Program-made: the position numbers and the translations under genes
Assembly (NCBI RefSeq): GCF_030814655.1
Contig: NZ_JAUSVK010000001.1
Span: 5,897,001-5,961,000 of the forward strand
DNA from: Labrys monachus
GTDB taxonomy: Bacteria; Pseudomonadota; Alphaproteobacteria; Rhizobiales; Labraceae
Length of the DNA stretch: 64,000 nucleotides
Direction of reading: 5' to 3'
The notes under the pieces: model-generated
The model's database searches: none
Told to the model about the DNA's origin: nothing
The model's input: only the letters and a program-made list of their open reading frames with translations
Shown here: piece after piece, positions 1 to 64,000 of the stretch
Layout: the number at the start of each line of letters is the position of its first letter
Position numbering within the stretch: position 1 is the first letter of the stretch

Positions 1-734
1 ATGCCGACAGCGCCGGCCATGGCGTCGCCGGCCCCGCCGGCGACCGGAATGCCCGGCCGGAGGCCGAGGCGGGTCGCGGCCGAGACGGTCAGGGAGCCGG
101 ACACCGCCGTTCCCTCGACGAGGCGCGGCATCACCGAACGGCTGACGGCGGTGGCGGCGAGCGCGGCGTCCGACCAGTCGCGCGCGGCTTCGTCCAGCCA
201 CCAGCTGCCGGCCGCGTCCGACATGTCGGTGACATGCTCGCCCGTCAGCTGGAGGCGGACATAGTCCTTCGGCAGCAGCACCTTGCGCAGCGCCACCAGC
301 GTCGCGGGCTCGTGGCGCGACAGCCACAGCAGCTGTGGCGCGGCGAAGCCGGGCGCGGCCGGCACGCCCAGCCGCCAGGCGAGATCAGGATGGATGCGGT
401 TGAGCTCGGCGGCTTCGGCGGCGGCACGGCTGTCGTTCCACAGCGTGACGGGGCGCAGCGGCCGGTCGTCCGCGCCGAGGCATACCGCCCCGTGCATCTG
501 GCCCGAGAGGCCGATGCCCTCGACCGCCGCCAGCACGGCGCCGTGGTCTTGCCGCCACGCCAGCAGCACGGCCTCGACAGCGCCGACCCAGTCCTGCGCG
601 TCCTGTTCGGACAGTCCCGGCCCCGGCCTGGAAAGGACGAGGGGCCGCTCGCCTTCCGCCAGCACCTTCTCGTCGTCGTCGACGATGACCGCCTTGACGG
701 CGGAGGTTCCGATATCGAGGCCGAGATAGGGCAT
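1..734 (-). CDS. xylB: Xylulokinase-type FGGY carbohydrate kinase, 3' end outside window
   Basis: This is the N-terminal part, about 244 residues, of an FGGY-family sugar kinase that would phosphorylate a ketopentose such as D-xylulose with ATP. The reading frame starts at the ATG at 734 and runs off the left edge. The first phosphate-binding motif (YLGLDIGTSAVKAVIVD) opens the protein. The segment GLSGQMHGAV about 85 residues in and GGAGDAMAGAVG near the edge are typical of XylB. It lies 76 bases downstream of dnaA on the same strand. It may be the first gene of a sugar operon outside the window. Substrate is inferred from family resemblance only, and a different pentulose or hexulose is possible. 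Confidence 0.85.
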   Translation of the reverse strand, partial: MPYLGLDIGTSAVKAVIVDDDEKVLAEGERPLVLSRPGPGLSEQDAQDWVGAVEAVLLAWRQDHGAVLAAVEGIGLSGQMHGAVCLGADDRPLRPVTLWNDSRAAAEAAELNRIHPDLAWRLGVPAAPGFAAPQLLWLSRHEPATLVALRKVLLPKDYVRLQLTGEHVTDMSDAAGSWWLDEAARDWSDAALAATAVSRSVMPRLVEGTAVSGSLTVSAATRLGLRPGIPVAGGAGDAMAGAVG

Positions 735-810
735 CACGTCATCCGGAGTGGGAGGCACCTGCGCCCCTGCCCGTCACGGTCTCGCCGCGACGCAGGAACG
801 AGGGATCGCC

Positions 811-2328
811 CTACTCGGACAGCAAACGGCGCAGGAGGTCAACCTCCTCCGCAAGGCCGGTATCGCGCCCCACCAGGCCTTCGATCTTGCGCACGGCGTG
901 CAGCACCGTGGTGTGGTCGCGCCCGCCGAAGCGGCGGCCGATTTCCGGCAGCGAGCGCGGCGTGAGCGACTTGGCCAGATACATCGCGATCTGGCGCGGC
1001 TTGACCACCGTCGCCGTGCGCCGCAGCGAGAGGATGTCGGCCCGGCTGACATTGTAATGCTTGGCGACGATGCGCTGGATATCCTCGATCTTGACGCGGC
1101 GCGGCTCGCGGTTGCGGACGAGATCGCGGATGGCCGCCTCCGCCGTCTCCAGCGACATGCCGGAGCCGGACAGCGCGGAATGGGCGAGGAGACGGTTCAC
1201 CGCGCCGTCGAGGTCGCGGCCGTTGGTCGAGACCTGATGGGCGACATAGGCCACGACATTGTCCGGCACGTCGAAATTGGCGTGATGCGCCCGCGCCGCC
1301 TCGATGCGCGATTTGAGGATCTTGATGCGCAGCTCTTCGTCCAGCGCGCCGATTTCGACCACCAGCCCGCCCGACAGGCGGGACCGCACGCGCTCGTCCA
1401 GGGTATCGAGATCGGCCGGCGGCCGGTCCGCCGCGACGACGACCTGCTTGCCGCCGTCGATGAGCGCGTTGAGCGTGTGGCAGAATTCCTGCTGGATCGA
1501 CTTGCCGGCCAGGAATTGCAGGTCGTCGATGACGAGGAGGTCGATCGCCCGCAGCTTCTCCTTGAAGGCGATGGCGGTCTGCGCCTTCAGCGCCGCGACG
1601 AAGCCGTACATGAAGCGCTCGGCCGTGAGGTAGAGCGCCCGCTTGCCGACGCTCTCCGACAGATGGGCGATGGCCTGGATGAGATGGGATTTGCCCAGGC
1701 CCACGGCGGCATGGAGGAAGAGCGGATTGTAGGGCAGCGGCTCGCTGGCGCCGGCCCTGGCGACCTGCTGGGCGGCGGCATGGGCAAGAGCATTGGAACG
1801 CCCGACGAAATAGGCGTCGAACGACATGCGCCGGTCGAGCGGGGAGCCGGCGAGATCGTCCTCGCGGGACGTCACCTCGATGGCCCGCAGGAAGGGCGCG
1901 GGCTTGGCCGTCGCCGCCACCATCGGCTCGGCCGCCCTGGCGCCCGGCGCGTGGTCGCGGCCGGCGATCGGCCGCACCCCTGCCGTCCGGACGTTGAGGG
2001 CGATATGGGCGGTGCCCGGCAGCTCGGCGGCCAGCATGCCGAGGATCTTGTCGAGATAATGGGCCTGGATCCAGCTGCGCAGAAAACGCGTCGGCACCGA
2101 AAGATGGACGGTGTCGTCGATGACGACATCGAGCTCCAGCCGGGCGAACCAGCTGGAAAAGACGTCTTCGCCGTATTCGGCGCGCAGAAGGCGCTTCACG
2201 CGATCCCAGGCAGCCGGCGGATCGGCAGTGACCGACCCATTGGATATGTCGCTCGCGGTCGGTGCCGCGGCAGCGAGTGTCAGGCGTTCGCTCGGGTTCA
2301 TGGGGCTATCGTCTGGCAAAGAGTTCAT
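811..2328 (-). CDS. dnaA: Chromosomal replication initiator protein DnaA
   Basis: DnaA binds DnaA boxes at oriC and opens the duplex in its ATP form. The protein is 505 residues, normal for the family. Domain I lies at about 38-110, followed by a variable linker. The AAA+ core has Walker A GLGKSH at 210-215, Walker [10 protein letters not shown] at 264-272, and an arginine-rich [11 protein letters not shown] segment near 311. Domain IV ends with the box-binding signature [17 protein letters not shown] at about 468-484. The first glycine of a canonical P-loop is alanine (HAAVGLGKS), which I believe is tolerated in related genomes. A second in-frame ATG ten codons in (MNPSERL) is an alternative start. 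A rhodanese gene lies 53 bases upstream, so the promoter may be upstream of that gene. Confidence 0.98.
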
Positions 2329-2381
2329 GACACGGCTCCGGCATCACGGCCGGAGCTGCAGCGGCAAAACCACGAATGGAA

Positions 2382-2828
2382 TCAGGACTGGACCCAAGGC
2401 AGGCCGGCAGCTTTCCAGCCGTCCACCAGGCCGCGGTGGCGCTCGGCGTTCGCCGGGCCCTCGAAGCCCGCCGCGATGTTGCGGCTGCCGAGCCACCCCG
2501 CGGCGATCATGGCCTGGGTTGCGGCGAGACTGCGCGCGCCGGAGCGGCAGAGGAATACGATCGTATCATGCTGGCCGACCGAGCGGCGCGCCAGTTCTCG
2601 TTCCAGCTGCGCAACGAAGTCCGACGCGATCTCCATGGTGGGATAGCGCTGCCATTCAGCCAGGACGGCTTCCTTGCCGAGAGCGGAGAGATCCGGAACG
2701 CCGACAAAGGACCATTCCGCCTTGGTGCGGACATCAACGAGTTGGGACTTGGGTTCCCGGCCGAGAAGCTCATAGGCCTCGCTGGCTGAAACATCCCCCG
2801 CATAGTCATTCATCCACCCCGACGACAT
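2382..2828 (-). CDS. Rhodanese-like sulfurtransferase
   Basis: A single-domain rhodanese protein of 148 residues, predicted cytoplasmic. The active-site loop FLCRSGARS contains the persulfide-forming cysteine C94. The upstream LVDVRTKAEW motif (30-39) is the usual rhodanese CH2-type strand. The C-terminal GFEGPANAERHRG segment is typical of alphaproteobacterial homologues. A second in-frame ATG five codons downstream is possible. It sits between dnaA and the long dnaA upstream region and is read in the same direction, so it probably shares the dnaA transcript. The sulfur acceptor is unknown, and nothing here links it directly to replication. Confidence 0.93.
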   Translation of the reverse strand: MSSGWMNDYAGDVSASEAYELLGREPKSQLVDVRTKAEWSFVGVPDLSALGKEAVLAEWQRYPTMEIASDFVAQLERELARRSVGQHDTIVFLCRSGARSLAATQAMIAAGWLGSRNIAAGFEGPANAERHRGLVDGWKAAGLPWVQS

Positions 2829-3696
2829 GATACTCCAGTTCCGTCTTTCAGACCTGATTTGATTTTTTCAAAAACACGCCGGCCCACCGGCATGACGCGC
2901 ATGCAGCACACGCTTACAAAATGACAGTATAGAACTTCAACACGACGTTAACCACACCCATACCGCACCGATCTATACTCGAAAAGGCGTTCGCACACGC
3001 CTCCCCGACGTCCGAAAGGACGCTGGTCCACTCGCAATATCGGGAAGGAACATACACGTGACCCGTTCCGAGAAAAAACATAGCGAACCATGGCAGGCGC
3101 TTGCAACAGACAAATCTCACTGATTCGTTAACGGTGCCCCGGCGTTCCCGATTCGGACGAGGGGCTCGCCGCACCCCGAAGCTGCAACGCGTTGAGGAGT
3201 CGATGGAATCGTGGAGGCGGCAAAACAGTTCGAAAAAACTCGTTTCGGCTGCGTAAAGATTTCAGACGGCCACATTTTGTGGGGACTCTCCCGACCCCCG
3301 GCGGGAGGCAACAAGCCTTAGGTCGTAAACGACTGATCTAACATGCGAAATTTTGATCGGCACGGCCTCCTCGAACGCTATTTGAGCAAAAGCCTGAGTC
3401 AAGGGGAAAGATTAGCACCGGTTTCGTGCAGGGTATTTTCATACCTGTTACTTGAACGGCCCGGGAACGACATCCTCCGCGACCGGCGTGACTGATGGGA
3501 GACGGGGAAATAGGGCGCAGGCGCGCCGCTCATCCGGCGAAATGCGCGGATGCGGTCACATGAAACCGAGCCTTCCCGGGGGTAGCAGGCGGCGGGCCGA
3601 TACGGCGGGCCGCCAGCGCCGCGCGCCGGCGCTGGCCATCGGCCGGCAAGGACCATACGGCCAAGCATCTCGCGCCGAACGATGAAGCGGCTCGCG
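2829..3696 (-). promoter_or_regulatory. Long non-coding dnaA/rhodanese upstream region with GANTC cluster
   Basis: No convincing gene is visible in this ~870 bp stretch, which is less GC-rich than its surroundings. It holds five GANTC sites (3122-3126, 3150-3154, 3197-3201, 3206-3210, 3396-3400), the recognition sequence of the cell-cycle methylase CcrM, with four packed into 89 bases. One near-consensus DnaA box, TTAACCACA, lies at 2948-2956 (one mismatch to TTATCCACA). Long upstream regions before dnaA are usual in this order. I infer that it carries the dnaA promoter. One weak DnaA box is not enough to call an origin of replication. Confidence 0.5.
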
Positions 3697-3728
3697 GCAA
3701 AACAAAACCCGGCACGACGGCCGGGTTT
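3697..3728 (-). terminator. Rho-independent terminator of rpsT
   Basis: A perfect 9-bp inverted repeat, AAACCCGGC (3705-3713) and GCCGGGTTT (3720-3728), encloses a 6-base loop. Read on the minus strand it is followed by TTTTGTTTTG. It lies 76 bases after the rpsT stop codon and separates rpsT from the dnaA regulatory region. Confidence 0.9.
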
Positions 3729-3804
3729 CGGTATCTCTACGTAAGGTCAATAGAATCCGACCCGTCCGGACGTCAGCACACGCCGGCACGAAGCATCGAC
3801 CCGC

Positions 3805-4071
3805 TCAGGCGCCGAGCTTCCTCACCGCCTGCGCCAGGCGCGAAACCTTGCGAGCAGCCGTGTTGTCCTGGACGACGCCCTTCTGGGCGGCGCGCATGAT
3901 CTCGGGCTCGGCGGCCTTGAATGCAAGCGTCGCCTTGGCCTGATCGCCTGCGGCGATGGCCTCCTCGACATTGCGAATGAAGGTGCGCATGCGGGAGCGG
4001 CGCGCCTTGTTCACTGCGGTGCGCACTTCGATCTTGCGCGTAGCCTTCTTGGCCGACTTGGTATTGGCCAT
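3805..4071 (-). CDS. rpsT: 30S ribosomal protein S20
   Basis: S20 is a primary-binding protein of the small ribosomal subunit that contacts 16S rRNA. The protein is 88 residues, the normal size. It begins [13 protein letters not shown] and is rich in Lys, Arg and Ala, as expected of the all-helical bundle. It is transcribed toward dnaA with its own terminator, and the enoyl-CoA hydratase gene lies upstream on the same strand behind another terminator. The rpsT–dnaA neighbourhood is a conserved arrangement in Rhizobiales. Confidence 0.98.
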
Positions 4072-4145
4072 GGTTCCTGCCTGTTGAGCCGACCGTCTCC
4101 TGGCGATCAGACGATCCCCCGGAAGCCGTGCGTTGTGTGAAACGA

Positions 4146-4171
4146 CAAAAAGCGGACGCCAATTGCGTCCG
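4146..4171 (-). terminator. Terminator upstream of rpsT, with duplicated 3' half at 4235-4250
   Basis: A 7-bp stem, CGGACGC (4153-4159) with GCGTCCG (4165-4171) and a CAATT loop, is followed on the minus strand by CTTTTTG. It should end transcription from the enoyl-CoA hydratase gene before rpsT. The 15-base string CAAAAAGCGGACGCC (4146-4160) recurs exactly at 4236-4250, next to another GC-rich palindromic stretch. This suggests a duplicated or tandem terminator in the 239-bp gap. Confidence 0.75.
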
Positions 4172-4310
4172 ACATTGGAGGCGGCTCTTTACATGGGGCG
4201 AGGCCCGCCGTCAACGCCATCCTGCATCGAAGCGCCAAAAAGCGGACGCCGAAGCCCGCGCGCCCGCGGGCGAAGGGCCAAAAGCCCGCCCATCCCTATC
4301 TATCCGTGCC

Positions 4311-5102
4311 CTATCCGTGGCGGAAGGCCGGCGGCCGCTTCTCGAGGAAGGCGGCCATGCCTTCCTTTTGGTCGGCGCTGGCAAAGAGGGCATAGAAGGC
4401 CTGCCGCTCGTAGCGGATGCCTTCGGCCAGCGTCAGCTCATAGGCGCGGTCGACGCAATCCTTGGCGGCGAGCACCGCCGGCAGCGGCATGGCGGCGATC
4501 GCCTCGGCGGTCCGCATCGCCTCGGCCAGAAGGTCGGCCGCCGGCACCACGCGGGCGACCAGCCCGGCACGCTCCGCCTCGGCCGCATCCATCATGCGCC
4601 CGGTCAGCACCATCTCCATCGCCTTCGCCTTGCCGATGGCCCGCACGAGGCGCTGCGTGCCGCCGATGCCGGGCACGATGCCGAGGCGGATCTCGGGCTG
4701 GCCGAAGCGGGCCCCGTCGGCGGCGATGATGAGGTCGCACATCATCGCGAGTTCGCAGCCGCCGCCGAGGGCGAAGCCGCCGACGGCGGCGATCACCGGC
4801 TTGCGCAGACGCGCGAAACCGTCCCACACGGCGATGAAATCCTCGATCCGGGCCTGCGGGTAGGTCTTGCCGGCCATTTCGGTGATGTCCGCCCCGGCGG
4901 CGAAGGCCTTCTCGGATCCGGTGATCACCGTGCAGCCCAGCGCCGCGTCGCGGTCGAAGGCGGCGAGGACCGCCGTCAGCTCGGCGGCGAGCGCCGCGTT
5001 GAGCGCATTGAGAACCTTGGGACGGTTCAGGGTGATGAGGCCGACCCGCCCCCGCCTTTCGACGAGCAGGGTTTCGTAGGTTCCATCCGGCTGCGTCATC
5101 AT
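4311..5102 (-). CDS. Enoyl-CoA hydratase
   Basis: A crotonase-fold enoyl-CoA hydratase of 263 residues that adds water to trans-2-enoyl-CoA in fatty-acid beta-oxidation. Both catalytic glutamates are present, in [11 protein letters not shown] and in [15 protein letters not shown]. The oxyanion-hole segment [12 protein letters not shown] is intact. The frame is open for 81 codons further upstream, but family alignment supports the tandem ATGs at 5097-5102 ([15 protein letters not shown]). It is adjacent to rpsT, as in many Rhizobiales. Exact acyl-chain preference cannot be read from the sequence. Confidence 0.95.
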
Positions 5103-5365
5103 CGGCTCCGAATCAGGGGAAAGAGACTGTCTGGCAATCGTCCCGTCATCCCGGCGAGCCGGGCGAAGGAAGGGATCCGCGATTCGGGGCCGACTGTAGG
5201 GGAGGCCGCCGCCGCAGGGAATCGCCGGCCACCGGTTATCACCAGCCCTTGGCGGCCGGGAGCCGCCGGCGTCGATTGCGATCCGTCGAGCCGAAATTTT
5301 TCTCCAACCTGTGGTTTTCGCGCATTTTCCAATCGGAAAGCCCATCCGCTGTCCTGGAAAATGCT

Positions 5366-6277
5366 CTATCCGCCACTCAGGAGCTCCTCGAGCGCCCGGA
5401 CCACCTCCCCGGGCGCCTCCTGCGGGATGTTGTGGCCGACGCCGGGCAGGACGCGGCGGGCATGGAGCCGCGGGAAGCGGATAGGGTCCCCCTCGCCCTC
5501 GTCCGGCGGCGCGACGCCGTCATCGGCGCCATACAGGGCGATGGTGGGCACCGATATGGCCGGCTGCCGGGCGAGGTCCCGTTCGATCGCCTCCAGCGAC
5601 GGGTCCCCGGCGACATAGCCGTAGCGGTGGCGATAGGAATGGATGACGACGTCGACGAAATCGGAGTTGTCGAAGGAGGCCGCCGTGCGGTCATAGGTCG
5701 CCTGCTCGAAGCGCCAGGACGGCGACCACAGCTGCCAGAGCAGCTGGCAGAGCGGCCGGCGATTCGCGGCAAGGCCGTCCCGCCCGCGCTCGGTATTGAA
5801 ATAATACTGATACCACAGGCGGTATTCCATCTCCGGCGCGAGCGGCCGCACCGAGCCCGGAATGTCCTGGATGTTGTAGCCGTCGCCAGTGACCAGGCAG
5901 CGCGCCCGCTCCGGCCACAGCGCCGCGACGATGCAGGCGGCCCGTCCGCCCCAGTCATAGCCTGCCAGGGCCGCCTGCCGGATCGAGAGCGCATCCATGA
6001 GGTCGAGCAAGTCCCGCGCCAGGGCCGCCTGCTGGCCGGATCGCAGCGTATGCGGCGACAGGAACCGCGTCGGCCCGTAGCCGCGCAGATAGGGCACGAT
6101 CACGCGGCGGCCCTTCTCGGCCAGCATCGGCGCCGCCTCGTCATAGCCGCGCGGGTCGTAGGGAAAGCCGTGCAGCAGGATGACGACCTCGCCGTCGGCG
6201 GGACCATGCTCCTCATAGGCGATGTCGAGGACGGGCGTGCGCACGCGGCGGATCGGAAAGGCGGTGTCCGGCATCAT
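5366..6277 (-). CDS. Alpha/beta hydrolase, epoxide-hydrolase/dehalogenase type
   Basis: A 303-residue alpha/beta-hydrolase. The oxyanion HGFP motif lies near residue 40. The nucleophile elbow reads GYDWGG, so the nucleophile is aspartate rather than serine, as in epoxide hydrolases and haloalkane dehalogenases. The C-terminal histidine is in [12 protein letters not shown], and an acid residue in [10 protein letters not shown] completes the triad. A cap domain rich in Trp and Tyr ([12 protein letters not shown]) lies in the middle. The start is the double ATG at 6272-6277 ([11 protein letters not shown]), although the frame is open further upstream. It lies 67 bases downstream of mutM on the same strand. 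The substrate is unknown, and epoxide hydrolysis is the best guess. Confidence 0.88.
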
Positions 6278-6344
6278 GGCTCCCCTGCGCAGTCCGCGGC
6301 AGGATAGCAAACGAAGCCGGCCGGGGTAAAGGCGGCCGGGCGAT

Positions 6345-7211
6345 TCAGCCCTGGCAGGTCCGGCACCAATAGGTCGACCGTCCCGACTGGACGAGGCGCT
6401 CGATGGCGCCGCCGCATCCGGGCGTCGCGCAGGTCTCGCCCTCGCGGTCATAGACGCGGAAGCGGTGCTGGAAATAGCCGAGGGAGCCGTCGGTGTGGCG
6501 ATAATCGCGCAAGGTCGAGCCGCCGGCCTCGACCGCTTCGCCCAGGACGTCGCGGATGGCCTCGGCGAGCCGGCCCGCCTCGCCGGAGGTGAGCGTCCCC
6601 GCCGCCCGTTCCGGCGCCAGGCCGGCCCGATGCAGCGCCTCGCAGACATAGATGTTGCCGAGCCCGGCGATCAGGCCCTGGTCGAGCAGCGCCGCCTTGA
6701 GGGGCGCCGCCTTGCGGGCGAACAACGTCGCGACGAGGGCACCGCTCAGCTCGTTGCCGAGCGGCTCGATGCCCATCGCCTTGAAATGGCGCGAGGCCGC
6801 GAGGTCCGCCCGCGGCACCAGGTCCATGAAGCCGAAGCGGCGGGCATCGTTGTAGGTGACGACGAAGCCGTTGGAGAGGCGGAAGACGACATGGTCGTGG
6901 CGCCGCGCCTGACCGGCCTCCTGCGCGAAGTCCCCGGGCTCCTCGACGCCGCCGTCCGGCCTCGTGATGAGGAAGCGTCCGGTCATGCCGAGATGCATGA
7001 CGAGCACCTCGCCGGAGGACAGGTCCGCCAGGAGATATTTGGCCCGCCGGCCCAGCGAGACCACCGTCCGGCCCGCAAGGCGGCCGGCGAAGTCCGCCGG
7101 CAGGGGAAAGCGCAGGTCCGGCCGGCGCGCCTCGACCTCGACCAGCCTCGCGCCGGCCATCGCCGGCTCGAGGCCGCGGCGCACGGTTTCGACTTCGGGC
7201 AGTTCGGGCAT
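6345..7211 (-). CDS. mutM: Formamidopyrimidine-DNA glycosylase
   Basis: MutM/Fpg removes 8-oxoguanine and formamidopyrimidines and nicks the DNA backbone. The 288-residue protein starts with [13 protein letters not shown] after the initiator Met, so the catalytic N-terminal proline and Glu3 are present. The C-terminal zinc finger has the four cysteines in TCATPGCGG and YWCRTCQG. Length and layout match the bifunctional family. It is divergent from ubiE (159-bp gap), a classic alphaproteobacterial pairing. Confidence 0.97.
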
Positions 7212-7370
7212 CGTTTCTCCGCGAGGCTGGGAACGTCACACATAGGGGCGGACCCGCGCCCGCGCCAGTATGCGCGGGGACCGCGTGGCTCCGGCACGCC
7301 GGAATGCGGCTTCCCTCGCCTTCCCCTCCTGTTCTATAGCTGGCGGCGACCGCGTGCCCGGAGTTCGACG

Positions 7371-8126
7371 ATGCCTGCCAGCGCTGAAACCCATTTCGGC
7401 TTTTCCACCGTCCCGCTCGCCGAGAAGCAGGGTCTCGTCGACGACGTCTTCCACAAGGTCGCCGGCCGTTACGACCTGATGAACGACCTGATGTCGGCCG
7501 GCCTGCACCGGCTGTGGAAGGACAACCTCGTCAACCTGCTCGACCCGCCGCGCCGGCGCCCCTTCCGCCATCTCGACGTGGCCGGCGGCACCGGTGACGT
7601 CGCCTTCCGCATCGCCCGGGCGGGCGGGGCCGACACCCATGTCACCGTGCTGGACATCAACGCCTCGATGCTCGAAGTCGGCCGGACCCGCGGCGAGGCC
7701 CAGGGCCTCGGCGGCCAGCTTTCCTTCGTGGAGGCCAATGCGGAGGAACTGCCCTTCGAGACCGGCAGCTTCGACGGCTACACCATCGCCTTCGGCATCC
7801 GCAACGTGCCGCGCATCGACAAGGCGCTGGAAGAGGCCTATCGCGTGCTGCGGCGCGGGGGGCGCTTCCTCTGCCTCGAATTCTCGGCCGTCGACGTGCC
7901 GGGCCTCGACCGCATCTACGATCTCTATTCCCTCAACCTCATCCCCCCGATCGGCCGGATGGTGACGGGCGATGCCGAGCCCTATCGCTATCTGGTCGAA
8001 TCGATCCGCAAATTCCCGCGGCCGGCCGATTTTGCGGCGATGATCGCCAGAGCGGGCTTCTCGCAGGTGAGCCACCGTTCCCTCAGCGGCAATATCGTGG
8101 CGATCCACTCGGGCTGGAAGCTGTAG
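7371..8126 (+). CDS. ubiE: Ubiquinone/menaquinone C-methyltransferase UbiE
   Basis: A 251-residue class I SAM-dependent methyltransferase that performs the C-methylation step of ubiquinone synthesis. The N-terminal family signature [20 protein letters not shown] is clear. The SAM-binding motif is [12 protein letters not shown], followed by the acidic VLDIN strand. The C-terminal signature [12 protein letters not shown] is also typical. The start is the ATG at 7371, although the frame is open far upstream. In most relatives ubiB follows directly. Here a cation/proton antiporter gene follows instead, so ubiB must be elsewhere. Confidence 0.97.
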
Positions 8127-8253
8127 GCCGGGCTTTCGGCCGGTTCCGGACGGCCCCCGCCGACATGCGCGGGCGTTGCGCATAATTCATTTGGCGAAGC
8201 GGCCGGCTTCGTTGTTCGATGTCCGCCGCGGGGCAGGCATCGGGGGACGGGAT

Positions 8254-10050
8254 TTGGCAGGCACGTTCGACGCATCGGCATTGAAGGACGCCCTCGTCGT
8301 GCTCGGCACGGCGGCCGTCGTGGTCCCGCTCGTGCGCCGCCTCCACGTCAATTCGGTGATCGGCTTCCTCGCGGCCGGCGCGGTGATGGGCCCGAGCGGC
8401 CTCGGGGCCCTGTCCTCGCGTTTTCCCCTCATCGACTGGGTCACCATCGGCGAACGGGACAGGATCGCGGAGATCGCCGAGCTCGGCGTCGTCTTCCTGC
8501 TCTTCGTCATCGGCCTCGAGCTCTCGCTCGCCCGCCTGAAGACGATGCGCCGCCTCGTCTTCGGCCTGGGAGCGCTGCAGGTGGTCGTCTCGACGCTCGC
8601 CATCGCGCTCATCGCGCGCCTCGTCCTGCCGGCCACGGCGGCCCTCGTGCTCGCCTCGGGCCTGGCCCTGTCCTCCACGGCGATCGTGGTGGAGATCCTG
8701 GCGGCGAAGCGGCGCATGGCGTCCGCCACCGGGCGCGCCAATTTCGCGGTGCTGATCTTCCAGGACCTCGCCGTCGTGCCCGTGCTGTTCCTCGTCGGCA
8801 CGCTCGGCGTTCCCGGCGGCGGCGGCCCCTCGATGTGGACGGGGCTCGCCTATGCCCTGCTGTCGGCGGCGGTCACCATCGGGGCGATCGTCGCGGCCGG
8901 CAATTTCCTGCTGCGTCCGCTCTTCCGCCTGGTGGCACGGCCGGAAAATCCGGAGCTCTTCATCGCCGCCACCCTGTTCGTGGCGATCGGCACCGGCGTG
9001 GCGGCGGCCGCCGCCGGCCTCTCCATGGCGCTCGGGGCCTTCATCGCCGGCCTGCTCCTGGCCGAGACGGAATATCGGCGCGCCATCGAGGCGACGATCG
9101 AGCCCTTCAAGAGCCTGCTGCTCGGCGTCTTCTTCTTCGCCATCGGCATGACCATCGACATCGCCGTGGTGCTGCAGCACCCGCTGCTGATCGCCGGCGC
9201 CGTGCTCGCCCTGATCCTCGTCAAGGCCGGCATCGTCTTCGCCCTCTGCCGCCTGTTCCGCCTGCCGACGGCGGTCTCGGTCGAGACCGCCTTCCTGCTC
9301 GCCTCCGCCGGCGAATTCGCCTTCGTGGTCTTCAACCTCGCCTCCTCCCTCGCCATCTTCACGCCGGAGCAGTCCTCGCTGGCGGTCGTCGTCACCTCCC
9401 TGTCGATGGCGCTCATTCCCATGCTCGGCTGGAGCGGCCGGCGCCTCGCCAAGCGTCTGGAGCGCACCCTGCCGGTCGAGGCCGCGGCGCTGGAGCCGCC
9501 GCCCGAGGATAGGCAGAGGCGGGCGATCATCGTGGGATATGGCCGCGTCGGCCGGCTGGTGGCCGAGATGCTGGCCGAGCACCGCATCCCTTATCTGGCG
9601 GTCGATGCGGACGCCCGGGGCGTGGCGAAATGGCGCGAGGACGGCAAGCCGGTCTATTGGGGCGACGCCACCAATGCCGTCTTCCTCGAGCGCTGCGGGC
9701 TGCTGGAGGCGTCCGCGCTAGTGGTCACCATCGATACGCCCCGGCAGATCGAGGCGGTGGTGACGGCGGCGCGGGCCCTCAGGCCCGACCTCGTCATCGT
9801 CGCACGCTCGCGTGACGCCGCCCATGCGAGCAAGCTCTACGCCCTCGGCGTCACCGACGCGGTGCCGGAGACCATCGAGGCCAGCCTCCAGCTCTCGGAG
9901 GCGGCGCTCGCCGGCCTCGGCGTGCCCGCCGGCCCGGTGATCGCCTCGATCCATGAGCGCCGCGACCTCTTCCGGCGCGAGCTGCAAAGCGCCGCAGGGC
10001 GGCCGACCCATGCGGTCATGCCCAAGCGGACGACGCGGCGAGGGCTGTAG
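8254..10050 (+). CDS. CPA2-family monovalent cation:proton antiporter with TrkA-N domain
   Basis: An inner-membrane antiporter of the KefB/KefC type. About twelve hydrophobic segments fill the first ~400 residues (for example VNSVIGFLAAGAVMGP and IAELGVVFLLFVIGLELSL). A cytoplasmic Rossmann TrkA-N (RCK) domain follows, beginning AIIVGYGRVGRLVAEM and ending near the C-terminus. No TrkA-C domain is visible. The start is uncertain. I prefer the TTG at 8254, preceded by GGGGGACGGG, giving 598 residues beginning MAGTFDASALKD; a TTG at 8176 would add 26 residues. It probably exports K+ or Na+ in exchange for protons. It converges on the SDR gene with only 7 bases between stops. Confidence 0.88.
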   Translation: MAGTFDASALKDALVVLGTAAVVVPLVRRLHVNSVIGFLAAGAVMGPSGLGALSSRFPLIDWVTIGERDRIAEIAELGVVFLLFVIGLELSLARLKTMRRLVFGLGALQVVVSTLAIALIARLVLPATAALVLASGLALSSTAIVVEILAAKRRMASATGRANFAVLIFQDLAVVPVLFLVGTLGVPGGGGPSMWTGLAYALLSAAVTIGAIVAAGNFLLRPLFRLVARPENPELFIAATLFVAIGTGVAAAAAGLSMALGAFIAGLLLAETEYRRAIEATIEPFKSLLLGVFFFAIGMTIDIAVVLQHPLLIAGAVLALILVKAGIVFALCRLFRLPTAVSVETAFLLASAGEFAFVVFNLASSLAIFTPEQSSLAVVVTSLSMALIPMLGWSGRRLAKRLERTLPVEAAALEPPPEDRQRRAIIVGYGRVGRLVAEMLAEHRIPYLAVDADARGVAKWREDGKPVYWGDATNAVFLERCGLLEASALVVTIDTPRQIEAVVTAARALRPDLVIVARSRDAAHASKLYALGVTDAVPETIEASLQLSEAALAGLGVPAGPVIASIHERRDLFRRELQSAAGRPTHAVMPKRTTRRGL

Positions 10051-10057
10051 CCGTCGG

Positions 10058-10909
10058 TCAGTCCCCCTTCACGAAGGCCGCGAACGTCTCGGCATAATCG
10101 GGATGCCAGCGCGACAGGGGCGGGCGGTTCTCGATGATGTCGCCGGCCGCCCAGGCGATGCGGCGCTCGTCGAGCGAGCGCGGCACGTCGTTGTCGGGGC
10201 ACAGGATGTAGAAGTCGCCTTTCCCGAGGCTCGCGAGCATGAAATCGACGGTCTGTTCCGGCGTCCAGGCCGCGTCCGGCTTCTCGGTGCGCCCCTTTGC
10301 CGTCAGCCCGGTGAAGACGAAGCCGGGGATCAGCAGATGGGCGCTGATCCCCGCTTTCGGCGTGTTGCGGAGCTCGTGCTGCAGCGCTTCGGTGAAGGCC
10401 TTCACGCCCGCCTTCGCGACATTGTAGGCGGGATCGCCGGGCGGGGTGGTGATGCCCTGCTTGGAGCCGGTGTTGATGACGAGGCCGGGCCGCCCGCGCT
10501 CGATCATGCCGGGCACGAAGACCTGGCTGCCGTGGATGACGCCCCACAGATTGACGCCGAGCACCCGCTGCCAGGCGCCGGCCGGGCCGAACATGCCGCT
10601 GCCGGGCTGGATGCCGGCATTGTTCATCAGGACATCCGTGCCACCGAACCGCTCGCGCACCGCCTGCTCCAGCCGGCGTACCTGCTCTTCCTGGCCGACA
10701 TCGGTCGCCGCGGTCATCACCCCCGCCGCCCCCTCGGGAGAGGCCGCCGCCACCGCCGCGCCCGCCTCGGCGAGCCGCTCCCCGCCGAGATCGGCGATGC
10801 AGACCTTGAGGCCGAGGCCGGCGAACTTGACGGCGGCGGCAAGGCCGATGCCGCTCGCGCCGCCGGTGATGACGGCGACCGCGCCGGGCGTCAGGGCAGG
10901 ATGGGACAT
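10058..10909 (-). CDS. Short-chain dehydrogenase/reductase
   Basis: A classical SDR of 283 residues. The nucleotide-binding motif ITGGASGIG is near the N-terminus and MNNAG marks the end of strand beta-4. The catalytic residues lie in INTGSKQG (Ser) and YNVAKAG (Tyr and Lys), and all are intact. An extended C-terminal tail of about 70 residues (ILCPDNDVPRSLDE onward) is longer than in minimal SDRs. The start is the ATG at 10909, although the frame is open far upstream. It is the third gene of a TetR–cupin–SDR operon, 17 bases after the cupin stop. The substrate is unknown. Confidence 0.92.
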   Translation of the reverse strand: MSHPALTPGAVAVITGGASGIGLAAAVKFAGLGLKVCIADLGGERLAEAGAAVAAASPEGAAGVMTAATDVGQEEQVRRLEQAVRERFGGTDVLMNNAGIQPGSGMFGPAGAWQRVLGVNLWGVIHGSQVFVPGMIERGRPGLVINTGSKQGITTPPGDPAYNVAKAGVKAFTEALQHELRNTPKAGISAHLLIPGFVFTGLTAKGRTEKPDAAWTPEQTVDFMLASLGKGDFYILCPDNDVPRSLDERRIAWAAGDIIENRPPLSRWHPDYAETFAAFVKGD

Positions 10910-10926
10910 GGGAGATTCTCCAGAGA

Positions 10927-11529
10927 TCAGGCTTGGGGTGCCTCTATGACGGATTTCTGTGTCAGATTTCCAGCACGCCAGACATAGAGCGCCAGGAGCG
11001 GCGCCGCCGCGGTCCGCATGGCATGCGGCACGCGGGAGGGATGATGGATGAGATCGCCCGGCGGCCTGGCGCGCCAGCCCTGCGGGCCGGCCGCCCACAG
11101 CGCCGTGCCGGCGAGGGGAATGTAGATCTCCTCGGCGTCGTGCGAATGGAAGGGATATTCGATGCCGGGCCCGAGCATGAGGAAGCCGGCGGCGATGCTG
11201 TCGCTGGCGAAGGCGCCCCTCTGGCCGATGATCTCGGTCCAGCCATAGCGGGAGAGGAAGGCGCTTCCGAAATCGCCGGCGCCATAGGTCTGCCGCCAGT
11301 CGAGGGCATCGCCGTTCTCGACCACCAGTTGCGTCAGGTCGGCGGTCGCGGCGCCCGTGTGGTCGAGCAGTTGCGGCAGCCGTGACAGCACAGGCAACGC
11401 CGCGGCGGCACGCCGGATCGGCGCCTGCGCTTGCGGCCATGCCGCCAGGAAGGGATCGGCGAGGGGCGATCGGCAGCGCGCGATGGCGGCGCGCATGTCG
11501 GCGGCGAGGCGCTCATACGGGGGCTTCAC
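10927..11529 (-). CDS. Cupin protein of the DMSP-lyase (DddL/DddQ-like) family
   Basis: A 200-residue protein with an N-terminal helical half and a C-terminal cupin. The metal site is laid out as in DMSP lyases: Y125, H128, H130, E134 and Y136 in one segment and H169 in the second. The signatures IHHPSRVPHAMRT and LLALYVWRAG strongly resemble that family, whose characterised members split dimethylsulfoniopropionate to dimethyl sulfide and acrylate. Many terrestrial homologues have no proven activity, so the real substrate is open. It lies 11 bases after the TetR gene and 17 bases before the SDR gene, forming a tight operon that is divergent from an RND efflux pump. Confidence 0.8.
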   Translation of the reverse strand: MKPPYERLAADMRAAIARCRSPLADPFLAAWPQAQAPIRRAAAALPVLSRLPQLLDHTGAATADLTQLVVENGDALDWRQTYGAGDFGSAFLSRYGWTEIIGQRGAFASDSIAAGFLMLGPGIEYPFHSHDAEEIYIPLAGTALWAAGPQGWRARPPGDLIHHPSRVPHAMRTAAAPLLALYVWRAGNLTQKSVIEAPQA

Positions 11530-11540
11530 CGGTCAGGCCT

Positions 11541-12188
11541 TCAGGCGCCGGGCTCGCGCTTGCCGAAGGAGGCGATGATCGCCTCGGCCATGCGCATGAA
11601 GCGCCCGCTCGGCCCTTCGACACCGACGCTCTGGCGGCTGACGCGCGCCCCTTCGATGAGGAGCGCGAGCGTATCGGCGACGAGATCGGGCTGGGCGAGG
11701 CCCGCATCCGAACACAGTTTGGCGAGGCGGTTGCGATAGGCCGTCTTGAAATCCTCGATCACGCGGCGCGCCGGATGGCCGGCCTCGGTCAGCTCGACCG
11801 CCGCATTGGCCATCTCGCAGCCGCGCTTGTCCGCCTCGATGCAGGCGGCACCCTGCCGGACCCAGGCATGGAGCTGCGCCATCGCGTCGCCGGGATAGTC
11901 GGTCTCGAAGGCATCCCACCCCGTCTGCGCCTCGTCGACCGCCTTCTGCAGGCATTCGACGATCAGGTCGTCCTTGGAGCCGAAATGGCGATACAGCGTC
12001 ATCTTGTTGGTGCCGGCCGCCTCCGCGATGGCGTCGACGCCGATACCCCGGATGCCGTGCTGGTGGAACAGGTCCCGCGCCTTGACGACGATGCGGTCGC
12101 GCGGGCGCATCGCGGCACAGGCCACCGGCGCGGCGGGCTCTTCGCGGTGCAATACGTCTTCTTCGCGCTGCAAAATTTTGTGAGACAT
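11541..12188 (-). CDS. TetR-family transcriptional regulator
   Basis: A 215-residue TetR-type repressor. The helix-turn-helix lies at about 45-75 (GIRGIGVDAIAEAAGTNKMT, then LYRHFGSKDDL). The C-terminal ligand-binding half is variable and helical. An alternative start at 12110 (MRPRDRIV) would give a shorter N-terminus, more usual for the family. It is the first gene of the TetR–cupin–SDR operon and is divergent from the RND efflux operon. The shared intergenic region holds palindromes built on GTTACC/GGTAAC, a good candidate operator. It likely represses both directions and responds to a pump substrate. Confidence 0.93.
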   Translation of the reverse strand: MSHKILQREEDVLHREEPAAPVACAAMRPRDRIVVKARDLFHQHGIRGIGVDAIAEAAGTNKMTLYRHFGSKDDLIVECLQKAVDEAQTGWDAFETDYPGDAMAQLHAWVRQGAACIEADKRGCEMANAAVELTEAGHPARRVIEDFKTAYRNRLAKLCSDAGLAQPDLVADTLALLIEGARVSRQSVGVEGPSGRFMRMAEAIIASFGKREPGA

Positions 12189-12193
12189 GTCTC

Positions 12194-12245
12194 TTGACTA
12201 GGGTGTGACCGGTCTGTAACACTGCACTTGTTACCAAGCGGTAAC
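12194..12245. promoter_or_regulatory. Putative TetR operator overlapping the RND operon promoter
   Basis: A perfect palindrome GTTACC-AAGC-GGTAAC spans 12230-12245. A further half-site TGTAAC lies at 12215-12220, so half-sites repeat in alternating orientation. On the plus strand, TTGACT (12194-12199) and TAACAC (12217-12222) are 17 bases apart and resemble a sigma-70 promoter. The -10 element lies among the half-sites. Repression by the divergent TetR protein is inferred. Confidence 0.6.
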
Positions 12246-12384
12246 ATCTTTGATCGCGCGATGTCAAGGCCGATGACCTCCCAGGGAATTGAGGGAGGCC
12301 CGGCAGGAGCGGCAGAACCGGCCGAGATCGCAGAATTCAGCAAGCGGAACGCCGTCGCCCACGGATGTCCGCCAAGGAGGTCCC

Positions 12385-12648
12385 ATGGCGTCGATGAACA
12401 ACGATCTGTCGATCGATCAACTGTTGAGCGACCCGGTGACCGTCGCCGTGATGCGGGCCGACCGGGTCGACCCCAACGCGCTCCAGGCGATGCTCCGCGG
12501 CGTCGCCGCGCGCCTTCACGTCGCAAGAGACAACGCCGCGCCCGCCATCCCGGCGCGATCCATCCCCTTCTTCGGCAACCCCGCGCTCAAGGGACACAGG
12601 TTCCTTGCCGGCGGCAGGGCGCCGTTCGACCGTTGCAGAGCCCCCTGA
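12385..12648 (+). CDS. Small hypothetical protein, leader ORF of the RND operon
   Basis: An 87-residue reading frame with a strong ribosome-binding site, AAGGAGG at 12374-12380. The first half is well formed (SIDQLLSDPVTVAVMRADRV, then DPNALQAMLRGVAARL), amphipathic and helix-forming. The second half is basic and proline-rich. I do not recognise a named domain. Its TGA ends one base before the ATG of the RND transporter, so the two should be translationally coupled. It has no signal peptide or membrane segment. It may be a genuine small conserved protein or a coupling leader. An internal ATG at 12394 is an alternative start. Confidence 0.7.
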   Translation: MASMNNDLSIDQLLSDPVTVAVMRADRVDPNALQAMLRGVAARLHVARDNAAPAIPARSIPFFGNPALKGHRFLAGGRAPFDRCRAP

Positions 12649-12649
12649 C

Positions 12650-15600
12650 ATGGTGAACTTCTTCATCCAACGCCCGATCTTCGCTTCTGCGATCGCCATC
12701 ATCATGGTGCTCGCGGGGGCGATCTGCTATTTCCTGCTGCCGGTCTCGCAGTTTCCCGACATCACGCCGCCCCAGGTGGTGGTGAGCGCCAACTATCCCG
12801 GCGCCAGCGCCCAGGTGGTCGCCGACACCGTGACCACGCCGCTCGAGCAGCAGATCAACGGCGTCGAGGGCATGACCTACATGTCCTCCTCCAGCTCCAA
12901 TGACGGCAGTTCCAACATCACCGTCACCTTCGACGTCGGCTATCCCCTGTCGATCGCCGCCGTCGACGTCCAGAACCGCGTCTCGCAGGCCTCTTCGTCG
13001 CTTCCGGCCATCGTCAACCAGGCCGGCGTGACCATCAAGAAGCAGAATCCGAACTTCGTGCTGATCGTCAACCTGACGTCGCCCGACGGATCGGTCGACC
13101 CGATCGCGCTGTCGAACTATGCCTATCTGCAGGTGATCGACCCGCTCAAGCGCCTGCCAGGCGTCGGCGACGTCCAGATCTTCGGCGAGCGGCGCTATTC
13201 GATGCGCGTCTGGCTCGACCCGGACAAGCTCGCCAATCTCGGCATCACCGCCGTCGACGTGCAGAACGCCATCGCCGAGCAGAACGTCCAGGTCGCGGCC
13301 GGCAAGATCGGCCAGTCGCCGGCGCCCGCCGGCACGCCCTTCGAGATGCAGGTCAACGCCACCGGCCGCCTGAGCGACCCCAAGGAGTTCGGCGACATCG
13401 TCGTCAGGGCCGATTCGGCCCAGGGCTCGCTCGTCCGCCTGCGCGACGTCGCCCGCATCGAGCTCGGGGCGCTGCAATACACCTCCTCCGCCTTCTTCGG
13501 CAAGGATCCGACCGTCGTGCTCGCCGTCTACCAGATGCCGGGCTCCAACGCGCTCGACCTCCAGGCGCGTGTCCTGGGCAAGATGCAGGAATTGTCGAAG
13601 CATTTCCCCAAGGGCATCGCCTATGCCATGCATTACGACACGACCCGCTTCGTGTCGGCCTCGATGCATGACGTGGTGATCACCCTGGCGGAGGCGCTCG
13701 CCCTCGTCGTCGCGGTGGTGTTCGTCTTCCTGCAGAGCTGGCGCACCACCATCATCCCCACCATCGCGATCCCCGTCTCGCTGATCGCGACACTGGTGGT
13801 GATGGAGATGTTCGGCTTCTCCCTCAACATGCTCAGCCTGCTCGGCATGGTGCTGGCGATCGGCCTCGTGGTCGACGACGCCATCGTCGTCGTCGAGAAT
13901 GTCGAACGCCAGCTCGAGGACGGCCATCCGCCGCTGGAAGCGGCCAGGCTCGCGATGAAGGAAGTCACCGGCCCCATCATCGCCACCACGGCGGTGCTGA
14001 TGGCGGTGTTCGTGCCCGTCGCCTTCATTCCCGGCGTCGCCGGCCGGCTCTACAACCAGTTCGCGCTGACCGTGGCGATCTCCGTCGGCATCTCCGCCTT
14101 CAACTCGCTGACGCTGAGCCCGGCGCTCAGCGCCGCCTTCCTGCGCCACCGGACGCCCACGAATTTTCCGCCCTTCCGCTGGTTCAATCGCGGCTTCGAG
14201 CGGATCTCGCACGCCTATGCCTCGGCGGTGCGCTGGCTGATCCGCTTCCGCTGGCCGGTGCTCGGCCTGTTCGCCGCCGGCCTCGTCGGCACCTATCTCC
14301 TCTCCACCCGCATTCCCTCCACCTTCCTTCCCGTCGAGGACCAGGGCTATTTCTTCGTGGTGATCCAGCTGCCGGACGGCGCCTCGCTGGAACGCACCGA
14401 CGCGGTGGCGAAGAAGGCGCGCGACATCCTGCAGAACACGCCGGGCGTCGACATCGTCGGCTCGATCAGCGGCCTCAACTTCCTGACCAACGCCGCGCAG
14501 TCGAATTCGGCGGTGGAGTTCGCCATCCTCAAGCCGTGGGACGAGCGGCCGCCGGAGCAGAACGCCTCGAAGATCGTCAACGAGGTCCGGGGCAAGCTCC
14601 TGCAGATCCCGGACGCCTTCGCCCTGAGCTTCGATCCGCCCTCCATCCCCGGCCTCGGCACCACAGGCGGCTTCGAGTTCGAAGTCGAGGACCTCACCGG
14701 ACGCGGCGCCGTCGCGCTCAACGACGCCACGCAGGCCCTGATCGCGGAAGCCCGCAAGCAGCCCGAGCTCAACCCGCAGCAATTGTTCTCGTCCTTCTCG
14801 ACCTCGACGCCGCAGTTCGACTACGACCTCGACCGCACCAAGGCCAAGCTGCTCGGCCTCAGCCTGCCGGACGTGTTCAACACCCTGCAGATCTATCTCG
14901 GCTCGCTCTATGTGAACGACTTCAACCTGTTCGGCCGTACTTTCCGCGTCACCCTGCAGGCCGACCAGAACGCCCGTGCCAAGGCGACGGACCTGTCGCG
15001 CCTCTATGTGCGCAACGCCGCCGGCGCCATGGTGCCGCTCTCCACGCTCGGCACCCTCAAGCCCATCGTCGGGCCGGAGACGGTGCCGCACTACAACAAT
15101 TACGGCTCGGCCCTGATCAATGGCGGCGCCGCGCCGGGCTTCAGCTCGGGCCAGGCGGTCGCGGCGATGGAACGGGCCGCCGCCACGGCCTTGCCGCGGG
15201 ATTTCGGCTTCGAATGGACGGGCATCACCTTCCAGGAACTCAAGGCCGGCTCCATCGCGACCGTGGTGTTCGCGCTCGCCATCGTCTTCGTCTTCCTGAT
15301 CCTGGCAGCGCAGTATGAAAGCTGGACCATGCCCTTCATGGTCCTGCTGGCGGTGCCGCTCGCTCTGTTCGGCGCTCTGGCGGCGATCTGCCTGCGCGGC
15401 ATGCAGATCGACGTCTATTCGCAGATCGGCTTCGTCATGCTCATCGGCCTCGCCGCGAAGAACGCGATCCTGATCGTCGAATTCGCCAGGCGCCGGCGCG
15501 AGGAGGGCCTCGGCATCGTCGAAGCCGCGATGGAGGCGGCGCGGCTGCGGCTGCGTCCCATCCTGATGACGGCCTTCGCCTTCATCCTCGGCGTCGTGCC

Positions 15601-15844
15601 GCTGATGCTGGCGACCGGCGCCGGCGCCGCCAGCCGGCAGTCCCTCGGCACCACCGTCTTCGGCGGCATGGTCGCCGCCACGATCCTGACCCTGGCCTTC
15701 GTGCCGGTCTTCTATGCCGTGATCGAGAAATGGCGGGAGCGCAGCCCCCGCCACGGCTCCGACGGCCATGCTTCCGACCCCCATGCCACGCCGGCCGACG
15801 CGGAGAAGCCCAATCGTCTCCCCCATGTCGAAGCGGCGGAATAG
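12650..15844 (+). CDS. RND efflux transporter permease (HAE1/AcrB type)
   Basis: A 1064-residue inner-membrane multidrug efflux pump driven by the proton gradient. It starts MVNFFIQRPIFA, the normal N-terminus of AcrB-like proteins, and has two large periplasmic loops between twelve transmembrane helices. The proton-relay pair Asp-Asp is in GLVVDDAIVVVENVER (about 407-408) and the matching lysine in AAKNAILIVEFA (about 935). The conserved GXAAKN and FIPG segments are intact. The start is one base after the stop of the small leader ORF. The membrane-fusion gene follows 12 bases later. No TolC-like gene is present, so an unlinked outer-membrane channel must be used. Substrates are unknown. Confidence 0.97.
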   Translation: MVNFFIQRPIFASAIAIIMVLAGAICYFLLPVSQFPDITPPQVVVSANYPGASAQVVADTVTTPLEQQINGVEGMTYMSSSSSNDGSSNITVTFDVGYPLSIAAVDVQNRVSQASSSLPAIVNQAGVTIKKQNPNFVLIVNLTSPDGSVDPIALSNYAYLQVIDPLKRLPGVGDVQIFGERRYSMRVWLDPDKLANLGITAVDVQNAIAEQNVQVAAGKIGQSPAPAGTPFEMQVNATGRLSDPKEFGDIVVRADSAQGSLVRLRDVARIELGALQYTSSAFFGKDPTVVLAVYQMPGSNALDLQARVLGKMQELSKHFPKGIAYAMHYDTTRFVSASMHDVVITLAEALALVVAVVFVFLQSWRTTIIPTIAIPVSLIATLVVMEMFGFSLNMLSLLGMVLAIGLVVDDAIVVVENVERQLEDGHPPLEAARLAMKEVTGPIIATTAVLMAVFVPVAFIPGVAGRLYNQFALTVAISVGISAFNSLTLSPALSAAFLRHRTPTNFPPFRWFNRGFERISHAYASAVRWLIRFRWPVLGLFAAGLVGTYLLSTRIPSTFLPVEDQGYFFVVIQLPDGASLERTDAVAKKARDILQNTPGVDIVGSISGLNFLTNAAQSNSAVEFAILKPWDERPPEQNASKIVNEVRGKLLQIPDAFALSFDPPSIPGLGTTGGFEFEVEDLTGRGAVALNDATQALIAEARKQPELNPQQLFSSFSTSTPQFDYDLDRTKAKLLGLSLPDVFNTLQIYLGSLYVNDFNLFGRTFRVTLQADQNARAKATDLSRLYVRNAAGAMVPLSTLGTLKPIVGPETVPHYNNYGSALINGGAAPGFSSGQAVAAMERAAATALPRDFGFEWTGITFQELKAGSIATVVFALAIVFVFLILAAQYESWTMPFMVLLAVPLALFGALAAICLRGMQIDVYSQIGFVMLIGLAAKNAILIVEFARRRREEGLGIVEAAMEAARLRLRPILMTAFAFILGVVPLMLATGAGAASRQSLGTTVFGGMVAATILTLAFVPVFYAVIEKWRERSPRHGSDGHASDPHATPADAEKPNRLPHVEAAE

Positions 15845-15856
15845 GAAAGCCTCCCC

Positions 15857-17008
15857 ATGCGTTACCTCAAGACCACCACCGCTGTCGTCGCGATCGCTGC
15901 CGCAGCCCTCGTCTACGCCTATAACCAGCCGAGCATGCTGGGAGGCCTCGTCGCCGGCCCGGCGGGCGCCGCCACGCCGGCCCCCGCGATGCCGGCCATG
16001 CCGGTGCCGGTCACGCCGGTGATCAAGCGCAACATCCCGCTCTATCTCGACTATGCGGCCCGCACCGAATCGATCCGCAGCATCACGCTGCAGGCCAAGG
16101 TCTCCGGCTACATCCTCGACCAGGCGGTCGCCGACGGCAGCGACGTCAAGGCGGGCGACCTGCTCTACCGTATCGATCCGCGCGACTTCCAGGCCACGCT
16201 CGACCAGGTGAAGGCGCAGGCCCAGCGCGACGCCGCCTCGCTCGACTACGCCCGGATGAGCCTCAATCGCGGCAACGAGCTGACCAAGACCGGCTATCTG
16301 TCGAAGGACACGTTCGACCAGCGGACCAGCGCCGTGCAGCAGGGCGAGGCCACCATCGCGGCCGATGCCGCCGCCGTCCACTCGGCCGAGCTCAATCTGG
16401 GCTATACCGAGATCCGCGCCCCCTTCCCGGGCCGCATCGGCCGCAACCAGGCGCCGGTCGGCACGCTGGTCGGCGCCGGCGGGACGGTCCTCAACACGCT
16501 GGTGCAGCTCAATCCGATCTACGTCACCTTCAATCCGAGCGAGACCGATCTCGTCGCGATCCAGAAGGCGAAGGCCGCCGGCAGGATCAGCGCCGACATC
16601 TTCGTGCCCGGCGAGCCCGGCCCTCACCACAAGGGCGAGCTGACCTTCCTCGACAACGCGGTCGACCGCACGACGGGAACCATCACCGCCCGGGCGACGA
16701 TCGCCAATGACGACCTGGCACTGCTGCCCGGGCAATATGTGCGGGTGAGGCTGGCGGTCGGCCAGCAGGCCGATGCACTGCTGGTGCCCCAGACGGCGCT
16801 CGGCTCCAGCCAGCTCGGCAAATATGTCTATGTCGTCGGCGAGGGCAGCCGGGTCGACCAGCGCCTGGTCGAGCTCGGCGCGACCGACGGCGACCTCATC
16901 TCGGTGGTCAAGGGCGTCGGCGAGCACGACAGCATCATCAGCGGCAACCTGCAGAAGATCGGCCCCGGCATGCCGGTCCAGCCGCTGCCGGCCAAGCCGG
17001 CGTCCTGA
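15857..17008 (+). CDS. RND efflux periplasmic adaptor (membrane fusion protein)
   Basis: A 383-residue AcrA/MexA-type adaptor that links the RND pump to an outer-membrane channel. An N-terminal hydrophobic segment (TAVVAIAAAALVYAY) serves as anchor or signal, with no lipobox cysteine. The lipoyl halves are seen in VSGYILDQAVADGSDVKAGD and YTEIRAPFPGRIGR, flanking an alpha-helical hairpin around 120-175. The beta-barrel domain begins near LNPIYVTFNPSE. The gene order (pump before adaptor) is the reverse of acrAB but common in alphaproteobacteria. It is followed by a strong terminator. Confidence 0.95.
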   Translation: MRYLKTTTAVVAIAAAALVYAYNQPSMLGGLVAGPAGAATPAPAMPAMPVPVTPVIKRNIPLYLDYAARTESIRSITLQAKVSGYILDQAVADGSDVKAGDLLYRIDPRDFQATLDQVKAQAQRDAASLDYARMSLNRGNELTKTGYLSKDTFDQRTSAVQQGEATIAADAAAVHSAELNLGYTEIRAPFPGRIGRNQAPVGTLVGAGGTVLNTLVQLNPIYVTFNPSETDLVAIQKAKAAGRISADIFVPGEPGPHHKGELTFLDNAVDRTTGTITARATIANDDLALLPGQYVRVRLAVGQQADALLVPQTALGSSQLGKYVYVVGEGSRVDQRLVELGATDGDLISVVKGVGEHDSIISGNLQKIGPGMPVQPLPAKPAS

Positions 17009-17070
17009 TCGCGCAGGACCCGGCGGGGACGCCGATCCTGCTTCGCTCCAAGACATCGGCCGGGGGGGCC

Positions 17071-17104
17071 GCCCTCTCCAGCGAAGGCTGGGGAGGGCTT
17101 TTTT
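17071..17104 (+). terminator. Rho-independent terminator of the RND operon
   Basis: A 12-bp stem pairs 17071-17082 with 17087-17098 (one G-T pair), with a GAAG loop and a run of six T at 17099-17104. It lies 62 bases after the adaptor stop codon. Confidence 0.95.
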
Positions 17105-17185
17105 CCGGAACCGTGGACGTTTCGTCCGCAAGCCTCGGACGTACTGAAAATAGCGCGATTATCGTACTCCCAAGCGGAAGAAGGC
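17104..17185. repeat. Degenerate mosaic of two intergenic repeat families
   Basis: The first part (GTGGACGTTTCGTCCGC, about 17113-17129) resembles the left arm of the GGACGT palindrome family found at 21361 and 49233. The second part carries GAAAATAGCGCGATT at 17146-17160, followed by CTCCCAAGCGGAAGAAGG, a decayed form of the CTTCTCCC/GGGAGAAG hairpins seen at 40429 and 63257. No gene lies between here and the hydantoinase start at 17362. Confidence 0.6.
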
Positions 17186-17361
17186 TGCCCATTCTCTCGT
17201 CAGGCGCCTGGGGCGAAAAGTCCGCCGTCCCGGCATCCTGCCCTGACGATAGTCCGGCCCCGCAACAGATCGCTGCCGGCAAGCCGTTTCCTGTGGAGCG
17301 GGGACGGGATTCTCGCGTATCAGCAGCCGATCGAATTGATTGCGGATTTGCGACGGATTTC

Positions 17362-19350
17362 ATGGCCATCCTTCTGGGTATCGACACCGGCGGCACCTTC
17401 ACCGACGCCGTCCTCTATGACGAAGCGAGCGGCGTCGTCGCCAAGGCCAAATCCCTCACCACCCACCATGATCTGGCCATCGGCGTCGGCGGCGCCGTGG
17501 GGGCCGTGATCGAGGCTTCGGCGATCGCACCCGGCGTCATTGCCCTCGTCTCGCTCTCCACCACCCTCGCCACCAATGCCATGGTCGAAGGCCAGGGCGG
17601 GCGCGTCGGCCTCGTCTATATCGGCTTCGACGCGGCGGACGCCGAACGGCCGGACCTCAAGGCCGCGCTGAACGGGGATCCGGTCATCCTCGTCGGCGGC
17701 GGCCACGACGCCATGGGCCAGCCGCGCATGCCGCTCGACGCCGAAACGCTGGCCGCCGAGGCCCGCCGCCTCGCGCCCGGCCTCACCGGTTTCGCGGTGA
17801 CCGGGCGCTTCGCCGTGCTCGACCCTTCGCACGAGATCGCCGCCCGGGACATCCTGCGGCGGGAAACCGGGCTGCCGGTGACCTGCGGCCACGAACTTTC
17901 GGCCAGGCTCGACGGCCCCAAGCGGGCGCTGACCTGCGTCCTCAATGCCCGCCTCATCCACCTCCTGGAGATGCTGATCGCGGCGACCGAGGGGCGCCTG
18001 GCCGCGCTCGGCATCCAGGCGCCGCTGATGGTGGTGCGCGGCGACGGCTCGCTGGTCTCGGCCGAAGTCGCCAAGGCGAGGCCGATCGAGACGATCTTCT
18101 CCGGCCCGGCCGCCAGCGCGGTGGGCGGCGCCTTCCTGGCGGGCACGCAGGAGGCGCTGGTCTCGGATATAGGCGGCACCACCACCGACGTCGTGGTGCT
18201 GCGCCAGGGGCGCCCGCGCATCGATCCCGCCGGCGCGCTGATCGGCGGCTTCCGCACCATGGTCGAGGCCATCGCCATCCGCACCTGCGGGCTCGGCGGC
18301 GACAGCGAGGTCACGCTCGAACAGCACGGGCTGGAGGCGTCGCTGAAGCTCGGCCCCCGCCGCGCGATCCCGCTCTCTTTGCTGGCGGCGAGCCATGGCG
18401 ACCTCGTCCACGCCACGCTGGAGCGCCAACTCGGTGCGGACATGCCCAACGACCTCCATGGCCGCTTTGCCCTCAGCCTCAATCCGCCCCTGGCCGAAGT
18501 GCCGGCCCTGGAGGCCGAGCTCCTCGGCCGGCTTGCGCAAGGGCCGCAGCCGGCCGACAGGCTCATCGCCAACCGGCGCGAGCTCAACGCCCTGCAGCGT
18601 CTCGTCAATCGCCGCCTCGCCATCATGGCCTCGCTGACGCCGTCGGACGCCGCCCATGTCCTCGGCCTTCATGCCGCCTGGGACAGGGACGCCGCGGCCA
18701 AGGGTGCCCTGCTGTTCTCGCGGCGGCGCAACGCCATGGGCCTTCCCTTCGCGGCTACGCCCGACATCCTCGCCCGCCGCATCATCGAGGTCCTCACCCG
18801 CCGCTCCGCCGAGTTCCTGCTCGAATGCGCGCTCGCCGAGGACGGTTTCCAGGAGGCCGGCCTGTCCCGCCACGTGCTGGCCGCCGCCGCGCTGGACGGG
18901 CATGAGGGCCTGGTGCGCATCGGCCTGTCGCTGACGACGCCGGTGGTCGGTCTCGGTGCCTCCGCCGCCACCTATTACGGCGCCATCGCCGCGCTGGTGG
19001 GCGCGCCGGCGCTGGTGCCCGAGCACGCCGAGGTCGCCAACGCCGTGGGCGCGGTGGTCGGCGGCGTGCATGTCTCGGCGGAACTGCGCATCCTGCAGCC
19101 GGTCGAAGGCGTCTTCCGGGTCTTGGCGCGCAGCGGCACGCGCGACTTCGGCGACCTCGGCGCCGCCCTCGCACATGCGGAGGAGACGGCCCGGGCCCAG
19201 GCTCATGCCGATGCGCTGGAAGCGGGCGCCGCCTCGGTGGAGATCGCCGTGACGGTGGACGAGAAGAAGGCGGTGACGGAAGGACGGGAGATCTTCGTCG
19301 AAGCGCTCGTCACCGCCAGGGCGTCCGGCCGGCCGCGGATCGGGCGGTAA
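17362..19350 (+). CDS. Hydantoinase/oxoprolinase family protein (HyuA type)
   Basis: A 662-residue cytoplasmic protein of the N-methylhydantoinase A/oxoprolinase family, members of which cleave cyclic amides with ATP. The N-terminal domain opens with LLGIDTGGTFTDAVLYD. The second actin-like phosphate motif is SDIGGTTTDVVVL at about residue 270. The start is the ATG at 17362 (MAILLGIDTGG), although the frame is open 83 codons further upstream. HyuA proteins normally act with a HyuB partner, but none is next to it. It converges with an SDR gene across a 33-bp gap that holds a palindromic repeat. Substrate unknown. Confidence 0.9.
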   Translation: MAILLGIDTGGTFTDAVLYDEASGVVAKAKSLTTHHDLAIGVGGAVGAVIEASAIAPGVIALVSLSTTLATNAMVEGQGGRVGLVYIGFDAADAERPDLKAALNGDPVILVGGGHDAMGQPRMPLDAETLAAEARRLAPGLTGFAVTGRFAVLDPSHEIAARDILRRETGLPVTCGHELSARLDGPKRALTCVLNARLIHLLEMLIAATEGRLAALGIQAPLMVVRGDGSLVSAEVAKARPIETIFSGPAASAVGGAFLAGTQEALVSDIGGTTTDVVVLRQGRPRIDPAGALIGGFRTMVEAIAIRTCGLGGDSEVTLEQHGLEASLKLGPRRAIPLSLLAASHGDLVHATLERQLGADMPNDLHGRFALSLNPPLAEVPALEAELLGRLAQGPQPADRLIANRRELNALQRLVNRRLAIMASLTPSDAAHVLGLHAAWDRDAAAKGALLFSRRRNAMGLPFAATPDILARRIIEVLTRRSAEFLLECALAEDGFQEAGLSRHVLAAAALDGHEGLVRIGLSLTTPVVGLGASAATYYGAIAALVGAPALVPEHAEVANAVGAVVGGVHVSAELRILQPVEGVFRVLARSGTRDFGDLGAALAHAEETARAQAHADALEAGAASVEIAVTVDEKKAVTEGREIFVEALVTARASGRPRIGR

Positions 19351-19355
19351 TCCGG

Positions 19356-19382
19356 AGAGCGGACTGGACGTCCGCGCTCCAG
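19356..19382. repeat. GGACGT palindrome repeat, single arm
   Basis: AGCGGACTGGACGTCCGCGC followed by TCCAGG lies between the convergent hydantoinase and SDR genes. It matches the right arms of the larger copies at 21431-21459 and 49295-49322. It is itself partly self-complementary (GCGGAC with GTCCGC), so it can form a hairpin and may act as a bidirectional terminator. Confidence 0.7.
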
Positions 19383-19383
19383 G

Positions 19384-20139
19384 TCAGCCGCGCCCGACGA
19401 AGGGCATCTTGGTCGCCATCACCGTGAGGGTGAGCACATTGGCGTCGAGCGGCAGCCCGGCCATATAGAGGACGGCGTCGGCGACGTGCTTCACGTCGAA
19501 GGTGGGCTCGGGCTTGATCGAGCCGTCGGCCTGCATGACGCCGCCCGGCATGCGCGAGGCCATCGGGGTCAGCGTGTTGCCGATGTCGATCTGGCCGCAG
19601 GCGATGTCGTATTTGCGGCCGTCGAGGGCGGTCGACTTGGTCAGCCCGGCGACCGCATGCTTGGAGGCGGTATAGGGCGCGGAATTCGGCCGCGGCGCCG
19701 TCGCCGAGATCGAGCCGTTGTTGATGATGCGCCCGCCCCGCGGCGTCTGCGCCTTCATCACGCGGAAGGCCTCCTGCGTGCACAGGAACACGCCGGTGAT
19801 GTTGGTGTCGACCACCGCCTGCCATTGTTCGACCGGCAGGTCTTCCACCGGCACGGCGGGGGCGTTGGTGCCGGCATTGTTGACGAGGAGGTCGACGCGG
19901 CCGAACCGCTCGACCGTCGCGGCGAAGAGCGCGTGCACCGAGGCGGGGTCGGTGACGTCGGAGGGGAAGGCGAGCGCGGCATCGGCGTGGCTGCTCTCTG
20001 CCACAGCCGCGTCCAGCGCCTCCTTGCGACGGCCACTGAACGTCACCGCCCAGCCATGCTCCAGCAGGGCAAGGGCGATGGCCTTGCCGATGCCGGTGGC
20101 GGCGCCGGTGACGATGGCGACTTGGCGTTGGTCAGACAT
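19384..20139 (-). CDS. Short-chain dehydrogenase/reductase
   Basis: A classical SDR of 251 residues. The N-terminal motif [13 protein letters not shown] binds NAD(P) and [10 protein letters not shown] follows strand beta-4. The catalytic Ser, Tyr and Lys are in INNGSISA and [10 protein letters not shown]. The start is the ATG at 20139 ([12 protein letters not shown]). It is the only gene on its strand between the convergent hydantoinase and the upstream repeat region, so it is likely monocistronic. The substrate cannot be told; many relatives oxidise sugars or 3-hydroxyacids. Confidence 0.92.
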
Positions 20140-20348
20140 GATCGATTCCTCCGGGCGGGCCCGTTGCCCGGGCCGCGATGGCATGTTCGTTTCCCCACTA
20201 ACAAAAGTCGGCGCCGCCGGACAGATCGAATTTCCGCCGGATGGGTTCATGGTTTCTTTTTGTGATCGGTTCCCGTGGCGTGAGAAGGGCGCCGACATCG
20301 GCGCCAGCCATCGGCTCCTGTCTTGCCGGTCGCGCCGCTCACCTCTAT

Positions 20349-20472
20349 CCTCTCCCCGCTCCGCGGGGCGAGGGGACATCGGCGTCGCGAAAATTCCGTG
20401 ACGGCCGAGTCTCGCGGCAACGTCATCGGGGCTCGACGCAGTCGTCCCTTCGCCCCGCTTGCGGGGAGAAGG
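20349..20472. repeat. Composite palindromic intergenic repeat, copy 1
   Basis: Two GC-rich hairpins flank about 70 bases. The left one reads CCTCTCCCCGC with GCGGGGCGAGGGG (20349-20375). The right one is CCTTCGCCCCGC (20447-20458) with GCGGGGAGAAGG (20461-20472). After the left hairpin comes ACATCGGCGTCGCGA. The same layout recurs at 58776-58908. It lies downstream of the HAD phosphatase gene and upstream of the SDR gene, and probably contributes to transcript ends. Confidence 0.7.
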
Positions 20473-20494
20473 TGAGGAAGGGCCGCCGCCGGGT

Positions 20495-21235
20495 CTAGCC
20501 GAGGCAGGCGATGATGGTCTCGATGATCCGCTTCGTCTCCTCGGGATCGCGCACGCGGATCGAATCGACCCCCGCCTCCTTGGCCGCGTAGTCGTTCCCG
20601 CCGGGGAACAGGGCGTCGCCCACGAAGATCATCTCCTCGATGGCGATGCCCAGCCGGTCGCGCAGCTTGCGGATGCCGTAGCCCTTGTCGATGCCCTGGC
20701 GCGTCACGTCGATGGAGGTCGCGCCGCCCATCCGCACCGAAAAGTCCGGGATGGTCTCGTCCAGGAAGGTCTTCAGCAGCTTCCTCTTGGTGAAGTCCGG
20801 GTCCCACTTCGCCTTGGCCGCGACGGGCGCCTGCTGGCCGAGGGCCGACATGGTGATCTGGCTGCCGCGGTCCTCGATGACCTGGCCCCAGACCTGCTCG
20901 GGATGGAAGCCCCCGCGCGTGAACGCATCCTCCAGCGCATCGATGATCCGGCGCTTCTCGTCGGCTCCCAGATCCTCCGAATAAAGCGGCTTCCAGCCCG
21001 CCTCGAAATGGAAGAATTTGGTGCCGCAGGTCGGCAGGAGGGAAAGGCCCGAAAGATCCTCGGCGGGAAAATTGGACAGGAACTGCTTCTCGAATTGCGG
21101 CCAGTCTCCGCCGGAGATGATCGCCACCTTGGCGACGGCGAGGAGGTCGCGCAAAAGTCCGGCCATTTCGGCATCGACAGGGGACTTGCTTTCGGCGAGA
21201 GTGCCATCGAGGTCGAAAACAACGAGCTTCTTCAT
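20495..21235 (-). CDS. HAD-IIB family phosphatase, phosphomannomutase-like
   Basis: A 246-residue haloacid-dehalogenase hydrolase. Motif I is [12 protein letters not shown] with both catalytic aspartates, motif II is AIISGGDW, and motif IV is [14 protein letters not shown]. The cap and spacing ([31 protein letters not shown]) resemble eukaryotic-type phosphomannomutases and related bacterial sugar phosphatases. It most likely dephosphorylates or isomerises a sugar phosphate. The preceding ABC ATPase gene on the same strand ends 230 bases upstream, with a strong inverted repeat in between, so co-transcription is doubtful. Confidence 0.88.
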
Positions 21236-21360
21236 AGAGGTCCGGCGCCTTGTTCCCGGCCGGGCGATGGCCGGTCGGCGCGACCATCACATGCGACGGC
21301 GTCCGCAAACAAGGGGCGGCGGCAAAATTTAGCGTGCATTGCAGCAAAACGGGACCTTCT

Positions 21361-21459
21361 TCCCGGGAGCGCGGACGTCTCGTCCACCTCTCTCGGGACG
21401 TCCGTCGGGACGCGAGCCCGCGGAGAGGAAGAGCGGACAGGATGTCCGCGCTCCCGGGA
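21361..21459. repeat. GGACGT palindrome repeat with both arms
   Basis: The left arm starts TCCCGGGAGCGCGGACGTC (21361-21385). The right arm (21431-21459) ends GTCCGCGCTCCCGGGA. They pair as an inverted repeat of about 25 bp with only a few mismatches, around a ~45-base centre. A near-identical element lies inside the thi operon at 49233-49322. Here it sits directly after the ABC ATPase stop and may terminate the sugar-importer operon. Confidence 0.8.
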
Positions 21460-21465
21460 TATCCC

Positions 21466-22215
21466 TCAAGGCTCCATGCCGGTGATCACCTTCTCCACCT
21501 CTTCGACGCTCGTCTTCTTCGGATCGATGGCGTCGGCGACGACCCGGCCGCGGCGCATGACGACGATGCGGTCCACCACCTGGAAGACATGGTGGATGTT
21601 GTGGGCGATGAAGATGCAGGAATGGCCGGAATTACGGGCGTTGCGCACGAAATTGAGCACGCCCTGCGTCTCGGCGACGCCGAGATTGTTGGTGGGCTCG
21701 TCGAGGATGATGAGGTCGCTGTCGAAATACATGGCGCGGGCGATCGCCACCGCCTGACGCTCCCCGCCGGACAGCGCGCCGATCGGCGTGGTCGGCGCGA
21801 TGTTCTTGGTGATGCCGACCTGGCGGAGGAGTTCGGCCGCCACCTCGTTCATCCTGGCCTGGTCCATGCGGTTGAGGAAGCGCGGTCCCTTGAGCGGCTC
21901 GCGCCCGAGGAAGAGGTTGCGGGCGATGGAGAGCTGCGGCACCAGGGCGGAATCCTGGTAGATCGTCTCGATGCCGCGGGCGATGGCGTCGGTGGTCGAG
22001 CGCATCTCCACCTTCTCGCCGCGGATGAAGATATCGCCCGAGGTGGCGGGCACCGCGCCGGAGAGGATCTTGATCAAAGTGGACTTGCCGGCGCCATTGT
22101 CGCCGAGCAGGCCGACGATCTCCTTTTCGCGGACGGTCAGCGTCACGTCCTCGATGGCGCGGATGCGGCCATAGGACTTGGCGATGTTCTGCATGCGGAC
22201 GAGTTCGCCGGCCAT
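21466..22215 (-). CDS. Sugar ABC transporter ATP-binding protein (RbsA-half/FrcA type)
   Basis: A 249-residue single-domain ATPase that powers a CUT2-type sugar importer. Walker A is GDNGAGKST near residue 38, the signature is LSGGERQAVAIARA, and Walker B is LIILDEPTNNLG. The H-loop histidine is in FIAHNIHHVF. It is about half the length of RbsA, so it is of the FrcA type that dimerises. The start is the ATG at 22215, which overlaps the permease stop as TGATG. Operon order is binding protein, permease, ATPase. The exact sugar is unknown; fructose, ribose or similar monosaccharides are typical. Confidence 0.95.
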   Translation of the reverse strand: MAGELVRMQNIAKSYGRIRAIEDVTLTVREKEIVGLLGDNGAGKSTLIKILSGAVPATSGDIFIRGEKVEMRSTTDAIARGIETIYQDSALVPQLSIARNLFLGREPLKGPRFLNRMDQARMNEVAAELLRQVGITKNIAPTTPIGALSGGERQAVAIARAMYFDSDLIILDEPTNNLGVAETQGVLNFVRNARNSGHSCIFIAHNIHHVFQVVDRIVVMRRGRVVADAIDPKKTSVEEVEKVITGMEP

Positions 22216-23201
22216 CACGTGCCCTCCTGGTGGCGGCGTTCCAGCCATGAATGCAGCACCATCATGCCGAGGATGATGGCGCCCAGGAAGATCTTGTAGG
22301 CGAGGGCCGGCACCCCGACGAAGACGATGCCGTTGCGGATGCTGCGCAGCATGAAGATGCCGAGCACGGTGCCCGGGATCGAGCCGCGCCCGCCGGTCAG
22401 CACGGTGCCGCCGATCACCACCATGGCGATGACCTCGAGCTCGTAGCCGTCGCCGCTGTTGGGATTGGCGGCGGAGATGCGGATCGAGCTGATGATGCCG
22501 GCGAAGGAGGCGAGCACCGAACTCAGCATGAACAGGCTGACCTTGGTGCGGCTGACATTGACGCCGCGCGCCCGGGCCGCATTGGGATTGCCGCCGGAGG
22601 CCTGGATCCAGTTGCCGACCTTGGTCTGCGTCAGCACATAGCCGAGGATGATGGCGACCGCGCTGAACCAGAACAGCGACATGTAGACCCGGAAGGAACC
22701 GATATAGAAGGTGCCGACGAGGACATAGGCGAGCGGCTGGCCCTCCGCGCTCCAGGTGCGCTGCGGGAAGCCGTCGGTCACGTAGAGCGCCGTGCCGCGC
22801 ACGATCAGCAGCATGCCGAGCGTGACGAGGAAGGAGGGGATCCTGAGGCGGGTGACGAAGAAGCCGTTCGCATAGCCGATCATGGCGGCGACGACGAGCG
22901 CGACGACGAGGGCCGCCCACAGCGGCAGGACGCCGGCATTGAAGAGCGTCCACATCAGGATCGGCGAAAAGCCGAAGAGCGAGCCGACCGAAAGATCGAA
23001 TTCGCCCGCCGTCATCAGCATGGTCATCGCGAGGGCGATGAGCCCGAACTCGACGGTGAAGGCCAGGATGTTGCTGATATTGTCGGGGGAGAGGAAATCG
23101 CGGTTCTCGATGCCGAAGACCGCGATGACGACGATGAAGAGAACGAGGGGACCAAATTCCGGCCGGGCGACGAAGCGCTGAAGTATCGAATGTCTTTCCA
23201 C
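22215..23201 (-). CDS. Sugar ABC transporter permease (RbsC family)
   Basis: A 328-residue inner-membrane permease with about eight to ten hydrophobic segments. Family signatures include NISNILAFTVEFGLIALAMT, LMTAGEFDLSVGSLFG and VIGGTVLTGGRGSIPGTVLG. It pairs with the adjacent ATPase, overlapping it by one base, and with the periplasmic binding protein encoded 130 bases upstream. Confidence 0.96.
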   Translation of the reverse strand: MERHSILQRFVARPEFGPLVLFIVVIAVFGIENRDFLSPDNISNILAFTVEFGLIALAMTMLMTAGEFDLSVGSLFGFSPILMWTLFNAGVLPLWAALVVALVVAAMIGYANGFFVTRLRIPSFLVTLGMLLIVRGTALYVTDGFPQRTWSAEGQPLAYVLVGTFYIGSFRVYMSLFWFSAVAIILGYVLTQTKVGNWIQASGGNPNAARARGVNVSRTKVSLFMLSSVLASFAGIISSIRISAANPNSGDGYELEVIAMVVIGGTVLTGGRGSIPGTVLGIFMLRSIRNGIVFVGVPALAYKIFLGAIILGMMVLHSWLERRHQEGT

Positions 23202-23292
23202 GTTGTTTCCTTGCCCGGCTGCTGGCGGATGGAGACAGGATCGGCAGGACCGTCGCGGGGCGGCACCGGCCCGCCTCCCCTCCCGAGGAGGC

Positions 23293-23324
23293 GCCGGGCG
23301 CGCCGGCCGGCGGAAGCGCCCGGC
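23293..23324 (-). other. Intercistronic hairpin between binding protein and permease genes
   Basis: GCCGGGCGC (23293-23301) and GCGCCCGGC (23316-23324) form a perfect 9-bp stem with a 14-base loop just after the binding-protein stop codon. There is no T-run. Hairpins at this place commonly stabilise the binding-protein message and limit read-through to the permease gene; that role is inferred here. Confidence 0.6.
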
Positions 23325-23331
23325 CTTCGCA

Positions 23332-24276
23332 TCACTTCTTGCCGCTCAGGATATCGTCATATTGCTGGGCGGTATCCTTGTCGTAGAGCGAGCCGGTGAT
23401 GACGCTGAAACCGGGCCGGATGCCGGAGGCGGACATCGCCGCCATCGACAGGGCGATGTAGCTGGTCGCCTGCGGATCCTGCCACTGCGCGGCGTTGACA
23501 TAGCCGTGCAGGACCTCCTGGGTGGTATCGAGGGAATCGCCCCAACCGATGACCGGGATCTCGCCCGGCTTGACGCCGACCTGGTCGAACACCCGCTTGA
23601 TGCTGCCCATCGCCAGGTCGCCCATGCCGATGATCGCCTTCACCTTCTTGCGGTTGGCGGTGAGATAGTCGCTCATGCGGCTGATGATCTCGGCCTGGTC
23701 GAGCGTGGTCTCGGTCACCTCCCACTTGATGCCCGCCGGCTTGAACACGCTGGCGATGCCCTGCTCCTCCTGCACGCCATAGGTGGCGCCGGGTACCTCG
23801 ACCGGCATCCACACGAAGTCGCCGGACTTCACCAGCCCCTTGTCGACCAGATATTGCGCCCAGGCGGTGCCGAACTTGACGTTGTCGCCGCCGACATAGG
23901 CGCCGAACTTGGCCTTCGGATCGGGCGTGTTGAAGTTGATGATGGGAATCTTCTTGTCGTTGGCTTCGTCCACCACCTTCACGAGGCTTCCCGGATCCGG
24001 GCTGGTGGTGACGATGCCCGCCGCGCCGGCCGCGATGGCGGAGCGGACCGCCTCCTGCTGGGCGGCGACGTCGCCATTGTGGAAGGAGGTGTTGACGGTG
24101 CTGCCGGTATCGGCCGCCCATTGCTTGGCGCCGGCCAGGAAGTAGGTCCACACCGGGTCCGCCGGCGAACCGTGCGAAATCCAGTAGAAGGTCTTCGGTG
24201 CGGCCTGAACCGCGGAGAAGGAGGCCGCCAGCGCCATCATGGCGCCCGCGAACAGCAGGACGAGTTTCCGGATCAT
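23332..24276 (-). CDS. Sugar ABC transporter periplasmic binding protein (RbsB family)
   Basis: A 314-residue periplasmic protein with a clear Sec signal (MIRKLVLLFAGAMMALAAS, cleavage about VQA/APK). The mature part is a type-I periplasmic binding fold: TFYWISHGSPADPVWTYF at the N-terminus, AIAAGAAGIVTTSPDPGS in the first lobe, and AIIGMGDLAMGSIKRVF in the second. The start is the ATG at 24276; the frame is open 25 codons upstream, but the signal peptide fixes the start. It is the first gene of the binding protein–permease–ATPase operon. The ligand is probably a monosaccharide. Confidence 0.94.
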   Translation of the reverse strand: MIRKLVLLFAGAMMALAASFSAVQAAPKTFYWISHGSPADPVWTYFLAGAKQWAADTGSTVNTSFHNGDVAAQQEAVRSAIAAGAAGIVTTSPDPGSLVKVVDEANDKKIPIINFNTPDPKAKFGAYVGGDNVKFGTAWAQYLVDKGLVKSGDFVWMPVEVPGATYGVQEEQGIASVFKPAGIKWEVTETTLDQAEIISRMSDYLTANRKKVKAIIGMGDLAMGSIKRVFDQVGVKPGEIPVIGWGDSLDTTQEVLHGYVNAAQWQDPQATSYIALSMAAMSASGIRPGFSVITGSLYDKDTAQQYDDILSGKK

Positions 24277-24520
24277 GGGATTGCCTTGCTCGTAACCGAT
24301 CATTGCCTGACCAACACCCAGGACTATCGCAACGGCAATACCGATAAGCAATCGGGATAAGTTCTCCCTCTCTAGAAAATCGCTTTTCCCTCAAATAAAA
24401 TGTCAGTAATGCTGCCTCAAATACATGAGGATTTCAGATTGCATCGCAGTATATATTTATTGCACCGCACCCGAACACCTCTCCCCCCATTCCACGGTGA
24501 CGATGTCGAGGCCCTTGAAG
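24277..24520 (-). promoter_or_regulatory. AT-rich upstream region of the sugar ABC operon
   Basis: No gene is visible in these 244 bases, which are markedly AT-rich for this genome (for example AGTATATATTTATTG at about 24450). CCTCAAATA occurs twice, at 24389-24397 and 24415-24423, 26 bases apart. The second copy is part of the small palindrome CTCAAATACATGAG. These repeats are candidate sites for an activator or repressor. No regulator gene is adjacent. Confidence 0.45.
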
Positions 24521-24525
24521 CAGAA

Positions 24526-24553
24526 CAGCCTTCCCCGGGGGCGGGGAAGGCTG
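24526..24553 (-). terminator. Putative terminator of argG
   Basis: CAGCCTTCCCC (24526-24536) and GGGGAAGGCTG (24543-24553) form a perfect 11-bp stem with a 6-base loop, 43 bases after the argG stop. On the minus strand it is followed by TTCTGCTT, a weak T-rich tail. Confidence 0.75.
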
Positions 24554-24596
24554 CGTTCGACGAGGAGGGGCGACGGAGCCCCGCCGGAATGCGGCG

Positions 24597-25826
24597 TCAG
24601 ATGCCCATCTTGCGCTTGCGGCTGCCGAGCGTGCGCAGGCGCAGGGCGTTGAGCTTGATGAAGCCGGCGGCATCGCGATGGTCATAGGCGACGGCGCCTT
24701 CCTCGAAGGTGACGAGGTCCTGGCTGTAGAGCGAATAGGGGCTCTCGCGGCCGATGACATGCACGCCGCCCTTGTAGAGCTTGAGGCGGACCGACCCGGT
24801 CACCGCTTCCTGGCTCTTGTCGATCAGGGCCTGCAGCATCTCGCGCTCCGGCGAGAACCAGAAGCCGTTATAGATGATCTCCGCATATTTCGGCATCAGC
24901 TCATCCTTGAGATGGGCCGCGCCGCGGTCGAGCGTGATGCTCTCGATGCCGCGATGGGCCTGCAGCAGGATGGTGCCGCCGGGCGTCTCGTACATGCCGC
25001 GCGACTTCATGCCGACGAAGCGGTTCTCGACGAGGTCGAGCCGGCCGATGCCGTTGATGCGGCCGAGCTCGTTGAGCCGGGTGAGCAGCGTCGCCGGCGA
25101 CATCCGCACGCCGTCGACGGCGACGGGATCGCCCTTCTCGAAGTCGATGCTGATCACCGTCGGCTTGTCCGGCGCATCTTCCGGGTTGACGGTGCGCGAA
25201 TAGACGTAATCGGGCACCTCGACCGCCGGATCCTCGAGCACCTTGCCCTCGGAAGAGCAATGCAGGAGGTTGGCGTCGACGGAGAACGGCGCCTCGCCGC
25301 GCTTGTCCTTGGCGATGGGGATCTGGTGGTCCTCGGCGAATTTCAGCAGCTGCTCGCGCGAGCGCAGGTCCCATTCGCGCCAGGGCGCGATGATGGTGAC
25401 GTCGGGCTTCAAGGCATAATAGGCAACTTCGTAGCGGACCTGATCGTTGCCCTTGCCCGTCGAGCCGTGTGAAACCGCGTCGGCGCCGAGCTTTTCGGCA
25501 ATTTCGATCTGCTTCTTGGCGATCAGCGGGCGGGCGATCGAGGTGCCGAGCAGATAGAGGCCCTCATACTGGGCGTTGGCGCGGAACATCGGGAAGACGT
25601 AGTCGCGCACGAATTCCTCGCGGACGTCCTCGATGAAGATGTTCTCGGGCTTGATGCCGAGCAGCAGCGCCTTCTGGCGCGCAGGCTCCAGTTCCTCGCC
25701 CTGGCCGAGGTCGGCCGTGAAGGTCACGACCTCGCAGCCATAGGTGGTCTGCAGCCATTTGAGAATGATCGAGGTGTCGAGGCCGCCCGAATAGGCAAGC
25801 ACCACCTTCTTGACAGATTGAGACAT
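24597..25826 (-). CDS. argG: Argininosuccinate synthase
   Basis: ArgG joins citrulline and aspartate with ATP to give argininosuccinate in arginine synthesis. The protein is 409 residues, the usual length. The N-type ATP pyrophosphatase loop [15 protein letters not shown] is at the N-terminus. [12 protein letters not shown] and [19 protein letters not shown] are family signatures. It stands alone with a candidate terminator. The upstream gap to the PAP2 phosphatase gene is about 107 bases and should hold the promoter. Confidence 0.98.
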
Positions 25827-25933
25827 CGGGAACTCCGGGAAAATCGCGCGCGACTATAGCCGGGCTTTTCCGCAACACAAGGCGTTGCTGGAACCCTGAC
25901 CGCCATGGCCGGCGAGAGACGGCGCGGCGCGCG

Positions 25934-26677
25934 TCAGGACCGCGAAGCCTGCATGCGCAAGCGGAAAGCGAGGGCCCGGATGTCGCCGTCGAGCACGCCG
26001 GGCCTGCCATAGCGCCAGCGGGGATCGTGGAACAGCGTCATCAGCGCCACCGCGATGAATTCGGTGAACAGCGCCGCCATGACGATGTCCGACAGGAAAT
26101 GGCCGCCGAAGGCCATGCGCAGGAACGCCACGACGACCGCGAAGGCGATCGCCGCCATCAGGGCCGAGCCGGCATAGGCGGCGGGCACCAGGGCGGCGGC
26201 GGTGGCCATGGCGACGGCGCCGGAGACCTCGCCCGACACGAAGGAGCAGTTGACGTTGCAGGCGCCCGACGTGTCCCACCACGGCTTGAACTGGTTGACG
26301 CCGCCGAACTCGACGACCTGGATGGGCCGCGGGCGATGCCAATTGTCCTTGAGCACCACATTGACCAGCAGGCCGGGGCCGAGCACGAAGGTGAGCACGA
26401 TCGCGGCGAGGCTCCGGGCATCGATCCGCGAGCGGTACAGCGGGTTGACGATGGGCGCGAGGAGAACCAGCAGGCAGCAGGCCGCCACGATGATCGGCAT
26501 CCACAGCCCGACCTGGCGCATGACGAGCGCGGTCGCGTCGAGGCGCATGACGAAGCCGGTTCCGGTCGTGCCGAAGAGGCGGGCGGCGTCGACATCGATC
26601 CCGGGAGCAAGCCCGAACAGCAGGCCGGCGGCGATCGTCAGTGCCGCTACCAGCAGCAAGGCACGCATGCCCTTCAT
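25934..26677 (-). CDS. PAP2-family membrane phosphatase with variant motif 2
   Basis: A 247-residue inner-membrane lipid phosphatase with six hydrophobic segments. PAP2 motif 1 (K-x6-RP) is intact at K110 to P118 in KDNWHRPRP. Motif 3 is represented by R187, H193 and D197 in RMAFGGHFLSD. Motif 2 is normally PSGH but reads VSGE at 147-150, so glutamate replaces the usual histidine. The start is the ATG at 26677, preceded by AAAGGAAG, although the frame is open upstream. Possible substrates are lipid A phosphate, phosphatidylglycerol phosphate or undecaprenyl pyrophosphate. It is downstream of coaA on the same strand, about 159 bases away. Confidence 0.88.
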   Translation of the reverse strand: MKGMRALLLVAALTIAAGLLFGLAPGIDVDAARLFGTTGTGFVMRLDATALVMRQVGLWMPIIVAACCLLVLLAPIVNPLYRSRIDARSLAAIVLTFVLGPGLLVNVVLKDNWHRPRPIQVVEFGGVNQFKPWWDTSGACNVNCSFVSGEVSGAVAMATAAALVPAAYAGSALMAAIAFAVVVAFLRMAFGGHFLSDIVMAALFTEFIAVALMTLFHDPRWRYGRPGVLDGDIRALAFRLRMQASRS

Positions 26678-26749
26678 CACGACTTCCTTTCGGTTCACGC
26701 CCCGGGAGAGCCGGGCCCGTTCATACGCGTTCGGCGGCAGAAACATGGT

Positions 26750-26795
26750 CCCGGCATCCCGTGCCGGGCGGTCGAGGGATTCGCATCCCTACCGC
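26750..26795. other. Two adjacent hairpins between coaA and the PAP2 gene
   Basis: CCCGGCA-TCCCG-TGCCGGG (26750-26768) is immediately followed by a second hairpin pairing GCGGT and AGGGAT with their complements (26768-26795). Neither has a clear T-run. They lie 40-85 bases after the coaA stop and may end or stabilise the his–coaA transcript. Confidence 0.5.
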
Positions 26796-26835
26796 ATACC
26801 GGTGAAGGACTTGCCCGCGCAATGTTTCAGGCATT

Positions 26836-27813
26836 TTACAATTTGCGCAGCGAGACCTGCTCGATGCCGTGGCTTTCGCCCTTGCGCAGGATGAGATCGG
26901 CCCGCGGCCGGGTCGGCAGGATGTTCTCCACGAGGTTGGGCTGGTTGATCCGGCTCCACAGGCCATGCGCCGTCTCGAGGGCCTCGCCCTCGGTGAGGTC
27001 GGCATATTTGCGGAAGAAGGACAGCGGATTGCGGAACGCGGTTTGGCGCAGCGTCATGAAGCGCTCCACATACCAGCGGCGCAGGAGCGATTCGTCGGCG
27101 TCCAGATAGATCGAAAAGTCGAAGAAGTCCGACACGAAGGGAATGGCCTTGCCGTCGCGCGGCAGGCGCGCGGGCTGCAGCACGTTGAGGCCCTCGACGA
27201 TGAGGATGTCGGGCAGGTCGACGGTGACGAACTCGCCGGGCACCACGTCATAGACGAGGTGGGAATAGACCGGAGCCGTCACCCTGCCCTGCCCCGCCTT
27301 GATGTCGGCGAGGAACTGCAGGAGGCGCTGGGTGTCGTAGCTCTCCGGAAAGCCCTTGCGCTCCATCAGGCCATGCTCACGCAGGAAGGCATTGGGAAAG
27401 AGGAAGCCGTCGGTGGTGATGAGGTCGACCTTCGGCGTGTTCGGCCAGCGCGTCAGCAACTGCCGCAGCACGCGCGCCGTCGTCGACTTGCCGACGGCGA
27501 CCGAACCGGCGACGCCGATCAGATAGGGAACCTTGCCGAACTGCGTGGTCAGGAAGCTCTGCGTCGCCCGATGCAGCGCCTGCGTCGCCGCGACATAGAG
27601 GGACAGGAGGCGCGACAGCGGCAGGTAGATCTCCTCCACCTCCGCCAGGGAGACAGGGTCGTTGAGCGCCCGCAGGCGGTCGAGCTCGGCCGCCGTCAGC
27701 GTCATCGGGGTGTCGGCCCGCAGCTTGGCCCATTCGCCGCGGGAGAACACCGAATAGGGCGACACCCTGGAGTGCACGAGCTGATCCATCCTGTGCGCCC
27801 GCTCCCTATCCAT
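26836..27813 (-). CDS. coaA: Type I pantothenate kinase
   Basis: CoaA phosphorylates pantothenate, the first step of coenzyme A synthesis. The 325-residue protein has the P-loop GSVAVGKST at 103-111, the [11 protein letters not shown] segment and [21 protein letters not shown] in a P-loop kinase fold. The ATG at 27813 overlaps the hisE stop by 8 bases; a second ATG at 27789 (MDQLVHSR) would remove the overlap. Its place after hisE is conserved in Rhizobiales, so it is expressed from the his operon. Confidence 0.97.
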
Positions 27814-28126
27814 GGTTCCGGCTGGCTTTTTCGGCGAGGCCGGACTGGGCCGTTCGCCGTTCGAGCTCCAGCATCACGTCATCCAGGCCGACGCCGCGCG
27901 AGCGCAGGGCGACCAGGAGATGATAGAGGACGTCGGCCGCCTCGGCGACGATCGGCGGCCTTTCGCCCTCGGCGAGGGCGATGACGAGTTCGACCGCTTC
28001 CTCGCCGAACTTCTTGGCGGCGCGCGGCGGGCCGCCCGCCAGCAGCCTGGCTGTCCATGACTGTTCGGGCGGCGCCTCGGCGCGTTCGGCCACCCGGGCC
28101 TCGAGGTCGGCGAGGGAAAATGTCAT
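27806..28126 (-). CDS. hisE: Phosphoribosyl-ATP diphosphatase
   Basis: HisE hydrolyses phosphoribosyl-ATP to phosphoribosyl-AMP and pyrophosphate in histidine synthesis. The 106-residue protein carries the MazG-like metal-binding motif in [14 protein letters not shown] and [16 protein letters not shown]. The ATG overlaps the hisF stop by 4 bases, and the stop overlaps the coaA start. The longer frame upstream is a shadow of hisF. Confidence 0.97.
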
Positions 28127-28923
28127 GCCGCGAGACCGCCCCTGTGCATGCCGTCCATGCGCATCGGCAGGCCCGCCGCCGCCATATGGGCCTTGGCCTG
28201 TCCGATCGAGAACGTGCCGAAATGGAAGATCGAGGCGGCCAGCACCGCGCTGGCATGGCCGTCGCGCACGCCCTCGACGAGATGGTCGAGCGTGCCGACG
28301 CCGCCGGAGGCGATCACCGGCACGCCGACGGCGTCCGCCACCGTCCGCGTCAGCCCCAGGTCGAAGCCGGCCTTGGTGCCGTCGCGGTCCATCGAGGTGA
28401 GCAGCAGTTCGCCAGCGCCGAGATCGACGACCTCGCGGGCGAAGGCGACCGCATCGATGCCGGTTTCCCGCCGCCCGCCATGGGTAAAGATCTCCCAGCG
28501 GCCGGCCTCGCCCGGCGCGGAGACCTTCTTGGCGTCGATGGCCACGACGATGCATTGCTGGCCGAATTTCTCGGCGGCCCGGGCGACGAAGTGCCGGTCG
28601 GCGACGGCGGCCGAATTGATCGAGACCTTGTCGGCGCCCGCCAGCAGCAGCTGGCGGATGTCGTCGATCGCCCGCACGCCCCCGCCCACGGTCAGGGGCA
28701 TGAAGCAGGCCTCGGCGGTGCGCCGGACGACGTCGAGCAGGATGCCGCGCCCCTCATGCGTGGCGGCGATATCGAGGAAGCACAATTCGTCGGCGCCCGC
28801 CGCGTCATAGGCGCGGGCGCTTTCGACGGGATCGCCGGCGTCGCGCAGGTCGACGAAATTGACGCCCTTGACGACACGGCCGTCCTTGACGTCGAGACAC
28901 GGGATGATACGCGCTTTGAGCAT
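28123..28923 (-). CDS. hisF: Imidazole glycerol phosphate synthase, cyclase subunit
   Basis: HisF is the TIM-barrel cyclase that uses ammonia from HisH to make imidazole-glycerol phosphate and AICAR. The 266-residue protein has the first catalytic aspartate in [14 protein letters not shown] and the second in VVAIDAKKV. The phosphate-binding repeats VGGGVRA and ASGGVG are typical. The gap to hisA is 114 bases with no recognised feature, and its stop overlaps hisE. Confidence 0.98.
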
Positions 28924-29037
28924 GGCTACCGGCCGGGGGTTAGCGGACGGGCGGCGTGGCGGGCCGTCCTGCCGAAGATCGGGCGACCATGACAGAATCG
29001 AGCCTGAAAATCACGTCATCTATCCGGGCGCGCCGCA

Positions 29038-29778
29038 TCATGCCGCCTGCCGCAGCAGCGCCAGGGCCTCCTGCGGGTCGATCCGGCGGTCATAGAGCGC
29101 CCGCCCGGCGATCGCGCCTTCCAGGATGGCGGCGTCGGGCTCGACCAGCCGCCTGATATCGGCCATCGAAGCGAGCCCTCCGGAGGCGATCACCGGAATG
29201 CGCACCGCCTTGGCCAGAGCGAGCGTGCCGTCCCAGTCGATGCCCTGCAGCATGCCGTCGCGCGCGATGTTGGTGTAGATGATCGCCGCCACGCCGGCAT
29301 CCTCGAAACGCCGGGCGATGTCCTCGGCCGTCACGGTGGAGACCTCGGCCCAGCCTTCCACCGCCACCAGCCCGTCGCGGGCGTCGAGCCCCACCGCGAT
29401 GCGGCCGGGAAACGCCTTTGCCGCGGCCTTGACGAAGGCGGGATCGCGCACGGCCGCCGTGCCGATGATGACGCGGGCGATGCCGCGGTCGAGCCAGGCG
29501 GCGACCGTGCCCATGTCGCGGATGCCGCCGCCCAGCTGCACGTCCATGGTGACGCTGGCGAGGATGCGCTCCACCGCCGCGCCGTTCATCGGCTTGCCAG
29601 CGAAGGCGCCGTCGAGATCGACGACATGCAGATAGGTGAAGCCGAGCCCCTCGAAGGTGGCGGCCTGGGCGGCGGGATCGTCGTTGAAGACGGTGGCCTG
29701 CGCCATGTCGCCCTGGACGAGGCGCACGCAGCGCCCCTCCTTCAGGTCGATTGCGGGAAAAAGGATCAAGGGCGCCAC
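29038..29778 (-). CDS. hisA: ProFAR isomerase HisA
   Basis: HisA performs the Amadori rearrangement of ProFAR to PRFAR in histidine synthesis. The 246-residue TIM-barrel protein has catalytic Asp8-type [12 protein letters not shown] at the start, a second aspartate in [15 protein letters not shown], and phosphate-binding QLGGGIRD and ASGGLAS. The ATG lies inside the 3' end of hisH (13-base overlap). Confidence 0.98.
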
Positions 29779-30431
29779 CGGAGGAAATTGCCGATCAAGG
29801 CGAGGCCGAGCGCCTGGCTCTTCTCGGGATGGAACTGGGTGCCCACCATGTTGGCGCGCCCGACCATCGCCGTGATCGGGCCGCCATAATCGGCCTCGGC
29901 GATCACGCTGCCGGGATCGGAGGCGGCCAGATGGTAGGAGTGGACGAAATAGGCGTGCAGCCCGTCCGGGCCGGTCGGAATGCCCTCGAGCACCGGGTGG
30001 TTGCGCAAGACGCGCAGGGTGTTCCAGCCCATATGCGGTACCTTGAAGGCGGGATCGGCGGGCCGGATCGCCGTGACGTCGCCGCCGATCCAGCCGAGCC
30101 CCTCGGTGGTCTCGAATTCGAGGCCGCGTTCCGACATCAGCTGCATGCCGACGCAGATGCCGAGGAACGGCCGCCCGCGGACCGTCACCGCCTCGCCGAG
30201 CGCCTCGATCATGCCGTCGACTGCCGCCAGCCCGCGCTTGCAGTCGGCATAGGCGCCGACGCCCGGCAGGACGATGTGGTCGGCCCCGGCGACGAGGTCG
30301 GGGTCGGCGGTGAGGCGGATCTGCGTCGCCAGCCCGCTATCCGCGGCGGCCCGCTCGAAAGCCTTCACGGCGGAATGCAGATTGCCCGAACCATAGTCGA
30401 TGATGGCGGCGATCACGTCCGTGCCCCCCAT
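29766..30431 (-). CDS. hisH: Imidazole glycerol phosphate synthase, glutamine amidotransferase subunit
   Basis: HisH hydrolyses glutamine and passes ammonia to HisF. The 221-residue class I amidotransferase has the nucleophile cysteine in [14 protein letters not shown] and the His-Glu pair in [10 protein letters not shown]. The start overlaps the DUF2628 stop by 19 bases and the stop overlaps hisA. A GTG or ATG a few codons downstream ([12 protein letters not shown]) is an alternative start. Confidence 0.97.
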
Positions 30432-30913
30432 GGCTCCGGAAACAGGCCGAGCACGGCACCATGGCCGGCATCGGGGCGCGTCGGGCCGGCGGGCGAGGAC
30501 GCGGCGGGAGGCGCCGGCGGCGCGGACGGCGGCGGCATACGTCCCTCGAAATGGCGGCTCTCGGCCTCGGTCAGGTCATGCCCGCAGGCGATGCCGGCCA
30601 GGCGCCATCCCTTGCGCCGCAGCGTCCAGCAGCGCAGCGCGCCGGCCTCGAGTGCGAAGAGCCAGGCGAACAGCAGCGACAGGCCGGCAGCCCACATGTC
30701 GCCCATATGCAGGGCGAAGGCGACGGCGCGCAGCACGACCTCGGCCGCCAGCCAGAACAAAAAGGCCAGCCACATGCGCTGCCACAGGAGCCAGAGCGGG
30801 GCGAAGAGGAAGGCGGGGAGGCTGAAGCCGTCCTTGACGAAGACGGAGCCGTCGGCTGCCGCCAGGGTGCCCGGCGCCGTGGCCCGGGGTTCGAAGACCG
30901 TCCAGCTCGCCAT
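30413..30913 (-). CDS. DUF2628 membrane protein inside the his operon
   Basis: A 166-residue protein with the DUF2628 layout. A short N-terminal cytoplasmic part (MASWTVFEP) is followed by three or so hydrophobic segments ([49 protein letters not shown]). A proline-rich tail ([14 protein letters not shown]) ends it. It begins 1 base after the hisB stop and overlaps hisH, so it is firmly part of the operon. The same gene sits at this place in other Rhizobiales. Its function is unknown, and a direct role in histidine synthesis is not established. Confidence 0.9.
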
Positions 30914-30914
30914 G

Positions 30915-31508
30915 TTATGCTCCGAGCTTGCCCTTGGTGGTCGGCAGTTCGCCGGCCATGCGCGGATCGATGGCGATGGCGGCACGCAGCGCCCGCGCCA
31001 GCGCCTTGAAGCAGCTCTCGGCGATATGGTGGGCATTGGCGCCGTAGAACGTCTCGACATGCAGGGTGATGCCGGCATTCATCGCGAAGGCCTGGAACCA
31101 TTCGCGCACCAGTTCGGTGTCGAAGGTGCCGATCTTCTCGCGTGGGAACTCGACGCGGAACACCAGGAAGGGCCGGCCGGAAATGTCGACGGCGGCGCGC
31201 GACAGCGTCTCGTCCATCGGCAGCATGGCATCGGCATAGCGCATCACCCCCTTGAGGTCGCCGAGGGCCTTGCGGAGCGCCTGGCCGAGGGCGATGCCGA
31301 CATCCTCCACCGTGTGGTGGTCGTCGATATGGAGATCGCCCTTGGCGCGCACGGTGATGTCGATGAGCGAATGGCGCGCAAGCTGCGCCAGCATGTGGTC
31401 GAAGAAGCCGACGCCGGTCTCGATATCGTGCCGCCCGGTGCCGTCGAGATCGACGGACACGGAGACCGAGGTTTCGTTGGTGGTGCGCTCGACGGCGGCG
31501 CTGCGCAT
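30915..31508 (-). CDS. hisB: Imidazoleglycerol-phosphate dehydratase
   Basis: HisB dehydrates imidazole-glycerol phosphate. The 197-residue monofunctional enzyme carries the manganese-ligand motifs in [22 protein letters not shown] and [15 protein letters not shown]. It is the first gene of the hisB–DUF2628–hisH–hisA–hisF–hisE–coaA operon. The promoter should be in the 257-bp gap to the divergent serpin gene, where hslVU is commonly found in relatives. Confidence 0.98.
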
Positions 31509-31765
31509 GGAAAGGCCCTCGGACCGGATGGACGCAGCCTTATAGCGGGACGACTCCCGGCGGGGAAGCGCAAGTTTGGCGCGATTGCGACGCCCCTTCC
31601 GCCCTGCTCGCGCAGCGCCGAAGCGGCTCGGCCGATCGCAGCAGGCCCCGCCTCACCTCACCCCGCCCCGTGCAGAAGGTGCTCCATGATACAGCGCAGG
31701 CATGGCATGATGGCTATCACGGGACGGATCCGGACGTGCGGGCGTCCAGCGGGGGAGGCAAGGGC

Positions 31766-32965
31766 ATGCGCAGGCGGTCATTGGCGATGGGAGTGGCGGC
31801 GGCCCTGATGGCCGTAACGGGATGCGCCTTCGCGCAGCAGGGCGCGCCCGCCGGGCCGGCCGCGCGCTGGTCGGAGGCTTCGGCGAGGCTGGGCTTCGAC
31901 CTCCTCGGCCAGCCGGCCAAGGCCAAGGCGCCGCCCAATCCGGCCGTCTCGCCGGCGAGCCTCGCGGCGGCGCTTTCGCTGCTCGACATCGGCGCCGACG
32001 CCCCCTTCCGCCAGGCGCTGCGCACGGTGCTGCGGCTCGACGACGCCCCCTCCGACGGCCTCGCCGCCCTGCGGGGAACGCTCGCCCCCCTGCTGGCGGG
32101 CGGCGGCTCAGGACCGCTCTCCGGCGTCGGCGCCGTCTATTTCGATCCGAAATCCGAACCGCTGCCGGCGGCGATCGAGCTCCTGCGCAAGGCCGGCGCC
32201 CAGGCCGAGGTGAAGGACCTTTCCGATCCGGCCACGGTCGCGGCGATCAATGCCCTGGTCAAGGACCGCACCGGGGGCCTCATTCCCGGCATCCTCGATG
32301 CGCCGCTGACCAAAGGCGGCCTCGTCGTCCTCGACGCCCTGCATTTCAAGGACGACTGGCAGACGGCCTTCGATCCTTCCCGCACCACGCGGACGGACTT
32401 TCATCCGGCCGGCGGCCGGCCCGTCAAGGTCGCCATGATGCAAGGTCGGGAAGAAGCCCTGCCCGTGCGCCGGGAGGGCCGCTTCCTCGCCGTCGCGCTG
32501 CCCTACAGGACCAAGGACTATTCGCTCATCCTGATCACCACCACCGACGGTCCGGCGCGGCTCGCCGATTTCGCGCCCGTGGCCGGCTGGCTGTCGGGCG
32601 AGGGCTTCGCCGACAAATATGTGACGGTGGCGCTGCCGCGCTTCACCATCAGGGCCGGCGGGGATCTCCTGGCCGGGCTCGACGACAGGGGCCTGAAGCC
32701 GGCCCGGCTGTCGCCGACGGCGCTTTCGGGCTTCTCGTCCCGCCCGCAGGCCATCGACAGGATCGTCCAGAAGGTCGTCATCGCCGTCGACGAGAAGGGC
32801 ACCGAGGCCGCAGCCGCGACCGCGATCACCACCACGCGCAGCATCGCCGGCCCGCCCCCGCTCGCCTTCGTCGCGGACAAGCCGTTCCTGTTCGCCCTGC
32901 ACGATGCGGCGAGCGGGCAGACGCTGATCGAGGGCTATGTCGGCGACCCCTCCAAGGCGAAGTAG
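31766..32965 (+). CDS. Serpin family protein, exported (putative lipoprotein)
   Basis: A 399-residue serpin, an uncommon fold in proteobacteria that traps serine or cysteine proteases. The N-terminal signal MRRRSLAMGVAAALMAVTGC ends in a lipobox-like VTGC (C20); signal peptidase I cleavage after AFA is the alternative. Serpin landmarks follow: INALVKDRTGGLIPGIL (161-177), VVLDALHFKDDWQTAFDP (187-204), VALPRFTI (288-295), and a textbook inhibitory hinge EKGTEAAAAT (343-352). The reactive loop continues ITTTRSIAG, with R358-S359 the likeliest scissile bond. The start is the ATG at 31766 after GGGGGAGG. It is divergent from hisB and 120 bases before gshB. The target protease is unknown. Confidence 0.9.
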   Translation: MRRRSLAMGVAAALMAVTGCAFAQQGAPAGPAARWSEASARLGFDLLGQPAKAKAPPNPAVSPASLAAALSLLDIGADAPFRQALRTVLRLDDAPSDGLAALRGTLAPLLAGGGSGPLSGVGAVYFDPKSEPLPAAIELLRKAGAQAEVKDLSDPATVAAINALVKDRTGGLIPGILDAPLTKGGLVVLDALHFKDDWQTAFDPSRTTRTDFHPAGGRPVKVAMMQGREEALPVRREGRFLAVALPYRTKDYSLILITTTDGPARLADFAPVAGWLSGEGFADKYVTVALPRFTIRAGGDLLAGLDDRGLKPARLSPTALSGFSSRPQAIDRIVQKVVIAVDEKGTEAAAATAITTTRSIAGPPPLAFVADKPFLFALHDAASGQTLIEGYVGDPSKAK

Positions 32966-33085
32966 GAACGTCTTTCCGGCAAACCTTCTTTTTTCGGTCC
33001 CGCGCCTGACGGACGTCTGTTGCACGGCGGCCCGGGCGGCTATCTACGGGCCAGCCTTCCCGTGACGAAAGCAAGGAACCGCTCG

Positions 33086-34027
33086 ATGAAACTGAATGTC
33101 GCCGTGCAGATGGACCCGATCGAGCGCATCAACATCAGGGGCGATTCGACCTTCGCCCTCATGCTGGAGGCGCAGGCCCGCGGCTACCCGCTGTCCGTCT
33201 ACACGCCCGACACGCTCTCTCAGCGCGACGGCGTGGTCTCCGCGCTGACGAAGCCGGTCACCGTGCAGGATGTCGAGGGCGACCATGTCAAGTCCGGCGC
33301 CACCGTCCGGACCGACCTGACCAGCTTCGACGTCATCCTGCTGCGCCAGGACCCGCCCTTCGACATGGGCTATGTGTCGACGACGCATCTGCTCGACCGC
33401 GTCCATCCCAAGACGCTGGTGGTGAACGATCCCTTCCATGTCCGCAACGCGCCCGAAAAGATCTTCGTCACCGAATTTCCCGACCTGATGCCGGCGACGC
33501 TGATCACCCGCGACAAGGCCGAGATCGAGGACTTCAGGGCCGAGCACGGCGACGTGGTGATGAAGCCGCTCTACGGCAATGGCGGCGCCGCGGTGTTCAA
33601 GGTGGCGCGGGAGGATCCGAATTTCGGCTCCCTCTTCGACCTGTTCTCGACGATGTCGCGCGATCCCTGGGTGACGCAGCGCTTCCTGCCGCGCGTGGTG
33701 GAGGGCGACAAGCGCATCATCCTGATCGACGGCGTCGCCGCAGGAGCGGTGAACCGCGTGCCGCAACCCGGCGACATCCGCTCCAACATGGTGCGCGGGG
33801 GCGCCGCCAAGCCGACCGACCTCAGCCCGCGCGAGCAGGAGATCTGCGAGCGCATCGGCCCGTCCCTGCGCGAGAAAGGCCTGCTCTTCACCGGCATCGA
33901 CGTCATCGACGGCCATCTCACCGAGATCAACGTGACCTCGCCGACCGGGCTCAGGGCGATCCAGCGCCTGGGCGGCCCCAATCTGGCGGTGCCGATCTGG
34001 GACGCGATCGCCGCCAAGCGGTCATAG
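33086..34027 (+). CDS. gshB: Glutathione synthetase
   Basis: GshB ligates gamma-glutamylcysteine and glycine with ATP. The 313-residue ATP-grasp protein begins [20 protein letters not shown], the family N-terminus. [34 protein letters not shown] and [15 protein letters not shown] are characteristic. The start is the ATG at 33086, although the frame is open 22 codons upstream. It follows the serpin gene on the same strand but with a 120-bp gap that may hold its own promoter. Confidence 0.98.
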
Positions 34028-34153
34028 GCGCTGCCGTTTCCCTAACGAAAGCATATTTTAAGTGGCGCGCGGTCTTGAATCGTGCGCTAATCTTCAGTGC
34101 ACAGTTTCTTGTCGTGCAATCAAAACCGCTTTTATCGGGAGGCAAGAACGTCG

Positions 34154-34489
34154 ATGACCGATCTGGCAACCTATATCGCCGACATCAAGAAATATACGTC
34201 CAATACAAACGAGGCCGCGGTCGCCGGCATCGTCCGGCATCTCGGCATTGCACTGCGCAACAGGGATTCTTCTCTCGTGGCGGGCAAGGACCCCGCCGAA
34301 CTCGCCCGTCTCCGGGACGGCTTCCTCAAGAAGAAGCTTGCCCTGACGGATGACGACAAGAAGCTCGATGCCGCCATCCAGTCCGTCATCGAGAAGCTCA
34401 AGGCGGATCACACCAAATCGCGCGTGACGGTCTGCTACCTGCTCGCCGAGCATTTCAAGAAGCTCGATTTGTTCGTGAAGCCGGCCTGA
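34154..34489 (+). CDS. DUF2853 family protein
   Basis: A 111-residue soluble protein that matches DUF2853. It starts MTDLATYIADIKKYTSN, continues EAAVAGIVRHLGIALRNRDS and LARLRDGFLKKKL, and ends SRVTVCYLLAEHFKKLDLF. It is helical and charged, without a signal peptide. The start is the ATG at 34154; the frame is open 19 codons upstream, but the family begins here. The 126-bp upstream gap after gshB is comparatively AT-rich and likely holds a promoter. The function of the family is unknown. Confidence 0.88.
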   Translation: MTDLATYIADIKKYTSNTNEAAVAGIVRHLGIALRNRDSSLVAGKDPAELARLRDGFLKKKLALTDDDKKLDAAIQSVIEKLKADHTKSRVTVCYLLAEHFKKLDLFVKPA

Positions 34490-34528
34490 GGCCGCGCATG
34501 ATCCGGCGCCTGGGCGCGCCTTCGGCGG

Positions 34529-34553
34529 AGCCCCGCTTGCGAGCCGCGGGGCT
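34529..34553 (+). terminator. Weak terminator-like hairpin after the DUF2853 gene
   Basis: AGCCCCGC (34529-34536) and GCGGGGCT (34546-34553) pair around a 9-base loop, 39 bases after the stop codon. The tail (TTCCGGTT) has only a weak T content. The rest of the 280-bp gap to the dipeptide importer shows no clear gene and should contain that operon's promoter. Confidence 0.5.
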
Positions 34554-34769
34554 TCCGGTTGGTCGCCTGGGCACCCCTGCAGCCTGGGGTTGCACTGCGC
34601 CGCTGCGGCGGCCGGATGCCGGCGGCTCCCGGCGCGAAAACTGCAAATAGCCGTTGCCGACATCGCTCAAAAAGGCTTCCATGGTCGGAACAGGGCGCAC
34701 CACGCTCGTCCTGCGCCGGCTTCCGCCTCGATGCGGAGCATACGGCGCGGCATCACCAACGGGGACCAC

Positions 34770-36365
34770 ATGTCGAAACTTTTCAAAACGGGCCTTCTCG
34801 CCGCAGGCTTCGCCGCGCTTCTGGGTTCCACCGGCCTCAGCGCCAAGACGCTGGTCTTCTGCTCGGAAGGCAGTCCCGAGAACTTCCAGCCCGCGCTCAA
34901 CACCACCAACACCACGCTCGACGCAGACCGGCCGGCCTATGACCAGCTGGTCGAATTCACCCCCGGCACCACCGACGTCGTTCCCGGTCTCGCCGAGAAA
35001 TACGAGGTCTCGAAGGACGGTCTCGAGATCGTCTTCCATCTGCGCAAGGGCGTGAAATTCCATTCCTTGAAGGGCTTCAAGCCGACGCGCGACTTCAACG
35101 CCGACGACGTGCTGTTCTCGTTCAACCGGCAATGGAAGGACGACAATCCCTACCACAAGGTGTCGGGCGGCGCTTACGACTATTTCAACGACATGGACAT
35201 GCCCAAGCTGTTGAAATCGATCGAGAAGGTCGACGACTACACGGTCAAGGTCACGCTGAACGAGCCGAACGCGACGATCATCCCCAACTTCGCCATGGAC
35301 TTCGCATCGATCGAATCGGCCGAATATGCCGATTATCTGCTGAAGGCCGGCACGCCCGAGAAGATCGACCAGGAGCCCGTCGGCACCGGTCCGTTCCAGT
35401 TCGTGGCCTACCAGAAGGACGCGGTGCTGCGCTACAAGGCCTTCGACCAGTTCTGGGGCGGACGCCCGAAGATCGACACGCTCGTCTTCGCGATCACGCC
35501 GGATGCCGAGGCCCGCTACGCCAAGCTGCAGAAGAACGAATGCCAGATCATGGTCGGCCCGCTGCCGGCCGACCTGAAGGGAATGCAGGCCAATCCCGAC
35601 CTCAATGTGATGTCGCAGCAGGGCCTCAACGACGCCTATCTGTCCTTCAACATGAAGAAGCCGCCCTTCGACAAGAAGGAGGTGCGGCAGGCCCTGGTGA
35701 TGGCGATCGACAAGAAGAACATCATCGAGGACGTCTATGAGGGCACCGGCGCCTCGGCGACGACGCTGATCCCGCCCTTCATGCTGGGCTACAACGACAA
35801 GATCCCGGAATATCCCTACGATCCGGAGAAGGCCAAGCAGCTGCTCGCCTCCGCGGGCGTGAAGACGCCGCTCGACGTCGACCTGTGGTACCAGCCGGTC
35901 TACCGTCCCTACAACCCCAACGGCAAGCGCATGGGCGAGCTGATGCAGGCCGATCTCGCCAAGATCGGCGTCAACGCCCATCTCGTCACCTATGAATGGG
36001 GCGACTACCGCAAACGCCTGCAGAATGGCGAAGCCACCATCTCGCAGATGGGCTGGACCGGCGACAATGGCGACCCCGACAATTTCTTCTTCCTGTTCGA
36101 CTGCGCCACGGCGCGCGACGGCGGACAGAACTACGCCCGCTGGTGCAACAAGGACTATAACGACCGCTTCCTCAAGGCCCAGCAGACCTTCGACAAGGAC
36201 GAGCGCGCCAAGCTCTACCGGGAGATGCAGCAGATCACCCATGACGAGGTTCCCTATCTGAACATCGCCCATTCGGTCGTCTATGTGCCGATGCGCAAGA
36301 ATCTCGTCGGCTTCAAGGTCTCGCCGCTCGGGCGCTTCGAGTTCCACCAGGTCGAGCTGAAGTAA
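34770..36365 (+). CDS. Peptide ABC transporter substrate-binding protein (DppA type)
   Basis: A 531-residue periplasmic binding protein of the SBP_bac_5 family. The Sec signal MSKLFKTGLLAAGFAALLG is cut near LSA/KTLVF. The mature N-terminus KTLVFCSEGSPENFQPALN closely resembles DppA, as do YDQLVEFTPGTTDVVPGLAE and GTGPFQFVAYQKDAVLRYKA. The start is the ATG at 34770. It begins a five-gene operon with two permeases and two ATPases. A dipeptide or a related small peptide or heme ligand is the best guess. Confidence 0.95.
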   Translation: MSKLFKTGLLAAGFAALLGSTGLSAKTLVFCSEGSPENFQPALNTTNTTLDADRPAYDQLVEFTPGTTDVVPGLAEKYEVSKDGLEIVFHLRKGVKFHSLKGFKPTRDFNADDVLFSFNRQWKDDNPYHKVSGGAYDYFNDMDMPKLLKSIEKVDDYTVKVTLNEPNATIIPNFAMDFASIESAEYADYLLKAGTPEKIDQEPVGTGPFQFVAYQKDAVLRYKAFDQFWGGRPKIDTLVFAITPDAEARYAKLQKNECQIMVGPLPADLKGMQANPDLNVMSQQGLNDAYLSFNMKKPPFDKKEVRQALVMAIDKKNIIEDVYEGTGASATTLIPPFMLGYNDKIPEYPYDPEKAKQLLASAGVKTPLDVDLWYQPVYRPYNPNGKRMGELMQADLAKIGVNAHLVTYEWGDYRKRLQNGEATISQMGWTGDNGDPDNFFFLFDCATARDGGQNYARWCNKDYNDRFLKAQQTFDKDERAKLYREMQQITHDEVPYLNIAHSVVYVPMRKNLVGFKVSPLGRFEFHQVELK

Positions 36366-36447
36366 GCAGCCTCGCCGGGGGCGGCGCGGCTCTCGAGCCC
36401 GCCGCTCTCCCGTTTCGCCTGCCCCGTTGCAAGCTTCGCGAGCGCCC

Positions 36448-37467
36448 ATGCTGACCTATGCGCTCAAGCGCATCGCCCAGACCGTCCCGACCTTCATCGC
36501 CCTGGTGGCCCTGACCTTCTTCGCGCTCCGCCTCGTTCCCGGCGACCCGGTCGAGGTGCGCGTCGGCGAGCACGGCATCTCGCCGGAACGGCTCGCCGAG
36601 TTCCGCCACCAGCTCGGGCTCGACCTGCCCGTCTGGCAGCAATTCCTGCATTATCTCTGGCAGATCCTGCATGGAGACTTCGGGATTTCGGTCGTCAGCC
36701 AGCAATCCGTGCTGAGCGAGTTCTTCGCCCGCTTCCCGGCGACCATCGAATTGTCGGCGGTGTCGCTGGTCCTGGCCGTCGGCCTCGGCGTCCCCCTCGG
36801 CATCGTCGCCGCCCTGTCGCGCGGCACCTTCGTCGACTACACGGTGACGGCGCTCGCCGTGATCGGCAATTCCATGCCGATCTTCTGGTGGGGCATCCTC
36901 CTGGTGCTGCTGGTGTCGCTGAAGCTCGACCTCACGCCGGTGGACGGACGCATCGACAACGTCGCCTATTATTTCGATCCCGACCAGACCACCGGCTTCA
37001 TGCTGTGGGACAGCTTCTGGTCCGACCAGGACGGCGCCTTCCTGTCGGCGCTCTCCCATCTCATCCTGCCCTCGATCGTGCTCGGCACCATTCCGCTCGC
37101 GGTGATCATGCGCATCACCCGGTCGGCGATGCTCGAAGTGCTGGGCGAGGATTATGTGCGCACGGCGCGGGCCAAGGGGCTTTCGCCGCTGCGCGTCGTC
37201 GGCCTGCACGCCCTGCGCAACGCCCTCATCCCGGTGGTCACCGCCATCGGGCTGATGGTCGGCACGCTGATCGCCGGCGCGGTGCAGACCGAGACGGTGT
37301 TCTCATGGCCCGGCATCGGCAAATGGCTGATCGATTCCTTCAACCGGCGCGACTATCCCGCCCTGCAGGGCGGCGTTCTGATCATCTCCATCCTCGTCAC
37401 GCTGGTGAACCTGTCGGTCGACCTGCTCTACGGCATCATCAACCCGAGGATCAGCCATGGCCGCTGA
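36448..37467 (+). CDS. Peptide ABC transporter permease (DppB type)
   Basis: A 339-residue inner-membrane permease of the DppB/OppB family with six transmembrane segments. It starts MLTYALKRIAQTVPTFIALV and carries FALRLVPGDPVEVRVGEHG. The cytoplasmic EAA-type loop is in YVRTARAKGLSPLRVVGLHA. The start is the ATG at 36448; an upstream TTG would add 7 residues. It overlaps the next permease by 11 bases. Confidence 0.96.
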   Translation: MLTYALKRIAQTVPTFIALVALTFFALRLVPGDPVEVRVGEHGISPERLAEFRHQLGLDLPVWQQFLHYLWQILHGDFGISVVSQQSVLSEFFARFPATIELSAVSLVLAVGLGVPLGIVAALSRGTFVDYTVTALAVIGNSMPIFWWGILLVLLVSLKLDLTPVDGRIDNVAYYFDPDQTTGFMLWDSFWSDQDGAFLSALSHLILPSIVLGTIPLAVIMRITRSAMLEVLGEDYVRTARAKGLSPLRVVGLHALRNALIPVVTAIGLMVGTLIAGAVQTETVFSWPGIGKWLIDSFNRRDYPALQGGVLIISILVTLVNLSVDLLYGIINPRISHGR

Positions 37468-38377
37468 CACTGGAACGGCCGCCGAGGCCGGCCCTGCCCC
37501 CTCGGCGGCGCCCCCCACTTTGCTGGCGGAGACCTGGGACGGGCTGAAGCAGAACCGCGGCGCCGTCGGCGGCCTCGTCGTGCTCGTCCTCATCGTCCTT
37601 ACCGCCGTCTTCGCCGATTTCCTGGCCCCACACAGCCCGATCGCCGGCAATGACGGCCACGAATTGCTGCCGCCCGCCTGGATCGCCGGCGGCGACTGGC
37701 GCTTTCCGCTCGGCACCGACGCCTCGAACGGGCGCGACATGCTCTCGCGCATCCTCTACGGCGCGCGCTACTCGCTCGGCATCGGCCTGTCCGTGATGCT
37801 GGTCTCGGTGCTGCTCGGCGTGGTGCTCGGCCTGGTCGCCGCCTTCCGCGGCGGCATCGTCGACATCGTGCTGATGCGGACGATGGACCTGATCATGTCG
37901 ATCCCCGACCTGGTGCTCGCCATGGTGATCGTCGCCATCCTGCAGCCGAGCCTCACCAACACCATCGTGGCGGTGACCGTCGTCTTCCTGCCGCGCTATG
38001 TGCGCATCGTCCGGGCGACGGCCCTCGCCGAATTGTCGAAGGACTATGTCACGGCGGCGCGGGTGGTCGGCGTCGGCACGCTGCGCCTGATGTTCGTCAC
38101 CGTGCTGCCCAACTGCCTCGCCCCCCTGATCGTGCAGGCGACGCTCGGCGTGTCCGACGCCATCCTGGAGGCGGCGGCGCTCGGCTTCCTCGGCATGGGC
38201 GCCCAGCCGCCCTCGCCGGAATGGGGCGCCATGCTGGCCGATGCGCGCCAGCAATTGCAGAGCGCGCCGTGGATCGCCACCATGCCGGGCCTCGCCATCC
38301 TCGTCACCGTCGTCGCCATCAACCTGTTCGGCGACGGCCTGCGGGACGCGCTCGACCCCAAGCTGAAGCGAGGCTGA
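37457..38377 (+). CDS. Peptide ABC transporter permease (DppC type)
   Basis: A 306-residue permease of the DppC/OppC family. A charged and alanine-rich N-terminus precedes the first membrane segment (AVGGLVVLVLIVLTAVFADF). The periplasmic HPLGTDASNGRDMLSRILYG-like segment and the EAA loop (YVTAARVVGVGTLRLMFVT) are typical. Its start lies 11 bases inside the preceding permease gene, and the ATPase gene follows after 3 bases. Confidence 0.96.
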   Translation: MAADTGTAAEAGPAPSAAPPTLLAETWDGLKQNRGAVGGLVVLVLIVLTAVFADFLAPHSPIAGNDGHELLPPAWIAGGDWRFPLGTDASNGRDMLSRILYGARYSLGIGLSVMLVSVLLGVVLGLVAAFRGGIVDIVLMRTMDLIMSIPDLVLAMVIVAILQPSLTNTIVAVTVVFLPRYVRIVRATALAELSKDYVTAARVVGVGTLRLMFVTVLPNCLAPLIVQATLGVSDAILEAAALGFLGMGAQPPSPEWGAMLADARQQLQSAPWIATMPGLAILVTVVAINLFGDGLRDALDPKLKRG

Positions 38378-38380
38378 GCC

Positions 38381-39366
38381 ATGGCCCTGCTCGAAATCAG
38401 CAATCTCAGCGTCGAGTTTCAGGTCCGCCACGGCTCGTTCCGCGCCGTCGACGGCATCTCGCTGGCGCTGGATGCCGGCGAGATCGTCTCGATCGTCGGC
38501 GAATCCGGTTCGGGCAAATCGGTGGCGATGCTGGCGCTGATGGGCCTTTTACCGAAGACGGCGCGCGTCACCGCCGACAGGCTCGCCTTCGACGGGCGCG
38601 ACCTCGCCCGCATCACGGCGCGCGAGCGGCGAGGGATCATCGGCAAGGACATGGCGATGATCTTCCAGGAGCCGATGAGCTCGCTCAATCCGTGCTTCAC
38701 CGTCGGGTTCCAGCTCATCGAGGCGATCCGCGCCCATATGCCGCTCTCGCGCCGGCAGAGCCGCGACCGCGCGGTCGAGCTCCTCGCCGCCGTCGGCATC
38801 ACCGATCCGGCGCGGCGCCTTTCGGCCTTCCCGCACCAGATGTCCGGCGGCATGAGCCAGCGGGTGATGATCGCCATGGCGATCGCCTGCAATCCCAAGC
38901 TCCTCATCGCCGACGAGCCCACCACCGCCCTCGACGTGACCATCCAGGCCCAGATCCTCGACCTCCTGATCGGCCTGCAGAAGGAGCGCGGCATGGCCGT
39001 GGTGCTGATCACCCACGACATGGGGGTCGTCGCCGAGACGGCGCATCGCGTCGTCGTGCAATATGCCGGCCAGCAGGTGGAGATGGCCGACACTCCGGCG
39101 CTCTTCCACAATCCCCGCCATCCCTACACCGCCGCTTTGCTCGCGGCCCTGCCCGAGCGGGCGACCACCCGCGTGCTCGCCTCCATCCCCGGCGTGGTGC
39201 CGGGCCCCTATGACCGGCCGGCCGGCTGCCTGTTCTCCCCGCGCTGCGACTTCGCCGTCGACGCCTGCCGGGCCGCCCCGCCCGGACGGGCGGGCGCCGC
39301 CTTCAACCATGCCCTGTGCATCCGGCCGCTCGACCACGGGGCGCCGGCCGAGCTGGACACCGCATC

Positions 39367-39370
<4 letters not shown>
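38381..39370 (+). CDS. Peptide ABC transporter ATP-binding protein (DppD type)
   Basis: A 329-residue ATPase. Walker A is GESGSGKS near residue 43, the Q-loop is in [12 protein letters not shown], the signature is [16 protein letters not shown], and Walker B is [12 protein letters not shown]. The H-loop histidine is in [10 protein letters not shown]. The C-terminal oligopeptide-transporter domain ([20 protein letters not shown]) carries the cysteines that hold an iron-sulfur or zinc site in some relatives. Its stop overlaps the next gene as ATGA. Confidence 0.96.
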
Positions 39371-40338
<968 letters not shown>

Positions 40339-40348
40339 GCCCCGGGAC

Positions 40349-40551
40349 CGCAGGCTTCCAGCCTGCCTCTTCCGGAAGCTCCGGCGTTTCCAAGAGCAGG
40401 CTGGAAGCCCATAGGCGCTAACCTTGCCGAAAATAGCGCGATTTTTCTTCTCCCATGCGGGACTTCGCATTTCCAAAGGAAATGCGGTGTCCCGGCTCGG
40501 GAGAAGGCGGGTATTTCTCTTATGTTGGCGCATATGGGCTGGAAGCCTGCG
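40349..40551. repeat. MITE-like palindromic element with 15-bp terminal inverted repeats
   Basis: The element fills almost the whole gap between two convergent genes. The ends CGCAGGCTTCCAGCC (40349-40363) and GGCTGGAAGCCTGCG (40537-40551) are perfect inverted repeats of 15 bp. The same unit occurs again inside, inverted, at 40396-40409. Between them are the box GAAAATAGCGCGATT (40429-40443) and a long nested hairpin. In it CTTCTCCC pairs with GGGAGAAG and CGCATTTCC with GGAAATGCG (about 40447-40506). No target-site duplication is visible. It contains no coding sequence. Confidence 0.75.
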
Positions 40552-40556
40552 CTCCC

Positions 40557-41945
40557 TTACTTCCCCGGCTCGCAGCGGAACGACATCATGTCCCGGGCGG
40601 CGTCGCCGCCCTTGGCGGGCGGAGCGGCGCCGTTGGCGCGCAGGAAGGCGGTGACGAACAGCGCCTTGAGGGCCACGGGACTGCCGTCCGCCGCGGCGAG
40701 GCCGACCAGCGCCCCATCCTTGTCGGCCAGCGCCCCGCCGCCGCCGGCGCTGAGGCCGACGCGCCGGGTATCGGCGCCCGGGCCGGCGAGCGCCGTCACC
40801 GTCGCGGCCACCGGCGAGGCGCCCGACAGCACCGACACCGCCTCGCCCATGGCGAGAGGCGCCGTCCGCCAGGACAACGGCGCGAGGCGGGCCGGCCTGG
40901 CGAGCCTGACGACGGCGATGTCGTTGGCGGGATCGCCGCCGATCACCGCCGCGCGGCTGCCGTCCGCCATGGTCACGCTCGTGCAGCCGGCCACCGCGCC
41001 GGCATAGGTGAGGATGTCGCCCTTGTCCGACACCAGGACGCCGAGGCCGGTCCTCGGTCCGGCGGGAGCGCCGGCGGGCAACGGCACCGGCGGCCCTGCC
41101 GGCTTGGCAGGCTCGGCCGGCGCAGCCGGCTTCTGGACGGGCTTGGCCGCAGGCTTTGCGGCTGTTTCGGCGGCCTCGTCCGGGCCGGCGAGCCGGAGGG
41201 ACGCAGCCATGGCGATGGCGACGCGGTCGAAGGCGGGCGACAGCGCCGGATCCCAGCCGAGCGCGAAGCCGCGGGAGAGGCCGTCCGCGCGAAGGAAGCG
41301 CAGATAGAAGCTCTTGCCGTCATTGACGCCGGTGACGACGAAGAAATCCGGCCGCAGCAGCGAATAGGTCACCTTGCGGCCGGGGCGCTCGGTCTTCATG
41401 CGCGCGAACAGCGCCTCGAAGTCCTCCTTGTCGGCCGGCAGGCTCAGGACGTCGATGGAGACGTCGCCCTTCGGCGAAGCGAAATTCGGGCCGTTCTTGC
41501 CCTCCGTCCGCTTCGATGCGAGCTTGGCGGGGTAGCCCACCGTGAGGCCGCGATCGGTGATCTCGGTGAAGCCGTAGCGATCGGTGAACTTCGCGGCATG
41601 CTGGGCGAGCACCGCGCGCTCGGGCGGCAGCAGGATGCCGGTGTCCTTCGCCTTGATGCGTTTCTGGAAGGCCTTGATCGCCTCATAGCTGCGCTTGCCG
41701 AGGTCGCCGGTCGGCAGGGAATTGAGATCGCCCGTCCAGATCAGGTCCATCTGGACGGCGCTGAGGGCATCGGGGCCCTCTGCGGCGGCGGCAGCCTTGG
41801 CGGCCTCGAAGGCCGGGTCGGCGGCCGGCGCCGTCGCCGCCGGCGTTTTCGTCGCTGCCGGGCTCTTGGTCTGGGCGATCGCCGGCAGGGCGAACGCGGA
41901 CAGGCTCAACAACAGGCAGGTTCCGACCGTCCAGTTCCTCTGCAT
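40557..41945 (-). CDS. Exported protein with a catalytically dead trypsin-like domain
   Basis: A 462-residue exported protein with a Sec signal (cleavage near AIA/QTK). After an alanine-rich stretch, residues about 57-100 resemble a short peptidoglycan-binding or lysozyme-inhibitor-like helical unit. A middle domain (about 130-255) follows, then a Pro/Ala/Lys linker (255-297) and a C-terminal chymotrypsin-like fold. In that fold the catalytic Asp is kept (D342, NDIAVV). The position of His is Gly (G316 in TYAGAVAGC) and that of Ser is Gly (G402 in SAGGGGALAD). It is therefore likely a pseudo-protease. The start is the ATG at 41945. It is the only gene between the MITE-like element and recD2. 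Confidence 0.8.
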   Translation of the reverse strand: MQRNWTVGTCLLLSLSAFALPAIAQTKSPAATKTPAATAPAADPAFEAAKAAAAAEGPDALSAVQMDLIWTGDLNSLPTGDLGKRSYEAIKAFQKRIKAKDTGILLPPERAVLAQHAAKFTDRYGFTEITDRGLTVGYPAKLASKRTEGKNGPNFASPKGDVSIDVLSLPADKEDFEALFARMKTERPGRKVTYSLLRPDFFVVTGVNDGKSFYLRFLRADGLSRGFALGWDPALSPAFDRVAIAMAASLRLAGPDEAAETAAKPAAKPVQKPAAPAEPAKPAGPPVPLPAGAPAGPRTGLGVLVSDKGDILTYAGAVAGCTSVTMADGSRAAVIGGDPANDIAVVRLARPARLAPLSWRTAPLAMGEAVSVLSGASPVAATVTALAGPGADTRRVGLSAGGGGALADKDGALVGLAAADGSPVALKALFVTAFLRANGAAPPAKGGDAARDMMSFRCEPGK

Positions 41946-42093
41946 CTCCGCCCCCCGAAGCTCGCCGGCCAGACCGACACGTTCCAGTTCTATAACGCCC
42001 ATATATGACGGCAAGCGTTCTGCGGGAAACAGCGGGCGCCCGATGTGCCTTCCCGCACGATGCCGCAGACGTGCGAGCCTCATGCCGGCGGCG

Positions 42094-44307
42094 TCAGGAG
42101 GCCGCCAGCTTCTCGCGCAGCCGCGTCCAGCGCCGCCGTCCCATCGCGTCCTCGGCGGCCATGCGCAGGGCACGCCGGTCGGCGACGACCACGACGAGGC
42201 GCTTGCCGCGGGTGATGGCGGTGTAGAGCAGGTTGCGGGCGAGCATCGGATAATGGCCGTTGGCGATCACCACCACCACGGCAGGGTATTCGGAGCCCTG
42301 CGCCTTGTGGATGGTGGTGGCATAGGCGGGCACGAGGCTGTCGAGCTGCGCGGCGGTGTAATGCACCTCGCGCCCGTCGAAGGAGACGGTGAGCTGGCCG
42401 AGCTTCGGATCGGTGCGGGTGACGAAGCCGATGTCGCCGTTGAAGATTTCCCGGTCGTAGTCGTTGTCGATCTGCATGACCTTGTCACGCGGCGCGAACG
42501 TGCCGGAATCGCGGATGATCGCGCCTTCGCGCGCGGGATTGAGCATCTCGCGCAGAACCTGGGTCAGCGCCTGCGAGCCGAGCGGCCCCTTGTTCATCGG
42601 CGTCAGCACCTGGATGTCGCGCACGGGATCGAGCTCGAAGCGGCGCGGCAGGCGCCGGGTGACGATGTCGACGATCTTGTTGGCCCCGTCCTCGGCCGAG
42701 GCCATGTCGACGACGAAGAAGTCGCCCTCCTCCGGGCTCCTGGCGCCTTCCGGCACCTCGCCGTGGTTGACGGCATGGGCGGCGGCGATGATGCGGCTCG
42801 ACTCGGCCTGGCGGAAGACCTCCGTCAGCCGCACGACGGGCACGGCGCCGGAGGCGATGACGTCCGCCAGCACCTGCCCGGGCCCCACCGAGGGAAGCTG
42901 GTCGGCGTCGCCGACGAGGACCAGCGCGGCGCGCGGCGACAGCGCGTCCAGCAGCGCGCGCATCAATTCGATGTCGATCATGCTCGCCTCGTCGGCGATC
43001 ACGAGGTCGGCGTCGAGCGGATAGGATTTCTGGCGGCGGAAGGTCGCCGAGACCGGATCGATTTCGAGCAGGCGGTGGATGGTCTTGGCTTCCAGGCCGG
43101 TGCTCTCGGCCATGCGTTTGGCCGCCCGTCCGGTCGGGGCGCAGAGCGCGATCGTCACCTCCTTGCGGTCGAGGGCGCGCAGGATGGTGTCGATGATGGT
43201 GGTCTTGCCGACGCCCGGGCCGCCGGTGATGACGAGCAGGCGCGAGGCCAGCGCGCTTTCGACCGCGAGCGCCTGGGCCGGCGCGAGGCGCTTGCCGGTG
43301 CGGGCCTCGGCGGTGAGCACGGCCTCGGCCAGTCCGTCCTGCCGCCAGGGCGGCGTGCCGCCCGCCATCTGCTTGAGCCGCGCCGCGACCGTCTCCTCGG
43401 CATGCCACAGCGAGGGCAGGAAATAGGCCGGCACGCCCTCGATGGTGTCGCCGATGACGGCCTTGGCCTTGAGCAGCTCCGAGGCTGCCTCGTTCAGCAG
43501 ATATTCGTCGACGTCGAGCATGCGCGCCGCCCGCTCGAACAGGACCTCGCGCGGCAGGCCGCAATGGCCGTTCGACGCGCCGTCGCCCAGCGCCCAGAGC
43601 AGGCCCGCGCTGAGGCGCGAAGGATCCTCGCGATCGCGCCCGAGGCTGAGCGCGAACTGGTCGGCGGTGTGGAAGTCGAAGCCCTTGATCTCGCGCGACA
43701 GGCGATAGGGATCGGCCTTGATCAGCTCGATCGCCCCGGAGCCGAGCGTCTTCTGCACATTCGCCGCGCGGTTCGGTCCGAGGCCATGCTCGGTGAGGAA
43801 GAGCAGCACGTCGCGGAAGCCCTGCTGCGCCGTCCAGCCCTCGCGGATGAGGCGGACGCGCTGCGGCGTGAGGCCCTCAACGGTATCGAGGCGCTCCGGC
43901 TCGGTGTCGAGCACCTTGAGCGTATCCTTGCCGAAGGCGGCGACCAGCTTCTTGGCCGTCTCCTGGCCGATGCCGCGCACGAAGCCCGAGGCGAGATAGC
44001 GCTCGATGCCGGAGGCCGACGCCGGCGGCTGCGTCGCGATGGTCTCGGCCTTGAACTGGAGGCCGCGTTCCGGGTCGACGCTCCAGCGCCCGGTGGCCTC
44101 CAGCTTCTCGCCGGGCGCCACCGAAGCCAGGCGCCCGAGCACGGTGGCGAGATCCTTGCGCCCCTTCACCTTGACCTTGAGCACGGCGAAGCCGGTCTCC
44201 GGCTTGTGATAGGTCACCCGGTCGATGATGCCCGAGATGGCGAGATCGGCCGGAACGTCCTCAGCGGAAACCGGGGTCGAATCGCGTCTGAAGCTGGGGC
44301 TGCGCAT
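42094..44307 (-). CDS. recD2: ATP-dependent RecD-like DNA helicase (RecD2)
   Basis: A 737-residue superfamily 1B helicase of the RecD2 type, which unwinds DNA 5' to 3' independently of RecBC. The N-terminal OB/HhH region (SGIIDRVTYHKPETGFAVLK, GFVRGIGQETAKKLVAAFG) is characteristic. Walker A VITGGPGVGKTT lies near residue 360, motif II is IADEASMID, and the C-terminal motifs include YATTIHKAQGSEYPAVVV and YTAITRGKR. The start is the ATG at 44307; the frame is open 33 codons upstream. A role in recombination or repair is inferred from the family. The MFS gene upstream ends 67 bases away. Confidence 0.95.
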   Translation of the reverse strand: MRSPSFRRDSTPVSAEDVPADLAISGIIDRVTYHKPETGFAVLKVKVKGRKDLATVLGRLASVAPGEKLEATGRWSVDPERGLQFKAETIATQPPASASGIERYLASGFVRGIGQETAKKLVAAFGKDTLKVLDTEPERLDTVEGLTPQRVRLIREGWTAQQGFRDVLLFLTEHGLGPNRAANVQKTLGSGAIELIKADPYRLSREIKGFDFHTADQFALSLGRDREDPSRLSAGLLWALGDGASNGHCGLPREVLFERAARMLDVDEYLLNEAASELLKAKAVIGDTIEGVPAYFLPSLWHAEETVAARLKQMAGGTPPWRQDGLAEAVLTAEARTGKRLAPAQALAVESALASRLLVITGGPGVGKTTIIDTILRALDRKEVTIALCAPTGRAAKRMAESTGLEAKTIHRLLEIDPVSATFRRQKSYPLDADLVIADEASMIDIELMRALLDALSPRAALVLVGDADQLPSVGPGQVLADVIASGAVPVVRLTEVFRQAESSRIIAAAHAVNHGEVPEGARSPEEGDFFVVDMASAEDGANKIVDIVTRRLPRRFELDPVRDIQVLTPMNKGPLGSQALTQVLREMLNPAREGAIIRDSGTFAPRDKVMQIDNDYDREIFNGDIGFVTRTDPKLGQLTVSFDGREVHYTAAQLDSLVPAYATTIHKAQGSEYPAVVVVIANGHYPMLARNLLYTAITRGKRLVVVVADRRALRMAAEDAMGRRRWTRLREKLAAS

Positions 44308-44374
44308 GGCCGCACCATGGGCAGGCGCGGCGGAATTGTCGAGATGGATGTTCCGGCGCGACACGGCGGCCGCG

Positions 44375-45607
44375 TCAGGCGCTCCTGCGCGGAAAGCCGT
44401 CGGCACGCCGCAGCGCCGGAAACAGCCGCGACCAGGCCAGCGCGACGATCACGGTTCCCGCGCCGCCGAGGACGACCGCGGGAACCGTGCCGAACAGGGT
44501 CGCCGTCATGCCGGATTCGAACTCGCCGAGCTGGTTCGAGGTGCCGACGAACATGGAATTGACCGCGCTGACCCGCCCGCGCATCGCGTCGGGCGTGCCG
44601 AGCTGGACCAGCGTGCTGCGAACGACGACGCTGACCACGTCCGCCGCCCCCATCACGCTCAGCGCGAGCATCGAGAGGGGAAACCAGGAGGAGGCGCCGA
44701 ACACCATGGTGGCGAAGCCGAAGGTCGCCACCGCCCCGAACATCTTCAGGCCGACATGCCGTTCCATCGGCCAGCGCGCCAGCACCAGCGATGTCGCCAG
44801 GGCGCCCAGGGCAGGCGAGGCGCGCAGGACGCCGAGGCCGAGGGAATTGGTGTGGAGGATGTCGCGCGCATAGACCGGCAGCAGGGCCGTGGCGCCGCCG
44901 AGCAGCACCGCCACCATGTCCAGCGAGATGGCGCCGAGGATGACCGGCCGGCTGCGGATGAAGCCGAAGCCCGAGAACACCGAACGCAGCGTCTGCGTCT
45001 CGCGGGGAGCGGGCGGCACTAGGATCCTCAGCGAGGAGACCAGCGCCGCCGCGACGAGGTAGAGCAGGCCGACGGCGATATAGGCCAGGCCCGGTCCCGC
45101 GATGTAGAGGAGGCCGCCGAAGGCCGGACCGATGATGGTGGCGGTCTGGATGGCGGAGACCGAGAGCGCCAGGGCCTTGGGAAGGATCGACGGGCTCACC
45201 ACCATCGGCAGGAGAGCGGCCACGGTCGGCGCCTCGAAGGTGCGGCAGGCGCCGACGAGCACCGCGGCGGCGAAGATGACATGGGGACTGATGACGCCGG
45301 ACCAGGAGGCGAGCGCCAGGCCCGCCGCCGTCATCCCTTCGACGAGCTGGCAGGTGCGGACCACCACGCGCCGGTCGAAGCGGTCGGCGATATGGCCGGC
45401 GGGAAGGGTGAGCAGCAGCATCGGCAGGAACTGGCACAGACCCACCAGGCCGAGGTCGAAGGTGCTGCTGGTCAGCGCGTAGATCTGCCAGCCGATGACG
45501 ACGGAGACGATCTGGAAACAGCTGGTCGACAGGACACGGGCCGACCAGAACAGGACAAAATTGCTCTGGCGGATGAGCGGGAGCCCATCCTCGATAGGGG
45601 GAGGCAT
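44375..45607 (-). CDS. MFS transporter (EntS/MFS_3 type exporter)
   Basis: A 410-residue inner-membrane transporter with about twelve hydrophobic segments. The first loop carries AGHIADRFDRRVVVRTCQ, the major facilitator signature. MRGRVSAVNSMFVGTSNQLG is typical of the EntS/MFS_3 exporter group. The start is the ATG at 45607 (MPPPIEDGLPLIRQSN); the frame is open 55 codons upstream but that part is not conserved in character. It is upstream of recD2 on the same strand. Substrate unknown; drugs, siderophores or sugars are possible. Confidence 0.92.
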   Translation of the reverse strand: MPPPIEDGLPLIRQSNFVLFWSARVLSTSCFQIVSVVIGWQIYALTSSTFDLGLVGLCQFLPMLLLTLPAGHIADRFDRRVVVRTCQLVEGMTAAGLALASWSGVISPHVIFAAAVLVGACRTFEAPTVAALLPMVVSPSILPKALALSVSAIQTATIIGPAFGGLLYIAGPGLAYIAVGLLYLVAAALVSSLRILVPPAPRETQTLRSVFSGFGFIRSRPVILGAISLDMVAVLLGGATALLPVYARDILHTNSLGLGVLRASPALGALATSLVLARWPMERHVGLKMFGAVATFGFATMVFGASSWFPLSMLALSVMGAADVVSVVVRSTLVQLGTPDAMRGRVSAVNSMFVGTSNQLGEFESGMTATLFGTVPAVVLGGAGTVIVALAWSRLFPALRRADGFPRRSA

Positions 45608-45736
45608 CAATGACTTCCTGGAAATCCGCTGACGCGGCACGGCTGAAAAAAACCGTGCGAGTTTGCGCGCGATCGGCTTGCCGCTCAACGGCAAAGCGCG
45701 GCGGACGGCAATGCTGCGCCGCGGATCCGGGAGAAT

Positions 45737-45763
45737 AAAAAAAGCCCGGCTTTCGCCGGGCTT
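45737..45763 (-). terminator. Rho-independent terminator of the Omp25-like gene
   Basis: AAGCCCGGC (45742-45750) and GCCGGGCTT (45755-45763) pair around TTTC. On the minus strand the stem runs into TTTTTTTATTC. It is 44 bases after the porin stop codon. Confidence 0.95.
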
Positions 45764-45806
45764 CCCGTGCAACCGCTCCGGGAGGAGAGAGCGGCGTTTC
45801 GCCGGA

Positions 45807-46493
45807 TCAGAACTTGTAGCTGACGCCCAGCTCGGTCGTGGTCTCGTTGAAGCGGGTCTTCACCCGGTCGCCGAGGATGTTGACGTTCTGCTTGCCGAAG
45901 TCGGTGTAACGGACTTCGCCGCGCACGATCCAGTTCTGGTCGATGGCGTATTCGACGCCGCCGCCGGCCGTCCAGCCGACACGGGTCTTGCTCGACGAAT
46001 CGGAACCGATGCCGGGAATATCGACGCTGAGCTTCTCATCGCCGAAGGCGACGCCGCCGGTGACGTAGGGCAGGATGCGGTCGAAGGCATAGCCGGCGCG
46101 GGCACGGACCGAACCCTGCCAGTCGCTCTTGAACTTGGCCGAGCCCGACACGCTGTCGACGGTCTCCGTGGTCGTCTTCGACAGGCTGGTGTAGTCGATG
46201 TCGCCTTCGAGGCCGATCACGACATTGTTGTCGAATTCCTCATTGTAGCCGGCATGGGCGCCGCCGATGAAGCCGGTGCTGTTGAACTTCGCCCGGGCGC
46301 CAAGAGCCGGATCGCTGGCCTTGGCATCGCCGAACACGGCGCCGGCGTGAACACCGGCGTAGAAGCCGGTCCAGCTGAAGACGGGTGCGACGGGCATCGG
46401 AGCCGCCGGCTCGACCGACTGAGGGGCGAGATCAGCCGCAAAAGCCGAGGTCGAGGTGAGCAGCAAGGCTGCAAGGGCCAAACGCATTTTCAT
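45807..46493 (-). CDS. Outer-membrane beta-barrel protein (Omp25/RopB-like)
   Basis: A 228-residue outer-membrane protein. The signal peptide MKMRLALAALLLTSTSAFA is cut before ADLAP. The mature N-terminus PVFSWTGFYAGVHAGAVFG is the hallmark of the Omp25/Omp31 family, and GFIGGAHAGYNEEFDNNVVI, RARAGYAFDRILPYVTGGVA and VRYTDFGKQN follow. The final residue is phenylalanine (SYKF), as needed for barrel assembly. A similar gene lies at 53156-53875. It should be a structural surface protein rather than an enzyme. Confidence 0.95.
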   Translation of the reverse strand: MKMRLALAALLLTSTSAFAADLAPQSVEPAAPMPVAPVFSWTGFYAGVHAGAVFGDAKASDPALGARAKFNSTGFIGGAHAGYNEEFDNNVVIGLEGDIDYTSLSKTTTETVDSVSGSAKFKSDWQGSVRARAGYAFDRILPYVTGGVAFGDEKLSVDIPGIGSDSSSKTRVGWTAGGGVEYAIDQNWIVRGEVRYTDFGKQNVNILGDRVKTRFNETTTELGVSYKF

Positions 46494-46950
46494 AAAACGA
46501 ACTCCAAAACGACGAGATACAGTAGCTCACTATAAAACAGAAATCGCCGTCCAAGTCTGTAGCGTTTGCGCCACATGCCCGTCGAGCGTCTTGGCCGGAC
46601 CGCGTAGATTCAAAGGCAAAATTAAGACCGGTCATCCCGAGTCAAATTGTCACTTTACATATTTTATTCGAGAAATATCTTTATATATACTTCTTGTACA
46701 AGTTTTATTATAAAATAATACGTTAATTTCCTCACTTCAACAACACGAGATTGGGCGCGGCGCAACATCTTGGCTCGATTTCTTCCACGTCACGTCCCCC
46801 TCGGCGGTACCCCGATCCAGATCAGGCTGCGGTTCAGCTTGGCGATACTGCCTTGCCTGCCACCAGGCAGGCCTTCGCCGGGAAGCGTGCGCCGCAGGAA
46901 TGCCATATTTGCCGCCGGAGCGGGCATTTGCAGGCCGGCAAAGCCTCGTC
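46494..46950. other. Non-coding region with a strongly AT-rich block
   Basis: No gene is supported here. Bases 46640-46740 are exceptionally AT-rich for this genome (for example TTTATATATACTTC and TTATTATAAAATAATACG), while the part nearer thiD returns to high GC. The porin promoter should lie in the part next to 46493. The AT-rich block could be an UP-element-like or nucleoid-protein binding region for the porin gene. Confidence 0.45.
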
Positions 46951-46952
46951 GC

Positions 46953-46981
46953 AGCAGCCCTGCGTCCCACGCAGGGCTGCT
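46953..46981 (-). terminator. Hairpin at the end of the thi operon
   Basis: AGCAGCCCTGCGT (46953-46965) and ACGCAGGGCTGCT (46969-46981) form a perfect 13-bp stem with a 3-base loop, directly after the thiD stop codon. There is no T-run on the minus strand, so it is an atypical terminator or a 3'-end stabiliser. Confidence 0.6.
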
Positions 46982-46984
46982 CCC

Positions 46985-47788
46985 TTATCCCTGCCGGGCC
47001 CGGTCCGGCCAGTGGTCCAGGGGTCCCGAGCCGCGTCCGAGCCGGCGCCCGGCCCCGGCCGCGATGGCGGCGGTGAGATAGGCCTTGGCGCGTTCGACGG
47101 CCTCCTCGAGGAGAAGACCGCGCGCCAGGCCCGCGGCGATGGCGGAGGACAGCGTGCAGCCCGTGCCGTGGAGGTTGGGGCTGTCGATCCAGGCGCCGGC
47201 GAAGCGGATGACGCCCTGCGCGGAGACCAGCAGGTCCACCGCCTCGCCGAGACCCGCATGGCCGCCCTTGACGAGGACCGCCTGCGGGCCGAAGGCGAGC
47301 AGCGCCCGCCCCTGCGCCTCCATCTCGGCCTCGCCGGCGGCGAGGTCCCGCCCCGTGAGGGCGGCGGCTTCCGGCAGGTTCGGCGTCAGGCAGGCGACCC
47401 GCGGCAGCAGGCGCTCCCGCAGGGCCCGGACGGCGTCGGCGTCCATCAGCCGGTGGCCCGACGAGGCGATCATCACCGGATCGAGCACGACCGGGACGGA
47501 ACGGCGCGCCAGGCCGTCGGCGATCTCGGCGACATGGGCGGCAGCCGGCACCAGCCCGATCTTGACGGCGCGCACGTCGAAATCGTCGAGCACCGCCGCG
47601 ATCTGGGCCGCCACCATCCCGGGCGGAACGAGATGCACGGCGCGCACGCCCATGGTGTTCTGCGCCGTGACCGCCGTTATCGCGCTGGTGCCGTAGACGC
47701 CCAGCGCGGCAAAGGTCTTGAGATCGGCCTGGATGCCGGCGCCGCCGCCCGAATCCGACCCCGCGATGGTGAGGGCGACCGCCGTCAT
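46985..47788 (-). CDS. thiD: Hydroxymethylpyrimidine/phosphomethylpyrimidine kinase
   Basis: ThiD phosphorylates HMP twice to HMP-pyrophosphate for thiamine synthesis. The 267-residue ribokinase-fold protein starts [35 protein letters not shown] and the anion-hole motif [18 protein letters not shown] are characteristic. The start is the ATG at 47788; the longer upstream frame is a shadow of thiE. It is the last gene of the thiCOSGED operon, 25 bases after thiE. Confidence 0.97.
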
Positions 47789-47813
47789 CGCCGTCCCCGG
47801 CCGGCCCGCGGGC

Positions 47814-48428
47814 TCACGCCGACCGCCCGCGGGTGGCGGCGATCCAGGCGCGGATGCGCGATGCCGGGTCGGCGTGGCCGGTGACGTCGCTGACCAGAGC
47901 GAGGCAGTCGGCGCCCGCTTCGAAGCAGAGCGGGGCACGCTCGAGCGTGATGCCGCCGATGGCGACGAGCGGGCGGTCGCCGATCAGGCGCTTCCATTCG
48001 CCGATGCGGCCGAGCCCCTGCGGCGCAAAGGGCATCACCTTCAGCGTGGTGGGATAGATCGGGCCGAGGGCGACGTAATCGGGATCGGCCGACAGGCCCC
48101 GCTCCAGCTCGGCATGGTCATGGGTGCTGACGCCGAGGCGCAGCCCCGCCCTGCGGATCGCCGGGAGATCCGCCGTATCGAGATCGCCCTGCCCCAGATG
48201 CACGAAATCGGCGCCGGCCTCGATCGCCGCCTGCCAATGATCGTTGACGACGAGTTGCGCCCCAGCGGCATGGCAGAGCGCGAGCGCCCGGCGGATCTCG
48301 GCCAGGGTGTCGCCGGGCGGCCGGTCCTTGACGCGCAACTGGACCAGGCGGGTGCCCGCCTCGACGAGGCGTGCGACCCAGCCGGCGCTGTCGACGACCG
48401 GATAGAAGGGATCGAGACGGAGGATCAT
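47814..48428 (-). CDS. thiE: Thiamine phosphate synthase
   Basis: ThiE couples HMP-pyrophosphate and thiazole phosphate to thiamine phosphate. The 204-residue TIM-barrel protein has [18 protein letters not shown] near the N-terminus, [30 protein letters not shown] and the phosphate-binding [10 protein letters not shown]. The start overlaps the thiG stop by 4 bases. Confidence 0.97.
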
Positions 48429-49207
48429 GCCAGCAGCGCCTTTCCGAGCACGGGTGTGGAGGGCACCGCCATGTCGCGCGGCTCCATCGGATCGGCGCGG
48501 AAGGCCAGGCGCCCCGCTTCGATCGCCATGGCGAAGGCGCGTGCCATCAAGGCGGGATCGCCCGCCTTGGCGACGGCGGTGTTGAGCAGGACGGCATCGT
48601 AGCCGAGTTCCATCGCCGCCGCGGCCTGGGACGGCGTGCCGATGCCGGCATCGACGACGAGCGGAATGCCGGGAAAATGCGCGCGCATCGCCCTGAGGCC
48701 GAAGACGTTGTTGAGGCCGCGCCCGCTGCCGATCGGCGCGCCCCAGGGCATCAGCACGCGGCAGCCGGCCTCGACCAGGCGCTCCGCCACCACGAGATCC
48801 TCGGTGGTGTAGGGAAACACCTCGAAGCCGTCGGCCGAGAGGATGCGGGCGGCCTCGACCAGGCCGAACACGTCGGGCTGCAGCGTGTCCGCCTCACCGA
48901 TCACTTCGAGCTTGATCCAGCCGATCCCGAAGACCTCACGGGCCATCTGCGCCGTCGTCACCGCCTCCTTGACCGAATGGCACCCGGCGGTGTTGGGCAG
49001 GATGCGGGCGCCGAGCCCGCGGATGAACTGCCAGAAGTCCTGGCCGCTGCGCAGCGCGCCCGATTCGCGGCGCAGCGACACGGTGACGATGCCGGCGCCC
49101 GAGCCGCGCACCGCCTCGGCGAGGATGGCAGGCGAAGGATATTGCGCCGTGCCGAGCAGCAGGCGCGAGGACAGGCGGGTGCCGTAGAAGTCGAGAGGGT
49201 CGATCAT
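48425..49207 (-). CDS. thiG: Thiazole synthase
   Basis: ThiG builds the thiazole phosphate ring from deoxyxylulose 5-phosphate, the ThiS thiocarboxylate and dehydroglycine. The 260-residue protein starts [20 protein letters not shown]. The Schiff-base lysine is in [12 protein letters not shown], and [12 protein letters not shown] and [12 protein letters not shown] are typical phosphate-binding loops. The start is the ATG at 49207 after GGAGATC. A 133-bp gap with a palindromic repeat separates it from thiS. Confidence 0.97.
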
Positions 49208-49232
49208 GGCACGATCTCCGGGCATGTGGCCT

Positions 49233-49322
49233 TCCCGGGTGCGGGGACGTCTCGTCCGCTCTTCATTGCCAACTTTCGCATGTGCCGGGGCAGAAGCGGA
49301 CGGGACGTCCGCGCACCCGGGA
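49233..49322. repeat. GGACGT palindrome repeat inside the thi operon
   Basis: The left arm (49233-49260, starting TCCCGGGTGCGGGGACGTC) and right arm (49295-49322, ending GTCCGCGCACCCGGGA) form a ~28-bp inverted repeat with two mismatches, around a ~34-base centre. It lies between thiS and thiG, an unusual break in an otherwise overlapping operon. The family also occurs at 21361-21459 and, as a single arm, at 19356. A stable RNA hairpin here could change the level of thiGED relative to thiCOS. Confidence 0.8.
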
Positions 49323-49340
49323 AAATCGCCCGCCGCATCC

Positions 49341-49538
49341 TCATCCTCCCTGCATCGGCGCGAGGATTTCGATCGCGTCGCCCTCGGCGAGAAGCGTCAC
49401 CATCCTGTCGGCGCGCCGCACGAAGCGGCCGTTCACCGCGGTGGCGACCACGGCGGCATCGAGCTCGAGCGCTTCGAGGAGCGCGGCGAGTGAAGGCGCG
49501 GCGACGTCACGCGCTTCGCCGTTGATGATCAGGGTCAT
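49341..49538 (-). CDS. thiS: Sulfur carrier protein ThiS
   Basis: A 65-residue ubiquitin-fold sulfur carrier that is thiocarboxylated at its C-terminus. It starts [20 protein letters not shown] and ends APMQGG with the required Gly-Gly. The ATG is preceded by GGAGG and lies 32 bases inside the thiO gene, so the two are translationally coupled. It is followed by the palindromic repeat before thiG. Confidence 0.95.
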
Positions 49539-50508
49539 GGCTGACCTCCGGGTCCGGGAGGATGAGATCGGCCGCCTCGCGCGCCAGCGCGGGCGACAAA
49601 AGGAAGCCGTGGCGGAACAGCCCGTTGAGGGCGAGGACACGGCCTTGGCGCGTGAGGCGCGGCAGGTTGTCCGGGAAGGCGGGGCGGATGCCCGCGCCGG
49701 TCTCGACGACCTCCGCCTCGCCGAAGGCCGGATGCAGGGCGAAGGCGCCGTTGAGCAGTTCGAGGATGGAACGCACCGTCGGCGGCCCCTGCCGGTCGCT
49801 CTCGATCATGGTCGCGCCGATCATGAACAGCCCGCCCTCGCGCGGCACCACATAGAGCGGCATGCGCGGATGGAGGAAACGGACCGGACGCGACAGAGCG
49901 ATGTCGGCGGTCCGCACCACCACCATCTCGCCCCGCACGCCGCGAAGATCCGCCAGGTCCCGGCGGGCCGCGAAGCCCCGGCAGTCGAGCACCGCGTCGG
50001 CAACCGCCGCCTGGGGGTCGGCCTCGACGCCATAGCGGATGGCGGCCCCGCGCCGCGCCAGCGCCTCCACCAGGACGGCGAGCGCGAGGCGCGGGTCGAG
50101 ATGCGCCTCGCGGGCGAAGAACAGGCCCTGGCGGAAGCGGCCGGCGAGGTCGGGCTCGAGCGCGGCGATGGCCGCCTCGTCCACCCGCTCATGGTCGAGG
50201 GTACGCCGCGCGAAGCGGGCGAGCTCGCCCTCGTCGCGATGCGGCGCCACCACCAGCGTGCCGCGCCGGACGGTCTGCGGCACATGGCGCGGCCACCAGT
50301 CGAGGGCGGCCTGCCCGCGCTCCAGCACCGCGGGCTCGGCGCTCTCCCGCTCGCACCAGGGTGCGAGCATGCCGCCGGCGAGCCAGGAAGCCGCCGCCCC
50401 GCCCAAGGCCGGGCTGCGTTCGAGGATCTCGACCTCGGCCCCGCGCTCGGCGCATTCGAGCGCGGCGACGAGGCCCGCGACCCCGGCCCCGATCACGACG
50501 ACGCGCAC
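49507..50508 (-). CDS. thiO: FAD-dependent glycine oxidase ThiO
   Basis: ThiO oxidises glycine to the imine used by ThiG. The 333-residue DAO-family protein has the N-terminal FAD motif VVVIGAGVAGLVAALECAE. DCRGFAARRDLADLRGVRGE and LFMIGATMIESD are characteristic, and the C-terminal GIRPAFPDNLP and LNGLFRHGFLLSPALA segments bind flavin. Its last residues overlap the start of thiS by 32 bases, and it begins 4 bases after the thiC stop. Its presence indicates the oxidase (Bacillus-type) rather than the ThiH route. Confidence 0.95.
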   Translation of the reverse strand: MRVVVIGAGVAGLVAALECAERGAEVEILERSPALGGAAASWLAGGMLAPWCERESAEPAVLERGQAALDWWPRHVPQTVRRGTLVVAPHRDEGELARFARRTLDHERVDEAAIAALEPDLAGRFRQGLFFAREAHLDPRLALAVLVEALARRGAAIRYGVEADPQAAVADAVLDCRGFAARRDLADLRGVRGEMVVVRTADIALSRPVRFLHPRMPLYVVPREGGLFMIGATMIESDRQGPPTVRSILELLNGAFALHPAFGEAEVVETGAGIRPAFPDNLPRLTRQGRVLALNGLFRHGFLLSPALAREAADLILPDPEVSHDPDHQRRSA

Positions 50509-50512
50509 GGCC

Positions 50513-52530
<2,018 letters not shown>

Positions 52531-52667
52531 ACGGAACGGAGCCTAGTCCCGGATCGGCGCGCCGTCCAGCCCCTTGGTGACAGCCACTTGGTCGCAAGAC
52601 GATCGCGGTTGGCATCGCGCCGGCGCGCCCCTATCCTGCGCGCCGTGATCCGGGAGGCGGACAATCG

Positions 52668-53135
52668 ATGCAGGAAGCGATCGAACGGGTGAGGCGGGCC
52701 CTGCTCGCGGCGGGCCATGCCGATACCATCGCGGCCTTCGCCGAAGGCACCCATACGGCGCAGGAGGCCGCGGCCTCGGTCGGCTGCAGCGTGGCGCAGA
52801 TCGCCAAGTCGATCGTGTTCCGCGCCGGCGATACGCCGGTGCTGGTCATCGCGTCCGGCGCGAACCGCATCGACCGCGCCAAGGTCGGCGCCGCGCTCGG
52901 CCGCAAGGTCGAGCGGGCCGACCCGGCCTGGGTCGCGGCCGTCACCGGCTTTTCCGTCGGCGGGGTGGCGCCCGTCGGGCACCGGACCGCGCCTCTCGTC
53001 CTCGTCGACGAGGACCTTCTCGGCCTCGACCCGCTCTGGGCCGCCGCCGGCTCGCCGATGCACGCCTTCCGCACGACGGCGGCCGATCTCATCGGCATCA
53101 CCGGCGGCCAGGCACGCGACGTGAAGGCCGTCTGA
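52668..53135 (+). CDS. YbaK/EbsC-type aminoacyl-tRNA deacylase
   Basis: A 155-residue protein of the YbaK/ProX editing family, which hydrolyses mischarged aminoacyl-tRNA in trans. The conserved lysine is in QIAKSIVFRAGD. GFSVGGVAPVGH, with the catalytic glycine loop, and HAFRTTAADL near the C-terminus are typical. It is divergent from the thi operon and convergent with the porin gene (20-bp gap). Which tRNA it edits is unknown. Confidence 0.92.
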   Translation: MQEAIERVRRALLAAGHADTIAAFAEGTHTAQEAAASVGCSVAQIAKSIVFRAGDTPVLVIASGANRIDRAKVGAALGRKVERADPAWVAAVTGFSVGGVAPVGHRTAPLVLVDEDLLGLDPLWAAAGSPMHAFRTTAADLIGITGGQARDVKAV

Positions 53136-53155
53136 GCCGCCGGCAATCGTTCCGG

Positions 53156-53875
53156 TCAGAACTTGTAGCTCACGCCGAAGAGCACGGCGTTCGTCGTGAA
53201 CTTCACCTTGTCGTAATAGGACAGGCTCGGATAGGAGAAGTTCTTCTTGCCGAAATCGGTGTAGCGATATTCGATCCGGGCGGTGATGTTGTCGGTGACG
53301 GCGTATTCGAGGCCCGCGCCGATCGTCCAGCCGGTCCGGTTGGTGTTGTTCTGGACGCCGAAGAGGAGCGGGCTGGTCGGCTCGTAGCTCGTCTTGACGT
53401 CTCCGAAGGCGACGCCGCCCGCGATATAGGGCAGGAAGCGGTCGATGGCATAGCCGAGGCGCAGGCGGATATCGGCGTTCCAGTCCTGCTTGGTGCGGAT
53501 GCGGAAGGGCGGCTGGCCCAGCACGGGGCTTTGCACCAGATCCGTATCCTTGTCGTCGAAGGCGGCGTTGGCATCGCCTTCGATGCCGACGACGAACGAG
53601 TCGTACTGGTAGTTGTAGCCGACATGGCCGCCGATGAAGCCGCTTTCGGGATGGTTGCTATAGGGCATGCCCTGGGAGAAATCCGGACGGCTGCCGAGCG
53701 GGCCGGAGGCGTCGGTCCACTGATAGCCGCCCTGCGCACCGACATAGAAGCCCGTCCAGGAGAAGGGGACGGCGGCAGCCGGAGCAACGGGTTCGGCTCT
53801 TTGCGGCAAATCCGCGGCGAAGACAGACGTCGTCGATGCCATTATGGCGAAAAGGGCATATTTGAAAGACTGCAT
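53156..53875 (-). CDS. Outer-membrane beta-barrel protein (Omp25/RopB-like), second copy
   Basis: A 239-residue outer-membrane protein with signal MQSFKYALFAIMASTTSVFA before ADLPQ. The mature part starts VPFSWTGFYVGAQGGYQWTD and contains GFIGGHVGYNYQYDSFVVGI, LRLGYAIDRFLPYIAGGVAF and IEYRYTDFGKKNFSYPSLS, with a final SYKF. It is a paralogue of the protein at 45807-46493 (same family signatures, different loops). Two such porins in one window are not unusual for Rhizobiales, where the family is expanded. Confidence 0.95.
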   Translation of the reverse strand: MQSFKYALFAIMASTTSVFAADLPQRAEPVAPAAAVPFSWTGFYVGAQGGYQWTDASGPLGSRPDFSQGMPYSNHPESGFIGGHVGYNYQYDSFVVGIEGDANAAFDDKDTDLVQSPVLGQPPFRIRTKQDWNADIRLRLGYAIDRFLPYIAGGVAFGDVKTSYEPTSPLLFGVQNNTNRTGWTIGAGLEYAVTDNITARIEYRYTDFGKKNFSYPSLSYYDKVKFTTNAVLFGVSYKF

Positions 53876-54090
53876 GATGTATTTCCTCTAGCGAGGCGAG
53901 GAGCTAGACCAGCGTTCGATGACAAGGGCACGACCGCCGCCACGCTATGCCGGAATCTTCTGTACAAACCGCGTCATAAAACCGAAACGCGGCCCCGAAA
54001 CACATCGGCACAGACCACAAATACAATCTTTACGTGCGAATTCTTATGTCGTCGCGCATGGGAGGCGTTGCGACCTTGGGGAAACTCCGG

Positions 54091-54122
54091 GAAAATTGCG
54101 ATGTCATCGAATCGCAATTTTC
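54091..54122. terminator. Perfect 12-bp inverted repeat downstream of tpiA2
   Basis: GAAAATTGCGAT (54091-54102) and ATCGCAATTTTC (54111-54122) are perfect complements with an 8-base loop. The repeat lies 70 bases after the tpiA2 stop and about 215 bases upstream of the porin start. The A/T ends of the stem give a terminator-like shape on either strand. The rest of the 316-bp gap shows no gene and should hold the porin promoter. Confidence 0.6.
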
Positions 54123-54191
54123 TCCGGTTCCGCATTCGGCGCATTCGCGCCGTCGAGAACGGCTGGCCGTTCCCGAAAATACGCCGGGCGC

Positions 54192-54965
54192 TCAGGCGCC
54201 AGGGAGACTCTCGCAGACGCTTTCGACGATGCCGACATAGCCTTGCACGTCCCAGGCGGAGCGGCCGATGAACAGGCCGTCTATGCTCGGGCGCGCGGCA
54301 AGCTCGCGGCAATTGGCGGGATTGACGCTGCCGCCATAGACGACGTCGATCGGCATGCCGTAGCGCGCCACCGCCTGCTTCTTGATCAGGGCATGCTGCT
54401 CGTCGGCGAAGTCCGGATCGGCCGGCACGCCGCCCTCGCCGATCGACCAGACCGGCTCATAGGCGATGACGACGCGGGACAATTGGCTGGGCTCGGTCAC
54501 CGAGAAGACGGCCTCGACCTGCCGGGCCAGCGCACTCGCCGTCGCGCCCGCCTCAAATTCAGCCCGCGTATCGCCGACGCAGACGAGCGCGAGCAGGCCG
54601 TGGGCGAGAGCGGCCTTGACCTTCAGGGCCACCGTCTCGTCGGTCTCGCCGAAATGGATGCGCCGCTCGCTGTGGCCGAGCTCGACCATGGTGGCGCCGG
54701 CATCCTTGATCATCGGCGCGGAGATCTCGCCGGTCCACGCGCCCGCTTCGGCCCAATGCATGTTCTGCGCCCCGACGCGCACCGCGGTGCCGGAAAGGAT
54801 CTCGGCGACGCCGGCGATCGCGGTGAAGGGCGGAATGACGAAGGGAAGCACCTTCCGCGTCGATGCCACCTTGGAGGCCGCCAGCGCCCGGGCGAAGGCT
54901 TCGGCCTCGGCCCGCGTCTTGTTCATCTTCCAGCTCGTGCCGATCCAGGGTCTCTTCACTGCCAT
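54192..54965 (-). CDS. tpiA2: Triose-phosphate isomerase paralogue (EryH/TpiA2 type)
   Basis: A 257-residue TIM-barrel isomerase. The catalytic residues are present: Lys in GTSWKMNK, His in ELGHSERR and Glu in VIAYEPVWSIGEGG. The N-terminal GTSWKMNK, in place of the GNWKMN of housekeeping TPI, is a mark I associate with the second TPI of Rhizobiales ery loci. That enzyme converts L-erythrulose 1-phosphate to D-erythrulose 4-phosphate. The start is the ATG at 54965, one base after the eryC-like stop. The context (EryC, EryD and EryA-like neighbours) supports a tetritol role, but ordinary TPI activity cannot be excluded. Confidence 0.85.
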   Translation of the reverse strand: MAVKRPWIGTSWKMNKTRAEAEAFARALAASKVASTRKVLPFVIPPFTAIAGVAEILSGTAVRVGAQNMHWAEAGAWTGEISAPMIKDAGATMVELGHSERRIHFGETDETVALKVKAALAHGLLALVCVGDTRAEFEAGATASALARQVEAVFSVTEPSQLSRVVIAYEPVWSIGEGGVPADPDFADEQHALIKKQAVARYGMPIDVVYGGSVNPANCRELAARPSIDGLFIGRSAWDVQGYVGIVESVCESLPGA

Positions 54966-54966
54966 G

Positions 54967-55908
54967 TCAACGCTCCGTCTTCTCCGCTTCCGGCCGCCCG
55001 ATATCGACGTAAGGCTTCCAGAAGGCAACCGATTCCCGGATCATCGGAATCACATTGCGGTCGGCCGGCTCGCGTTCGCGGAAGGCGAACTCCATGCATA
55101 ATTCATTGTCGACGCCGCCGGCCTCCCGGATCGTCGCGATCAGCCGGTCGGGGACGATGCGCCCGTCCTGGTTGTGCGCGGCGGTGAACGGCCAGTGGCC
55201 GCCCTTGTTGGCGGAACTCTGCTTGATGTGGATGATGGGCGAGCGCGTGGCGAAGGCCGCGGCCCAGGCATAGGGATCGGTGTCGGCGGGATCGGGCGAG
55301 GAGACGTCGCCGTGATCGATGTCGACCATGGCCTTGAGCGGCACCGGCAGGTCGGCGGCGTCGAGGAAATCCTGCAGCTGCGCGCAGGCGGCGATGGTGT
55401 GGCCGAGCTCGCGGCCGACCGACATCGGCTCCCAGAACAGATAAGCGAGGCCGCGCCCGGCGGCATGTTCGGCCACGGCGCGCCAGCACTCCAGCGCCTG
55501 TCCGAGCCGCGTCCGGCGCAGGACCGGGTCGTCATAGTCGGCGTAGGTCAGGATGGCGTATTGCGTGCCGATGGCCGGACAGCCGAGGTCCGCCGCGATA
55601 TCCGCCATCCGCTCGAACCAGCCCACATAATAGGCGCGGACCTCGGCGTCGGGATGGCCGAAATGGTTGAGCCGGCCATAGGGGCCCGTCATCAGGGAGG
55701 TGATCCTCACCCCCTCCGCGGCGCAGGCCGCCGCCATCGCGTCCGTGAGCCGGCGGACCGTGGCGGCGGGCCAGGCCGGATTGATGAATTCATGCACGAG
55801 CTGGATATGGCCGATGCCGATCTCACCGGCGACGGTGCGGATCAGCTCGTCCGGCGCGGCAAAGCGGTTGACCAGCGGATTGGTGTTCAGCGACAGGCGA
55901 AAGGACAT
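54967..55908 (-). CDS. eryC: Sugar-phosphate isomerase/epimerase, EryC-like
   Basis: A 313-residue xylose-isomerase-like TIM barrel. Metal-site residues are recognisable: Glu in FWEPMSVG, Asp and His in MVDIDHGD, His in IIHIKQSS, and Glu in CMEFAFRERE. The sequence resembles EryC of erythritol loci, now regarded as a tetrulose-phosphate epimerase/racemase. The start is the ATG at 55908 (MSFRLSLNTNP), preceded by GGAAA; an ATG 12 bases upstream is an alternative. It is co-transcribed with tpiA2 (1-base gap) and divergent from the SorC-type regulator across 344 bases. Confidence 0.75.
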   Translation of the reverse strand: MSFRLSLNTNPLVNRFAAPDELIRTVAGEIGIGHIQLVHEFINPAWPAATVRRLTDAMAAACAAEGVRITSLMTGPYGRLNHFGHPDAEVRAYYVGWFERMADIAADLGCPAIGTQYAILTYADYDDPVLRRTRLGQALECWRAVAEHAAGRGLAYLFWEPMSVGRELGHTIAACAQLQDFLDAADLPVPLKAMVDIDHGDVSSPDPADTDPYAWAAAFATRSPIIHIKQSSANKGGHWPFTAAHNQDGRIVPDRLIATIREAGGVDNELCMEFAFREREPADRNVIPMIRESVAFWKPYVDIGRPEAEKTER

Positions 55909-56252
55909 CGGGGTTTCCATCCGGGACGTTTCTTGGGGCGGCAGGCTTCCGGCCCGCAGACGCTGGATCAGGCGGTCCTGGCCGGCGAGATTCGCATCTC
56001 GTCGCACCTCAGCCGCCTGACCTCTTCTGAGCCGGGCCGGAGGCCCGGGACAAGCCCCGGGCACGACAAAATTCGCGTCCGTCCCTTGCCTCGGCGCCCA
56101 TGGGCATGCGGCCCGCCTCTCTCTTTCCCTTGCTGGATCGAACCCTGCCGAAGCCAGGCCGCCGCCTGCATCGCCGGGTTCGATCAGCCTTGACAGAATG
56201 CCATGGTGATGAAACAAACTTCAAGACAAGAAAAAATTATCAGGCTCAGGGA
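55909..56252. promoter_or_regulatory. Divergent control region between eryC and eryD
   Basis: No gene is supported in these 344 bases. A hairpin GCCCGGG (56043-56049) with CCCGGGC (56056-56062) lies near the middle. TTGACA occurs at 56190-56195 on the plus strand without an obvious -10 element. The stretch next to the regulator (56205-56245) is A-rich. Binding of the SorC-type regulator here is expected but no clear operator palindrome was found. Confidence 0.4.
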
Positions 56253-57212
56253 ATGCTCAGCGAAGCCCGCAAATATCCGAATAGCGAGGATTTCGATCTC
56301 TGCATTCGCGCGGCCTGGCTGCATTACGGCGGCGGCCTCACCCAGGGCGAAGTCGCCCGGCGCCTCGGCATTCCCAGCCTGAAGGCGCATCGGCTCATCG
56401 CCCGCGCCAACCGCGACGGCCTGGTGCAGTTCTCCATCGACGGCGATATTTCCGAATGCCTCCGGCTCGAGGAGGCGGTCCGCCGCCGTTACGGCATCGA
56501 ATTCTGCGAAGTCTGCCCCGATCTCGACGACGAGCCTCTGCCGCTGCGCACCCTCGGCATGGCGGGCAGCCGCTTCCTGCGCCGCGCGCTCGAGAGCGGC
56601 GAGGACAAGGTGATCGGCTTCGGCCATGGCCGCACGCTCGCCGCCTGCGTTTCCATGCTGCCGACGATGAGCGCGAACGGCGTGAAGCTGGTTTCCCTGC
56701 TCGGCGGGCTGACGCGGCGCAACGCCACCACCCCCTTCGACGTGATCCACCGGCTGGCCGGGCGCACCGGGGCGGAGACCTATGTGCTGCCCTTGCCCTT
56801 CTATGCCAATTCGGTCGAGGACAGGGCGGTGTTCATGGCCCAGCGCGGCGTGCTCGAAGTGATGCAGCTCGGCATTTCCGCGACGCTGCGCATGGTCGGC
56901 ATCGGCACGATGGAGGCCGACGCCTCGACCGTCTCCACCGGCATGATCGAGCGGGAGGACGTCGAGGCGGCCCGGCGCGCCGGCGGCGTCGCCGAGGTGC
57001 TCGGCCATATCTTCAGCCTCTCGGGCAAGCTGATCGAGAACGACCTGTCGGCCCGGACCCTCTCGATGTCGGCCGCCGACATCGGCACGCAGAAGACGGT
57101 CGCACTGGCGGGCGGGCGTTCGAAAATCGATGCCATCCGGGCCGTCCTCGCCAGCGGACTGCTCCACGGCATCATCATGGACGAAAGGACGGCGCGAACC
57201 TTGACCGCCTGA
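56253..57212 (+). CDS. eryD: SorC/DeoR-type sugar-binding transcriptional regulator, EryD-like
   Basis: A 319-residue regulator. The N-terminal helix-turn-helix is in LTQGEVARRLGIPSLKAHRL (about residues 28-47). The C-terminal sugar-binding domain carries VIGFGHGRTLAACVSMLP, VSLLGGLTRRNATTPFDVIH and the phosphate-contact type loop TVALAGGRSKIDAIRAVLAS. The start is the ATG at 56253 (MLSEARKYPN) after AGGGA; the frame is open 51 codons upstream. It is followed after 71 bases by the ABC importer genes and diverges from eryC–tpiA2. It is likely a repressor relieved by the pathway sugar or its phosphate. Confidence 0.9.
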   Translation: MLSEARKYPNSEDFDLCIRAAWLHYGGGLTQGEVARRLGIPSLKAHRLIARANRDGLVQFSIDGDISECLRLEEAVRRRYGIEFCEVCPDLDDEPLPLRTLGMAGSRFLRRALESGEDKVIGFGHGRTLAACVSMLPTMSANGVKLVSLLGGLTRRNATTPFDVIHRLAGRTGAETYVLPLPFYANSVEDRAVFMAQRGVLEVMQLGISATLRMVGIGTMEADASTVSTGMIEREDVEAARRAGGVAEVLGHIFSLSGKLIENDLSARTLSMSAADIGTQKTVALAGGRSKIDAIRAVLASGLLHGIIMDERTARTLTA

Positions 57213-57283
57213 CGATCGGGCCAGCAACCGGGCGGCAAGACCCGGATCGAAGGAACCAACAGCAAAAACCAAGGATGGAAACG

Positions 57284-58729
57284 ATGACCCAGAAGGCAAA
57301 CGACTTTTTCGACCAGTACAAGGCGGGCAAGATCAGCCGCCGCGAGCTGATGGTGGGCGCGGCCAAGCTCGGCATTACCGCCGCCGCCGCCAACTTCATG
57401 CTCAACGCCGCGGGCACCCGGGCGCTCGCCGCCACGGACTTCGACTGGAAGAAGTTCAACGGCACCAAGCTGCACCTCCTCCTGAACAAGCATCCCTATG
57501 CCGATGCGATGATCGCCGATCTCGCCAATTTCAAGTCGATGACCGGCATCGACATCACCTACGACATCTTCCCGGAGGATGTGTATTTCGACAAGGTGAC
57601 GGCGGCGCTCTCCTCCAAGTCCACCCAGTACGACGCCTTCATGACCGGCGCCTACATGACCTGGACCTACGGCCCGGCGGGCTGGGTGGAAGACCTCAAC
57701 GCCTATATCAGCGACCCCGCCAAGACGAGCCCGACCTATAATTGGGAAGACGTGTTGCCGGGCCTGCGCGCCTCGACCGCCTGGAACGGCGTGCCCGGCG
57801 CGGCGCTCGGCTCCAAGGACGCCAAGCAATGGTGCATCCCGTGGGGCTATGAGCTCAATTCGATCACCTACAACCGCAAGATGTACGAAAAGGCGGGTGT
57901 CGAACCGCCGAAGAACATGCCCGACCTCGTCGAGAAGGCCGCCAAGCTCACCAAGGATCTCGGCGGGCCCTACGGCATCGGCGTGCGCGGCTCGCGGTCA
58001 TGGGCGACGATCCATCCGGGCTTCCTCTCGGGCTATGCCAATTACGGCCAGAAGGACCTCACGGTCAGCGCCGACGGCAAGCTCAAGGCGGCGATGGATA
58101 CGCCCCAGTCCAAGGCCTACCACAAGCTGTTCGTCGACATGGTCCAGAATTCCGGCCCGAAGAACTGGTCGACCTACACCTGGTACCAGGTCGGCACCGA
58201 TCTGGGCGCCGGCGCGTCGGCGACCATCTTCGACGCCGACATCCTCGGCTATTTCATGAACGGGGCCGGCAACAAGGAGCAGGGCAATCTCGGCTTCCAT
58301 GCCTTCGCCGCCAATCCCGAGGCCAAGGCGCCGACGCCGAATGTGTGGATCTGGTCGCTGGCCATGAACGCCTTCGGCACCCAGAAGGACGCCGCCTGGT
58401 ACTTCATGCAATGGGCGTCCTCGACCGAGCACGACACCTTCGGCGCCACCAAGATGGACTTCGTCAACCCGGTGCGCCAGTCGGTCGCCTCCAATGCCGA
58501 CTTCAAGGCCAAGCTGGACAAGTCCTACAGCGGCTATTTCGACCAGTTGCAGGCGTCCTCGCCCGGCGCGCAGATCTACTTCACGCCGCAGCCGCTGTTC
58601 TTCGACGTCACCACGCTGTGGGCGGAGACGCTGCAGAAGATGGTCGCCAAGGAAGTGCCGGTCGACGACGGGCTCGACCAGCTCGCCGCCGCGATCAACA
58701 AGCAATTGTCGGACGCCGGTCTCGGCTGA
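57284..58729 (+). CDS. Carbohydrate ABC transporter substrate-binding protein (family 1)
   Basis: A 481-residue extracytoplasmic binding protein of the SBP_bac_1 family. The N-terminus has a twin-arginine-like leader (KISRRELMVGAAKLG, then AAAANFMLNAAGTRALA), so Tat export is possible. The mature part begins TDFDWKKFNGTKLHLLLNKH, and WCIPWGYELNSITYNRKMYE is typical of sugar- and polyol-binding members. The start is the ATG at 57284; another ATG 9 bases upstream is possible. It is separated from the permease genes by 299 bases that hold a composite palindromic repeat. The ligand is probably a polyol such as erythritol. Confidence 0.9.
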   Translation: MTQKANDFFDQYKAGKISRRELMVGAAKLGITAAAANFMLNAAGTRALAATDFDWKKFNGTKLHLLLNKHPYADAMIADLANFKSMTGIDITYDIFPEDVYFDKVTAALSSKSTQYDAFMTGAYMTWTYGPAGWVEDLNAYISDPAKTSPTYNWEDVLPGLRASTAWNGVPGAALGSKDAKQWCIPWGYELNSITYNRKMYEKAGVEPPKNMPDLVEKAAKLTKDLGGPYGIGVRGSRSWATIHPGFLSGYANYGQKDLTVSADGKLKAAMDTPQSKAYHKLFVDMVQNSGPKNWSTYTWYQVGTDLGAGASATIFDADILGYFMNGAGNKEQGNLGFHAFAANPEAKAPTPNVWIWSLAMNAFGTQKDAAWYFMQWASSTEHDTFGATKMDFVNPVRQSVASNADFKAKLDKSYSGYFDQLQASSPGAQIYFTPQPLFFDVTTLWAETLQKMVAKEVPVDDGLDQLAAAINKQLSDAGLG

Positions 58730-58775
58730 CGACCGTCGGCGTTGCGGGACGGATCGCCGTCGCGCAGCCTCTCGC

Positions 58776-58908
58776 CTTTATCCTCTCCCCACAAGAGCGG
58801 GGAGAGGGGACCTCGGCGCCGCGACAAGTCCTGCCGGGTTTTATCTCGCAGACCCGCTTGTCGAAACGCGACGCCGCCCCCTCCTTCTCCCCGCCTGAGG
58901 GGAGAAGG
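58776..58908. repeat. Composite palindromic intergenic repeat, copy 2
   Basis: The left hairpin reads TATCCTCTCCCC with GCGGGGAGAGGGG and is followed by ACCTCGGCGCCGCGA. The right hairpin is CCTTCTCCCC (58883-58892) with GGGGAGAAGG (58899-58908). It matches the element at 20349-20472 in layout and partly in sequence. It sits between the binding-protein gene and the permease genes, where a strong hairpin would protect the binding-protein message and reduce downstream expression. Confidence 0.7.
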
Positions 58909-59028
58909 CAGGGATGAAGGGCATCGCGACTTCCTGATCCGCTCGCACCGCATCGGCGGCGGAGCCTTCGAAATCCAGGCGGGGCCTGCGGCCCCGTCCC
59001 CTCGCATCGAACCCGTGAGTATGCCGTC

Positions 59029-59949
59029 ATGACAGCGGATGTCGTCGAAACCGTCCCGGTGCCGCGCCGGCGCAGGACGCGTCTCCTGCCCTATCTCCTC
59101 AGCCTGCCGGCCCTGATCGTCTGCATCGGCATCCTCGTCCCCTTCGTGACGGCGATCTATTATTCGCTGCTGCGCTACCGCCTCAACATGCCGATGATGA
59201 AGGGGTTCATCTGGTTCCAGAACTATATCGGCTTCGCCAGCGACCCCGAATTCTGGAACACGGTTCGTGTGTCCCTGCTCTATACCGCGCTGACGGTGGG
59301 CGTCGAAGTGCTGCTCGGCCTCGCTATCGCCGTGCTGCTGCAGCGCCAGACCCGCTTCAACAACCTCGCCTCCGTGCTGCTGCTGCTGCCGCTGATGACG
59401 GCGCCCGCCCTGGCCGCGCTGATGTGGAAGCTGATGACCAATCCGGGCTTCGGCATCCTGTCCTACCTGCTCCAGCTCCTCGGCATCACCAATTTCAAAT
59501 GGGCCTCGGATCCGAGTTCGGCGCTCTTCACCGTCGTGCTCGTCGACGTGTGGGTCTACACGCCCTTCATCATGATCCTGCTGCTCGCCGGCCTGCGCTC
59601 GCTGCCGCGCCAGCCCTTCGAGGCGGCAGCGCTCGACGGCGTGCCGCGCCGCTTCGTCTTCTTCCGCATCACCCTGCCGATGCTGGCGCCCTATCTGATG
59701 ACGGCGGCGCTGTTCCGGCTGCTCGATTCCATCCAGCAGTTCGACATCATCTATTCGATGACGCAGGGCGGCCCCGGCAACACGCTGCTGGTGTTCCAGG
59801 TGCGCGCCTATCTCGATTTCTACCAGTACACCAACGTCGCCAAGTCGGCGGCCCTGCTCATGATCCTGTGGGCGATCACCTACATCCTGTCGAACATCTT
59901 CGTGAAACAGCACCTGAAGCTGCGCGAACGTGCGCGCGGACTGGCGTGA
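59029..59949 (+). CDS. Carbohydrate ABC transporter permease (MalF type)
   Basis: A 306-residue inner-membrane permease with six hydrophobic segments, starting YLLSLPALIVCIGILVPFVT. The cytoplasmic EAA loop is in FEAAALDGVPRRFVFFRITL. Typical family phrases are TAPALAALMWKLM and MTQGGPGNTLLVFQV. It forms a heterodimer with the next permease. Ten bases separate the two genes. Confidence 0.95.
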   Translation: MTADVVETVPVPRRRRTRLLPYLLSLPALIVCIGILVPFVTAIYYSLLRYRLNMPMMKGFIWFQNYIGFASDPEFWNTVRVSLLYTALTVGVEVLLGLAIAVLLQRQTRFNNLASVLLLLPLMTAPALAALMWKLMTNPGFGILSYLLQLLGITNFKWASDPSSALFTVVLVDVWVYTPFIMILLLAGLRSLPRQPFEAAALDGVPRRFVFFRITLPMLAPYLMTAALFRLLDSIQQFDIIYSMTQGGPGNTLLVFQVRAYLDFYQYTNVAKSAALLMILWAITYILSNIFVKQHLKLRERARGLA

Positions 59950-59959
59950 GGAGCAAGCC

Positions 59960-60817
59960 ATGGAACACACCTCGACGCTGGAAAAGGCCCTGCGGGGCAC
60001 CCTGATCACATTGATCCTGGTCTTCTTCCTGTTCCCGATCCTGTGGATCTTCCTGATGTCCTTCCAGACCAACGAGGACATCCTGCGCATTCCGCCGAGC
60101 CCGTTCTTCACGCCGACGCTGAGCAACTACCAGGCATTGATCACCGGCAAGCTGGTCTCGACCGCCGGCACGCTCGACATCGCCTTCATGCGCAACCTGT
60201 GGAACAGCGTGCTGCTCTCCGGCGTGTCGGTCGCCGTCGCGCTCGTGCTCGGCGTGCCCGCGGCCTACGCCTTCGCGCGCTACAAATTCCCGCTGAGCGA
60301 GGACATCGCCTTCACGCTGCTGTCCTTCCGCTTCGCCCCGCCGCTGCTCGTCCTGCTGCCGCTGACGCTCTACTACCAGCAGATCGGGCTGACCGACACC
60401 TATGTCGGCCTGATCTGGGTCTACCAGCTCATCGCCCTGCCGCTGATCCTGTGGATCGTGCGGGGCTATTTCGAGGACATCTCGCCCGACATCGAATCGG
60501 CCTACCGCATCGCCGGCCATTCCTGGCTGAAGACCTTCGCGCGCATCGCCGTGCCGCTGGCCGGGCCCGGCATCGCCGCGGCCGGCCTGCTCGCCTTCAT
60601 CTTCTGCTGGAACAATTTCGTCTTCGCCCTGGTGCTCGCCTCGGCCGAGAAACAGCCGGTGACGGTGGGCTCCCTCGCCTTCGTCACGGCGTCCGGCATC
60701 CAGTACGGCCAGATCGCCGCCGCCATCGTGCTGTCGATCACGCCGACCCTCGCCATCGCCCTGTGGGCGCAACGCTACCTCGTCGAAGGCCTCTCCCTCG
60801 GCGCGGTGAAGGGCTGA
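59960..60817 (+). CDS. Carbohydrate ABC transporter permease (MalG type)
   Basis: A 285-residue permease with six hydrophobic segments, beginning MEHTSTLEKALRGTLITLIL. The EAA loop is in IESAYRIAGHSWLKTFARIA. The start is the ATG at 59960 after GAGGAGCAAGCC; the frame is open 10 codons upstream. It ends 3 bases before the first ATPase gene, so the four transport genes 59029-63048 are one operon. Confidence 0.95.
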   Translation: MEHTSTLEKALRGTLITLILVFFLFPILWIFLMSFQTNEDILRIPPSPFFTPTLSNYQALITGKLVSTAGTLDIAFMRNLWNSVLLSGVSVAVALVLGVPAAYAFARYKFPLSEDIAFTLLSFRFAPPLLVLLPLTLYYQQIGLTDTYVGLIWVYQLIALPLILWIVRGYFEDISPDIESAYRIAGHSWLKTFARIAVPLAGPGIAAAGLLAFIFCWNNFVFALVLASAEKQPVTVGSLAFVTASGIQYGQIAAAIVLSITPTLAIALWAQRYLVEGLSLGAVKG

Positions 60818-60820
60818 ACC

Positions 60821-61915
60821 ATGCCTCAGATCGAACTCCGCAATCTCCACAAGGGCTTCAAGACGGGCGAGGTGCTGAAGGGCCTCTCGCTGTCGGCCGA
60901 CGAAGGCGAGATCGTCGTCGTGTTCGGCCCCTCCGGCACGGGCAAGACCGTCCTGCTCCGGCTGATCGCCGGCGTCGAGGATCCCGACGCCGGCTCGATC
61001 AGCCTGATGGGCCGCGACGTGACCGACGCGGCGCCGGAGACGCGGGGCGTCGGCATGGCGTTCCAGAATTTCGCGCTGTTCCCGCACATGTCCGCCTATG
61101 ACAACATCGCGAGCGCCCTCACCGCGCATGAGAAATCGGCGGCCACGATCAAGGCCAAGGTCGACCGCGTCGGCGCCCTGCTGAAGATCGGCCATGTGAT
61201 GCAGCACGCCCCGCGCGAGCTCTCCAACGGCCAGAAGCAGCGCACCGCGCTGGCGCGGGCGCTCGTCTCCGATCCGCGCATCCTGCTGCTGGACGACCCG
61301 CTGCGCAACGTCGACGCCAAGCTGCGCTACGAGATGCGCCTCGAGCTGCCTTCCCTGCTCAAGACGGCGGGATCGACGGTGCTCTACGTCACCCAGGACT
61401 ACAAGGAGGCGATGGCGCTCGGCGACCGCATCGCCGTGCTGCTGGACGGAGGCTTCGCCCAGGTCGCCACGCCGGCGGAGGTCTATCTCGAACCGGCGAC
61501 GCTCGGCGTCGCGCGCCTGTTCGGCGACCCGACGGTGAACGTGGTGCCGGCGACACCGGTCCTGCAGGAGGCGGAGCCCGTCTTCGAGATCGGCGGCAGG
61601 CCGCTCCGCCTGCCGGCGCATTATGCCCATATCGCCGGCAGGACCTGCATGATCGGCATCCGGCCGGAAAGCCTCGTGGTCGAGGAGACGGCCTCGCCGG
61701 AGAGCTTCCCGGTCGAGGTGGTGGCGATCACCCCGCTCAACGAGAAGAGCGTGCTGCTCCTGCGCACCACCGACGGCCGTGAATTGCTGGCCGCCGAGGC
61801 CGGCAACGAGGAGGCCACGCGGCGGCACGGCCCGGCGCATGCCCGCTTCGACCCGAACGCCGTGCTGGTGTTCGACGCGGCGAGCGGCCGCCGCATCCCT
61901 CCTCATCTGAACTGA
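60821..61915 (+). CDS. Sugar ABC transporter ATPase 1, degenerate catalytic site
   Basis: A 364-residue MalK/UgpC-like ATPase with a C-terminal TOBE region. Walker A is GPSGTGKT (36-43) and the Q-loop Q82 is present in MAFQNFALFPHM. The signature is LSNGQKQR (134-141) instead of LSGGQ. After Walker B (ILLLDDPL) the catalytic glutamate is Asp (D159), and the H-loop histidine is Gln (Q192 in YVTQDYKEA). These changes should cripple ATP hydrolysis at its own site. It is directly followed by a second, more canonical ATPase (8-base gap). The pair likely forms a heterodimer, as known for the glycerol importer GlpS/GlpT of Rhizobium. Confidence 0.92.
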   Translation: MPQIELRNLHKGFKTGEVLKGLSLSADEGEIVVVFGPSGTGKTVLLRLIAGVEDPDAGSISLMGRDVTDAAPETRGVGMAFQNFALFPHMSAYDNIASALTAHEKSAATIKAKVDRVGALLKIGHVMQHAPRELSNGQKQRTALARALVSDPRILLLDDPLRNVDAKLRYEMRLELPSLLKTAGSTVLYVTQDYKEAMALGDRIAVLLDGGFAQVATPAEVYLEPATLGVARLFGDPTVNVVPATPVLQEAEPVFEIGGRPLRLPAHYAHIAGRTCMIGIRPESLVVEETASPESFPVEVVAITPLNEKSVLLLRTTDGRELLAAEAGNEEATRRHGPAHARFDPNAVLVFDAASGRRIPPHLN

Positions 61916-61923
61916 GTATCTCC

Positions 61924-63048
61924 ATGGCCGAAACCGCCCTCGTGATCGACAATGTCGACAAGATCTACCGCAGTCGCAGGAAGGCGCCGGTCCATGCGGT
62001 CAAATCCCTGAGCATGGCGATCGCCAAGGGCGAGATCGTCGCCCTGCTCGGGTCCTCGGGCTGCGGCAAGACCTCGACCCTGCGCATGATCGCGGGCTTC
62101 GAGGAGGTCTCGACCGGCGGCATCTCGCTCGCCGGCCGGCGCATCGAGCAATTGGCGCCGGCCCGGCGCAACGTCGCCATGGCGTTCGAGGGCTATTCCC
62201 TCTATCCGCCGCTCACGGTGCGCGACAACATCGCCTTCGCGCTCAAGAGCTCGAACACGCCGGCGCCGCAGATCGCCAAGGCGGTGGAGGAGATCGCCCG
62301 GCTCGTCGAGATCGAGGCGATTCTCGATCGCTATCCCTCCTCCATCTCGGGCGGCCAGCAGCAGCGCGCCAGCCTGGCGCGCGCCCTCGTCCGGCGGGCC
62401 GATCTCTACCTCCTCGACGAGCCGATGGGCCAGCTCGAGCCGCAATTGCGCTCCGTGCTGCGCGGGCGCCTCAAGAACCTGCTGGTCGAGCGCGGCATGA
62501 CCTCGATCTTCGTCACGCATGACCAGACCGAAGCCAATGCGCTGGCCGACCGCATCGCCGTGATGGAAGGCGGCGTGCTCCAGCAATTCGCCAACCAGAA
62601 GGAACTCAAGGATCGGCCCGCGAACCTCTTCGTTGCGACCTTCATCGGCGAGCCGCCGATGAACGTCTTCGATGCCGCGGTGGAGAACGGCGAGCGCGTC
62701 CGCTTCGCCATCGCCAACGGGCCCGCGCTGGATTTCGCCGCCGCCGAGGTGCCGGAGCCGGTCCGCAACGCCATCGGCCGGCGCGGCCGGGCGGTGATCG
62801 GCATCCGCCCCCACTCGGTGCGCCTCGGCACCGGCGACCACCAGGCGCGCATCGTCTCCAACCAGTGGCTCGGCGACCAGAGCCACCTGGCGATGGACGT
62901 CGCGGGCAAGCTGATGGTCGCGGTGTCGCACGCGCCGGTGGCGGCGAAGGCCGGCGAGACGCTGCGCTACCAGATCGGCGTGCAGAGCCTGCATGTGTTC
63001 GACGCCGAGACGGGCGCGGCGCTCAGCCACGGCACGGAGGCGGCGTGA
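61924..63048 (+). CDS. Sugar ABC transporter ATPase 2, variant Q-loop
   Basis: A 374-residue MalK-like ATPase. Walker A is GSSGCGKT (43-50), the signature is ISGGQQQR (141-148), Walker B with catalytic Glu is YLLDEP (E166), and the H-loop is FVTHDQ (H199); all are canonical. However, the Q-loop glutamine is Glu (E89 in MAFEGYSLYPPL) and the D-loop reads MGQLE rather than SNLDA. The C-terminal TOBE region is present (IGIRPHSVRLG). It is the last gene of the transport operon. A repeat element and the eryA-like gene follow. Confidence 0.92.
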   Translation: MAETALVIDNVDKIYRSRRKAPVHAVKSLSMAIAKGEIVALLGSSGCGKTSTLRMIAGFEEVSTGGISLAGRRIEQLAPARRNVAMAFEGYSLYPPLTVRDNIAFALKSSNTPAPQIAKAVEEIARLVEIEAILDRYPSSISGGQQQRASLARALVRRADLYLLDEPMGQLEPQLRSVLRGRLKNLLVERGMTSIFVTHDQTEANALADRIAVMEGGVLQQFANQKELKDRPANLFVATFIGEPPMNVFDAAVENGERVRFAIANGPALDFAAAEVPEPVRNAIGRRGRAVIGIRPHSVRLGTGDHQARIVSNQWLGDQSHLAMDVAGKLMVAVSHAPVAAKAGETLRYQIGVQSLHVFDAETGAALSHGTEAA

Positions 63049-63111
63049 TGGGGGCGTCATCGGCGAGAGCGGGCCTCCCGCCCATGGGCGCCGGGATAAA
63101 CGGATCAGCTG

Positions 63112-63270
63112 CCTTCTCCCGATCCGGGAGAAGGTCCCGGCAGGGGGATGAGGGTCTAGACCTTGACGAAATGCGCTCGATAGTCGAGTTCGAATTGTCC
63201 GGAGTCAGTCCCTCATCCGGCGCTTCGCGCCACCTTCTCCCGCTTGGGAGAAGGAAGATCGCGCTATTTT
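63112..63270. repeat. Palindromic intergenic repeat (CTTCTCCC family)
   Basis: Hairpins CCTTCTCCCGATCCGGGAGA (63112-63131, extending to 63134) and CCTTCTCCCGCTTGGGAGAA (63233-63252, extending to 63254) bound a ~143-bp unit. Inside, GGGGATGAGGG and CCCTCATCC are inverted. Right after it, AAAATAGCGCGATC on the minus strand (63257-63270) matches the boxes at 17146 and 40429. The remainder of the 339-bp gap before eryA shows no gene. Confidence 0.75.
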
Positions 63271-63387
63271 TTGTAGAAACCAGCGCCTGTGGACATGCGG
63301 CCGACTTCCCGCATCCGTCCATCCGCTTTCCTGCGACCACCGCACAGACCCGCCCTTCCAGGCACGTTTCCCCATCCAGGCCGGCCC

Positions 63388-64000
63388 ATGACTCGTGACC
63401 TCCTCATCGGCATCGATGCCGGCACCTCGGTGATCAAGTCCGTCGTCTTCACGCTCGACGGCGAGCAGGTGGCGATGGCGGCCCGGCCCAATTCCTACGC
63501 CACACCCGGCCCCGGCCAGGTCGAGCAGGACATGACCCGCACCTGGGCGGACTGCGCGGCGACGCTGCGCGAGCTGCACGACGTCATCCCCAACCTCGCC
63601 GCGCGCGCCGCGGCGGTCGCGGTCACCGGCCAGGGCGACGGCACCTGGCTGGTCGACCGGGAAGGCGAACCCGTCGGCGGCGGCCTGCTCTGGCTCGATT
63701 CGCGCGCGGCCGGGCTGATCGGGCCCTATCTGCGAAGCCGCGACTATCACGGCCATTACGAACTGACCGGATCGGGCCTCAATGCCTGCATGGCCTCCGC
63801 CCAGATCGCCTGGATGAAGATCCACCAGCCGGAGCGCCTCGCTCGGGCCACGACGACGCTGCATTGCAAGGACTGGCTCTATTTCAAGCTGACCGGCGAG
63901 CGCGTCACCGATCCCTCCGAGGCGAGTTTCACCTTCGGCAATTTCCGCACCCGCCGCTACGAGCCCTCGATCCTCGAGAAGATGGGCATCGCCGACTATG
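63388..64000 (+). CDS. eryA: Erythritol kinase-like FGGY carbohydrate kinase, 3' end outside window
   Basis: The first ~204 residues of an FGGY kinase that runs off the right edge. It begins MTRDLLIGIDAGTSVIKSVV (first phosphate motif) and contains VAVTGQGDGTWLVDREGEP and TDPSEASFTFGNFRTRRY. I associate these with EryA, which phosphorylates erythritol to L-erythritol 4-phosphate. The start is the ATG at 63388. It follows the importer genes on the same strand. With EryC-, EryD- and TpiA2-like neighbours the assignment is consistent, but another tetritol or pentitol substrate is possible. Confidence 0.85.
   Translation, partial: MTRDLLIGIDAGTSVIKSVVFTLDGEQVAMAARPNSYATPGPGQVEQDMTRTWADCAATLRELHDVIPNLAARAAAVAVTGQGDGTWLVDREGEPVGGGLLWLDSRAAGLIGPYLRSRDYHGHYELTGSGLNACMASAQIAWMKIHQPERLARATTTLHCKDWLYFKLTGERVTDPSEASFTFGNFRTRRYEPSILEKMGIADY

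Follow-up and report, generated by a model that had tools for sequence, protein, structure and literature searches.

A serpin of Labrys monachus belongs to a lineage linked to a trypsin and orthocaspase module

The soil bacterium Labrys monachus has a single serpin match in its 6.92 Mb genome, in a gene between hisB and gshB, and the locus raises the question of which protease such a protein would inhibit and where it came from. The features used below lie in the window, the whole stretch of 64,000 nucleotides that was analysed:

31766..32965, + strand: serpin gene, 399 amino acids, ATG start, open frame (Pfam and best solved relative)
31753..31758, + strand: likely ribosome-binding site GGGAGG, 7 bases before the ATG (sequence)
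31766..31834, + strand: predicted signal peptide, residues 1 to about 23 (sequence, pattern check)
31823-31825, + strand: Cys20, last residue of the lipobox-like VTGC (sequence)
32792..32821, + strand: hinge EKGTEAAAAT, residues 343-352 (sequence, alignment)
32837..32842, + strand: proposed scissile bond Arg358-Ser359 (sequence, loop comparison)
30918..31508, - strand: hisB (IGPD), divergent neighbour (Pfam PF00475)
33086..34027, + strand: gshB (glutathione synthetase), downstream neighbour (Pfam PF02955, PF02951; start picked from sequence)

Serpin (PF00079) is the single Pfam-A family in the protein (E = 1.3e-51; score 176 bits, cut-off 27), and the match spans positions 2-370 of the 370 in the profile. 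The best solved relative by sequence is conserpin (5cdx; E = 2e-28, residues 31-395 aligned), and the serpin of Labrys sp. KNU-23 is 62% identical to that of the window. Judged by title, the 50 PDB entries that Foldseek ranks highest against an AlphaFold2 model (mean pLDDT 83.6, pTM 0.83) are all serpins, with query TM values of 0.71-0.77, and the best of these include entries titled as latent or cleaved forms (5cdz, 2pef, 3eox, 3cvm). Its weakest parts are the signal peptide and residues 358-367, the segment with the proposed scissile bond. The check that the earlier note had set on the fold of sheet A has a divided outcome: the serpin fold is present in the model, but hinge residues 345-355 appear as an added strand, as in loop-inserted serpins. 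Given this strand and the latent and cleaved matches, what the model supports is the fold of a serpin whose hinge can insert, not the native state.

The hinge fits the inhibitory pattern Glu-x-Gly-Thr-(Glu)-Ala-Ala with small residues at P12-P9. Together with the Pfam match and the modelled fold it bears out the earlier reading of the gene as a serpin with an inhibitory hinge, and the positions given there for the hinge, for R358-S359 and for C20 were all confirmed in the sequence. Most shutter and breach residues are kept, the exceptions being N186, which is replaced by Asp190, and H334, replaced by Gln335. Gln at 334 is common among 79 other bacterial serpin loci (44/79); Asp at 186 is rare there (1/79) and among the Labrys serpins occurs in the window's copy only. 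These 79 control loci were found by patterns that include AVDEKGTE and are thus uninformative on hinge conservation and no random sample.

The loop counts 29 residues from the hinge Glu to the residue before KPF; in conserpin, which carries the antitrypsin loop, the corresponding stretch up to RPF has 26. The prime-side loop is therefore longer than that of alpha-1-antitrypsin, as had been claimed. P1 is usually the 17th residue when the hinge Glu is taken as the first, and Arg358 is the 16th counted from Glu343. The lineage's loops with Arg at 16 are for this reason one residue short and, if Arg358 is P1, the N-terminal loop to P1 has 16 residues, which is within one or two of the usual number. 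According to a review (PMC6379291, in the sections drawn on here), a loop shorter by one or two residues lowers the efficiency of inhibition and leaves the stability of the complex unaffected, and lengthening destroys that stability. In three of the five Labrys serpins the Arg is the 15th residue, two short of the usual count, and this spacing may weaken inhibition.

The sequence AVTGC of the window's protein fits a lipobox pattern with Cys at +1, and AFA|QQ, directly behind Cys20, could be cut by signal peptidase I. The suggestion that the serpin is a lipoprotein holds to the extent that VTGC and C20 are present in this one protein; the Cys is not conserved, being absent from the signal-like starts of the other four Labrys serpins, and lipidation as a general trait of the serpin, or of the lineage, is therefore rejected. 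Lipobox-like starts are common elsewhere (45 of 107 extracted serpin sequences). Three Labrys serpins (L111, L112 and L113) have a twin-arginine-like SRRALM in a signal peptide that lacks a lipobox.

One serpin is found in each of the five Labrys family genomes, always in the order hisB-serpin-gshB, with the gene intact and the hinge unchanged. A recent gain by one strain is rejected on account of this shared place, and so was a phage origin, with a single weak match among 50,697 phage records. Among 11 further genomes examined from the order, 6 instead have a gene with an HslV start next to hisB (the one tested belongs to PF00227), which favours the view of the earlier note that the serpin arrived later at the his locus. 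Its statement that serpins are sparse in proteobacteria also agrees with the counts: a serpin is present in 16 of the 397 genomes sampled from the order (Labrys supplying 5), in 9 of the 385 from the class and in 7 of the 398 from the phylum, in samples that overlap and each include the Labrys genome itself. The Labrys serpin is under purifying selection and evolves faster than its neighbours. In three close Labrys pairs its dN/dS is 0.14-0.17, against 0.02-0.09 for hisB and gshB; in comparisons with the window's copy the values are 0.34-0.65 and 0.15-0.29, and the rough estimates for distant Labrys pairs put the serpin at up to 0.76. Around the locus, a gene of the his cluster with a DUF2628 domain (PF10947, window 30413-31078, - strand) is matched in all four other Labrys genomes, and as called its open reading frame overlaps hisB, probably through the choice of start. 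A DUF2853 protein (PF11015, window 34097-34489, + strand) downstream of gshB has a tblastn match in three of the four.

The origin of the gene can be approached through a tree of 50 serpins, made from 26 of the 79 non-Labrys bacterial loci and 24 proteobacterial rows. On one side of a starred branch (97/99) stand 19 alphaproteobacterial rows, on the other 31 that come from many phyla, and the Labrys serpins are embedded in a starred clade with 14 members, all from their order. The 19 rows consist of the five Labrys serpins, 13 serpins linked to a protease module and one unlinked member (L087); by these starred branches the Labrys serpins are members of the module-linked lineage. Four other alphaproteobacterial serpins (L086, L097, L107 and L098) fall among the 31, and linkage to the module changes state three times on the tree. 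Near-identical pairs (L092/L093, L090/L091 and L100/L102) were counted separately; L003, which is from the genome of L006, the short or diverged matches L103-L105 (G416, G644) and the fragment matches L108-L110 (G883 and G804) were left out of the counts.

The module that accompanies the lineage consists of exported OmpA-type, orthocaspase and trypsin-(pseudo)caspase-DUF4384 proteins, and 13 of the 14 non-Labrys members adjoin it or a part of it. A caspase-like gene lies near 13 of the 14 and a trypsin near 12, and the linked members come from seven families (f11, f24, f28, f31, f45, f131 and f133). At ten loci 5-153 bp separate the end of the trypsin gene from the start of the serpin behind it (20 bp at L223), with starts picked by a hydrophobicity rule on which the gaps to the upstream gene depend. 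Elsewhere the arrangement is looser: at L089 an OmpA-type gene is next door and the trypsin further upstream, at L096 the trypsin and caspases lie within a 14-kb stretch and are not adjacent, and in G345 (L094/L124) the serpin starts 38 bp after an orthocaspase gene with His and Cys, with no trypsin found in 26-70 kb of contig. The remaining member, L087, has no module gene nearby, and a fusion lies on another contig of its genome. Trypsin- or caspase-profile neighbours were found at none of the 79 other bacterial serpin loci (945 kb) and at none of five other proteobacterial loci outside the lineage (L126, L219-L221 and L224). The profiles were built from the alphaproteobacterial loci themselves, where presence of the module rests on tblastn, except that the caspase-like genes of L118 and L119 were found by profile only (E = 1.9e-8 and 4.2e-7).

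The same arrangement is found on Rhizobium plasmids. In five annotated plasmids a gap of 13-14 bp lies between the stop codon of a fusion gene, whose product of about 840 amino acids combines trypsin, caspase and DUF4384 domains (PF00089, PF00656 and PF14326), and the start of the serpin; OmpA/DUF4384 and caspase genes stand upstream of the fusion and a protein kinase gene follows the serpin. The plasmid trypsin domain was matched in 89 records (88 Rhizobium and one Neorhizobium) and the serpin in 91, of which 87 are Rhizobium and one Neorhizobium; the two lie 2794-2840 bp apart on at least 26 of the 40 serpin plasmids listed. Gene tables, themselves incomplete, show no serpin at the module of Neorhizobium or in one further case.

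Co-occurrence of serpin and fusion is strong in the class sample, where a serpin is present in 4 of 4 fusion genomes versus 5 of 372 others, and moderate in the order sample (4/10 versus 12/387). In these counts the two best candidates per genome were scored, with E limits of 1e-3 for the order and 1e-20 for the class; the class count drew on 376 genomes versus 385 and may miss some serpin genomes, and the ten fusion genomes of the order sample were picked by eye. Six genomes of the order sample have the fusion without any serpin match (G155, G138, G265, G336, G229 and G281), and the serpin is therefore not an obligatory part of the module. One of them, G155, has an otherwise complete module and shares its genus code with G276, whose serpin is linked. 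The trypsin-caspase-DUF4384 fusions of these six serpin-less genomes are at L207-L211 and L213. Distances in the serpin and trypsin trees are correlated (Mantel r = 0.63, p = 0.0001, 12 taxa), which may merely mirror species descent.

The specificities of serpin and trypsin also match. In proteases of the chymotrypsin fold, Asp189 gives a preference for Arg or Lys, and Asp189 with an intact active-site motif is present in all 12 serpin-linked trypsins; it is also present in the seven module trypsins that have no adjacent serpin. All 13 linked serpins carry an Arg in the bait loop, at the 16th residue in 12 of them and the 17th in one, and the Arg is kept in all five Labrys serpins though these are unlinked. 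In the 79 other bacterial loci an Arg is found at residues 15-17 in 9 of 69 distinct loops, and it stands at 16 in three (L097, L107 and L098) out of six additional proteobacterial serpins that lack a linked module. The unlinked member L087 has no Arg at that position. Two lipobox serpins outside the lineage, L219 and L221 (G578 and G947), have an Arg at the same loop position, and G578 has a pair of neighbouring trypsin-like genes on a contig other than that of the serpin. Arg358 as P1 is well supported by these comparisons, and the earlier proposal of a P1 Arg directed at a trypsin-like enzyme gains from the conservation of the Arg in the lineage and from the Asp189 trypsin near 12 of the 13 linked relatives.

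Which enzyme of the module would be the target is indicated by the state of its caspases. In three f133 relatives caspase 1 is dead, with Ala and Gly in place of His and Cys, and the trypsin, the serpin and its Arg persist; several fusions have Gln in place of His in their caspase part. On both counts the trypsin is the steadier enzyme, and it is the likeliest serpin target in the lineage. DegP had been put forward for inhibition tests beside trypsin-like proteases. Since the nearest relatives lie in a protease operon, it is not the natural first candidate, and the P1 Arg with a linked Asp189 trypsin likewise points away from it as the natural target.

In Labrys itself the serpin and the module have come apart. 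Profile searches found no trypsin or caspase gene beside the serpin in the window or in the his-locus stretches of the five Labrys genomes, and the module genes lie at about 2.3518-2.3585 Mb of the same genome (L148, 9827-16542), away from the serpin. They encode an exported-looking caspase 1 with intact His and Cys (about 2.3518-2.3533 Mb), a caspase 2 with a DUF4384 tail in which Glu and Ser replace His and Cys, a cytochrome c/DUF4384 protein and an OmpA-type protein. This pair of one live and one dead caspase is found in all five Labrys genomes; the OmpA-type gene is in reach in three of the other four, and in the fourth the locus is cut by a contig end. A search of the five genomes for the module trypsin gave no close relative, and just two weak matches, both in L. 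monachus. The eight PF00089 matches of that genome comprise three with GDSGGP, which have Gly at 189, and others that look HtrA-like or odd. With no module trypsin and PF00089 matches unlike it, the linked target is missing in Labrys.

In the best reading of these sequences, the lineage would serve as a built-in inhibitor of the protease module: its linkage and the match of Arg to Asp189 are observed, and inhibition we infer. The ancestor would have been the built-in inhibitor of the OmpA-type, orthocaspase and trypsin-(pseudo)caspase-DUF4384 proteins. The serpin would be exported and act in the periplasm or at the envelope, where an Arg/Lys-specific protease would take the loop as bait, cut after Arg358 and, if the general serpin mechanism applies, be trapped by insertion of the loop. 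In Labrys, the serpin would then have come to stand alone between hisB and gshB, with an intact and a dead orthocaspase left elsewhere and the trypsin absent, and its likeliest present target may be the orthocaspase or another Arg-cutting protease of the envelope. We consider it probable that the Labrys protein is an exported, inhibitory serpin that derives from the module's built-in inhibitor and now faces the orthocaspase or another Arg-cutting enzyme. There is perhaps an even chance that the lineage as a whole consists of operon-borne irreversible inhibitors of their own exported protease cascade, and that in Labrys the inhibitor has outlived the trypsin and restrains the remaining orthocaspase.

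The Labrys serpin might, instead, be directed outward and shield the envelope from trypsin-like proteases of a host, predator or competitor, as ecotin guards other Gram-negative bacteria against foreign enzymes of this kind, and the operon link of its relatives would then be uninformative for Labrys. A stand-alone gene with no linked trypsin, an Arg kept in all five genomes and a rate of evolution above that of hisB and gshB are consistent with such a role, as is the action of miropin and siropins on host proteases (PMC8233489, in the parts used here). However, the tie of the lineage to one protease family argues for an ancestral inner target and nothing within the window points to a host, which makes outward defence rather unlikely. 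Plant serpins such as AtSerpin1 are known to inhibit metacaspases, and the Labrys serpin may in the same way cross protease classes and inhibit the remaining exported orthocaspase, a cysteine protease that would cut after Arg or Lys. The abstract of PMC6426788 describes orthocaspases as cutting after positively charged, basic residues; caspase 1 keeps its His and Cys in all five Labrys genomes, and in G345 the serpin directly follows an orthocaspase with an intact dyad and no trypsin was found. Against such a brake on a caspase stand the three f133 relatives, which keep serpin and trypsin alongside a dead caspase 1, and the lack of linkage between caspase and serpin in Labrys, and we hold it to be unlikely. 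The serpin could also be a relic that is drifting, or has turned non-inhibitory, after loss of the trypsin. The Asp at N186 that the window's copy alone has among Labrys, the Gln at H334, the 15-residue spacing in three Labrys serpins and the high, roughly estimated dN/dS of distant pairs would fit this explanation, which is nevertheless quite improbable given the low dN/dS of close pairs and the unchanged hinge and intact gene in all five genomes.

Periplasmic or membrane-anchored bacterial serpins are already known (PMC8233489, in the sections drawn on here). Prokaryotic serpins of groups S, T and U, such as miropin, siropins, the Bifidobacterium serpin, tengpin and thermopin, are described in that source with the same fold and inhibitory hinge as the Labrys serpin, and like it are mostly exported and sparsely distributed; their functions, as given there, concern host proteases or are unknown, whereas the relatives of the Labrys serpin have a matching trypsin encoded in the operon. 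Among the titles listed in searches of the open literature, no gene link between a serpin and a trypsin was found; nor was any paper on the Labrys serpin, and the match of a search for bacterial orthocaspases and serpins concerned a green alga. The serpin of the window is thus a member of a known family, and a lineage whose target protease is built in would be a novel form of it. The staphopain-staphostatin gene pair resembles the lineage in that an inhibitor is encoded beside its own protease, and differs in that staphostatins are small and are not serpins.

Proteins of Alphaproteobacteria that join a trypsin, a QC pseudo-orthocaspase and DUF4384 have been described (PMC6426788, in part), and with their N-terminal trypsin, full triad, pseudo-caspase and DUF4384 they correspond to the module protease found here beside serpins; the word serpin is absent from the main text of that paper as consulted. 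For these proteins the lineage offers a candidate regulator. Its linkage makes it possible to name, and to test, a natural target for a bacterial serpin, and the proposed role, if true, would mean that proteolytic cascades braked by serpins exist outside eukaryotes, as a counterpart of those in animals and plants. Members of the same lineage include the serpins of R. johnstonii 3841 pRL11 (RL_RS32720, WP_011655311.1), a laboratory strain whose trypsin gene is RL_RS32725, and R. etli CFN 42 p42e (RHE_RS24700). Rhizobium serpins, among the 40 plasmid matches listed, are 38.0-39.5% identical to the Labrys protein over 68% of the query, and three of them (L090, L091 and L130) have Arg-Ser at the same place in the loop; they stand in a run of DUF4384/OmpA, caspase, trypsin, serpin and kinase genes, whereas the Labrys gene stands alone.
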